The notes under the pieces are model-generated. The model did no database searches, was not told where the DNA came from, and saw only the letters and a program-made list of their open reading frames with translations. A program made the position numbers and the translations under genes. This document shows positions 1-39,275 of a DNA stretch of 39,275 bases, piece after piece. This DNA comes from Zetaproteobacteria bacterium (GTDB taxonomy: Bacteria > Pseudomonadota > Zetaproteobacteria > Mariprofundales > Mariprofundaceae). The DNA is taken from contig QIFG01000010.1 in NCBI GenBank assembly GCA_003228735.1, positions 1 through 39,275 of the forward strand, read 5' to 3'. Each line of letters opens with the position of its first letter. The stretch's first letter is position 1.

Positions 1-2
1 GA

Positions 3-83
3 AAATCACTGGGCTACAGAACACCCCATGAAGTGTTCTTCAATACCACGTCGCGACTCACCGATGTTGCACTTGGCAGTTGA
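3..83 (+). mobile_element. 3' end of an IS30-family transposase gene (cut by window edge)
   Basis: Reading in the frame that starts at base 3 gives a peptide beginning KSLGYRTPHEVF and ending in a TGA stop at 81-83. The block (R)KSLGYRTPxEVF is the usual C-terminal end of IS30-family DDE transposases. Only about 26 codons lie in the window, so whether the element is intact cannot be judged. The terminal inverted repeat should lie between the stop and the GGDEF/EAL gene, but I could not identify it without the other end. Confidence 0.7.
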
Positions 84-130
84 ATCCGCCTTATGTATGG
101 TCAAAAGTATTTATTGAAATGGGACAACCC

Positions 131-1690
131 TTAACCAGACTTACGGGGGCGGCCTTTGCTGAGGTTCCATTGCTGATGCCATTCGGTATACGCATCGGAA
201 TTCAGTGGGCGGCTATAATAATAGCCCTGAACTATATCAGCTCCGAATGCTCGTAGTTTTTCGATCACATCTTCAGTTTCCACACCCTCTACGACAACCT
301 GGAATTCAAGGTCTTTAGCAAGAGCGATTGTTGATCTGACAAGAATCTCGTCTTTTTTATCGGATAGAATATTTGTAACAAAGCTCTGATCTATCTTAAT
401 CTCAGTGGCTGGAAGGCGCTTAAGGTATGCAAGAGAAGAGTAGCCTGTACCAAAATCATCAATAGAGACTTTGTATCCGCTTCTTTTAAGTTGAGATAGC
501 AATTCAATAGCTGTTTCTGGACGATTCATGATGCCACTCTCAGTGACTTCAATTGTTATCAGTGAGTGAGACAGAGATTTCTCTTCCATGCACTGATTTA
601 AAAAAATGATTGCACTGGAGTCATATAAATTTCGAGAAGAAACGTTAATGGATACTGGAATATGCAACCCTTTTTTCTTCCACTCACTGCATTGATTCAC
701 GGCCTCTTTAATAACCCAGCGAGTAATTTCCCTGATAAGCCCTGTCTGTTCAGCAAGCGGAATAAAAACTGAGGGTGGTCTGCCATGCTCTCCGGTCCAG
801 CGTGCTAGAGCTTCTACGCCAGCAACTTCTCCACTATTTAGATATATTTTTGGTTGGTAGTAGAGCTCCAACTCCTGAGTCTTAATAGCTTCCCGCAATT
901 GGTGAAAAAGGACAAGGCGTTGATGGGAAGCAGACTCATCTTGAATGTCGTAAATAGCACAGGGCGTCTTTTCCTGCTTGGCTCTATTTCGCGCCATACT
1001 AGCTCGCCTGATAAGATCGCCAGCAGAATCTGCATGGTCAGGAAAGATCGATACTCCCATCGCAATAACAATATCAATAACAATATCATCAATTACAAAA
1101 GACTCTTCAAGAGCTGTGTTGATTTTTACTATAATCTTATTGACGGTTTTAATATCCTCGCATGGTAACAACATGCCAAATTCATCCCCGCTCAATCTGG
1201 AAACAATGTCCGATTCTCTAAGAGTTGATTGTATGCGTTCCGCCAATCGAGAAAGAAATTCATCACCAATCTTGTAACCAAATGTTTCGTTTATGTCTGA
1301 TAGATGGCTTGGATCAATCACAATCAATGCTGCGCGGAAAGGCTGCCTTCTCGCCCTGCTGATTTCATGCTCTACAAGTTCATGAAATAGCTCCCTTCTG
1401 GGAAGGCCAGTAAGAGAATCATACATTGCAAAATGAATTTTCTGTTCACTGAGCGCTTCTCGTTTCAATGGAAGCAAAAGAAAAAAGTATATTACAGGGG
1501 CAACAGAAATACCGAGCAAAGGAGCGCCCAGAAACGCTAATTCATATTCGCCCAGATGAGGCAACGGGAGCACTGCAAACAGTAGCATGATGACCGCTTC
1601 TGCAATGGTAATAGTCAGCACCACTTTCAGCATAATATGCCATGGTTTTGTGAATGCTTTCTCAGTAACAGAAAGGAGTTTCGCCGTCAT
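131..1690 (-). CDS. membrane-anchored GGDEF-EAL cyclic-di-GMP protein
   Basis: This is a c-di-GMP turnover protein with both a diguanylate cyclase (GGDEF) and a phosphodiesterase (EAL) domain. Two hydrophobic helices near the N-terminus (about residues 18-42 and 49-75) anchor it in the inner membrane with little periplasmic sequence between them. The GGDEF half carries DSLTGLPRR and the signature SGDEF; a serine in first position is tolerated in active cyclases. RESD sits exactly five residues before the signature, as expected for the RxxD inhibitory site. The EAL half keeps EALARW, INVSSRNL, EVTESG, DDFGTGYSSL, KIDQSF, EGVET and the final QGYYYSRPL, so the phosphodiesterase is probably active. 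The start at 1690 is preferred to an ATG four codons upstream because GGAGGG lies just before it. The gene is more AT-rich than the core genes and adjoins an IS30 remnant, which suggests acquisition. Confidence 0.88.
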   Translation of the reverse strand: MTAKLLSVTEKAFTKPWHIMLKVVLTITIAEAVIMLLFAVLPLPHLGEYELAFLGAPLLGISVAPVIYFFLLLPLKREALSEQKIHFAMYDSLTGLPRRELFHELVEHEISRARRQPFRAALIVIDPSHLSDINETFGYKIGDEFLSRLAERIQSTLRESDIVSRLSGDEFGMLLPCEDIKTVNKIIVKINTALEESFVIDDIVIDIVIAMGVSIFPDHADSAGDLIRRASMARNRAKQEKTPCAIYDIQDESASHQRLVLFHQLREAIKTQELELYYQPKIYLNSGEVAGVEALARWTGEHGRPPSVFIPLAEQTGLIREITRWVIKEAVNQCSEWKKKGLHIPVSINVSSRNLYDSSAIIFLNQCMEEKSLSHSLITIEVTESGIMNRPETAIELLSQLKRSGYKVSIDDFGTGYSSLAYLKRLPATEIKIDQSFVTNILSDKKDEILVRSTIALAKDLEFQVVVEGVETEDVIEKLRAFGADIVQGYYYSRPLNSDAYTEWHQQWNLSKGRPRKSG

Positions 1691-1802
1691 TTTACCCTCC
1701 ATTGTGTAACGCGGACGTTTATCCGAAAAAACCTAAAACACGAGTCCATGCGATCAGATCATGTCGAAAATGGTCATTCGGAGCAACAAAGCCTTAGTAC
1801 GA

Positions 1803-2819
1803 TTAACCGATAAACATCGCATCGCCATACGAATAGAAGCGATAACTCTCCTTTTTGGCATGCTCGTAAGCAGCCGTGATGCGCTCACGTCCGGCCAGCG
1901 CGCTTACCAGCATAAGCAGGGTGGATTGTGGAAGATGGAAGTTGGTCAGCAGGCCGCCAACCACCTGAAATTGATACCCCGGATAGATAAAGATCGAGGT
2001 GCGTCCTGCTCCGGCTTCAATCCGGCCTTCTACGACGGACGCTTCCAGCGTGCGCAGGGAAGTCGTCCCGACCGCTACCACACGCCTGCCTTCATCAAGC
2101 GCGGCGTTTACGGCGACCGCCGTATTTTCAAACACCTGATATGCCTCTTCGTGCATTTCGTGATTTTCTATCTCGCCCACCTGCACAGGCTCAAACGTCC
2201 CCGGACCCACATGCAGGGTGACATGGGTGAATTCAGCGCCTGCATCCTGCATGTTCGCCATCAGCTCCTGCGTCAGATGCAGGCCTGCCGTAGGCGCCGC
2301 CACGGCTCCCGTATGTTTGGCATAAACGGTCTGATAACGCTGTTTGTCCTCATCGGTATCAGGCCGGTCGATATATGGCGGTAGCGGCATATGTCCGTAT
2401 TTTTCAATCGCTTCTGCGACATCATCAGCCATAAGCCGGATACGAATTTGCTTGCCATCACGCGCCAGAATTTCGCCGGTAAAGTCCCCGGCAAAGTGGA
2501 CGGCTGTGCCCGGCTTCAATGGCTTGTTTGATTTACCCCAGGCCAGCCAGACATGCGCCTCTCCCGCCGGCTCCAACAGCAGGATTTCCACCTTGCCGCC
2601 GCTGGCCTTCTTCCCCAAAAGCCGGGCAGGAAGCACCCTGGTATTGTTGAGCACCCAGACATCTCCCGGGCGCACCAGATTAGCCAGATCCCGGATCATC
2701 ATATCCGATATGTTCCCATCTTCCGGCAAATGAAGCAGGCGCGAAGCATCACGCTCAGGCATCGGCTGCCGCGCGATCAGACGTTCGGGAAGATGGTAGT
2801 CGAAATCAGAGGTCAGCAT
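1803..2819 (-). CDS. queA: S-adenosylmethionine:tRNA ribosyltransferase-isomerase
   Basis: QueA transfers and isomerises the ribosyl group of SAM onto 7-aminomethyl-7-deazaguanine at position 34 of tRNA, making epoxyqueuosine in the queuosine pathway. The 338-residue protein has the full family length. Recognisable blocks are the N-terminal DFDYHLPERLIA, NNTRVLPARLLG, the TAGLHLT segment, HVGPGTFEPV and the C-terminal GGLLTNFHLPQSTLLMLV. The tgt gene that usually accompanies queA is not in this window. It lies downstream of rpiA on the same strand, with a possible weak terminator hairpin between them, so it may have its own promoter in the 88-bp gap. Confidence 0.97.
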   Translation of the reverse strand: MLTSDFDYHLPERLIARQPMPERDASRLLHLPEDGNISDMMIRDLANLVRPGDVWVLNNTRVLPARLLGKKASGGKVEILLLEPAGEAHVWLAWGKSNKPLKPGTAVHFAGDFTGEILARDGKQIRIRLMADDVAEAIEKYGHMPLPPYIDRPDTDEDKQRYQTVYAKHTGAVAAPTAGLHLTQELMANMQDAGAEFTHVTLHVGPGTFEPVQVGEIENHEMHEEAYQVFENTAVAVNAALDEGRRVVAVGTTSLRTLEASVVEGRIEAGAGRTSIFIYPGYQFQVVGGLLTNFHLPQSTLLMLVSALAGRERITAAYEHAKKESYRFYSYGDAMFIG

Positions 2820-2842
2820 GTCAGGTGAGTCCAGCCAAACAA

Positions 2843-2870
2843 TAAGACGGCGCCAAAAGCAACCGTCTTA
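2843..2870 (-). terminator. hairpin downstream of rpiA
   Basis: TAAGACGG (2843-2850) and CCGTCTTA (2863-2870) form a perfect 8-bp stem around a 12-base loop, 38 bases past the rpiA stop. On the minus strand it is followed only by a weak T-rich stretch, so termination may be partial. It could equally act in the 5' leader of queA. Confidence 0.4.
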
Positions 2871-2907
2871 TCACAGCCTTGTCGTATGTTTGACTACCGG
2901 CTGGCAG

Positions 2908-3567
2908 TTATTCGATGCAGACAACGCCGTTAGGCGTGGCCATCAAAACAACATCGGCGCATCTGAGTGCGAACAGGCCATTGGTGACCACGCCCGGCAG
3001 GTGATTAAGCTGCGCTTCCAGACCCTTGGGATCGGTAATGCGCAGATCGTGCACATCCAGAATCTCATTACCGTTATCGGTGATAAAGCCTTCACGCAAG
3101 ACAGGCCTGCCGCCAAGCTTCACGACTTCACGTGCAATCAGTTCGCGGGACATCGGGATCACCTCAATGGGTAAAGGGAAGTCTCCCAGAAAACCCACCT
3201 TTTTGGTTTCGTCCACAATGCAGATAAATTTATCCGAGGCAGCCGCCACGATCTTTTCACGCGTCAACGCGCCGCCGCCGCCCTTGGTAAGGTTCTTCTC
3301 CTCATCAAACTCGTCGGCGCCATCCACGTAGACGCTCAGGGTTCCGCTTACGTCATTCAGATCAAACACCTTGATGCCCTGATCCCGAAGCCCCCTGGCT
3401 GTTGCCTCCGAACTGGCCACGGCTCCTTTGATCTGATCCTTTATGCTGCCCAGGGCCTCGATAAACTTGTTTGCCGTTGAGCCGGTGCCAACGCCAATGA
3501 TCGTGCCCGGCACTACATATTCCAGCGCGGCTTCCGCCACTTTCTGTTTCATTTCATCCTGATTCAC
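2908..3567 (-). CDS. rpiA: ribose-5-phosphate isomerase A
   Basis: RpiA interconverts ribose 5-phosphate and ribulose 5-phosphate in the pentose phosphate pathway. Seen in the 219-residue product are the substrate loop IGVGTGSTA near residue 21, [14 protein letters not shown], the catalytic block [10 protein letters not shown], and [14 protein letters not shown]. The reading frame is open well upstream of the true start. A GTG at 3567 is chosen because GGAGG lies eight bases before it and because it gives the standard family length; the next ATG (3552) has no comparable ribosome-binding site. The gene is divergent from the nadC-birA-coaX operon, and the roughly 125 bp between them must hold both promoters. 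Confidence 0.96.
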
Positions 3568-3692
3568 GTTCTCACCCTCCGAGGCAATATGTTTCCGTGC
3601 ATGATACCGGAAACAGCCAAATGAAACGAGATCATGGCAAATTCCTAAGAAGCGCCCTTTATGCCAGCTCTGGGCTGGGATAGGTTTGCACC

Positions 3693-4361
3693 ATGAGCCA
3701 AACGGATGCAATACTGACTTTACTGCTTGGCGTCGGGCTTTTTCAGTTCGCCTGGCTTTCCGTCATGCTGCATCGCCGCGGTATCAAGGCCGAACGCATT
3801 CTCTCCTCCATACCGCCGCTGTTCGCCATCTGGGTGTTGTTCTGGCCGGTGTACACCCATGCCGAAACTATCCTGCTCGGCATCTGCCTGCTGGCCTTAT
3901 GCATTTCCCTGGCCTCCACCATACGCCATCCCCTGTTTTCCACGCTCAAGTCCTGCTGGTCCGGTCAGGCGCACGGCCTTCTGGATGTATCCATGTTCAT
4001 GCTTGCCTTAGGGCTTGCTGCCCTGGCATATCTGGAAGCCCCTGAATTTGGTTTCGGCATGGCCCTGGCCCTGTGCATGGGTGTGCCGGCAGCCGATTTG
4101 TTGGACCGGACCCGTGTCGTCCCCCTTGATTTCCCGTCCAATCCCGGCCAAACCCTGATCGGACACCTTGTGCTTATTCTTGTGATTACCCTGCTCGGCG
4201 GATGGAGCCTTCTTATCTTCCACGACCTGGACTGGAGCCACCTCTTTATGGCAACGGCACTGGCCGGCATGGTCGCCTCAACAGCCCGCGCCATGATGCC
4301 CGAACCACTCAACCAGCCGCTGATTGTGCTGGCCATGGGTCTCACCCTGTGGCTGCTATGA
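3693..4361 (+). CDS. polytopic membrane protein, possible divergent phytol/dolichol-kinase-like protein
   Basis: This is a 222-residue, very hydrophobic protein with about six or seven predicted membrane helices and no signal peptide. I do not recognise it firmly. The second half, with ADLLDRTR at about residue 133, then [13 protein letters not shown], then an alanine-rich helix and a closing NQPLIVLAM segment, is laid out like the phytol kinase/dolichol kinase/CTP-transferase superfamily (Asp-containing loop, K-T-x-x-G-S-like loop, then D/N-N-x-x-x-P near the C-terminus). The lysine of the second loop is missing. It heads the operon and its ATG-TGA overlap with nadC implies translational coupling. 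A role in lipid or polyprenol phosphorylation is only a suggestion. Confidence 0.6.
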
Positions 4362-5179
4362 CAGGGCTGGCCAGCCTTGTTGCCGCAGCCTTGCATGAGG
4401 ACGCCGCAGATTCCGATCTGACCTGCAAAGCAACCATTCCGGCCGATCAGGAGGGTGAAGCAAGCATCTCCGCCAAGGCCTGCGGCACCCTTTCCGGCGT
4501 GGATGCGGCCAGATCTGTTTTTGAACAGGTGGATTCCGGCATTCGTCAACAATGGGCCTTTGCCGATGCCGATGCGGTTCAGGCCGGGGATATCATCTGC
4601 CATCTTTCAGGGCGTGTGTCTCGGCTGCTGGCGGCCGAACGCACGGCGCTGAATTTCCTGCAGCATTTATCCGGCATTGCCACGCTGACCCATGCTTATG
4701 TTCAGGCCGTCAGGGATACCGGCTGCCAGATCGCCGATACGCGCAAAACGGCCCCCGGCATGCGCCATCTGGAAAAGCAGGCGGTAGTTCATGGCGGCGG
4801 CGTCAATCACCGCATGGATTTAAAATCAGGCATGCTGATCAAGGAAAACCACATTGCCGCGGCAGGCTCGATAGCAAAGGCCATCGAGGCATGCCGGAGC
4901 CTGAGTTCGGATGTGTGGGTGGAAGTCGAATGTGAAACCATCGGCCAGGTTTGCGAAGCGGTAGAGAACCGGCCGGACATCATCCTGCTGGACAATATGG
5001 ATGTAGACACCATCAGCAAGGCAAGGGCCATGACGCCGAAGCATATCCTGCTGGAGGCATCCGGCGGCATTGATCTTGCCAATGCTCACGCCTATGCGGA
5101 AACAGGCGTTGACCGGCTGGCCATCGGCGCCATCACCCACTCCGCCCCCGCTCTGGATATGTCCATGCGCCTGACATGA
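4358..5179 (+). CDS. nadC: nicotinate-nucleotide pyrophosphorylase (carboxylating)
   Basis: NadC converts quinolinate and PRPP to nicotinate mononucleotide, CO2 and pyrophosphate in de novo NAD synthesis. The 273-residue product shows the family blocks in order: ERTALNFLQHLSGIAT, DTRKTAPGMRHLEKQAV, the glycine-rich HGGGVNHRMDLKSG with the substrate lysine, IKENH, VEVECET, DIILLDNM, LEASGGI and GVDRLAIGAITHSA. The ATG at 4358 overlaps the stop of the preceding gene (ATGA). The frame is open further upstream, but that stretch lies inside the membrane-protein gene and is not conserved. nadA and nadB are not in the window. Confidence 0.97.
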   Translation: MTGLASLVAAALHEDAADSDLTCKATIPADQEGEASISAKACGTLSGVDAARSVFEQVDSGIRQQWAFADADAVQAGDIICHLSGRVSRLLAAERTALNFLQHLSGIATLTHAYVQAVRDTGCQIADTRKTAPGMRHLEKQAVVHGGGVNHRMDLKSGMLIKENHIAAAGSIAKAIEACRSLSSDVWVEVECETIGQVCEAVENRPDIILLDNMDVDTISKARAMTPKHILLEASGGIDLANAHAYAETGVDRLAIGAITHSAPALDMSMRLT

Positions 5180-6141
5180 GCAAGCAGCGCGATATCATCC
5201 TGGCCAGGCTGGCGGCAGGCTCCAGGCCTGTGTCGGGAGATCGTCTGGCTCTGGAACTCGGCATCAGCCGGGCAGGCGTCTGGAAACATATCGAAACGCT
5301 GCGCCGTCAGGGCATCCGTATCGAAGCTGTCACCGGACGCGGTTATGTATTGTGCTCCGAGGTGCTGGCCGCAAGCGTGCTGGAGACCCGTCTGAAAACG
5401 CGCTTTGTCGGCCGCCCCTGCCTGGTGCTTGATGAAGTGGATTCTACCAACTCGGAAGCCATGCGGCTGGCCAGCGAGGGCGCCGAAGAAGGCCTGACAG
5501 TCATCGCCCACCGGCAAACCCGGGGGCGCGGCAGGCTGGGCAGAAACTGGCATACGTTTGCCGATGACGGTCTGGCCATGTCGATCCTGCTGCGCCCGAA
5601 CCTGCCGCCGGAGCACGTGTCTCAACTCACCCTGGTTGCCGGTGTAGCCTGCCATCAGGCCTTGTCGAATTTCGCCCCCGGCATACGTCTCAAGTGGCCG
5701 AATGACCTGCTGCATAACGGCAGAAAACTGGCCGGCATCCTGACTGAAATGCGGGCGGAGCCTGGCCATGTTCAGGCCGTCGTGATTGGCATCGGCGTGA
5801 ACGTGCGTGCCCCCGCCAACGGCTGGCCGGCTGATATTACGCAACCGGCCACCGACCTTTCTTCCATTGCCGGAAAACCGGTCTCTCGCCTGGAGACGGC
5901 CACCCGCCTGCTTGAGTCGCTGGAAGCGATCTATGTTGATTTCCTGGAAAATGGCTTTGCAGCCGTGAGCGAGCAGTGGTGGCAGGCGCATGCCACCAGC
6001 GGCAAACCGGTACGCGTACATGACGGTGGACGCTATATTACAGGCATCGCGGATTCCCTGGATGCGGACGGAGCACTGTTACTGCGAACAGAAAACGGCA
6101 TTGAACGTATTATTGCGGGAGATTTGGAGATTATGACATGA
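5176..6141 (+). CDS. birA: biotin--[acetyl-CoA carboxylase] ligase with N-terminal repressor HTH
   Basis: BirA adenylates biotin and transfers it to the biotin carboxyl carrier protein; the form with an N-terminal winged helix also represses biotin genes. The helix-turn-helix (SGDRLALELGISRAGVWKHI) occupies about residues 20-40 of 321. The catalytic core shows the biotinyl-AMP loop GRGRLGRNWH (about residue 115) and KWPNDLL..GRKLAGIL with the active lysine. A C-terminal SH3-like domain follows. The presence of the HTH implies the bifunctional type, although no bio operon is present here. It is coupled to nadC and coaX by 4-base ATGA overlaps. Confidence 0.96.
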   Translation: MSKQRDIILARLAAGSRPVSGDRLALELGISRAGVWKHIETLRRQGIRIEAVTGRGYVLCSEVLAASVLETRLKTRFVGRPCLVLDEVDSTNSEAMRLASEGAEEGLTVIAHRQTRGRGRLGRNWHTFADDGLAMSILLRPNLPPEHVSQLTLVAGVACHQALSNFAPGIRLKWPNDLLHNGRKLAGILTEMRAEPGHVQAVVIGIGVNVRAPANGWPADITQPATDLSSIAGKPVSRLETATRLLESLEAIYVDFLENGFAAVSEQWWQAHATSGKPVRVHDGGRYITGIADSLDADGALLLRTENGIERIIAGDLEIMT

Positions 6142-6917
6142 CGTGCCTTCTGGTCGTAGATATAGGCAACACACAAACCGTATTCGGCCTGTACAGGGGC
6201 ACCGGGCTGACCTGCCACTGGCGCCTGTCCAGCGAACCGAACAAGACTGCCGATGAATTATCCCTGCAACTCAACGGCATGTTCACACAGAACGGTATCG
6301 ATGTTTCCGATATCCATGGCATTCTGGCCGCCAGCGTGGTTCCGCATCTGGATGCCGTGCTGACCAGGGCCTGTCAGCTGGCCTGTAACAAGACTCCAGC
6401 CTTTGTCGGCTCTGCCGATGTTAAAACCGGCATGGCCGTGGATTACAAGAATCCGCGTGAGGTCGGCTCAGATCGTATCGCCAATGCTGTGGCCGCCCGC
6501 GAACATTTTGGCAGCCCGGTGATTGTTATGGACTGCGGCACGGCCACCACCTTCGATATTGTCTCGCCCGTTGGCCATTATGCCGGTGGCCTCATTGTAC
6601 CGGGCATGGAAGTCGCTCTTTCTGCTTTGAGTGAGCGCGCCGCCAAACTCCCTGAAGTCACCTCCGGCCGTCTGGATATCCTTATCGCCAGAGACACGGC
6701 ATCAAGCATGCAGGCGGGAAGCTACTGGTCTACGGTGGACGGGCTTACCGGCATCATCCGCCGCCTGCACAGCCTGCCCGGCTTTGAGCATGCTCCAGTT
6801 GTCGCCAGTGGTGGCCTGGCAGAGGAAATCATCGCAGATATAGAGGGAATCTCGGCCTGCCGACCCGATCTGACACTGGAAGGATTAAGACTGCTGGCAA
6901 CACAACACTTCGTTTGA
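6138..6917 (+). CDS. coaX: type III pantothenate kinase
   Basis: CoaX phosphorylates pantothenate, the first step of coenzyme A synthesis, and needs a monovalent cation. The 259-residue protein belongs to the ASKHA fold: the phosphate-binding loop DIGNTQTVFGLY lies at residues 6-17, GSDRIANAVAA about residue 112, the second phosphate loop DCGTATTFDIV around 130, and GGLIVPGMEVALSAL follows. The birA-coaX adjacency is common in proteobacteria. The ATG overlaps the birA stop. Confidence 0.96.
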   Translation: MTCLLVVDIGNTQTVFGLYRGTGLTCHWRLSSEPNKTADELSLQLNGMFTQNGIDVSDIHGILAASVVPHLDAVLTRACQLACNKTPAFVGSADVKTGMAVDYKNPREVGSDRIANAVAAREHFGSPVIVMDCGTATTFDIVSPVGHYAGGLIVPGMEVALSALSERAAKLPEVTSGRLDILIARDTASSMQAGSYWSTVDGLTGIIRRLHSLPGFEHAPVVASGGLAEEIIADIEGISACRPDLTLEGLRLLATQHFV

Positions 6918-7549
6918 TGCGAAGCCTTTTCTCGATCTTGCTGGCTGGCCTGCTCATCTGGCTGGCCTGGATAAGCTGGCAACCACCGGCCCCGCAGAAT
7001 ATCGCCCAGAACCGGTCGCATATATCTGTGCCGGAAAGCGAATCCCAGCCATGGCGCGTTATCACCAGGAAGATCATTTCCAAAGCCGCAGTCGGGAGCA
7101 TGCAGAAGCGGCTTAAGCAGGCTGGATTGAAACCGATTCGCATCACGCACAGGGAAGCGGTCGAACTGCATGCGTTTGATGACGCCCGGACATTCGTCAC
7201 AAAAAAGGAAGCCTCCCGCGCCAAAGGAGACTGGGAGAAACTCAACATGAGCGCAGACATCATGAAGTCGAACCATGCCTTTACTGTCAGTCTGGGCCGG
7301 TTTTTCATAGCCGGACATGCCATGCGTATGCATGCAAGGCTGAAGAAAACCGGTAAACCTTACCGCTATGAAAAGCGGCAAATCACGATTCCCGTCTACC
7401 GCTTTACCTTTCCATCCGGCAACGCTACTGAGTCCCGGCTGCTTTGGCAGAAAGTGCAAGAACTCGGCATAGCCGAACCGGCATTGATGCCGGAGAAGCA
7501 GTTTGTGAACGTCTATGGGAAAGCCGGGCCGGAGAATCAGCCCAGATAG
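6917..7549 (+). CDS. membrane-anchored SPOR-domain-like protein
   Basis: This 210-residue protein has a single N-terminal hydrophobic helix (about residues 4-22) followed by a soluble, presumably periplasmic part. The last 90 residues look like a SPOR repeat: a beta strand FTVSLGRF, an alanine-containing helix (AMRMHARLKKTG), then a second strand YRFTFPSG and helix LLWQKVQELG. SPOR domains bind denuded glycan strands at the division site, so a septal or cell-envelope role is plausible but inferred. The ATG overlaps the coaX stop by one base (TGATG), so it is the last gene of the operon. It converges on carA with only seven bases between the stops and no obvious terminator. Confidence 0.7.
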   Translation: MRSLFSILLAGLLIWLAWISWQPPAPQNIAQNRSHISVPESESQPWRVITRKIISKAAVGSMQKRLKQAGLKPIRITHREAVELHAFDDARTFVTKKEASRAKGDWEKLNMSADIMKSNHAFTVSLGRFFIAGHAMRMHARLKKTGKPYRYEKRQITIPVYRFTFPSGNATESRLLWQKVQELGIAEPALMPEKQFVNVYGKAGPENQPR

Positions 7550-7556
7550 GCACGCC

Positions 7557-8690
7557 TCAGCCTTTGTGTTGCCTGATCAGGTCCACAAAACGGTCAAACA
7601 GGTAGTCCGCATCGTGCGGTCCGGGGCTGGCCTCAGGATGATATTGCACGGAGAAGACAGGCTTATCCTTCACCCTTAACCCCTCGACTGTGCCATCGAA
7701 CAGCGAACGGTGGGTTATTTCCACGTGATCGGGAATATCCTCATCGCACACGGCAAAGCCGTGATTCTGGCTGGTGATTTCTATCTTGCCGGTGGTCTCG
7801 TCCCGCACCGGATGGTTGCCGCCACGATGTCCGAATTTCAGCTTGAAGGTTTTCAGGCCCAAAGCCTGCGATAAAAGCTGATGCCCCATGCAGATGCCGA
7901 ACATGGGGATATCGGCATCCAGCAATTCACGAATCGTCTGCACGGCATTGCCTGCCGCGGCCGGGTCGCCGGGACCATTGGACAGGAAAATCCCATCCGG
8001 CTGCAGGGACAGAATATCCTCAGCAGACGTTGCCTCGGGCATGACAGACACCCTGCAGTCACGATCGGCCAGCATGCGCAGAATATTCTGTTTGCAACCG
8101 AAATCCATGGCCGCCACATGCCATGCTTTACCCCCCTCGCGATGCCGTTGCCGATCGAGGTTATAAGTTCCCTGCGTCCAGCCGGAAGCATGCTTGCTGC
8201 TGACCTGGGCCACCAGGTTGCGCCCCTCCAATCCGTCCCAGCCTGCCGCCATGGCCACGGCATCCTCCTGGCTCAAACCATCGGAAGCGATTACGCCATT
8301 GACCGCGCCCTGGGTGCGCAGGTGACGCGTGAGTGCGCGTGTATCAATGCCGGAAATGCCGACGACCTGCCGTGACTTCAACCAGGCGTTGAAATCATCC
8401 GTTGCGCGGTAATTGGAACTGATGCGGGCGGGTTGCCGCACGATAAGCCCGCGCACAGTAATATTCGCGGATTCCATATCGTCGTCGTTGACGCCGACGT
8501 TGCCGATATGCGGACAGGTGAAGGTGATAATCTGGTCGGTATAGGAGGGGTCGGTGAGTATTTCCTGATAGCCGGTCATCGAGGTGTTGAAGCAGACCTC
8601 CCCGACAGTATGGCCGATATGACCATAGGCCTGTCCGTGAAAGACGCGGCCATCGGCCAGTGCCAGAATCGCTTCGCCTCGCTTGCTCAT
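7557..8690 (-). CDS. carA: carbamoyl-phosphate synthase small subunit
   Basis: CarA is the glutaminase subunit that supplies ammonia to CarB for carbamoyl phosphate in the arginine and pyrimidine pathways. The 377-residue product starts [14 protein letters not shown] and has the N-terminal domain with [17 protein letters not shown], then the class I amidotransferase domain with the nucleophile in [15 protein letters not shown] and the His/Glu pair in [11 protein letters not shown]. The frame stays open 54 codons upstream, but that part is MITE sequence; GAGGCGGAT just before the ATG at 8690 marks the start. carB does not follow: the next gene downstream is convergent, so the large subunit must be encoded elsewhere. 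Confidence 0.97.
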
Positions 8691-8703
8691 ATCCGCCTCG
8701 CTA

Positions 8704-8858
8704 GGGCCTGTTAACACTAATTTCGACCATAGCGACATGCCCATTTTTGTAGCTATGCAAGGCATTTCGAGCGCAGTGTGCCCGAGGCACATCAGCGAGA
8801 AATAACGCCGCAGAGCGCAAAAATGGGCTGACCTGTCGAGCAGCAGCTTCACGCATCA
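8704..8858. mobile_element. degenerate MITE copy upstream of carA
   Basis: The stretch begins with GGGCCTGTTAACACTAATT directly after a TA (8702-8703) and matches, over roughly 135 bases, one end and the adjacent interior of the complete element at 19581-19860 (reverse orientation). A short segment near 8838-8858 resembles the inner part of the other end, but the second terminal repeat is not recognisable. It therefore looks like an internally deleted copy with a decayed right end. It lies 14 bases before the carA start and provides most of the sequence between manC and carA. Confidence 0.75.
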
Positions 8859-8868
8859 GGGGATATGC

Positions 8869-10293
8869 TCAATTTGTCCGGCCGTAGTCGTCCTCAAAGC
8901 GCACGATGTCATCCTCGCCAAGATAACTGCCGGTCTGCACCTCGATGATTTCCAGAGGAATATCCCCGGGATTTTCTAGCCGATGCTTTGTGCCGATCGG
9001 GATGTAGGTCGATTCATCCTCATTCAGGTTCATCACATCATCATTGTGCGTGATGCGCGCCGTGCCTTTTACGACAACCCAGTGCTCGGCCCGCTTGTGA
9101 TGCAGTTGCAGGGACAGGCTGGCGCCCGGATTCACCGTGATGCGTTTGACCCTGAACCGGTCGGAAAGATCAACATCCTGATACGAACCCCACGGGCGAC
9201 AGACCCTGCTGTGGAATACGCGTTCGCTGCGCCCCTGTTCTTTCAGCTGATCCACAATTAATTTCACGTCCTGCACACGATCCTTGTGCGCCACCAGCAC
9301 GGCATCGGCAGTTTCCACCACCACATGATCCCGGATGCCCACTACAGCCAGCAGACGGCCCTCGCTATGCAGATAAGAATTGTGCGCATCGATCTGCACG
9401 ACATCGCCGGAGACCACGTTGCCGGAATCGTCGGCCTCTCCGATATCATACAAGGCCGACCAGGAACCAAGATCGCTCCAGCCGGCATCCAGCGGAACAA
9501 CGACCGCATGCCCGGTTTTTTCCATGACGGCATAGTCGATGGAATCCGACGAACAGGCGGCAAATGCACCTTCGGCCAGACGCAGGAAATCCAGGTCTGA
9601 TGCCGCATTCCGGCACGCTTCACGGCAGGCCGCCAAAATAGCCGGGGCATATTGCTCCAGTTCCTGCAGGTAAATATCCGCCCGGAACATGAACATGCCG
9701 CTGTTCCAGTAATATTCGCCGGAATCCACATAGCGCCGGGCCGTCTCCGCATCCGGTTTTTCGACAAACCTGGCCACTTGAAAGCACTTTCCCTTATCAA
9801 AAGCCTTGATGCCTTTACCCCGACGGATATAGCCAAAGCCCGTTTCAGGCCGGTCGGCAACAATGCCGAAGGTGACAAGTTGCCCCGTCTCAGCATATTT
9901 ACTGGCAATTGCAACAGCAGACTGAAAAGCCGCCACATCGCGAATCACGTGATCCGCCGGCAACACCAGAAGCAGAGCATCCTCCGATCTGGCAGCGGCA
10001 TGGATGGCGGCACAGGCCACAGCGGGCGCCGTATTGCGTCCCACCGGCTCCAGCATGATGGCCATCGGCTCAATGCCCAGCTGGCGCATCTGTTCGGCCA
10101 CCAGGAAACGGTGCAGATCGTTGCACACCAGCAGGGGCGAATCACAGCCGTTAATCCCTTCCAATCGCTGCACTGTGGCCTGGAACAGTGAAGTGTCCCC
10201 CAGCAAGGGAAGAAACTGTTTTGGATAGGCCTCGCGGGATAATGGCCACAGACGTGAGCCGGAACCGCCGGAAAGTATGACGGGAACAATCAA
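8869..10293 (-). CDS. manC: mannose-1-phosphate guanylyltransferase / mannose-6-phosphate isomerase
   Basis: This bifunctional (type II) enzyme makes GDP-mannose from mannose 1-phosphate and GTP, with a C-terminal cupin that can interconvert fructose 6-phosphate and mannose 6-phosphate. The nucleotidyltransferase signature ILSGGSGSRLWPLSR with PKQFLPL is at the N-terminus, FVEKPD lies near residue 180, and the cupin runs from about 345 with QLHHKRAEHWVVV and the terminal EIIEVQTGSYLGEDDIVR. A TTG at 10293 is chosen as start because AAAGGAG stands seven bases upstream and the codon overlaps the rfbB stop; an ATG at 10317 has no ribosome-binding site. It is the last gene of the polysaccharide operon and supplies GDP-mannose for mannose, fucose or rhamnose derivatives. 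Confidence 0.93.
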   Translation of the reverse strand: MIVPVILSGGSGSRLWPLSREAYPKQFLPLLGDTSLFQATVQRLEGINGCDSPLLVCNDLHRFLVAEQMRQLGIEPMAIMLEPVGRNTAPAVACAAIHAAARSEDALLLVLPADHVIRDVAAFQSAVAIASKYAETGQLVTFGIVADRPETGFGYIRRGKGIKAFDKGKCFQVARFVEKPDAETARRYVDSGEYYWNSGMFMFRADIYLQELEQYAPAILAACREACRNAASDLDFLRLAEGAFAACSSDSIDYAVMEKTGHAVVVPLDAGWSDLGSWSALYDIGEADDSGNVVSGDVVQIDAHNSYLHSEGRLLAVVGIRDHVVVETADAVLVAHKDRVQDVKLIVDQLKEQGRSERVFHSRVCRPWGSYQDVDLSDRFRVKRITVNPGASLSLQLHHKRAEHWVVVKGTARITHNDDVMNLNEDESTYIPIGTKHRLENPGDIPLEIIEVQTGSYLGEDDIVRFEDDYGRTN

Positions 10294-11309
10294 CTTGTTA
10301 CTCCTTTCAAATACCATTCAACCGTCTTACGAATGCCAGTCTCAAAAGATTCAGCGGGCCGCCAGTCAAGTTCCCGATCCATTTTGCTGGCATCGATGGC
10401 ATAGCGCCAGTCATGTCCGGGCCGATCTTCGACAAACTCAATCAGACCGGCATGCGGCTTGCCTGCTGGCCGCAACTCATCCATCAGACCACAGGTATAT
10501 TTGGCAATATCAATATTCGCCCATTCGTTACCACCGCCAATATTGTAGGTTTCACCCATCCTGCCTCTTTGTATAACGGTCTCAATGCCCCGGCAGTGAT
10601 CTTCAACATACAGCCAGTCGCGAACATTGTTTCCGTCGCCGTAAACCGGAATGGGCCGCCGTTCGATACAGGAGCGGATCACTGTTGGAATAAACTTCTC
10701 CGCATGCTGATAAGGGCCATAGTTGTTCGAGCAGTTGCTGGTTGTCACCGGCAGGCCAAAGGTATGATGCCAGGCGCGCACGAGATGGTCAGAGCCAGCC
10801 TTGCTGGCAGAATAGGGGGAATTCGGGGCATACGGTGTGGCCTCTGTAAAGGCAGATTCACCGGAGGTCAGGCTGCCGTATACCTCATCGGTTGAGATGT
10901 GATGAAAGCGGCAGGCTTTACCATCCCAGCCTTTTTCATCCAGCCAGAAGTGCCGGGCCGCCTCAAGCAATGTAAACGTCCCTACGACATTCGACTGGAT
11001 AAATGCGGCAGGGCCGGAAATCGAGCGATCCACATGCGACTCGGCGGCAAAATGCACAACCGTATCCACCTGATGCCCTCTGAGCAGACCATCCACCAGA
11101 GTGCGGTCTGTAATATCGCCTTCAACAAACACATGACGGCCTTCATCCGGCAGGCCGTGCAGATTATCCGGAGTCCCCGCGTAGGTTAGTGCATCCAGGT
11201 TAACGAGATTGATATTCCGGTTTGCCGATAACATATGACGCACAAAGTTGCAGCCGATAAACCCGGCACCGCCGGTCACCAGCACGATTCGGGGACAGTA
11301 CGCGGACAT
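10290..11309 (-). CDS. rfbB: dTDP-glucose 4,6-dehydratase
   Basis: RfbB (RmlB) converts dTDP-glucose to dTDP-4-keto-6-deoxyglucose with bound NAD. The 339-residue extended short-chain dehydrogenase shows the Rossmann motif TGGAGFIGCNF at residues 12-22, HFAAESHVDRSI, STDEVYGSL and the catalytic YSASKAGSDHLVRAW. The TSNCSNNYGPYQHAEKFIP block is typical of the family. It lies one base after rfbA and overlaps manC. rfbC and rfbD are absent from this operon, so either they lie elsewhere or the keto sugar is diverted to another deoxysugar. Confidence 0.96.
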   Translation of the reverse strand: MSAYCPRIVLVTGGAGFIGCNFVRHMLSANRNINLVNLDALTYAGTPDNLHGLPDEGRHVFVEGDITDRTLVDGLLRGHQVDTVVHFAAESHVDRSISGPAAFIQSNVVGTFTLLEAARHFWLDEKGWDGKACRFHHISTDEVYGSLTSGESAFTEATPYAPNSPYSASKAGSDHLVRAWHHTFGLPVTTSNCSNNYGPYQHAEKFIPTVIRSCIERRPIPVYGDGNNVRDWLYVEDHCRGIETVIQRGRMGETYNIGGGNEWANIDIAKYTCGLMDELRPAGKPHAGLIEFVEDRPGHDWRYAIDASKMDRELDWRPAESFETGIRKTVEWYLKGVTS

Positions 11310-11310
11310 G

Positions 11311-12183
11311 TTACAGGTGCTGTTTCAGCAGGGCGTGCAGATACCGACCGTAGCCGCTGTTCATTAAGGGCTCGGCCAATCGTTCCAGCTGGCTGTCATT
11401 GATATATCCCATCTGCCAGGCCACTTCCTCGGGACAGGCGATTTTCAGGCCCTGCCGTTTCTCGATCACTTCGATATAGGTTGCCGCCTCCATCAGGGCA
11501 TCATGCGTGCCCGTATCCAGCCAGGCCATTCCCCGGCCCAAACGTTCCACATGCAAGTTACCGGATTTCAGATAAACATTGATGACATCGGCAATTTCCA
11601 GCTCGCCTCTTGCTGAGGGTTTCAGGGCAGTTGCGATATCAACGACTTGATTGTCGAAATAATACAACCCCGTTACGGCATGGTTTGAGACTGGTCGTGC
11701 CGGCTTCTCCTCAATGCCCAGGGCGCAGCCATTGGCATCCAGTTCCACAACCCCGTATCGCTCGGGATCTTTGACCCGGTAAGAGAAAATGGTCGCCCCT
11801 GTTTGTCTTTGTGCCGCCGAACTCAACTGTTCCACGAGGCCCTGGCCGAAAAAGATATTGTCACCAAGAATCAACGCCACCTGCTCCGAGCCGATAAACT
11901 CCCGGCCAATAACAAAAGCCTGCGGCAACCCTTCAGGCCGTGTCTGCTCGGCATAGGAAAGCGAAAGGCCCCACTGCGAACCGTCTCCCAGCATCCGTTC
12001 AAACAGGGGAAGATCCTGAGGCGTTGAGATCACCAGGATATCGCGGATACCCGACAGCATCAGGGTGGACAGGGGGTAATAGATCATCGGCTTGTCATAA
12101 ACGGGCATGAGCTGTTTGCTGACCGACAATGTCAGCGGATACAGCCGTGTTCCGGAGCCGCCGGCAAGGATGATACCTTTCAT
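11311..12183 (-). CDS. rfbA: glucose-1-phosphate thymidylyltransferase
   Basis: RfbA (RmlA) makes dTDP-glucose from dTTP and glucose 1-phosphate, the substrate for the following gene product. The 290-residue protein starts [18 protein letters not shown] and continues with [41 protein letters not shown] and [11 protein letters not shown]. The frame is open for 66 codons upstream, but that part lies inside the preceding glycosyltransferase gene. The true ATG at 12183 overlaps its stop by four bases. Confidence 0.97.
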
Positions 12184-13232
12184 GGCACCAATCCTGCCTG
12201 CCTTGCCTTGCGAATGACAATCACTGAATAAACCACATACAGAATGAGAAACGGAAAGAAGGCGAAGGCCCTGTATTCTCCCGGTACCTGCACCATCCAG
12301 ATAGCCGCAAACCCTTGCGCCATACACATGCCGTATTGCGAAAGGCTCACCTGGGCGTGACTCCAGCCAAACCGGTTGCACAATTGATACAGATGGGTGC
12401 GGTGAGCCTCGGTGATCTTCTCACCATTGCGCAACCGGCGAAAAAAAGTGAACGCCGTGTCATAAATGAAGTTGAACAGTAGCAGCGGCATAACGAGAAA
12501 CGATGTGTGTGACTGGTCATAGCGTACGGCAACAATCGCCATGACAGCCAGCACAAAACCCAGGAAGGCGCTGCCGACATCGCCCATGAAGATGCGGGCG
12601 GGAGGCAAATTGAAAATAAGAAAACCAAGCGCTCCGGCCAGCAGTGTATAACTTGCAATATACACAAACAGGCTTCCCTGCTGGAATGTGATATAGGCAA
12701 AAAACGCACAGGCGATGACGGCCACACCGGCAGCCAGACCATCCATACCGTCCATAAAATTGTAGGCATTGGTCAGGCCGACAATCCAGATAAAGGAAAT
12801 CACATAGCCAAGCCAACCAAGCCTGATAGCGCCAAGCCATGGCAGTGACAGCTCATCAACGGCCATGCCAAACGCCAGAACAACAACTACAGCGGCAGTC
12901 TGCGCAGACAGCCGGACGATGTGCGATTGGCTGGTAATATCGTCGTAAAAAGATATGAACGCTATGCACAAAGCCGAAATTACGAAGCCGAAAAAGTACT
13001 TTTGTGCAATCTGCGCTTGATCACCGAAAAGATATATCGCCAGAATCCCGGCCAGAAATGTTCCGACAATAGCAATACCGCCTGAGCGGGGAACCGGGCT
13101 GGCATGGGAAGAACGCGCATTCGGATGATCCATAATTTGCACGCGGTGAAGCATGAGCCATGTCATCGCGGCAGAAAGACCGGTTAACACAGAAACAAGC
13201 AGAATATGTGTCAGCAGTGACGCCGCGCCCAC
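12180..13232 (-). CDS. WecA/TagO-like undecaprenyl-phosphate sugar-1-phosphate transferase
   Basis: This is an integral membrane enzyme of the MraY/WecA family that links a sugar 1-phosphate, commonly GlcNAc or QuiNAc/FucNAc, to undecaprenyl phosphate to start a surface glycan. The 350-residue protein has about ten hydrophobic segments. Family motifs are [18 protein letters not shown] near residue 36, the cytoplasmic DD of [25 protein letters not shown] with the catalytic aspartates, [10 protein letters not shown] and HRTHLYQ. The start is probably GTG at 13232, with only a weak GAGAG upstream. The sugar specificity cannot be read by eye; the adjacent 4,6-dehydratase suggests a 6-deoxy-HexNAc. 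Confidence 0.9.
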
Positions 13233-13285
13233 TATTCCGCTCTCATAAGGGCGCGAATCCAGATCTTGATTTGGGAAGGCAGGGG

Positions 13286-15232
13286 CTATCTTCCCTTTTT
13301 GCGAGGGTTGATTCTTCGAACTTTGTTATGTTGCCCGGCAGATGCCTGCTTCAGCCAGATCGGATCCTGAATATCACACTGCGGTTCATAGCCGTGAACA
13401 GCCTCGCGCAGAAACTGACGAAGCGCTTTATAGTCAAAGCACTGGGACGCTGTCAACAGGCCATCCAGTAAGCGGGATAGCTCTGCCTCTGTCAGGGCGT
13501 CTTCGTCGACCTGTAGAATTAAGGGATGTTCCGTCCCTGTCACATTATCCCCTATCAACAACTCCTCATAGAGCTTTTCTCCCGGGCGAAGCCCTGTAAA
13601 CCTGATCTCAATATCCCCGTCCGGGTTCGACTCATCCCTGACGCTCATCCCGCTCAACTGGATCATGCGCCTTGCAAGCTCCGCGATAAGAACTGGCTCA
13701 CCCATATCCAGCACAAACACATCACCTCCCCGGCACATGGCTCCAGCCTGAATCACCAGTTGAGCCGCTTCCGGAATGGTCATGAAAAATCGCGTAATTT
13801 CAGGATGCGTTACCGTTACAGGGTCTCCCTTGCGAATTTGCTCGCGAAACAGCGGCACAACAGAACCCGATGAATCGATCACGTTTCCGAACCGGACCAT
13901 ACAAAACCTGGTATGTTGTGCTGAGTCGTGCAATCCCTGAAGAATCAGCTCCGAGCATCGCTTGGTTGCTCCCATGACATTCGTGGGCCGCACAGCCTTG
14001 TCTGTAGAAATGAGAACAAATGTTTCAACCCCTGAAGCCAGCGCCGCCTGGGCGGAATGCAGCGTGCCAAAAATATTATTGTGAACGGCTTCAATCGGAT
14101 TGGTCTCAACGATGGGCACATGCTTATAAGCGGCAGCATGATAGATGGTCTGAACAGCAAAGGTGCGGCAAACTTTTTCAACACGATGCCCGTGGTGGAC
14201 AGAACCTAGCAATGGAATGATCTCAACGTCATGGCTGGATGCATTTAATTCCTGTTCGATTTGATACAGGGCATACTCATTTTTTTCAAACAGCACGAGA
14301 CAGGTTGGATTATTCTTGACAATCTGGCGGCAAAGCTCGGAACCAATGGAGCCACCGGCGCCCGTGACCATGACGGATTTCCCGCTGATACACTTGGTCA
14401 GCAAATCTTCATTGGGAGCAACCGGGTCGCGGCCCAGCAAATCCTCGATTTGCACATTCCGCAGGCGGGAAACCTCTACACGGCCATCGGCAAGCTCTGC
14501 CAGAGAGGGGAGTGTGCGAAACTGTACATGACACTCACTGCATACCTGAACAAGGCTGCGCCAGGTGGCCGGTTTGGCTGATGGCGCGGCAAACATGACA
14601 ATATTCGCATCCAGCCGGCGAATCTGGTTTGCGAGTTCCGCCAGTGAGGCCAGCACGCGTACGCCGTGAAGGTCTTTTCCCTGTTTGTCGGGATCATCGT
14701 CCAGAAATCCTACCGGCAGGTATACGCCGTCTTTCAGCAAATCACGAACCAGCAGTTCCCCGGCCCGCCCGGCGCCGACAATAAGAGCGCGAATCTGGCC
14801 ATGCCCCCCCCTGTGCAGATGGTGCTCCTTAAACCAGCGGTAAAACAATCTCGGAACGGCAAGCCCCAAAGCAAGAAACAGCGGATACAATATCAATACC
14901 GAACGGGGCACGCCTTGCAGGCGCTGAAACACAAATACCGCCAACACAGTCAACAGCACACCAAGCGCAACCGACTGGAGAATACACCTCAGATCAGGAA
15001 TGGACGCAAACCGCCAGATACTGCGGTACAGCCCGAATTTCCAGAAAACAACCGCCTGGACAGGAAGCGCAGCCAGCAGCATGGCGTACATGCCACTCCA
15101 TTGAACCTGAGGAATAACGTCCAGGTTAAAGCGTACCCAGTATGCCAGAAGGATTGCGGCAGGAACCCAGAATAAATCATGTAAAAACGCTGTCTTGGGA
15201 CTACGCCATCTCATGGTGGTTTTTAAAGGCAT
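13286..15232 (-). CDS. FlaA1/CapD/WbpM-type membrane nucleotide-sugar 4,6-dehydratase
   Basis: Large dehydratases of this group convert UDP-GlcNAc to UDP-4-keto-6-deoxy-GlcNAc, the precursor of QuiNAc, FucNAc or bacillosamine. The 648-residue protein has four N-terminal membrane helices (about residues 12-110), a first Rossmann domain (ALIVGAGRAGELLVRDLL, about residue 148) and a C-terminal short-chain dehydrogenase domain starting at VTGAGGSIGSELCRQI (about residue 293). HAAAYKHVP, ISTDKAVRPTNVMGATKR and GDPVTVTHPEITRFFMTIPEAAQL follow. The position that is usually catalytic tyrosine reads methionine (VMGATK), as is normal in the large WbpM subgroup. It stands between ugd and the initiating transferase, fitting synthesis of the first sugar of a repeat unit. 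Confidence 0.93.
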   Translation of the reverse strand: MPLKTTMRWRSPKTAFLHDLFWVPAAILLAYWVRFNLDVIPQVQWSGMYAMLLAALPVQAVVFWKFGLYRSIWRFASIPDLRCILQSVALGVLLTVLAVFVFQRLQGVPRSVLILYPLFLALGLAVPRLFYRWFKEHHLHRGGHGQIRALIVGAGRAGELLVRDLLKDGVYLPVGFLDDDPDKQGKDLHGVRVLASLAELANQIRRLDANIVMFAAPSAKPATWRSLVQVCSECHVQFRTLPSLAELADGRVEVSRLRNVQIEDLLGRDPVAPNEDLLTKCISGKSVMVTGAGGSIGSELCRQIVKNNPTCLVLFEKNEYALYQIEQELNASSHDVEIIPLLGSVHHGHRVEKVCRTFAVQTIYHAAAYKHVPIVETNPIEAVHNNIFGTLHSAQAALASGVETFVLISTDKAVRPTNVMGATKRCSELILQGLHDSAQHTRFCMVRFGNVIDSSGSVVPLFREQIRKGDPVTVTHPEITRFFMTIPEAAQLVIQAGAMCRGGDVFVLDMGEPVLIAELARRMIQLSGMSVRDESNPDGDIEIRFTGLRPGEKLYEELLIGDNVTGTEHPLILQVDEDALTEAELSRLLDGLLTASQCFDYKALRQFLREAVHGYEPQCDIQDPIWLKQASAGQHNKVRRINPRKKGR

Positions 15233-15295
15233 TCTTTTGTTTTCCCCGTATCACACAATGCCCGAAAGCAGGCATGCAACGTACTGTTTCTCATT

Positions 15296-16633
15296 TTACC
15301 GCACACTGCTGCAACCGCGCCCTATGGCATAATAAATAATCCCCTCAGCTTGCATGTGCTTCGGATCATAGAGGTTGCGTCCATCGAAGATAAGCGGATT
15401 TTTCAGATCGGCCTTGATCCTGTCAAAGTCCGGACTGCGGAATTCGGCCCACTCAGTCACGATTACCAGGGCGTCAGCGCCTTTGACAGCCTCTTCCTTG
15501 GAATCGCATAGCTCCAATCCCTTCCTCTGCCCATAAATGCGCCGGGCCTCATCGGCTGCCACCGGATCATAGACGCAAACCTCGGCACCTTCACTTAAGG
15601 CGCATTCGATAAACACTTGACTTGACGCCTCGCGCATATCATCGGTATTGGGCTTGAATGCCAGCCCCCAGAGAGCGATGCGCTTACCTTTCAACTTGCC
15701 ATCAAAATACGCTGACAGCTTCTGGAACAATATGCGCTTTTGCCTGTTGTTCACCGACTCCACCGCCTGCAACAGCTCAGCCTCATATTCGACACCCTTC
15801 GCCGTGCGCTCCAGTGCCCGGACATCCTTCGGAAAGCAGGAGCCGCCATAGCCGCAGCCGGGATAGATAAATTTATAGCCGATACGCGGATCCGAACCGA
15901 TCCCGATTCGAACCTGCTCAATATCCGCACCCACTCGCTCAGCCAGATTGGCCAACTCATTCATGAAGCTGATCTTGGTCGCCAGCATGGCATTGGCGGC
16001 ATACTTGGTAAGCTCCGCCGAGCGGATGTCCATGACCATCAGCTTGCCGTGGCTGCGGCTGAATGGCGCATAGAGCTTTTTCAACTGGCTGACCGCCTTT
16101 TCATTATCAGCGCCTACGACAATGCGATCCGGCTTCATGAAATCCTCGATGGCCGCACCCTCTTTCAGAAACTCGGGATTTGAAACCACATCAAATTCGA
16201 TATCCATTCCACGCTGCTGCAAGGCGTCGGACATCTTCTGCCTTACCTTGTCGGCCGTGCCTACCGGAACTGTGGATTTGCCCACAACGACACGGTACTC
16301 ATCCATATGCGCGGCAATACCTTCCGCCACAGCCAGGACGTGACTTAAATCGGCAGAACCATCCTCATCAGGAGGCGTGCCAACGGCGATGACCTGGAGC
16401 GCAGCATGCCGGACCGCCTGCTCTACATCGGTTGTAAACCCCAGTCGTCCCGCAACGATATTTTCTTTCAGGAGTTCATCCAGGCCCGGCTCATGGATGG
16501 GGGACTTTCCCTGCCGAAGCAAGCCGATCTTGCCTGCATCGATATCCATACAGAGCACATCGTTGCCAACCTCAGCCAGGCAAACTCCCGTCACAAGGCC
16601 TACATAGCCGCTGCCATAAATCGTTACCTTCAT
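15296..16633 (-). CDS. ugd: UDP-glucose 6-dehydrogenase
   Basis: Ugd oxidises UDP-glucose twice with NAD+ to UDP-glucuronate. The 445-residue product has the N-terminal dinucleotide fold [39 protein letters not shown], the central dimerisation helix, the catalytic cysteine in [14 protein letters not shown] (about residue 260) and the C-terminal [14 protein letters not shown]. It is the first gene of the polysaccharide operon; the 215 bp upstream of it contain an interspersed inverted repeat and presumably the promoter. Confidence 0.97.
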
Positions 16634-16662
16634 TCCGTTCGCATCCTTTCAAACAAAATTGA

Positions 16663-16805
16663 ACCACAAAGGCACCAAGCCTATAAGCATATGAATCTAC
16701 TTTTTGTGCAGGCTGAAGTGGTATCTTCTAATGAGTTTCCGATCGTCAGCCTGAATTAACCTGTCCTGTTTTTCCATATCCTTCGTGGCTTTGTGCCTTG
16801 GTGGT
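16663..16805. repeat. interspersed repeat with ACCACnAAGGCAC-type inverted arms
   Basis: The ugd-recR gap starts with ACCACAAAGGCACCAAG (16663-16679) and ends with an arm at about 16782-16805 whose reverse complement begins ACCACCAAGGCACAAAG. The arms face each other across about 100 bp with no open frame of note. Related arms occur at 30401-30475 (between leuC and leuD) and, singly, at about 21543-21553. This looks like a family of dispersed intergenic palindromic elements. Confidence 0.7.
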
Positions 16806-16848
16806 AAATATCTTGTTCTTTTTGCATTAGGCTTTTATGGGTAAGAGA

Positions 16849-17472
16849 TTAATCCCTGAGGCTTTCCCATACCACACGCTGTGAAACCGCCCGGTGCAGC
16901 GTATGCTCATCCAGATACTCCAGCTCGCTTCCCTCCGGCACGCCGCGGGAAATACGCGAAATGACCCTCGAACTTCCGGAGTAGCGCTGCGACAAAAAAT
17001 GCGCCGTCGCCTCCCCATCCACCGTGGCGCTGGTTGCCATGATCAGCTCGTGAACTCCGCCCCCACTGATGCGCGCATCCAGGGCATCAAGCCTCAAATT
17101 CTCCGGCCCAATGCCGTCAACAGGAGACAGCCGACCATGCAGCACATGATAGCAACCCTCAAACCCACCCCGCTCCAGCATCAGAACATCCACGGGCTGC
17201 TCAACGATGCAGACAAGCGCTGAATTTCGCTTCGTGTTGTCACAGAAATGGCAACGCCCACGTTCGGAAAAACACCCGCACCGCTTGCAGAAATCCACAT
17301 TCCGGTGCAATTCCGAAATGGCGTCTGCCAACTGGGATGCTTCATCGGCTGGCCTGCCAAGCAGGTTCAGGCTCAGGCGCAGAGCGGTCTTGGGGCCAAC
17401 GCCCGGAAAACCACTGAGCATCTCCGCTACTTTTGCCAATGATACAGGCAGGCCGGAAAGCAAACCAATCAA
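16849..17472 (-). CDS. recR: recombination mediator protein RecR
   Basis: RecR works with RecO (and RecF) to load RecA on gapped DNA. The 207-residue protein has the helix-hairpin-helix FPGVGPKTALRLSL at about residues 23-36, the four-cysteine zinc finger CKRCGCFSERGRCHFC at about 58-73, and a Toprim domain beginning LVCIVEQPVDVLMLER. The ATG overlaps the ybaB stop by four bases, giving the conserved dnaX-ybaB-recR order. Confidence 0.97.
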   Translation of the reverse strand: MIGLLSGLPVSLAKVAEMLSGFPGVGPKTALRLSLNLLGRPADEASQLADAISELHRNVDFCKRCGCFSERGRCHFCDNTKRNSALVCIVEQPVDVLMLERGGFEGCYHVLHGRLSPVDGIGPENLRLDALDARISGGGVHELIMATSATVDGEATAHFLSQRYSGSSRVISRISRGVPEGSELEYLDEHTLHRAVSQRVVWESLRD

Positions 17473-17783
17473 AGAGAAAAACCTGGCGGCAGCGGAAGCC
17501 CCGAAAGCATCTCATTCTGTTTTTCCTTTACCTGCTCCTCCACGGCCGCAAGCGCCGCATTGATAGCAGCCGTCACCAGGTCTTCGACCAGTTCCTTGTC
17601 CTGTTCGGCCCATAATGAGGAATCGATTTCCACGCTCCGCACAACCCTGTCTCCGCTGACTGTCGCCTTCACCATGCCACCGCCAGCCTCACCGCTCACC
17701 TGCATCTGCGCCATTTTCTCCTGCATCTGCGCCATCTTCTCCTGCATAAGCCTGGCCTGCTGCATCATTTTACCAAGGTTCAC
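17469..17783 (-). CDS. ybaB: YbaB/EbfC nucleoid-associated protein
   Basis: This small DNA-binding protein of the YbaB/EbfC family forms tweezer-like dimers and is usually found between dnaX and recR. The 104-residue product begins VNLGKMMQQARLMQEKM and ends LPLPPGFSL, as family members do. GTG at 17783 is taken as start because AGGAG lies seven bases upstream. The heptad-like sequence MQEKMAQ occurs twice in a row (21-bp tandem repeat at 17700-17741, one mismatch), lengthening the N-terminal helix. Confidence 0.93.
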   Translation of the reverse strand: MNLGKMMQQARLMQEKMAQMQEKMAQMQVSGEAGGGMVKATVSGDRVVRSVEIDSSLWAEQDKELVEDLVTAAINAALAAVEEQVKEKQNEMLSGLPLPPGFSL

Positions 17784-17882
17784 TTCGCATCTCCTGTTCA
17801 TGAAAGGGATTCGCCACCAGGGCGAAAGGTTACAAACTGACAATAAAAACGCCAATGAAGGCTCTTTATAAATTCGTCACTC

Positions 17883-19529
17883 TTATTCCCGGACAGGCCC
17901 ATCCTCGGCGCCGGGAGGCCGGACATCCACTAGTTTCGCGTCAAGTTCGCTGATAAGCAAATTAATATGGGGATTTTGCTTGGCTGTCCGCCAAAGCTGT
18001 TGACGCAAATGCTCCGTCTGTTTGGCCTTGGTCTGTGACAGGGATTCTCCAACCTGATCCTGCCTGGGTTCCCAGTGCACTTCCCGGCCCAGCCATTCGG
18101 CAAATGCCAGCCGGTCGGATTGTGCGATGGCTTTCTGTTGATGCTCATCCAGCGCCAGGCGAACCTTGGCGCCGAAGTCCAGACACAGCACATGCTCCAA
18201 CCTGGCTGCAACACCCGCCCGAACATCCACATAGGCCTTCAACGCCGCTTCCCAGTTTTCAAATGTCTTCGCCGGCGCCTGATCGTCATCGCCCAGGGGG
18301 AGACCCGGTTCAGCCTGCACTTCCGATGCTTCAGCCGGAGCTGCCTCGACAACAGCTTTGGCAGACTTTTTCTCAGTTACAGGTTTTGCTGCCGGCTTAT
18401 GGCTGTTCAGTTTTTTTTTAGAGGGAATCTCTCTTGGGGAAGAAAGCGCCTGCAAGCCACTGAGGCGCATCACCAGCATTTCAGCGCCCAGGCGCTCATC
18501 CACGAGAGAAAGATCGCGGATACCGGCAATCAGCACCTGATAACGCAGATCCAGCGACTGTGCTTCCCAGCGCTCAGCCCATTGAGCCAGCCAGTCACGC
18601 ACGCTCTCGGTCGGCTCAGAATCAAGCATTTTTTCATCGACCATCATGCAGGCCAACTGATGCCATAGCTCCGCGAGCGATATCAACAGGCTGCGGTGTC
18701 CATAGCCACTGCCTGCGGCCGAACGCAAACAGGTCAGCGCGCTTTTTGCGTCACCTTCAAACACGGCGTCGGACAACATCAACACCTGATCCATACCCAT
18801 CAGGCCGAGTGCTGCGCGCACATCGGTGGCCTCAAGTTTGTCTCCTGCGAAGGCAAGCACACGCTCGGTCAGCGACAGCGCATCACGCACGCTGCCATCG
18901 GCGGCGCGAGCAATTTCACTCACCGCCTCCGCTTCATGTTCAATCTTCTCACGCGTCAGCACATCACCCAGATAAGCGCTGATTTCGTCAAATCCCAGGC
19001 GGCGCAGGTCGAAACGCTGACAGCGCGAACGTACTGTAAGCGGCAGCTTTTCAACCTCGGTCGTGGCGAGAATGAACATCACCCGCTCCGGCGGCTCTTC
19101 CAGGGTTTTCAGCAGCGCATTGAAGGCGCTCTTGGACAGCATGTGCGCCTCATCAATGATATATACCTTGTATTTGAGGTTGGCAGACGGATAGCGGACG
19201 GATTCCAGTATCTCACGCACATCGTCCACACCAGTGTGGCTGGCCGCATCCATTTCCTGCACATCAAGATTCGAGCCCCGGCTGATGGATGTGCAGGAAG
19301 CGCACTCGCCGCAGGGCTCGTCGGCCGAACCTTTCTCGCAGTTGACGGCCATGGCCAGCAGGCGGGCAATCGTGGTCTTGCCAACGCCGCGTATGCCGGT
19401 GAGAAGATAGGCATGCGCCAGGCTGCCGCTCGACAGAGCATTTTTCAGCGTGCGCACCACCACATCCTGACCAACCAGATCGGAGAAGCGTTGTGGCCGC
19501 CAGCGGCGGGCCAATACCAGATAACTCAT
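17883..19529 (-). CDS. dnaX: DNA polymerase III gamma/tau subunit
   Basis: DnaX is the clamp-loader motor of DNA polymerase III; the full-length tau form also tethers the core polymerase. The 548-residue protein begins MSYLVLARRWRPQRFSDLVGQ, with Walker A GIRGVGKTT near residue 45, a zinc site around CEKGSADEPCGECASC, Walker B YIIDEAHMLS and the sensor 1 region FILATTEVEKLPLTVRSRCQRF. After residue 370 the chain becomes a low-complexity linker and then the tau C-terminal domain. The linker opens with three lysine codons in an A9 run that looks like a programmed slippage site (separate entry). ybaB and recR follow. A MITE and an ABC transporter lie between this gene and the SRP RNA cluster upstream. 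Confidence 0.96.
   Translation of the reverse strand: MSYLVLARRWRPQRFSDLVGQDVVVRTLKNALSSGSLAHAYLLTGIRGVGKTTIARLLAMAVNCEKGSADEPCGECASCTSISRGSNLDVQEMDAASHTGVDDVREILESVRYPSANLKYKVYIIDEAHMLSKSAFNALLKTLEEPPERVMFILATTEVEKLPLTVRSRCQRFDLRRLGFDEISAYLGDVLTREKIEHEAEAVSEIARAADGSVRDALSLTERVLAFAGDKLEATDVRAALGLMGMDQVLMLSDAVFEGDAKSALTCLRSAAGSGYGHRSLLISLAELWHQLACMMVDEKMLDSEPTESVRDWLAQWAERWEAQSLDLRYQVLIAGIRDLSLVDERLGAEMLVMRLSGLQALSSPREIPSKKKLNSHKPAAKPVTEKKSAKAVVEAAPAEASEVQAEPGLPLGDDDQAPAKTFENWEAALKAYVDVRAGVAARLEHVLCLDFGAKVRLALDEHQQKAIAQSDRLAFAEWLGREVHWEPRQDQVGESLSQTKAKQTEHLRQQLWRTAKQNPHINLLISELDAKLVDVRPPGAEDGPVRE
18397..18419 (-). promoter_or_regulatory. A9 slippery tract with immediate alternative-frame stops in dnaX
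   Basis: On the coding strand codons 371-373 are AAA AAA AAA, preceded by TCT and followed by CTG (A9 at 18411-18419). A -1 shift, or insertion of one A by RNA polymerase slippage, gives Thr-Glu-Gln-Pro and then TAA (18397-18399), a product of about 377 residues. Loss of one A gives an immediate TGA. Both outcomes end the protein just after the ATPase and collar domains, as the gamma form does in other bacteria. No strong downstream stem-loop was seen, which favours transcriptional slippage. Confidence 0.65.
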
Positions 19530-19580
19530 GGCAGGTACTTTACGGCTCTGAGGAGCGGCTCACAATGCATCAGTTTCTTA

Positions 19581-19860
19581 GGGCCTGTTAACACTAATTC
19601 TGATTGAAGCGCTGCTGACCTAAATGAGACCAGTCAAGGCGCGAGGAGGGTTGTTGGTGAATCCAAATGAACGACAAGCAACGATGGATGGCCTCGTCCT
19701 TTTTGAGCACATTTGGGGCGCAGCCCTGCGGGACGGGCCATTTTTGTGCGCAGCACGGTTATTTCTCGCTGATGTGCCTCGGGCACACTGCGCTCGAAAT
19801 GTCTTGCATAGCAACAAAAATGACCGCGTCGCTGCAACCAAAATTAGTGTTAACAGGCCC
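19581..19860. mobile_element. 280-bp MITE with 19-bp perfect terminal inverted repeats
   Basis: The element starts with GGGCCTGTTAACACTAATT and ends with its exact reverse complement; weaker similarity between the ends continues to about 38 bases. TA flanks both sides (19579-19580 and 19861-19862), the expected target duplication. No credible protein is encoded. About 135 bases at its right end match the degenerate copy at 8704-8858. It fills most of the 330-bp space between dnaX and the ABC permease. The parent transposase is not in the window; a TA target is compatible with IS630/Tc1-like or some IS5-group transposases. Confidence 0.85.
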
Positions 19861-20624
19861 TACTTCAGCAGGCGACGGCGGGCAAGACGCACGGCCAGCG
19901 CATATCCACCCGCTGAGTAGGCGGTCAACACCCCAATATGCAACCATGCAGCCTGCAATGGCAACTCGGTCAGCAGCGGGCGAATCAAGTCCACGGCATG
20001 CGTCAACGGCAAGGCCTGAGCGAACATCTGGACAGGCTCCGGCAGGGTGGTAATCGGATAAAACACGCCGCAGAAAAGAAACATCGGCGTAACTGCAAGC
20101 GTGAAGTAATAGAGAAAGAAGTCGTAACTCGGCGACAACATGCAAACGACCAGGCCGAGGCTGGCAAAGCAAAGGCCTGTCAGAAGCACAACGGGCAGAG
20201 CCAGAATGGCTGTATCCCAACTCTGAATACCGCCGAGCAGGCCCGCCACGATGAAGATCGCCGTGCCCGCAATCAAACTCTTCGTGCCCGCCCACAGCAT
20301 TTCGCCCGCCACAATATCCGGAATGCTCAGCGGCGTGGCCAGCATCCCCTCCCATGTGAACTGCTGCGTCATGCGTGTAAAAACCGAATACGTAGCCTCG
20401 AATGTTGCCGTATTCATGGCGCTGGAGCAGAGAATGCCGCTGGCCAGAAAGGCCATGTACGGAATGCCGCTCATCTCACCAATATACATGCCCAGGCCAT
20501 AGCCCAGGCCAAGCAGGTAGAGAAACGGGTCGCCGAAATTGCCCACCATCGAGGCTGCCGCAAGCTTGCGCCAGACCAGAAAGTTCCGGTGCCAAACGGC
20601 CAGCATTCTCGACAGTTGCATCAC
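19860..20624 (-). CDS. ABC-2 type exporter permease (NodJ-like)
   Basis: This 254-residue protein has six predicted membrane helices and the ABC-2 permease layout, with the conserved N-terminal stretch WRKLAAASMVGNFGDPFLYLLGLGYGLG and a C-terminal FLFCGVFYPITTLPEPVQ segment, as in NodJ/YadH-type drug or oligosaccharide exporters. It overlaps the ATPase gene by four bases and so works with it. Its last codon is AAG, and the stop TAG is built from the TA target and the first G of the adjacent MITE, so the present C-terminus may have been set by the insertion. The substrate is unknown. Confidence 0.88.
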   Translation of the reverse strand: MMQLSRMLAVWHRNFLVWRKLAAASMVGNFGDPFLYLLGLGYGLGMYIGEMSGIPYMAFLASGILCSSAMNTATFEATYSVFTRMTQQFTWEGMLATPLSIPDIVAGEMLWAGTKSLIAGTAIFIVAGLLGGIQSWDTAILALPVVLLTGLCFASLGLVVCMLSPSYDFFLYYFTLAVTPMFLFCGVFYPITTLPEPVQMFAQALPLTHAVDLIRPLLTELPLQAAWLHIGVLTAYSAGGYALAVRLARRRLLK

Positions 20625-21532
20625 TCGCTTAGCTCCCGGCCAGTGAGCTTCAGGAATACGTCCTCAAGATTGGCCGGACGGTGCACGAAATTCAACTTGG
20701 GGAAGCCGGTACAGCGCTCAAGCAACGGCCTGGCATCATCGAGATAACAGAACCAGCTGTCGCCGACATGCTCATAGTCGATATTGAGTTCTCCCAGTAG
20801 TGCGTCCACATCCGGCTGCGACACCTCGCCGCGCAGTTCCACGACCTCTGGCTCCACATGCTTGCCTATCAATATCCTGGGGCTGCCACGGGCAATAATC
20901 CTGCCCTGGTTCAGGATCATGATGTCATCACACAGTTGCTCGGCTTCCTCCATGTAATGGGTTGTCAGAATCAGCGTCTTGCCACTGCGTTTAAGCTCCC
21001 GCAGTCGCTGCCAGATAATATGGCGCGCCTGGGGGTCAAGCCCCGTTGTCGGCTCGTCCAGCACAACAACATCGGGATCATTCACCAAGGCGCGGGCAAT
21101 CATCAGCCGCCGCCGCATGCCCCCCGATAGGTTCGCCACCTGGCTGCTGCTTCGGCCGGACAACTCCGAGAAGGAGAGCAGCTCATTCACCTTGCCCTGC
21201 ATCTGCAACCGGGACAGGCCGAAGTAACTGGCATAGACAAACAGATTCTCGCTGACGCTGAAATCCGGATCGAGATTGTCCATCTGCGGCACCACTCCGA
21301 CCCGCTGCCGCTGTTCTGCAACTCCGGCAGACTCACCGAACAAGGTGTACTCACCGCTCGTCAGCGGCGCCATGCCCAGCAGCATGCGTATCAGCGTGGT
21401 CTTACCCGCACCGTTCGGCCCGAGAATCCCGAAACAGATACCGGCAGGGATATCGAAATCCACACCGCTGACAGCCACATGTTCGCCGAATCGTTTATAG
21501 AGACCCTTGGCGGAGACAACCGGATTGGTCAT
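20621..21532 (-). CDS. ABC transporter ATP-binding protein (NodI/CcmA-like)
   Basis: This is the nucleotide-binding subunit partnering the downstream permease. It has Walker A GPNGAGKTTLIRMLLG, the signature LSGGMRRRLMIARAL, Walker B VVVLDEPTTGLD and the switch histidine in TTHYMEEAEQLCDDI, followed by a C-terminal extension of about 80 residues ending ANLEDVFLKLTGRELSE, typical of the NodI/DrrA group. I favour ATG 21532 (MTNPVVSAKGLYKRFG) because similarity begins there; an ATG at 21556 is possible, and neither has a clear ribosome-binding site. Upstream lie an 8-bp palindrome and the SRP RNA terminator region. Confidence 0.92.
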   Translation of the reverse strand: MTNPVVSAKGLYKRFGEHVAVSGVDFDIPAGICFGILGPNGAGKTTLIRMLLGMAPLTSGEYTLFGESAGVAEQRQRVGVVPQMDNLDPDFSVSENLFVYASYFGLSRLQMQGKVNELLSFSELSGRSSSQVANLSGGMRRRLMIARALVNDPDVVVLDEPTTGLDPQARHIIWQRLRELKRSGKTLILTTHYMEEAEQLCDDIMILNQGRIIARGSPRILIGKHVEPEVVELRGEVSQPDVDALLGELNIDYEHVGDSWFCYLDDARPLLERCTGFPKLNFVHRPANLEDVFLKLTGRELSE

Positions 21533-21575
21533 GGGAACATGAAACCACAAAGACATGAAAAAGATAGGAGCTGTC

Positions 21576-21597
21576 CTAGATAATCACTGTTATCTAG
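21576..21597. promoter_or_regulatory. CTAGATAA-N6-TTATCTAG palindrome upstream of the ABC operon
   Basis: A perfect 8-bp inverted repeat with a 6-base spacer lies 44 bases before the chosen ATPase start. It is AT-rich with no T-tract and could be an operator for the exporter operon. The regulator is unknown and no second copy was noticed. Confidence 0.4.
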
Positions 21598-21613
21598 CAC
21601 AATTCCAAAAGAT

Positions 21614-21633
21614 AAGCCGCCAAATAGCGGCTT
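21614..21633 (-). terminator. Rho-independent terminator of the SRP RNA / tRNA transcript
   Basis: AAGCCGC (21614-21620) and GCGGCTT (21627-21633) form a 7-bp GC-rich stem with a 6-base loop, followed on the minus strand by ATCTTTT. It sits just past the 3' end of the SRP RNA. On the plus strand it is also followed by a short T run, but there is no plus-strand gene nearby. Confidence 0.65.
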
Positions 21634-21638
21634 TTCAT

Positions 21639-21768
21639 CAGGGGAAATTAGCCACCCGGACCGGACGGATCCGCAACGCGCGGGTATCCCGCTGCCGCTG
21701 CTTCCTTCCGGATCTGACGGGGTTCACGAGCTCCAGCCGTGCGGGGCCCGGCCCGGGCAGCATCCCTG
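21639..21768 (-). ncRNA. ffs: small (4.5S-type) signal recognition particle RNA
   Basis: The minus strand contains the conserved SRP helix 8 core: GTCAGATCCGGAAGGAAGC, with the GGAA tetraloop and the asymmetric and symmetric loops that bind the Ffh M domain. The flanks pair along the whole length. For example, GCTGCCCGGGCCGG (21748-21761) pairs without mismatch (with G-U) to CCGGTCCGGGTGGC (21651-21664), and CAGGG with CCCTG at the ends. The length of about 130 nt is close to the small bacterial form (114 nt in E. coli). Ends are set by pairing and are accurate to a few bases. A terminator follows, and a tRNA-Ser unit precedes on the same strand. Confidence 0.93.
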
Positions 21769-21789
21769 TTGCCGGCCATTGGCCGGCAA
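21769..21789. repeat. 21-bp palindrome between tRNA tail unit A and the SRP RNA
   Basis: TTGCCGGCCA and TGGCCGGCAA flank one central base, giving a 10-bp perfect hairpin without a T-tract. It separates the CCA-like end of tail unit A (21793) from the first base of the SRP RNA. It may be a processing spacer in a shared transcript rather than a terminator. Confidence 0.55.
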
Positions 21790-21792
21790 ATC

Positions 21793-21914
21793 TGGCGGAG
21801 AGAGAGGGATTACTCGGCACATCCATGTGCCTCGCCCTGCGGGCCGCCGCAAGCGGCGTTCAAACCGGCTGCGCCAATTTGTCGAACCCAGCGAGGGTTC
21901 TCATTCCCTCTCTC
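21793..21914 (-). ncRNA. structured tail unit A downstream of tRNA-Ser(GGA), ending in a tRNA 3' copy
   Basis: Read on the minus strand, this unit starts with GAGAGAGGGA (21905-21914) and ends with a copy of the preceding tRNA's 3' end: 22 bases (21790-21811) are identical to 21940-21961, including the CCA. The two ends pair as a 10-bp acceptor-like stem. Inside are a GGGTTCGA-type T-loop-like segment, a hairpin AAATTGGC/GCCGGTTT, a hairpin GCCGC/GCGGC, the conserved stretch GGCCCGCAGGG, a hairpin GGCACAT/ATGTGCC and CGAGTAA. The same plan recurs in unit B with different stem sequences. The period from CCA to CCA is 150 bp. The nearest described parallel is the E. coli tyrT repeat (rtT RNA), which also repeats the tRNA 3' end. 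Function unknown. Confidence 0.65.
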
Positions 21915-21942
21915 AACACCTGCGATTCATCACAGGCCTATC

Positions 21943-22033
21943 TGGCGGAGAGAGAGGGATTCGAACCCTCGGTACCTTTTAGGGGTACACACGCTTTCCA
22001 AGCGTGCTCCTTCAACCACTCGGACATCTCTCC
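21943..22033 (-). tRNA. tRNA-Ser, anticodon GGA
   Basis: On the minus strand the sequence folds as a class II tRNA: acceptor GGAGAGA/TCTCTCC, D arm after TGTCCGAGTGG, anticodon stem GCACGCTTGGAAAGCGTG with anticodon GGA, a long variable arm (TGTACCCCTAAAAGGTACC) and T arm GAGGGTTCGAATCCCTC. G73 and CCA are encoded. The identity fits serine codons UCC/UCU. A promoter lies just upstream and tail unit A just downstream. Confidence 0.97.
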
Positions 22034-22045
22034 AAAAGGCTGCGC

Positions 22046-22074
22046 ATAGTATGTAGCAAGCGGTCATTGAGCAA
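22046..22074 (-). promoter_or_regulatory. promoter of tRNA-Ser(GGA)
   Basis: TTGCTC and TACTAT are separated by exactly 17 bases on the minus strand, and the -10 box ends 12 bases before the mature tRNA 5' end, giving a leader of about five bases. No discriminator or operator was recognised. Confidence 0.5.
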
Positions 22075-22125
22075 GGATGGACACATGACGAACTGCAAAT
22101 AAGTTTTTATATAACAAAAAGGAAA

Positions 22126-22256
22126 TGGCGGAGAGGGTGGGGTTACTCGGGCCTTCCGGCCCTCACCCTGCGGGCCGCTCTCGGCTTCGCCTCCTGCGTT
22201 CAACATAGCTATTGCTATGTTGTCAAACCCAATACGTGGATTCTCACCCACCCTCT
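22126..22256 (-). ncRNA. structured tail unit B downstream of tRNA-Ser(CGA), ending in a tRNA 3' copy
   Basis: This is the counterpart of unit A after the other serine tRNA. On the minus strand it starts with AGAGGGTGGG (22247-22256), which pairs with CCCACCCTCT at its end, and finishes with 19 bases (22126-22144) identical to the 3' end of tRNA-Ser(CGA), CCA included. Conserved with unit A are TGAGAA, GGGTT(T/C)GACAA, GAACGC, GCGGCCCGCAGGG and CGAGTAA. The hairpins between them differ in sequence but still pair: AACATAGC/GCTATGTT, AGGC/GCC and GGGCC/GGCCC. The end of each unit follows its own tRNA, not the other unit. The CCA-to-CCA period is 189 bp. The gap up to the tRNA-Ser(GGA) promoter holds nothing else recognisable. 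Confidence 0.65.
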
Positions 22257-22314
22257 TTATCTTCCCTCAACATGCCCAGCCAATTTATAATAACCCTATT
22301 ACCTTGAGCTAATC

Positions 22315-22407
22315 TGGCGGAGAGGGTGGGGTTCGAACCCACGCGGCAGTTTTACCCGCCCAACCGATTTCGAGTCGGTGCCGTTATGACCGCTTCGGTA
22401 CCTCTCC
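22315..22407 (-). tRNA. tRNA-Ser, anticodon CGA
   Basis: The minus strand folds as a class II tRNA with acceptor GGAGAGG/CCTCTCC, anticodon stem-loop ACCGACTCGAAATCGGT with anticodon CGA, a long variable arm around TTGGGCGGGTAAAACTGCC, and T arm GTGGGTTCGAACCCCAC. G73 and CCA are encoded. It reads UCG. It lies 90 bases downstream of the accA stop on the same strand. Confidence 0.97.
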
Positions 22408-22438
22408 GTAAAAAACCGCTTTAAGACGAAGGCGGCGA

Positions 22439-22467
22439 AGCATAAGGGGCACATATGCCGCATACAA
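22439..22467 (-). promoter_or_regulatory. possible promoter of tRNA-Ser(CGA)
   Basis: TTGTAT and TATGCT stand 17 bases apart on the minus strand, 31 bases before the mature tRNA. The leader would contain CCGC...GCGG followed by six T, which might instead be a weak accA terminator, so the assignment is uncertain. Confidence 0.35.
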
Positions 22468-22497
22468 GTACGGCCAGCCGCCCCTGCTGGTGCCGAA

Positions 22498-23457
22498 TCA
22501 GCTCTCGCCGTATACGCCCATCTGGCGCAGCCGCTTATGCCTCTGCTCAAGCAGCTTAGCCTGTGGCAATGTCAACAGTTCGGCCAGTGTTTTATCCAGC
22601 ACATCCGCCATTAATTCAGCGGCCTTTTCAACATTCCGGTGGGCTCCGCCGACAGGCTCCGGAATGATGCCGTCAATCAGCTTCAGACTGAGCAGATCGT
22701 TGGCCGAAGGCTTCAGGGCTTCGGCCGCCTGCTCAGCATACTTCCGGTCGCGCCATAATATGGCTGCACAACCCTCGGGAGAAATCACCGAATAGGTCGT
22801 AAATTCCTGCATGTACATGCGGTCGCCAACACCGATAGCCAGTGCGCCGCCAGACCCCCCCTCGCCAATCACCGTGCAGATAATCGGAACCTTGAGTCCT
22901 GACAGCTCCATCAGGTTGCGGGCAATCGCCTCGCTCTGCCCACGCTCCTCGGCATCAATGCCGGGCCAGGCGCCAGCCGTGTCGATAAAGGTGAGAACAG
23001 GCATCTCGAAACGCTCGGCCATACGGAACAGGCGCAATGCCTTGCGGTAACCTTCGGGCCTCGGCATGCCGAAGTTTCGCTTGAGTTTTTCCTTGGTATC
23101 CCGCCCCTTCTGATGGCCGACGAGCATGACGGACTGTTCACGGAACCGCGCTACCCCGCCAACAATGGCCGCATCCTCGGCAAAGGCGCGATCACCGTGC
23201 AGTTCCTGAAAATCATCAAAAATCAACGGTACATAATCGAGAAAGTACGGACGGTCTGGATGCCTGGCCAGTTGCGACACCTGCCAGGACGTCACCTTGG
23301 CATAGACCTGCTGGATCAGCTTGTCACGTTTGGCGGTCAGGCGCTCAACCTCTTCAGCAATATCCATGCTGGAGTCTGAGCCCATTTGAGAAAGCTCATC
23401 AATTTTGGCAGTCAGTTCGGCAATGGGCCGTTCAAATTCAAGATAACTAAGCGACAT
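22498..23457 (-). CDS. accA: acetyl-CoA carboxylase carboxyltransferase subunit alpha
   Basis: AccA, with AccD, transfers the carboxyl group from carboxybiotin to acetyl-CoA, the first committed step of fatty acid synthesis. The 319-residue protein starts [19 protein letters not shown] and shows the family blocks [75 protein letters not shown], and [15 protein letters not shown] with the oxyanion-hole glycines. The start is 23457; the longer open frame upstream lies inside dnaE. It overlaps dnaE by 11 bases, a common proteobacterial pairing. Confidence 0.97.
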
Positions 23458-26400
23458 GTTGCACCCTTTTTCCCCAATTATGCATGCTGCCTTGTGTGAC
23501 CTCCGGCTGCCAGGGGCTGCAACGAAGGCGGATCGCTTCTTCACCGAACAGGGACTCCAACTGCCCTTTGACTTCCCTGTCCCAGTGCAATCCCTGGGAT
23601 GAGGTAAGCACGGCCACACTGCCATCAGCCAGCCGAACCTTGAAGGCCAGCGATGAGCTTCCCGGATGACTCGCGGTCAGCGCCTTGCACTGCTGCACGG
23701 TTTTTTCGTCCCAGGCCACAGCACTGCTTGAAATCTGAATGCACTGTATCTGATCCGGCAGCACGGAATCCAGCAGAGCAACCGCCTCGGCCATCAGGCG
23801 GGGCTCTTCCCGTGATTTGTCGACACGCGCGTAAATGAGCAAGGCCTTATCACCATTCAATAATTCCGCTGCCTCGGCATAAACCGCGTTGTAGCATATC
23901 AGGGTTGCATCCGCATGCAGATCCTCCACCTGGACAATGGCCATCGTTCCCCTCGGGCTATGACGGGTACGCACCTGGCTCACGCCCACAGGCAGCGACA
24001 CTTTCGAGCCATCGGCAAGCTTGGGAATATCAGCCAGGGTTGCATCCGCAAGGCCGCTGATTATTTCCAGATATTCTTCCAGTGGATGGCCGGTAAGGTA
24101 AAAGCCAAGAACCTCCCGCTCATGCTGCAAGCTCTCGCCCAGGCCCCACGCAGAGCCACCGTCACCTTCATCATTGTTCTCCTGCGGCTCGGCCACCTCG
24201 AACAGGGCACTCTGTCCTGCAGCCTTCTCCTTGCGTTTGCGGCTGGCCTCATCCATCAGCATGCCCATGCCCTCCAGGGCCGCATGCCGGTGGGATATCA
24301 GGCCGTCCATAGCGCCTGCCTTGATCAGCGCTTCCAGCATGCGCTTGTTCAGTACTTTCGATGAAGTCTTGAGCAACATGTCCTGCAGCGATTCGAAGGG
24401 ATCACCCGCTGCGCGGGTCTGCACCAGGCTGCGGATCGCCGCCTCACCAACACCCTTCACCGCCCCCAGGCCGAAGCGGATGGCGTCTCCTTCCGGCACA
24501 AACTCCCAGTCCGAGGCATTGATATCCGGCGTCAGAATATCGAGGTGCATGGCGCGGCAATCGGCAACCAGCATATGCACCTTATCGCTGTTTCCCATAT
24601 CACAGGAAAGTGTGGCGGCCATAAATGCCTGCGGATAATGCGCCTTCAGATAAGCGGTTTGATAGGCGATCATCGCGTAGGCAGCGGAATGCGACTTATT
24701 GAAGCCGTAGCCGGCGAATTTCTCCATCAGGTCGAAAATATGTGCGGCCTTGCCCTCGGCAATCTTCTGCTTGGCGGCACCCTTCATAAACACCTTGCGC
24801 TGCTTGGTCATCTCGGCCGGATTCTTCTTGCCCATGGCGCGCCTGAGCAAATCGGCCTGCCCCAGCGAATAACCGCCAAGCTCCTGGGCGATCTTCATCA
24901 CCTGCTCCTGGTAAAGGATAACGCCATAGGTTTCCTTGAGGATCGGCTCCAACTGCGGCAACGGGTATACGACCTGCTGGCCGCCCTTCTTGCAGGCAAT
25001 GAAATCGTCCACCATGCCGGACTGTAGTGGTCCGGGCCGGAACAGGGCGACCAGGGCGATAATATCCTCAAAGCTGTCCGGTTTAATACGGGTCAGAAGA
25101 TCGCGCATGCCTGAGGACTCGAGCTGGAACACAGCCCGGGTGTCCCCGCGCTGCAAGAGATCAAACGTTTTCTGATCGTCCAGCGGAATACGGGCCAGAT
25201 CAAAGTTCCTGGCTGCATCATCTTCGACATGGCGGCGCACCAACTCGCAGGCCAGATGCAGTACCGTGAGCGTCTTCAGACCCAGAAAATCGAACTTGAT
25301 GAGGCCCATTTTTTCGGCGCTCTTCATATCCCACTGCACCACGGTACTGCCTTCGCGCGGATCCTTGTACAGCGGCGCCGTCTCCACCAGCGGCGTACGG
25401 CCGATCACCACACCTGCCGCATGCTTGCCGGCATGCCTGTGCAGGCCTTCGAGCCGCTGGGCGATGTCAAAAAGGCGTGCCGTATCGGCATCCCCCTGTA
25501 TCAACTTGCGAAGCTTCGGCTCCTCTACCTGTGCCCTGTCCAGCGTGATGTTCAGATCATTCGGTATCAACTTGGCGATCTCGTCCACCTTGCCATACGG
25601 CATGCCCAGCACACGGCCCACATCGCGCACCACGGCCTTGGCCTTCATCGAACCGTAGGTGATAATCTGGGCGACGTGGTCGGCGCCGTATTTTCCGGAC
25701 ACATATTGGATCACCTCATCGCGGCGGCTCATGCAGAAGTCCACATCGAAGTCCGGCAGCGACACGCGCTCCGGATTCAGGAAACGCTCGAACAGCAGAC
25801 CGTAACGGATCGGGTCGAGATCCGTGATGCCGAGAACATAGGCGACCAGTGAACCGGCGCCCGAACCGCGTCCGGGACCGACCGGAATATCCTGCTGCTT
25901 GGCCCAGCCGATAAAATCCGCCACGATAAGAAAGTACCCCGGAAAGCCCATGTCCTGAATGACGCCCAACTCAAAATCCAGGCGCTTTTCATAGGCTTCT
26001 TTCCCGGCATCCTTCGATCCCGCCTGAATCCTTGGCCAGTATTCCTCCAGCCGGGCATGCGCCAACTGGTGAATGTGCTTTTCCAGGCTCATGCCTTCCG
26101 GGGGCTCGAAATCGGGCAACTGATACTGGCCGAATTCCAGCTCCACATTGCAACGGCTGGCGATATGCATGCTGTTTTCGATCGCCTCCGGCACATCGGC
26201 AAACAACTCGGCCATCTCCTCATACGATTTCAGATAACACTCGGGCGTATAGCGCCCGCTGACATCGTCATTCAGCGTCCTGTTCTGTTGCAGGGCCAGC
26301 ATGGCCTCAAAGGCATGAAAATCCTCGCGCGCCAGAAAATGCACATCGTTGCTGGCCACCAGGGGAATGTCCGTTTCGTGCGCCAGCTCGATCAGCTGCC

Positions 26401-26971
26401 GGTTGATGTCCTCCTGGCCGGCCGCGCCGTGCCTTTGCAGTTCGATAAAAAAGCCGTGGTTGGGAAACAGTTCGGCATAATCCAGCGCCACCTGCCTGGC
26501 TGCCGCCTTATCGCCCTGGCGCAGATGCATCTCGATCTGGCCATCCCAGCCGGATGAAAGCGCAATCAGCCCCTCGCCGAACTGTTCGAGCAGCTTTCTG
26601 TCCACACGCGGTTTGTAATAAAAACCGTCCAGATATGAGATGGTCACCAGCCGCATAAGGTTGTGCCAGCCACGGTTGGTGCGGGACAATAGCACCAGTT
26701 GCGGATAGCGGGGCTGGCGCGAACCGGTGGCCTGCCGCTTTTTGTGATCGTCGCACAAGTATACTTCGCAGCCCATGACCGGCTTGATGCCGCGCCTGAT
26801 CGCCTCACTGTAGAACTGAACGGCGCCAAACAGGTTGCCGTGATCGGTCATGGCCACCGCCGGCTGCCGCATTTCAGCCGCCCGGTCGAGCATGTTCGTT
26901 ACGGACACCGCGCTGGCCAGCAGGGAAAAATCGCTATGTACATGCAAATGGGCAAAAGGCGTAAAGCGCAT
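23447..26971 (-). CDS. dnaE: DNA polymerase III alpha subunit
   Basis: DnaE is the replicative polymerase. The 1174-residue protein has the usual length: an N-terminal PHP domain ([15 protein letters not shown], then [11 protein letters not shown]), a polymerase core with [14 protein letters not shown] and the catalytic aspartates in [17 protein letters not shown] (about residues 405-415), the fingers region with GLKTLTVL and [15 protein letters not shown], tandem helix-hairpin-helix segments ([13 protein letters not shown]) and an OB fold (about residue 1000). Translation is coupled to accA downstream. The 145-bp region upstream separates it from the divergent ferredoxin gene. Confidence 0.97.
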
Positions 26972-27046
26972 GCCCGGAGCTTAGCTTTATTGCCGTATCA
27001 TAACAAAGCCCCTGAAGGGGGAATCCCCTTTTTTTCCGAAGAAATA

Positions 27047-27097
27047 GGGGGGGGGTGGTTTACACACACGAAAATAGTGTATCCTTTGCAGTATAAC
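27047..27097 (+). promoter_or_regulatory. putative fdxA promoter region with G9 run
   Basis: TTTACA (27059-27064) could be a -35 box, with TATCCT (27080-27085, spacer 15) or TATAAC (27092-27097) as -10; none is ideal. TACAC (27061-27065) and GTGTA (27077-27081) form an inverted repeat over the same stretch and may be a regulator site. A G9 run (27047-27055) and a T7 run (27029-27035) lie just upstream. Confidence 0.3.
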
Positions 27098-27116
27098 GAA
27101 CAACAGCGAGGTTGCT

Positions 27117-27461
27117 ATGGCTTTTGTGGTTTCCCGACTATGCAGAGATTGTGTAGACTCGGCATGCGTTGCCGTCTGTCCGGTGGATTGTTTTTACAAA
27201 CCCAAGGAAGTTTCCGATGAGCATCCCAACCAGTTGATGATCTCGCCTGAGGAATGCATCGACTGCGCCGTATGCGAGCCGGAATGCCCATGGGAAGCAA
27301 TCTACCCGGAGGAGGATGTACCGGAAATATTTGTCGACGATATTGCACTAAACGAAAAGACGGACTCGGAGCGCAACGCCTTCGAGCTGGCCGAAGCGGC
27401 CGAGCATGAGCCACCGTCAGCAGATGAGGTTGCGCAGAACAAGGCCAAGTGGGGCTTGTAA
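27117..27461 (+). CDS. fdxA: 7Fe-8S ferredoxin (FdxA type)
   Basis: This 114-residue low-potential electron carrier resembles Azotobacter ferredoxin I. Cysteines are spaced C-x2-C-x4-C-x3-C-P-V-D-C in [17 protein letters not shown] (residues 9-25), then [16 protein letters not shown] (about 50-65). This is the pattern of a [3Fe-4S] plus a [4Fe-4S] cluster. The acidic C-terminal tail ([11 protein letters not shown] end) is also typical. It is monocistronic, with a strong terminator directly after it. Confidence 0.95.
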
Positions 27462-27483
27462 GAAAAGTTTCGACACCTGAGAT

Positions 27484-27519
27484 AAAAAGCGTGCGGGTTT
27501 TCGCGCGCCTTTTTATTTT
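27484..27519 (+). terminator. Rho-independent terminator after fdxA
   Basis: AAAAAG-CGTGCG pairs with CGCGCG-CC-TTTTT around a GGTTTT loop and is followed by ATTTT. It begins 23 bases after the fdxA stop and ends just before the rlmN start. Confidence 0.85.
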
Positions 27520-27525
27520 CTCCAA

Positions 27526-28563
27526 ATGACTGCATCAGATGGGCCTCTCACCGGCATGAACCGGCAACAGTTGATCGCACTCTGTGAGGCTGCCGGCGCC
27601 AAGCCTGTGCATGCCGAAAAGCTGTTGGCTTACATCTTCCGCCGCGGTATCCATGATCCGGATAAGATGCCGGATATTCCCGGCGAACTTCGAGGCTTTC
27701 TCAAAAAACACAGTCAGCCACTGTCCATCGAGGTTGTGGCTGAGCAGCAGGCGAAAGATGGAACACGCAAGCTTTTACTTACCATGCCGGACGGAAAAAA
27801 CATCGAAACCGTGCTCATCCCGGGCACAGGACGCCTGACCCAGTGCATCTCCACGCAGGTCGGCTGTGCTATCGGCTGTAAATTCTGCCTGACAGCCACG
27901 GCCGGACTGACGCGTAACCTGATTGCGGCGGAAATGGTCGCCCAAGTGCAGACTGCACAGGAGTTGTCCGAGAACAAGGTGCGCAATCTCGTGCTGATGG
28001 GCATGGGCGAGCCACTGCACAACTTTGATGAGGTGGCGCAGTTCATCCGCATTGCCGCCGATCCGCTCGGCATGGCCTTCTCACCACGCCGCATCACGCT
28101 GTCCACGGCAGGGCTGGTACCCGGCATCTACCGCATGATCGAGGAAAAGCTGCCTTGCAGCCTGGCGGTTTCGCTGAACGCCACGACCGACGAAGCCCGC
28201 AGCCGGATCATGCCGATCAACAGGCGCTATCCGATTGCCAAACTCTTGCAGGCCATCCGCGATTACATTGCCGCCCACGGACGCAAACGCGTGCTGATCG
28301 AATATGTGCTGCTGGCGGGTGTGAATGACACCGTCGAGGATGCTGAAAGGCTCTGTGGGATGTTGAGGGATATCGACACTACGGTGAACCTGCTGCCACT
28401 CAATGTCTCCCCCGGCAGCCAGTTCAAGACTCCGACTGATGCTTCGGTAACGCGCTTTCGTTCGATTCTGTCTGATGCCGGCTTTGTTGCCGTCGTGCGC
28501 AAAAGCCGGGGGCAGGATATCTCCGCCGCCTGCGGCCAACTCAAGGCCGAACAGGCCGCCTAA
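27526..28563 (+). CDS. rlmN: 23S rRNA (adenine2503-C2)-methyltransferase / tRNA m2A37 methyltransferase
   Basis: RlmN is a radical-SAM enzyme that methylates C2 of A2503 in 23S rRNA and of A37 in some tRNAs. The 345-residue product has the [4Fe-4S] motif C114-AIG-C118-KF-C121, GMGEPLHNFDEV, ITLSTAGLVPGI, SLNATTDEARSRIMPINR and the C-terminal SRGQDISAACGQL with the methyl-carrying cysteine. The ATG at 27526 is used; MNRQQL at 27556 is an alternative, and neither has a strong ribosome-binding site. It must have its own promoter if the fdxA terminator is efficient, yet only seven bases separate that terminator from the start. Confidence 0.96.
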   Translation: MTASDGPLTGMNRQQLIALCEAAGAKPVHAEKLLAYIFRRGIHDPDKMPDIPGELRGFLKKHSQPLSIEVVAEQQAKDGTRKLLLTMPDGKNIETVLIPGTGRLTQCISTQVGCAIGCKFCLTATAGLTRNLIAAEMVAQVQTAQELSENKVRNLVLMGMGEPLHNFDEVAQFIRIAADPLGMAFSPRRITLSTAGLVPGIYRMIEEKLPCSLAVSLNATTDEARSRIMPINRRYPIAKLLQAIRDYIAAHGRKRVLIEYVLLAGVNDTVEDAERLCGMLRDIDTTVNLLPLNVSPGSQFKTPTDASVTRFRSILSDAGFVAVVRKSRGQDISAACGQLKAEQAA

Positions 28564-28586
28564 TCTAACCCGCAAGACCGGGGAGG

Positions 28587-29696
28587 TTACTTTCCGTCGA
28601 GCAATTTCTTGATGCCACTGCCGATAGTTTTAACAGCAGTTCCAACCACATCCATGGCCTTTTCACCGACCGCCGCCCCGCTTTCAACGCCCGCACCGAT
28701 AACGCCGCCAATCAACGTTGAGGGCGCTGGCAAAACCCGCGGCCGATCAATGGCGCCACCAATCCGCAGCTTGACGTCGATAAGCCCGCCCAGTGAGTCC
28801 ACCTCGATCTCACCATTGAGTTTCTTGTTGCTCTTGATCGCCACATGACCTGTGGCGTCCATGACATCGGAGTTCAACCTGACATTCTTGGCATACACGT
28901 CCCGGCCACGCACCTGTAATTCCAGGTCAAGATTCCTGTAGGCAATGACTCCCTTACTTCTGCTGCTGCCCGACACAAGCATCGAGGCAATGCCATGGAG
29001 TTCGACCTGGTAAATATTCCCCTTGCGCAGGTGCGCCGGGCCATCGACCCTGAGACTGCTTCTGAGCGCCTTTTCATCCGTTCCGCTGGCGGAGAATTTC
29101 AGATCCGAGGAAAGCCTGCCGGACAACCTTTTCTGTCCGGCCGCATCCGCAAGTAATGGGCGTATCTGGATGCCACCGGCATGAGCTTCACCCGAAATCG
29201 TGCGATCCTTGCCTTCGAGCGGGGATATCTCGGCATTGAGATCGACCTTGCCACCGTAGAGTCTGGCCTGCCAGTTCGGCAAACGCAGCCTGCCATCGGC
29301 CAGACGAATAGAGCCCGTAAGCTTATCGATCCTGATGGTGCGGACATCCTTACCGCTGGCCACTTCGGAGATACGCAGGGTTATGTCCTTGAAGCTGATT
29401 CCCCTGGTTTCGACCTGACCGTACAGCAAGGGTTCCAGTGCGACCGAAACACTGCCCGACCCCACCTTCAGCCTGGGTACACCACTTTTAACATCATGCA
29501 TGACTGCATTTTTGATGGTAACTCCCGGCATCGGCAGCAGCCGAACCGACAACGCCTCAATGCTGACCCTGGCGCCCAGGGCCTCCGAGGCCACTTCCTC
29601 TGCGGCAATTCGCACATCTTCCGAGGGGATATAGAATGGTGCTGCAATCAACAGCATCAACACTACGCTAAAAGTAATCAGCGCCTTGTTACGCAT
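28587..29696 (-). CDS. AsmA-family protein
   Basis: This 369-residue protein has an N-terminal signal anchor (about residues 5-23) followed by the AsmA-like opening APFYIPSEDVRIAAEEVASEALGARVSIEALSVRLLPMPGV (quoted in parts: IPSEDVRIAAEEVA and VRLLPMPGVTIKNA), then repeated beta strands. AsmA-like proteins sit in the inner membrane and reach into the periplasm; large members move phospholipids to the outer membrane, and small ones like this are less understood. A glycine-rich C-terminal segment (GGVIGAGVESGAAVGEKAMDV) is notable. It converges on rlmN and lies downstream of leuD on the same strand, 48 bases away. Confidence 0.82.
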   Translation of the reverse strand: MRNKALITFSVVLMLLIAAPFYIPSEDVRIAAEEVASEALGARVSIEALSVRLLPMPGVTIKNAVMHDVKSGVPRLKVGSGSVSVALEPLLYGQVETRGISFKDITLRISEVASGKDVRTIRIDKLTGSIRLADGRLRLPNWQARLYGGKVDLNAEISPLEGKDRTISGEAHAGGIQIRPLLADAAGQKRLSGRLSSDLKFSASGTDEKALRSSLRVDGPAHLRKGNIYQVELHGIASMLVSGSSRSKGVIAYRNLDLELQVRGRDVYAKNVRLNSDVMDATGHVAIKSNKKLNGEIEVDSLGGLIDVKLRIGGAIDRPRVLPAPSTLIGGVIGAGVESGAAVGEKAMDVVGTAVKTIGSGIKKLLDGK

Positions 29697-29744
29697 TCCA
29701 GTACCCCATCAACCTGAAAGGTAGCAGTTCTATGGGCTCGTCTA

Positions 29745-30383
29745 CTACCCGGAAAACAGCCACGGCGCCGAAATTCGCCGCTCTTTTTCGTAGGCGCGGA
29801 TTTGATCGGTTTCCTGCAAGGTCAGGGCAATGTCGTCCAGCCCTCCCAGCAGGCAATGCTTGCGGAAGCCATCGATATTGAACGCAATCTGTTCTCCGGA
29901 GGGTGTGGTCACACTCTGTGCGTCCAGGTCAACCTTGAGCCTGTATCCTTCTACCTCGCATTCGGCAAACAACCTGTCCACGGTCTCATCCGCCAGAATC
30001 ACAGGCAGGATGCCGTTTTTGAAGCAGTTGTTGTAGAAGATGTCAGCGAAGCCCGGCGCGATAATGCAGCGAAAGCCGTAATCCAGCAGCGCCCACGGCG
30101 CATGCTCGCGCGAGGAACCGCAGCCGAAATTTTCGCGCGCCAGCAGGATGGAGGCGCCCTGGAAACGAGCCTGATTCAGCAAAAACCCCTCATTGCGCGG
30201 CCGATTCGTACAGTCCATGCCCGGCTCGCCCTGATCCATATAGCGCCACTCATCGAACAGGTACGGACCGTAACCCGTACGCTTGATCGATTTCAAAAAC
30301 TGCTTGGGAATGATTGCGTCGGTATCCACATTGGCGCGATCCAGCGGCGCCACCAATCCCTTCAATACATTAAATGCCTGCAT
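29745..30383 (-). CDS. leuD: 3-isopropylmalate dehydratase small subunit
   Basis: LeuD is the swivelling-domain subunit that, with LeuC, isomerises 2- to 3-isopropylmalate in leucine synthesis. The 212-residue protein shows [16 protein letters not shown], the substrate loop [38 protein letters not shown], and a C-terminal helical end. AAGGAG precedes the ATG. Unusually, 94 bp containing an inverted repeat separate it from leuC, where overlap or close spacing is the rule. Confidence 0.97.
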
Positions 30384-30400
30384 CTAAAACTCCTTTTTTT

Positions 30401-30475
30401 ACCACCAAGTCACAAAGACACAAAGGAAGGCATGTAACCTAAAAACACTCTTTGTGCCTTCGTGCCTTTGTGGTT
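30401..30475. repeat. inverted repeat element between leuC and leuD
   Basis: Arms beginning ACCACCAAGTCACAAAG (from 30401) and, on the other strand, ACCACAAAGGCACGAAG (ending at 30475) face each other around about 25 bases. They belong to the same family as 16663-16805. In the leuCD transcript the arms can pair into a long imperfect hairpin just before the leuD ribosome-binding site. Confidence 0.75.
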
Positions 30476-30477
30476 CA

Positions 30478-31881
30478 TTATTTCCATTCCCTGACGTCGA
30501 CAAAATGGCCCGCGATTGCAGCCGCCGCAGCCATGGCCGGGCTAACCAGATGCGTCCTGCCGCCCTGGCCCTGCCGCCCCTCGAAATTGCGGTTGCTGGT
30601 CGAGGCGCAACGTTCGCCCGCCTCCAGCCGGTCGGCATTCATGGCCAGGCACATCGAACAGCCAGGATCGCGCCATTCGAATCCCGCCTCGGTAAAGATG
30701 CTGTCCAATCCTTCAGCCTCTGCCTGGGCCTTCACCAGGCCGGAGCCGGGCACCACCAGAGCCAGCCTGATATTCGGCGCTACCTTCCTTCCTCTGGCAA
30801 TCCCGGCAGCAGCGCGCAGGTCCTCGATGCGCCCGTTCGTACATGAACCGATGAACACCTTGTCCACCTCAATCCCCGTGATCGGCGTGTCCGGCTTGAG
30901 TCCCATGTATTCAAAGGCCCGCTGCCAGCCACTTTTCTGCACCTCGTCGCGGGCGTATTCGGGGTTCGGCACTGAGTCGGTTACCGGCACGACCATCTCC
31001 GGGCTCGTACCCCAGGTCACCTGCGGCGTGATATCGGAGGCTGGCAGAGGCAGCTCCGCATCAAACGCAACACCATCATCTGAGTGCAGGTTCCGCCAGT
31101 CAGCTTCGGCGTGTTCCCACATCTCTCCTGCCGGTGCATACGGACGGCCCCTGACGTAATCGATTGTGACATCGTCCACGGCCACCATGCCGGTGCGCGC
31201 GCCGGCCTCAATGGCCATATTGCACAGCGTCATGCGCCCTTCCATTGAGAGATTGCGTACAGCAGAACCGGCAAACTCGATGGCAAAGCCTGTGCCACCG
31301 GCCGAGCCAATCCGCCCGATGATGAATAGCGCCATATCCTTGGCTGTACAGCCATGAGGCAGTACACCGTCGACAACAATGCGCATCTGGTTCGGCTTCT
31401 TCTGGATCAGGCACTGCGTAGCCAGCACATGCTCGACCTCGGAGGTGCCGATGCCCATGGCCATCGCTCCGAAGGCGCCGTGTGTGGAGGTATGCGAATC
31501 GCCGCAGACCACGGTCATGCCCGGCAATGTGAGTCCCTGCTCCGGCCCCATGACGTGTACGACGCCCTGGCGCTGATCGTCCATACCGAATTCGGTGATG
31601 CCGAATTCGCGGCAGTTGGCATCCAGGGTTTCGACCTGCAGGCGTGAAACCGGATCTTCAATGCCGCGCTCACGATCCACGGTCGGGATATTGTGATCCG
31701 GCGTGGCCACAGCGGATGCCGCACGCCAGGGCCTGCGCCCGCTCATGCGCAGACCTTCAAAAGCCTGCGGGCTGGTTACCTCATGCACCAGATGCCGGTC
31801 GATATACAGCAGCGCAGAGCCGTCATCATGTTCGCTGACGACATGCTGCTCCCATATCTTGTCAAACAACGTCTTCGCCAT
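30478..31881 (-). CDS. leuC: 3-isopropylmalate dehydratase large subunit
   Basis: LeuC carries the catalytic [4Fe-4S] cluster. The 467-residue product starts [15 protein letters not shown] and shows [32 protein letters not shown], then the cluster cysteines in [16 protein letters not shown] (about residue 346) and [15 protein letters not shown] (about residues 404-412), and [15 protein letters not shown] near the end. leuB and leuA are not in the window. It is divergent from a LysR-type gene, with a palindrome between them, suggesting local regulation. Confidence 0.97.
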
Positions 31882-31929
31882 TTTTATCCCCGCAAATAAA
31901 ATTCAATTCACGTGGAACGATACGCTTTA

Positions 31930-31947
31930 CTTTTCAACAGTGAAAAG
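31930..31947. promoter_or_regulatory. candidate LysR-type operator in the leuC/LysR divergent region
   Basis: CTTTTCA and TGAAAAG form a perfect 7-bp inverted repeat with a 4-base centre and contain the T-N11-A arrangement expected for LysR-type regulators. It lies between the divergent starts of leuC and the regulator, 33 bases before the latter. Confidence 0.5.
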
Positions 31948-31980
31948 GAATAATTCTACTTCTTATGTTGAGTTTTTCTC

Positions 31981-32907
31981 ATGACTGACGCTACCCGGCT
32001 GCCATCGCTGAATGCGCTGCGAGCCTTTGCCGTGGCGGCACGGCACCTGAATCTCACCGCAGCCGCCAAAGAGCTTTTCGTCACCCCTTCGGCCCTCAGC
32101 CACCAGATTCGCAACCTCGAGCAGCATCTCGGTGTTTCACTTTTCCACCGCACCCGCCAGGGCCTCAGGCTCACGCAGGAAGGAGAGGTGATTTTGCCCG
32201 GAATCCGGGAAGCCTTCGACCTGATCGGCGGCGCACTGTCGAGACTGCACACGCCAAAGACCGCCAACATCCTGCATGTCAGCATGCTCTCGACCTTTGC
32301 CATGCGCTGGTTCATCCCGCGCCTGTTCCGCTTTCAGCAGAGACATCCGGACATCGAGGTACGCATCTCCACATCCATCGAACTGGCCGACCTCGACCGT
32401 GGCGACATTGACTGCGCCCTCCGCTCCGGCCAGGGTAATTGGCCCGGAACAAAGGCCGACCGCCTGTTCGCCGAGCATTTTACACCCGTATGCAGCCCTT
32501 CCCTGCTGAGTAGCGAGACACCCCTCAACAATCCGGCAGACCTGAAAGACCACACGCTGCTGCATGCCAAACTCAGGCCGGATGACTGGCGCGACTGGCT
32601 TATCGCTGCCGGCCTCCCGGATATGGAGCCCCGCCAGATACAGATGTTCGAAACGCGCAACTTCGCCATCGCCGCCGCCATTCGGGGCCTGGGTGTTGCC
32701 ATCATCGATCCGGCGCTGGTCACCGAGGAGTTGAAGGATGGCCGACTTGTTCAACCCTTCCCCCAGACCCTGCCGACGGAGAGCGCCTATTATTTCGTCT
32801 GCCCGGATCGTGAGGGTGAAAAGCCCGCGCTGGCTCTGTTCCGCCAGTGGCTGCTCGACGAAGCTGGACAGATGGAGGCTGAACAGATGTCCGAGCCTTC
32901 CGCATGA
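31981..32907 (+). CDS. LysR-family transcriptional regulator (GcvA-like)
   Basis: The 308-residue protein has the N-terminal winged HTH (LPSLNALRAFAVAARHLNLTAAAKELFVT in part, then SALSHQIRNLEQHLG, LFHRTRQGLRLTQEG) at residues 7-70 and a type 2 periplasmic-binding-like effector domain from about 95. The opening LPSLNALRAF is characteristic of the GcvA/AmpR branch. Divergence from leuC and the palindrome in between suggest control of leuCD, but the GcvA branch has many unrelated targets, so this is inference from position. Confidence 0.9.
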   Translation: MTDATRLPSLNALRAFAVAARHLNLTAAAKELFVTPSALSHQIRNLEQHLGVSLFHRTRQGLRLTQEGEVILPGIREAFDLIGGALSRLHTPKTANILHVSMLSTFAMRWFIPRLFRFQQRHPDIEVRISTSIELADLDRGDIDCALRSGQGNWPGTKADRLFAEHFTPVCSPSLLSSETPLNNPADLKDHTLLHAKLRPDDWRDWLIAAGLPDMEPRQIQMFETRNFAIAAAIRGLGVAIIDPALVTEELKDGRLVQPFPQTLPTESAYYFVCPDREGEKPALALFRQWLLDEAGQMEAEQMSEPSA

Positions 32908-32961
32908 CGACCCGTGTCGCTATCCTCCCGGCTTCTTAACTAAGAGGCGATGGAGAAGAGC

Positions 32962-33531
32962 ATGAGCATCAAGCCAGACAAATGGATTCGCCGCATGGCA
33001 ATGGAACACGGCATGATCGAGCCGTTCGTGGACGGCCAGGTCAAGCAGGCCGAAAACGGCGACGGCATGGTTTCCTACGGCCTTTCCTCCTATGGCTACG
33101 ACGTCCGCTGCGCTGATGAATTCAAGATATTCACCAACATCAACTCGGCCATCGTTGATCCCAAGGATTTCTGCCCGACCTCGTTTGTCGACTTCAAGGG
33201 CGACGTCTGCATCATCCCGCCGAATTCATTTGCACTGGCGCGCACGGTTGAATACATGCGCATTCCCAGAAGCGTGCTGACAATCTGCCTCGGTAAATCG
33301 ACGTACGCACGCTGCGGCATCATCGTCAACGTCACGCCGCTGGAGCCGGAATGGGAAGGGCATGTGACACTCGAGTTTTCAAACTCGACTCCGCTGCCGG
33401 CCAAGATTTACGCCGGCGAGGGCGTGGCCCAGTTCCTGTTTTTCGAATCCGACGAAGAATGTGAAACCTCATACAAGGACAAGGCCGGCAAGTATCAGGG
33501 ACAAACGGGCGTCACGGTGCCGAAGCTTTAG
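32962..33531 (+). CDS. dcd: dCTP deaminase
   Basis: Dcd deaminates dCTP to dUTP, the main source of dUMP for thymidylate synthesis in many Gram-negatives. The 189-residue trimeric enzyme starts [13 protein letters not shown] and shows [60 protein letters not shown] and the catalytic glutamate in GHVTLEFSN, ending [16 protein letters not shown] 32962 has GGAG at the right distance and gives the family length; an in-frame ATG at 32950 is less likely. metF follows after six bases. Confidence 0.96.
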
Positions 33532-33537
33532 GCCCTC

Positions 33538-34401
33538 ATGAAATTATCAGATATCCTGGCCAGGCCAGGCCCGCACATTTCCTGTGAATTCTTTCCGCCC
33601 AAGACCGACAAGGGCGAGGAAAATCTCTGGAACTGCCTGCAGGAACTGAAAGCCATCGATCCCGCCTATGTCTCGGTCACCTACGGCGCCGGTGGCTCCA
33701 CCCAGGAGCGGACAAAGCGGATCGTTGAGCGCATTAAAAAAGAAACCGGCCTCGAACCGGTCGCGCACCTGACATGTGTCGGCTCCACCAAACAAGAGCT
33801 GGGCGCACTGCTCGATGAATATCACGCAGCCGGCATCGAAAATATCCTGGCCCTCCGAGGCGATGCGCCCGAAGGCATGGACAAGTTCGAGGCGGTCGCA
33901 GGCGGCTTTTCATATGCCACCGACCTGACCGCTTTCGTGCATGGCCGTAACAACTTTTCCATTGCCGTGGCCTCCTACCCGGAAGGACATCCCGAATCTC
34001 CAAATGGTGTCGTAGACGACATCCGCTACCTGAAGATAAAGCAGGATAACGGCGCCGATGCGGTTGTCACACAGTATTTCTTCGACAATGAGCACTTCTA
34101 CCGTTTCCGCGACATGGCGCATAAGGCAGGCGTCACCATCCCGCTGATTCCAGGCATCATGCCAATCGGCAACTTCGATCAGATCAAACGCTTCTCGGGT
34201 ATGTGCGGCGCCAGTATCCCTGTAAGTGTCGAAGCCGTCATGGCGCCGCTGCGCGATGACCTTGATGCCATGAAACAGGCGGGCATTGATCTGGCCAGCG
34301 AGCAGTGCCGCGACCTTCTGGCCAATGGTGCTGCGGGCCTGCACTTCTATACGCTGAACAAATCCGAAGCAACCATCGCTATTCACAACAACCTTAGCTG
34401 A
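33538..34401 (+). CDS. metF: 5,10-methylenetetrahydrofolate reductase
   Basis: MetF reduces 5,10-methylene-THF to 5-methyl-THF for methionine synthesis, using bound FAD. The 287-residue barrel shows SCEFFPPKTDKGEENLW, VSVTYGAGGSTQERT, HLTCVG, NILALRGDAPEG, GADAVVTQYFFDNEHFYRF, IPGIMPI and the C-terminal GLHFYTLNKSEA. It is the last clear core gene on the right. Only 20 bp separate it from the convergent, AT-rich operon, so the junction of core and accessory DNA falls here. Confidence 0.96.
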   Translation: MKLSDILARPGPHISCEFFPPKTDKGEENLWNCLQELKAIDPAYVSVTYGAGGSTQERTKRIVERIKKETGLEPVAHLTCVGSTKQELGALLDEYHAAGIENILALRGDAPEGMDKFEAVAGGFSYATDLTAFVHGRNNFSIAVASYPEGHPESPNGVVDDIRYLKIKQDNGADAVVTQYFFDNEHFYRFRDMAHKAGVTIPLIPGIMPIGNFDQIKRFSGMCGASIPVSVEAVMAPLRDDLDAMKQAGIDLASEQCRDLLANGAAGLHFYTLNKSEATIAIHNNLS

Positions 34402-34421
34402 CCCCAAGGTGTTGTGTGATT

Positions 34422-34859
34422 CTAGGATTCATCAAGCTCTAATCGTTCGAATTCATCGTGCACGTCCTGCATCATGCGCTTATACGGCTCGCCAGGCTTG
34501 CCTCCGAGTACCTCAAGGTAAATCGTCTCGAATGCACCATTAGCATAACGCTCTGCAATCCGATATTGCTCTTTCTCATCTTTCAGAATTTCGAGTGAGC
34601 CTTCATCCGCGATCGCTATGGATTTTAGCAGCCAGATATCTTCTTCACTAAAAGCAGAAATAGGAATGTTGGGTTTGGGCCGTTCCAATTCCTTGCTCAA
34701 ACCATGCCTATACCCATAGGTGGCAGCGTATACAAAGATATCTTTGAAATTTGATCCGTAAAAAGGAGAAAGTTTATCTTGGGTTAATTGACGGTATTTT
34801 TCGCCGTCTGCATCGGAATAGCGTAAGTTACGTATCTCAGGAAAGGCGTCGGTGTTCAT
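34422..34859 (-). CDS. small protein resembling dnd system-associated protein 4
   Basis: This is a 145-residue soluble protein without signal or membrane segment. The middle, with NFKDIFVYAATYGYRHG at about residue 37 and SEEDIWLLKSIAIADEGSLEIL around 71-92, then AERYANGAFETI, resembles from memory a small family found beside DNA phosphorothioation (dnd) genes and annotated as dnd system-associated protein 4. Its activity is unknown. The ATG overlaps the stop of the DndD-like gene by four bases, so it is translationally coupled and the last gene of the operon. An alternative is an unrelated small accessory protein of a restriction system; the family call is by eye only. Confidence 0.5.
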   Translation of the reverse strand: MNTDAFPEIRNLRYSDADGEKYRQLTQDKLSPFYGSNFKDIFVYAATYGYRHGLSKELERPKPNIPISAFSEEDIWLLKSIAIADEGSLEILKDEKEQYRIAERYANGAFETIYLEVLGGKPGEPYKRMMQDVHDEFERLELDES

Positions 34860-36829
34860 CGCTGCACTACCTCGGTGTTCGCATCATCTTCAAAGAAATT
34901 AAGCGAATATTCTTGACCAATCCGCTCATTTAGCCGCACCTGCACAGGCTCTGTGAATTCCGTATCAGTCATTAGCAAAGTAACCTGCGTGTCCGCCAGA
35001 TAACCGGGCAACGATTCGGCAATATTTTCTCGGGGCACACCGGATATTCGCCCTGTGGGGGTATCAATGATAACGGGCGCATCAAATCCAGATATAGAAC
35101 TCAGGGCAGCCATAAATGCCAAGGCCAATACTTGCCGTTCTCCAGCCGAAAGCGTGCCTAAAGATGGCATGTCGCGCACATTTAGCACATTAATCTGGAA
35201 ATTATCATCTATCGAAACTCTTTTGTACGTGGCTTTCTTCCATATTAAATCCAGAAAATATTCTTCTGTCTTTTGCTGTATCTTGGATCGGACTTCAGAC
35301 AGCATCTCAGAGCGAATTTCATTGAGAGCTTGCAGGGCTTCAGTACAGAGCCCTAACCGCCTCCCTAAATCTTTTTGCTTTTGATCTTTTTTTACGGCCC
35401 GCTCCAACTCGCCATTCAGCCGAGATAGCTCTTTTCCCAGAAATTTTTCTTCTACCTGTTTTCGGCCAATTTCTTGATTGTTCTTCCTTTGTTCCTCTTG
35501 ATACTGGACATGTTGCTGCTCTAATACCTTGATTTCCTCTAGATTGATTTCGCCATACTTTTCAATTTTCTCGGAGAGTTCTCGCAATTGCCGCTTGGTT
35601 TCCTCAATCGTGCCTTCCAAGGCATGAATTTCCTTGCCTAGGTTCCGTTGTTTTTCAACCAGTTCTGATGTTCCTCGTAAGATGTGATTAACAACATATT
35701 TTCCGGTTTCTGCTTCGCTTAGATAATCCGATTGAGTCGCTTTTTCTAGATGGCTCTGAATCTGTATACTGGCATCCGAGCCTTTCGCTAATTCTTGACC
35801 GCACACACATCTTCCCTGAGCTAGCAAGTCCTCAAAAAATAATGAGCGAATTTTGAGAGGCAACTTACCAAGAGCCACTTGTTCTTGAATGAGCTTCTTC
35901 GTGGTTTTGATCGCCTCGAATGCGTATACTAGTGGTCCAGTTTCACGTAAACATGCAACAGCCTGCTCTCTCAAACCATCAAGCTGGCTTTCATAATCCC
36001 TGATTTGGCCATCAAGCCTCTCCCGGGATTCTTCAAAGCGGCGTACTTCCTCAATCGTGCTGGCACGAAACCGCTGTTGAATTTCATCCAGGTTGTCTTG
36101 TATCCCTCGTTGGTTTTGATCCAAGGTGCTTAAGGCTTCCTTACATCCCCTTAGCTTTTCTTCAACTTCTCCCAACTCACGGTTTATTCGATCTGTCTGA
36201 GGGCTGATACCTTGGGTAGCGCGCCGGACGTTTCCGTGCAGGACTTCCAGATGGCTTATGGTCTGATGAAGCAAACTGATTTGAGACACATCAACCACAC
36301 CTTTCTTAACTCGTTTCGCACTTCCTTCTTTAAAGAACTCATCTAATTGTTCGGCATCAAAGAAAAAGAAATGACTGATATCGCTCGGCAATAGAAACTT
36401 TATCGCCATTATTGGGTTTGAGCTTTGGTGCCAATTACCTTGAGCCAGAAACATTACTTGCGGATCCGTATCCTCCCGAATAGTTACCTCACCACCTGGC
36501 TGACAAAATGCTTTTGCCTGACGCGAAATAACATGTTTGATTTCTGAATCACCTAATGCAATTTCAACCTTAACTGTTGCTTGCTCACCTGGCATGAGCG
36601 TGTGGTAAACCTGTTCATTGATAATAGGCAATTGGCGATTTTTATCTTCTGTCCGCAGGTGGCGTTCTTCTCCATACAAACACCATGTTACAGCGTTCAG
36701 AATATTCGATTTTCCTGCCCCATTACTCCCCTGGATTATGGTGAAGTTCTTTACAGGGCTTGTGCTGAATTTGATCTCCGCATCTCGATATGAACGGTAA
36801 TTTTCCAATTTGACATGGTGAATTCTCAC
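34856..36829 (-). CDS. DndD-like SMC/Rad50-type ATPase
   Basis: This 657-residue protein has split ABC-ATPase halves around a long coiled coil. The N-terminal half starts MRIHHVKLENYRSYRD with Walker A GSNGAGKSN at 34-42. FFFFDAEQLDEFF at about 154-166 corresponds to the FDGE-type motif of DndD. Coiled coil runs roughly 205-300 and 360-500, interrupted by a hook-like CVCGQEL with cysteines 341 and 343. The C-terminal half has the signature LSAGERQVLALAF from 560 and Walker B PVIIDTPTGR near 585. Length and layout match DndD, which acts with DndC in DNA phosphorothioation and is thought to nick or restructure DNA. RecF/Rad50-like ATPases of other defence systems (for example Gabija, Wadjet) are alternatives. 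It overlaps both neighbours by four bases. Confidence 0.72.
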   Translation of the reverse strand: MRIHHVKLENYRSYRDAEIKFSTSPVKNFTIIQGSNGAGKSNILNAVTWCLYGEERHLRTEDKNRQLPIINEQVYHTLMPGEQATVKVEIALGDSEIKHVISRQAKAFCQPGGEVTIREDTDPQVMFLAQGNWHQSSNPIMAIKFLLPSDISHFFFFDAEQLDEFFKEGSAKRVKKGVVDVSQISLLHQTISHLEVLHGNVRRATQGISPQTDRINRELGEVEEKLRGCKEALSTLDQNQRGIQDNLDEIQQRFRASTIEEVRRFEESRERLDGQIRDYESQLDGLREQAVACLRETGPLVYAFEAIKTTKKLIQEQVALGKLPLKIRSLFFEDLLAQGRCVCGQELAKGSDASIQIQSHLEKATQSDYLSEAETGKYVVNHILRGTSELVEKQRNLGKEIHALEGTIEETKRQLRELSEKIEKYGEINLEEIKVLEQQHVQYQEEQRKNNQEIGRKQVEEKFLGKELSRLNGELERAVKKDQKQKDLGRRLGLCTEALQALNEIRSEMLSEVRSKIQQKTEEYFLDLIWKKATYKRVSIDDNFQINVLNVRDMPSLGTLSAGERQVLALAFMAALSSISGFDAPVIIDTPTGRISGVPRENIAESLPGYLADTQVTLLMTDTEFTEPVQVRLNERIGQEYSLNFFEDDANTEVVQR

Positions 36830-37041
36830 TCGGTTTCACCATGGTTGATGCGGGCTTCATCTTGTTGGAGCATGAATTTGTTCAGCAAGTTATCATAAGT
36901 TCGAGTATATTGTGGCCGCTCCTGATCAATGCCTCCATTCTCATGCTGCAATATTTCCCCAATAAATCCTTTGACGTGCATAGGAATATCTTTGGCTTCC
37001 AGTTTATCGAGAATCATCTGGTTGATCTGTCTGTCTCTCAT
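36826..37041 (-). CDS. 71-residue protein of unknown function in the defence-like operon
   Basis: I do not recognise this protein. It begins MRDRQINQMILDKLEAKDIP and is hydrophilic, mostly helical in character and rich in Gln, Asp and Glu, with no cysteine and no membrane segment. It lies 10 bases after the helicase gene and its stop overlaps the ATPase start (ATGA), so it is very probably a real translated gene. Small size and position suggest a subunit or adaptor between the helicase-nuclease and the ATPase; DndE, the small component of known dnd systems, is a positional comparison only, since the sequence does not look like it. Confidence 0.7.
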   Translation of the reverse strand: MRDRQINQMILDKLEAKDIPMHVKGFIGEILQHENGGIDQERPQYTRTYDNLLNKFMLQQDEARINHGETE

Positions 37042-37051
37042 AATGCTGCCC

Positions 37052-39118
37052 CTATATCAGCAAGTACTTCCGCTTAATCGGCCCAATTTGGTTAAGCGCA
37101 TAAACCCGGTTAAGTGCAAGTTCGGCAAATTCATTATATCTCAGAAGCTCGCGCTTCAAGATCTTTCTTTCAAGTCTCATTTCTTCAGCGTCCATTTTCC
37201 CATGTAAAATTGGAACGACAATAATGTCATAGATTACCGCTTTTTTCTTTCCGGGAGATCGGCGAAGTACGCGTCCTCGTCTTTGAATGAATTCTTTTGG
37301 GTTGCCTGAGCTGGCGAGAAGAATCGCGGTCCTTGTGGCAGGAACATCAACACCCTGGTCAAGACATTTCATAGCGACCAGCATTTTGTGCGCCCCATCG
37401 GAAAAGGATTGAAGCAGGTTTGTGCGGGTTTTGAGCGACTCCTGGCCCGTAAATCGACTTTGGATTATTCCTCTCTTGTTTAGTATTTTTTGAGCCTTAT
37501 CGATTTGCTCAGGCGAACAATAAACCAGGGTATGCATCTGGCTTTCAAGTAAATCTAGAACTTGCTCAAAGCAATGGTATTTATTATTGGCATTTACGAT
37601 AATCTGATGGCGTTTGATCATGAATAAGCTGAGGAGATCATCATCTAAGCCCTCTTCAACTTTGGAAGCTCGCTGAATAATTTGTTGAGTCATTCTCTTA
37701 TATTCAGCTAGTTCTTCATCCGTTAATTCAACAAAAAAAGGATAGTATTCGTAAGGAACAAGAAACTTTGGAATTGCCTTTGCCAGAGGAAATTCAAAAA
37801 CAGTGCGTCTGAAGTAATCAAAAAGAACGCGAGTGCCTTCCTCATCAAACCACCGGCTGGGTGTAGCCGAAAGCCCCAAGCGGTACTGATATTCCTGCAA
37901 CAGCCCCTGCCTTCGTTGCGTGCTACCTACGTCGTGGACCTCATCGACGATAAGCAACATAGGCAAAGGGCGTTCCTGGATAAGGCTGGCGAAGCGCGAG
38001 GTGTAAAATGTGTCATGCGTGGTCAGTACGACCAGGTGATCAATATGGCCTGCCGTAAAATCCAGAAGCTTATTGGCACATTTATTAATTCCGGCCGATC
38101 CAAAAACCAGCACCTTATTGAAACCAAACTTTCCTACGTCGTCGGCCCATTGGGTTACTAAATGTTTGTAGGGGCAAGCTATGATTATGGCTAGCCGAGA
38201 TTCTTGCTCAAAAAGACGAATAGAGGCGGCTAGCGCTGTAATGGTTTTTCCGGTTCCGGTTGCCATCTCGAAAATCCCTTGGCAATCATGATCAAACCAA
38301 GACTCAATCGCCTCATTTTGGTAATCGCGTAGTTGAATATTCTCTGGGAGGGTAGGTTCTGTTTGATGTGAATGTTGAGGTTCACGAACTTCTTGCGGAC
38401 GAACCCATTCTGGAACGCAGTAAGGCCGTTCCGCTTTCCGCAAATTTACTATGTGCTCACGCGCAGCTTCCGGTAAATTAAAAACACGCACATTGGGGTC
38501 ACTGTTGCTCCATAGCTTCTCAAAACGTTCCGCATCCTCTTGCACCAATGGTTCAAAAGCTTGTTGCCAGGAACAGAAAATTTTTATTGATTCGTAGTTA
38601 CGGGTTCCCTGGATACTATCATTGTAGGAACCATTAAAGCTGATCTGACAGCCTTCACTATCTGCAAAGACCCCAAACTTATCGTGAAAATCTCCGCGCT
38701 CCAATTTGTTGCGGGGCAGGGCAAGTTTAAATGTGAGCACCTCGTCGGCTACCAGCCAAGCCAGAGCTGAGAGCGTTTGCTTTTCCAGCGCCTCTTCCAA
38801 GTCATCAATGTTTCGCGACAATGCATCATGCAGTAACGGGTCGATGTGAGCATCACTCCCCGTTCGCAATGCTTCCCAATCAGGTTCGCTCAGGATCGGG
38901 CTGGTGACCCATCGAGCCTTTCCCCCGGCAGCTGCAAATTTAACCATCCCTTTTGCAGCAATACGTAACCATCCGGATGAAAAGAAGCCCACGGCCCTGT
39001 CATAGCGCACAGCCTGCTGTAAGCAGGGCAGGAAAAAGTCTTCAATGAGATTTGAACTTGATGTGTTCAGCGTAGCTGGCCAAGCATGGGCTTTAAAGGA
39101 CTTTGGTATTGAATTCAC
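37052..39118 (-). CDS. PLD-like nuclease fused to a DEAD/DEAH (SF2) helicase
   Basis: The 688-residue protein starts with a phospholipase D-like domain (about residues 20-200) with a single HxK motif, HDKFGVF at 145, followed by FNGSYND at 161, the pattern of PLD-family nucleases that form their site as dimers. An SF2 helicase follows: RDYQNEAIESW (Q-like region, 264), Walker A EMATGTGKT (284-292), TTHDTF, DEVH (392-395), LSATPSR (416-422) and motif VI FIQRRGRVLRRSPGKK near 630. PLD-helicase fusions are frequent in restriction and defence loci, including some near dnd genes. The start is probably GTG at 39118 with AGG five bases before it. It is the first complete gene of the AT-rich operon, preceded by another gene end 20 bases upstream. 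Confidence 0.88.
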   Translation of the reverse strand: MNSIPKSFKAHAWPATLNTSSSNLIEDFFLPCLQQAVRYDRAVGFFSSGWLRIAAKGMVKFAAAGGKARWVTSPILSEPDWEALRTGSDAHIDPLLHDALSRNIDDLEEALEKQTLSALAWLVADEVLTFKLALPRNKLERGDFHDKFGVFADSEGCQISFNGSYNDSIQGTRNYESIKIFCSWQQAFEPLVQEDAERFEKLWSNSDPNVRVFNLPEAAREHIVNLRKAERPYCVPEWVRPQEVREPQHSHQTEPTLPENIQLRDYQNEAIESWFDHDCQGIFEMATGTGKTITALAASIRLFEQESRLAIIIACPYKHLVTQWADDVGKFGFNKVLVFGSAGINKCANKLLDFTAGHIDHLVVLTTHDTFYTSRFASLIQERPLPMLLIVDEVHDVGSTQRRQGLLQEYQYRLGLSATPSRWFDEEGTRVLFDYFRRTVFEFPLAKAIPKFLVPYEYYPFFVELTDEELAEYKRMTQQIIQRASKVEEGLDDDLLSLFMIKRHQIIVNANNKYHCFEQVLDLLESQMHTLVYCSPEQIDKAQKILNKRGIIQSRFTGQESLKTRTNLLQSFSDGAHKMLVAMKCLDQGVDVPATRTAILLASSGNPKEFIQRRGRVLRRSPGKKKAVIYDIIVVPILHGKMDAEEMRLERKILKRELLRYNEFAELALNRVYALNQIGPIKRKYLLI

Positions 39119-39138
39119 TCAAGCCTGCCTAAATTATC

Positions 39139-39275
39139 CTATCTATAAGGGTCAATGTATCTCTTGTTGTTCCAGCAGGCTTTTATCTCTTCCCTCTCAG
39201 CTTTTGTCAGAATAGTTATGCCCATAGTCTCTTCCAATTTTATAAGCCGCCCAAATATTTCTTTTCTGGCAGGCA
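39139..39275 (-). CDS. 3' end of an unidentified gene upstream of the helicase (cut by window edge)
   Basis: One minus-strand frame is open from the window edge to a TAG at 39139-39141, giving 44 residues that start PARKEIFGRLIKLEET and end NNKRYIDPYR. The other two minus frames are interrupted. The charged, helical end with codon use like its neighbours looks like real coding sequence. It lies 20 bases before the helicase start, so it is in the same operon. In known systems a DndC-like sulfurtransferase would be a candidate, but this short tail does not allow identification. Confidence 0.6.
   Translation of the reverse strand, partial: PARKEIFGRLIKLEETMGITILTKAEREEIKACWNNKRYIDPYR

What the first reader, a model, noticed from the sequence alone, without database searches (positions are those of the whole stretch)
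34422..39275. AT-rich operon of PLD-helicase, 71-aa protein, DndD-like ATPase and dnd-associated-4-like protein: a possible variant defence system
Four complete genes and the end of a fifth are fused by ATGA overlaps or 10-20 bp gaps, and base composition drops sharply right after metF. The combination lacks recognisable dndB, dndE or dndFGH inside the window. A nuclease-helicase plus an SMC-like ATPase plus small proteins is a typical restriction layout. It could be a phosphorothioate-dependent restriction module or an independent anti-phage system.
Basis: partly seen in the sequence, partly recalled or inferred. Interest (0 to 1): 0.82.

Follow-up and report, generated by a model that had tools for sequence, protein, structure and literature searches.

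The report
PbeABCD (CxC-DndE) anti-phage operon
This is a complete copy of a known four-gene bacterial and archaeal anti-virus system, PbeABCD, which usually works with a sulfur mark on the cell's own DNA; it is a new member of a known kind, and the gene for the mark was not found in this genome.

Summary
Four overlapping or closely spaced minus-strand genes (34422-39118) follow metF, where G+C falls from about 57% to 44%. It is the published PbeABCD cassette, also called the CxC ABC-ATPase/clade-2 DndE system. PbeA is an HKD-type nuclease fused to an SF2 helicase (PADLOC PbeA, E 9e-234). The 71-aa protein is PbeB: it matches a profile I built from 73 other PbeBs (E about 1e-11). PbeC is the DndD-like ABC ATPase (PADLOC PbeC, E 3e-155) with the diagnostic CxC zinc-hook motif. 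PbeD gives a weak hit to TIGR04062 (dnd_assoc_4). Its model (pLDDT 89) has the strand-helix-helix repeat twice, and DndE structures are the top five PDB matches. In 77 of 86 loci from bacteria and archaea pbeC lies just downstream of pbeA, with a small ORF between them. The window is a whole contig, so it cannot be extended. The 95.6%-complete genome shows no DndC, DndB or second DndD. The cassette is therefore solitary as far as can be seen, like 58% of published PbeAC pairs. The gene cut off upstream (44 aa left) is unidentified.

The parts
37052..39118 (-). pbeA: 688 aa, GTG start; N-terminal single HKD (PLD-like) nuclease domain plus SF2 helicase (ResIII + Helicase_C)
   Evidence: PADLOC PbeA 9e-234; TIGR04095 dnd_restrict_1 471.8 bits, cut-off 600; PF04851 and PF00271; invariant H145, K147, D153, G163-S164, N166, M285-ATGTGKT-292 (Walker A) and D392-E393/H395 across six homologues
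36826..37041 (-). pbeB: 71-aa small protein
   Evidence: No library hit (one chance-level Pfam match below cut-off); 51% identical to the small ORF at the same place in Candidatus Chlorohelix; matches an HMM from 73 other between-pbeA-and-pbeC ORFs, window and Chlorohelix left out, E 1.3e-11 for a search of one sequence
34856..36829 (-). pbeC: 657 aa, GTG start; DndD-like coiled-coil ABC ATPase with CxC zinc hook (C341-V-C343)
   Evidence: PADLOC PbeC 2.8e-155, better than DndD 1.8e-65; AAA_23; CxC invariant in six homologues, absent from 24 of 24 neighbouring DndD sequences, some truncated
34422..34859 (-). pbeD: 145 aa, clade-2 DndE-like double ribbon-helix-helix protein (TIGR04062 family)
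   Evidence: TIGR04062 E 3.9e-10, 40.1 bits, cut-off 74.25; AlphaFold2 model pLDDT 89, strand-helix-helix twice; top five PDB fold matches are DndE entries 7x4e and 4lrv
39139..39273 (-). C-terminal 44 codons and stop of a gene cut off by the contig end, 20 nt upstream of pbeA; identity unresolved
   Evidence: Open frame at the contig end; no hit in Pfam, NCBIfam, PADLOC, PDB or plasmids; weak DndC resemblance only
33538..34401 (+). metF, chromosomal flank, convergent with pbeD, 20 nt away
   Evidence: dcd-sized ORF plus metF conserved in relatives; the gene after metF varies among them

Best explanation
The operon is a complete PbeABCD cassette, probably acquired horizontally just downstream of metF, and acts as an anti-phage module. 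Most likely PbeC (ABC ATPase) and PbeD (double-RHH, DndE-like) form a DNA-scanning complex that reads particular sites. When incoming DNA lacks the expected backbone or base mark, PbeA, an ATP-driven SF2 helicase carrying one HKD nuclease domain, is brought in and stops replication of that DNA, by nicking or cutting or by another helicase action. PbeB is probably a regulator or adaptor. Shown here: identity of all four genes, gene order, the motifs and the DndE-like fold of the PbeD model. Taken from the literature: in an archaeal host the homologous cassette with dndCDEA lowered virus plating about 10,000-fold, with impaired protection on deletion of any one pbe gene (PMC6459918). Inferred: the mechanism, the PbeB role and function in this genome. 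The modification partner is unknown here. The confidence is for the identity as PbeABCD; the scanning-plus-effector mechanism taken alone I would put at about 0.6.
For: PADLOC models for PbeA and PbeC; NCBIfam dnd_restrict_1 and dnd_assoc_4; PbeB profile match; PbeD fold; CxC hook; pbeC within 2 kb downstream of pbeA in 77 of 86 loci, all 77 with a small ORF between them and 70 with a PbeD-sized ORF next; dndC within the held flanks in 23 of 86; function of the homologue in PMC6459918. For acquisition: lower G+C, strong PbeA match in only 2 of 78 genomes of the class, best plasmid relative a Chloroflexota plasmid at 62.5%.
Against: NCBIfam scores are below curated cut-offs. No DndC, DndB or second DndD in the genome, so the phosphorothioate partner is missing or lies in unassembled sequence; a solitary cassette could be inactive. 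PMC6459918 saw no cleavage of viral DNA, while PMC10853773 argues that cleavage takes place, so the effector step is disputed.
Confidence: 0.95

Rival explanations
1. The cassette is phosphorothioate-dependent and its dnd modification genes lie in the missing sequence beyond the contig end; the cut-off upstream gene may be dndC-like.
For: dndC is within the held flanks of 23 of 86 relatives. The contig breaks 157 nt upstream of pbeA. The 44-aa fragment aligns to an inner segment of DndC (blastp E 0.96 to L066 DndC; profile score 2.9 bits, reached by 14 of 5000 shuffles).
Against: No DndC anywhere in a 95.6%-complete genome. The fragment ends well before the usual DndC C-terminus, and the resemblance was noticed before it was tested. 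No match to the fragment in 398 other genomes of the phylum.
Confidence: 0.4
2. The cassette is solitary and works with DNA methylation, either by a methylase in the missing flank or one elsewhere in the genome.
For: Three N4/N6-type and two C5-type methylase genes elsewhere in the genome. Methylase genes near pbe loci in haloarchaeal plasmids. 155 of 320 published solitary PbeAC have a nearby methylase gene (PMC6459918).
Against: None of the methylases is linked to the operon; most genomes carry such genes (controls).
Confidence: 0.3
3. The cassette is a decaying or inactive remnant that has lost its modification partner.
For: No partner found. The related Chlorohelix locus is broken by an IS4 element and has a short pbeC.
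Against: All four ORFs are full length with conserved catalytic motifs.
Confidence: 0.2

Closest known systems
PbeABCD of Haloterrigena jeotgali A29 (DndCDEA-PbeABCD; PMC6459918)
   Same: Same four genes in the same order, same domains in PbeA and PbeC, similar sizes of PbeB (66 there, 71 aa here) and PbeD (152 there, 145 aa here)
   Different: Bacterial, not archaeal; no linked or unlinked dndCDEA found; only a stub of the upstream side is assembled
CxC ABC-ATPase/clade-2 DndE systems (PMC10853773)
   Same: CxC hook in PbeC, double-RHH PbeD, HKD plus SF2 helicase PbeA, small protein PbeB; these systems are known to occur without PT genes
   Different: No methylase gene seen in the assembled neighbourhood
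DndD/DndE of DndBCDE
   Same: PbeC matches TIGR03185 over its full length; PbeD has a DndE-like fold
   Different: PbeC scores below the DndD cut-off and has CxC, which neighbouring DndDs lack; no DndC
DndFGH restriction module
   Same: Partner module of phosphorothioate modification
   Different: No F, G or H model appeared among the listed hits of these four proteins; different gene set

Membership tests
PbeABCD / CxC-DndE system | PbeA: HKD nuclease fused to SF2 helicase | tested here: met
   PF13091 itself not hit, but PLD-helicase models cover residues 22-327 and the HxK...D...GSxN residues are invariant in six homologues
PbeABCD / CxC-DndE system | PbeB: small protein between pbeA and pbeC | tested here: met
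PbeABCD / CxC-DndE system | PbeC: coiled-coil ABC ATPase with CxC hook | tested here: met
   61 of 75 relatives show the motif in residues 250-450
PbeABCD / CxC-DndE system | PbeD: DndE-like double RHH protein | tested here: met
   Foldseek E is only 0.041 for the best DndE, and profile-profile comparison with DndE alone was weak (probability 15%)
PbeABCD / CxC-DndE system | Gene order A-B-C-D on one strand | tested here: met
DndCDEA-PbeABCD phosphorothioate defence | dndCDEA modification genes present | tested here: not met
   No DndC, no second DndD; contig end leaves a gap, so absence is not final
DndCDEA-PbeABCD phosphorothioate defence | Phosphorothioate in host DNA and phage resistance | not testable with these tools
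   Needs mass spectrometry and plating
DndBCDE modification system | DndD above curated cut-off, with DndC and DndB | tested here: not met
   178.5 bits against 245.85; no DndC or DndB in the genome

The most novel reading that the evidence does not exclude
A working PbeABCD that does not depend on phosphorothioate: this genome has no detectable dndC, so an intact cassette may read another mark or act without one.
Probability: 0.2. Interest if true: 0.5.

Novelty: new member of a known kind. Interest (0 to 1): 0.2.

Why it matters
It is an ordinary, intact member of a tested anti-virus system. It adds one case to the open question of whether PbeABCD cassettes without dnd genes are active, and with which DNA mark. 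The side result, that PbeB can be recognised by a profile although the libraries used here gave no hit for it, would help to find complete cassettes.

Tried and rejected
Searching genome contigs with PbeC alone found nothing; an alignment of PbeA worked. A PAPS-reductase hit and a nearby aminotransferase on contig C83 looked like dndC/dndA, but I read the gene as cysD from its sequence and its neighbour, and rejected it. An aminotransferase V on C73 sits next to a Rrf2-like regulator and looks like housekeeping iscS. The 44-aa upstream fragment was searched in every library, in plasmids and in 399 phylum genomes (398 besides its own) without an answer; upstream genes in 51 relatives vary and none resembles it by eye. 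Promoter and terminator scan gave no more sites than shuffles. A first survey script used empty pbe queries and was rerun.

Full report
What is there. The minus-strand operon at 34422-39118 has four complete ORFs of 688, 71, 657 and 145 aa, joined by a 10-nt gap and two 4-nt overlaps, with the last 44 codons of another gene 20 nt upstream. G+C falls from 0.57-0.61 to 0.44-0.48 just after metF. The window is the whole contig, so it cannot be extended.

What it is. PADLOC models name PbeA (9e-234) and PbeC (2.8e-155). NCBIfam gives dnd_restrict_1, DndD and dnd_assoc_4, each below its curated cut-off; in other genomes PbeA and PbeD in the same cassette position carry the names of the first and third of these models. 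PbeA has ResIII and Helicase_C domains and invariant HKD-type residues (H145, K147, D153, G163-S164, N166) in an N-terminal region covered by PLD-helicase models; PF13091 itself did not hit. PbeC carries C341-x-C343, invariant in six homologues; 61 of 75 relatives show a CxC in residues 250-450, while 24 neighbouring DndD sequences, some truncated, show none. This is the diagnostic feature given in PMC10853773.

The two small proteins. The 71-aa protein had no library hit, but it is 51% identical to its counterpart in a Chlorohelix plasmid and matches a profile made from 73 other ORFs lying between pbeA and pbeC, with itself and the Chlorohelix protein left out (E 1.3e-11 for one target). The 145-aa protein folds confidently (pLDDT 89) as strand-helix-helix twice, and its top five PDB matches are DndE structures (best: 7x4e, probability 0.99, E 0.041). 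The E-value is modest and the sequence profile comparison with DndE was weak, so the fold match and the published assignment of PbeD as a DndE cognate (PMC10853773) support each other.

Distribution. Of 86 loci with PbeA, 77 have pbeC within 2 kb downstream; all 77 have a small ORF between them and 70 have a PbeD-sized ORF next; 23 have dndC within the held flanks. Loci were picked by similarity to PbeA, so these numbers describe that set. In the host class, 2 of 78 genomes have a strong PbeA match, and the gene following metF differs among relatives, which with the composition shift points to horizontal gain.

Partner. The genome (95.6% complete) has no DndC, no DndB and no second DndD. Methylase genes exist elsewhere, unlinked. 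PMC6459918 reports that only 42.1% of 553 PbeAC pairs have dndCD within 10 kb, so a solitary cassette is common. The cut-off upstream gene gives a faint DndC resemblance (2.9 bits; 14 of 5000 shuffles reach it), too weak to name it.

How it works. In a Natrinema host the H. jeotgali cassette with dndCDEA reduced virus plating about 10,000-fold, impaired by loss of any pbe gene, without visible cleavage of viral DNA (PMC6459918). PMC10853773 argues from the HKD domain that cleavage is involved. The most likely working model, inferred, is site scanning by PbeC-PbeD, PbeB as regulator, and PbeA as ATP-driven effector.

Verdict. Observation confirmed; interpretation right in family and wrong in novelty; a new member of a known kind.

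Noticed in passing
L023 8998-12859: In the Candidatus Chlorohelix plasmid the closest pbeA is split by an IS4-family transposase and pbeC is only 112 aa, followed by an HNH endonuclease gene and a DndB/DndE/DndD/DndC/DndB set.
   Followed up: partly
L026 4897-7977, L028 4924-7977; similar large ORFs in L046, L047, L050, L051: A roughly 940-1100-aa ORF sits directly upstream of pbeA (overlapping or 2 nt away); in L026 and L028 it is annotated as sigma-factor-like HTH. The L026 protein has a partial MzaA match.
   Followed up: no
L054, L057, L062, L064, L067, L069-L071, L077, L081, L087, L089, L092, L096: 14 of 75 PbeC proteins lack a CxC in residues 250-450, many from Firmicutes, Bacteroidetes or Methanobrevibacter MAGs; a hook-less subgroup or a motif elsewhere.
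   Followed up: no
PbeB small ORFs, 75 sequences: PbeB is described as rapidly evolving and mostly disordered, yet a single profile links members across phyla; PADLOC 2.0.0 gave no hit for the two PbeB and three PbeD proteins scanned.
   Followed up: partly
window 1-2000: A second AT-rich stretch (G+C 0.43-0.44) at the left contig end.
   Followed up: no
L114 (G000:C10:35447-36517): A C5-methylase match near a contig end with one in-frame TAA, possibly a broken gene.
   Followed up: no
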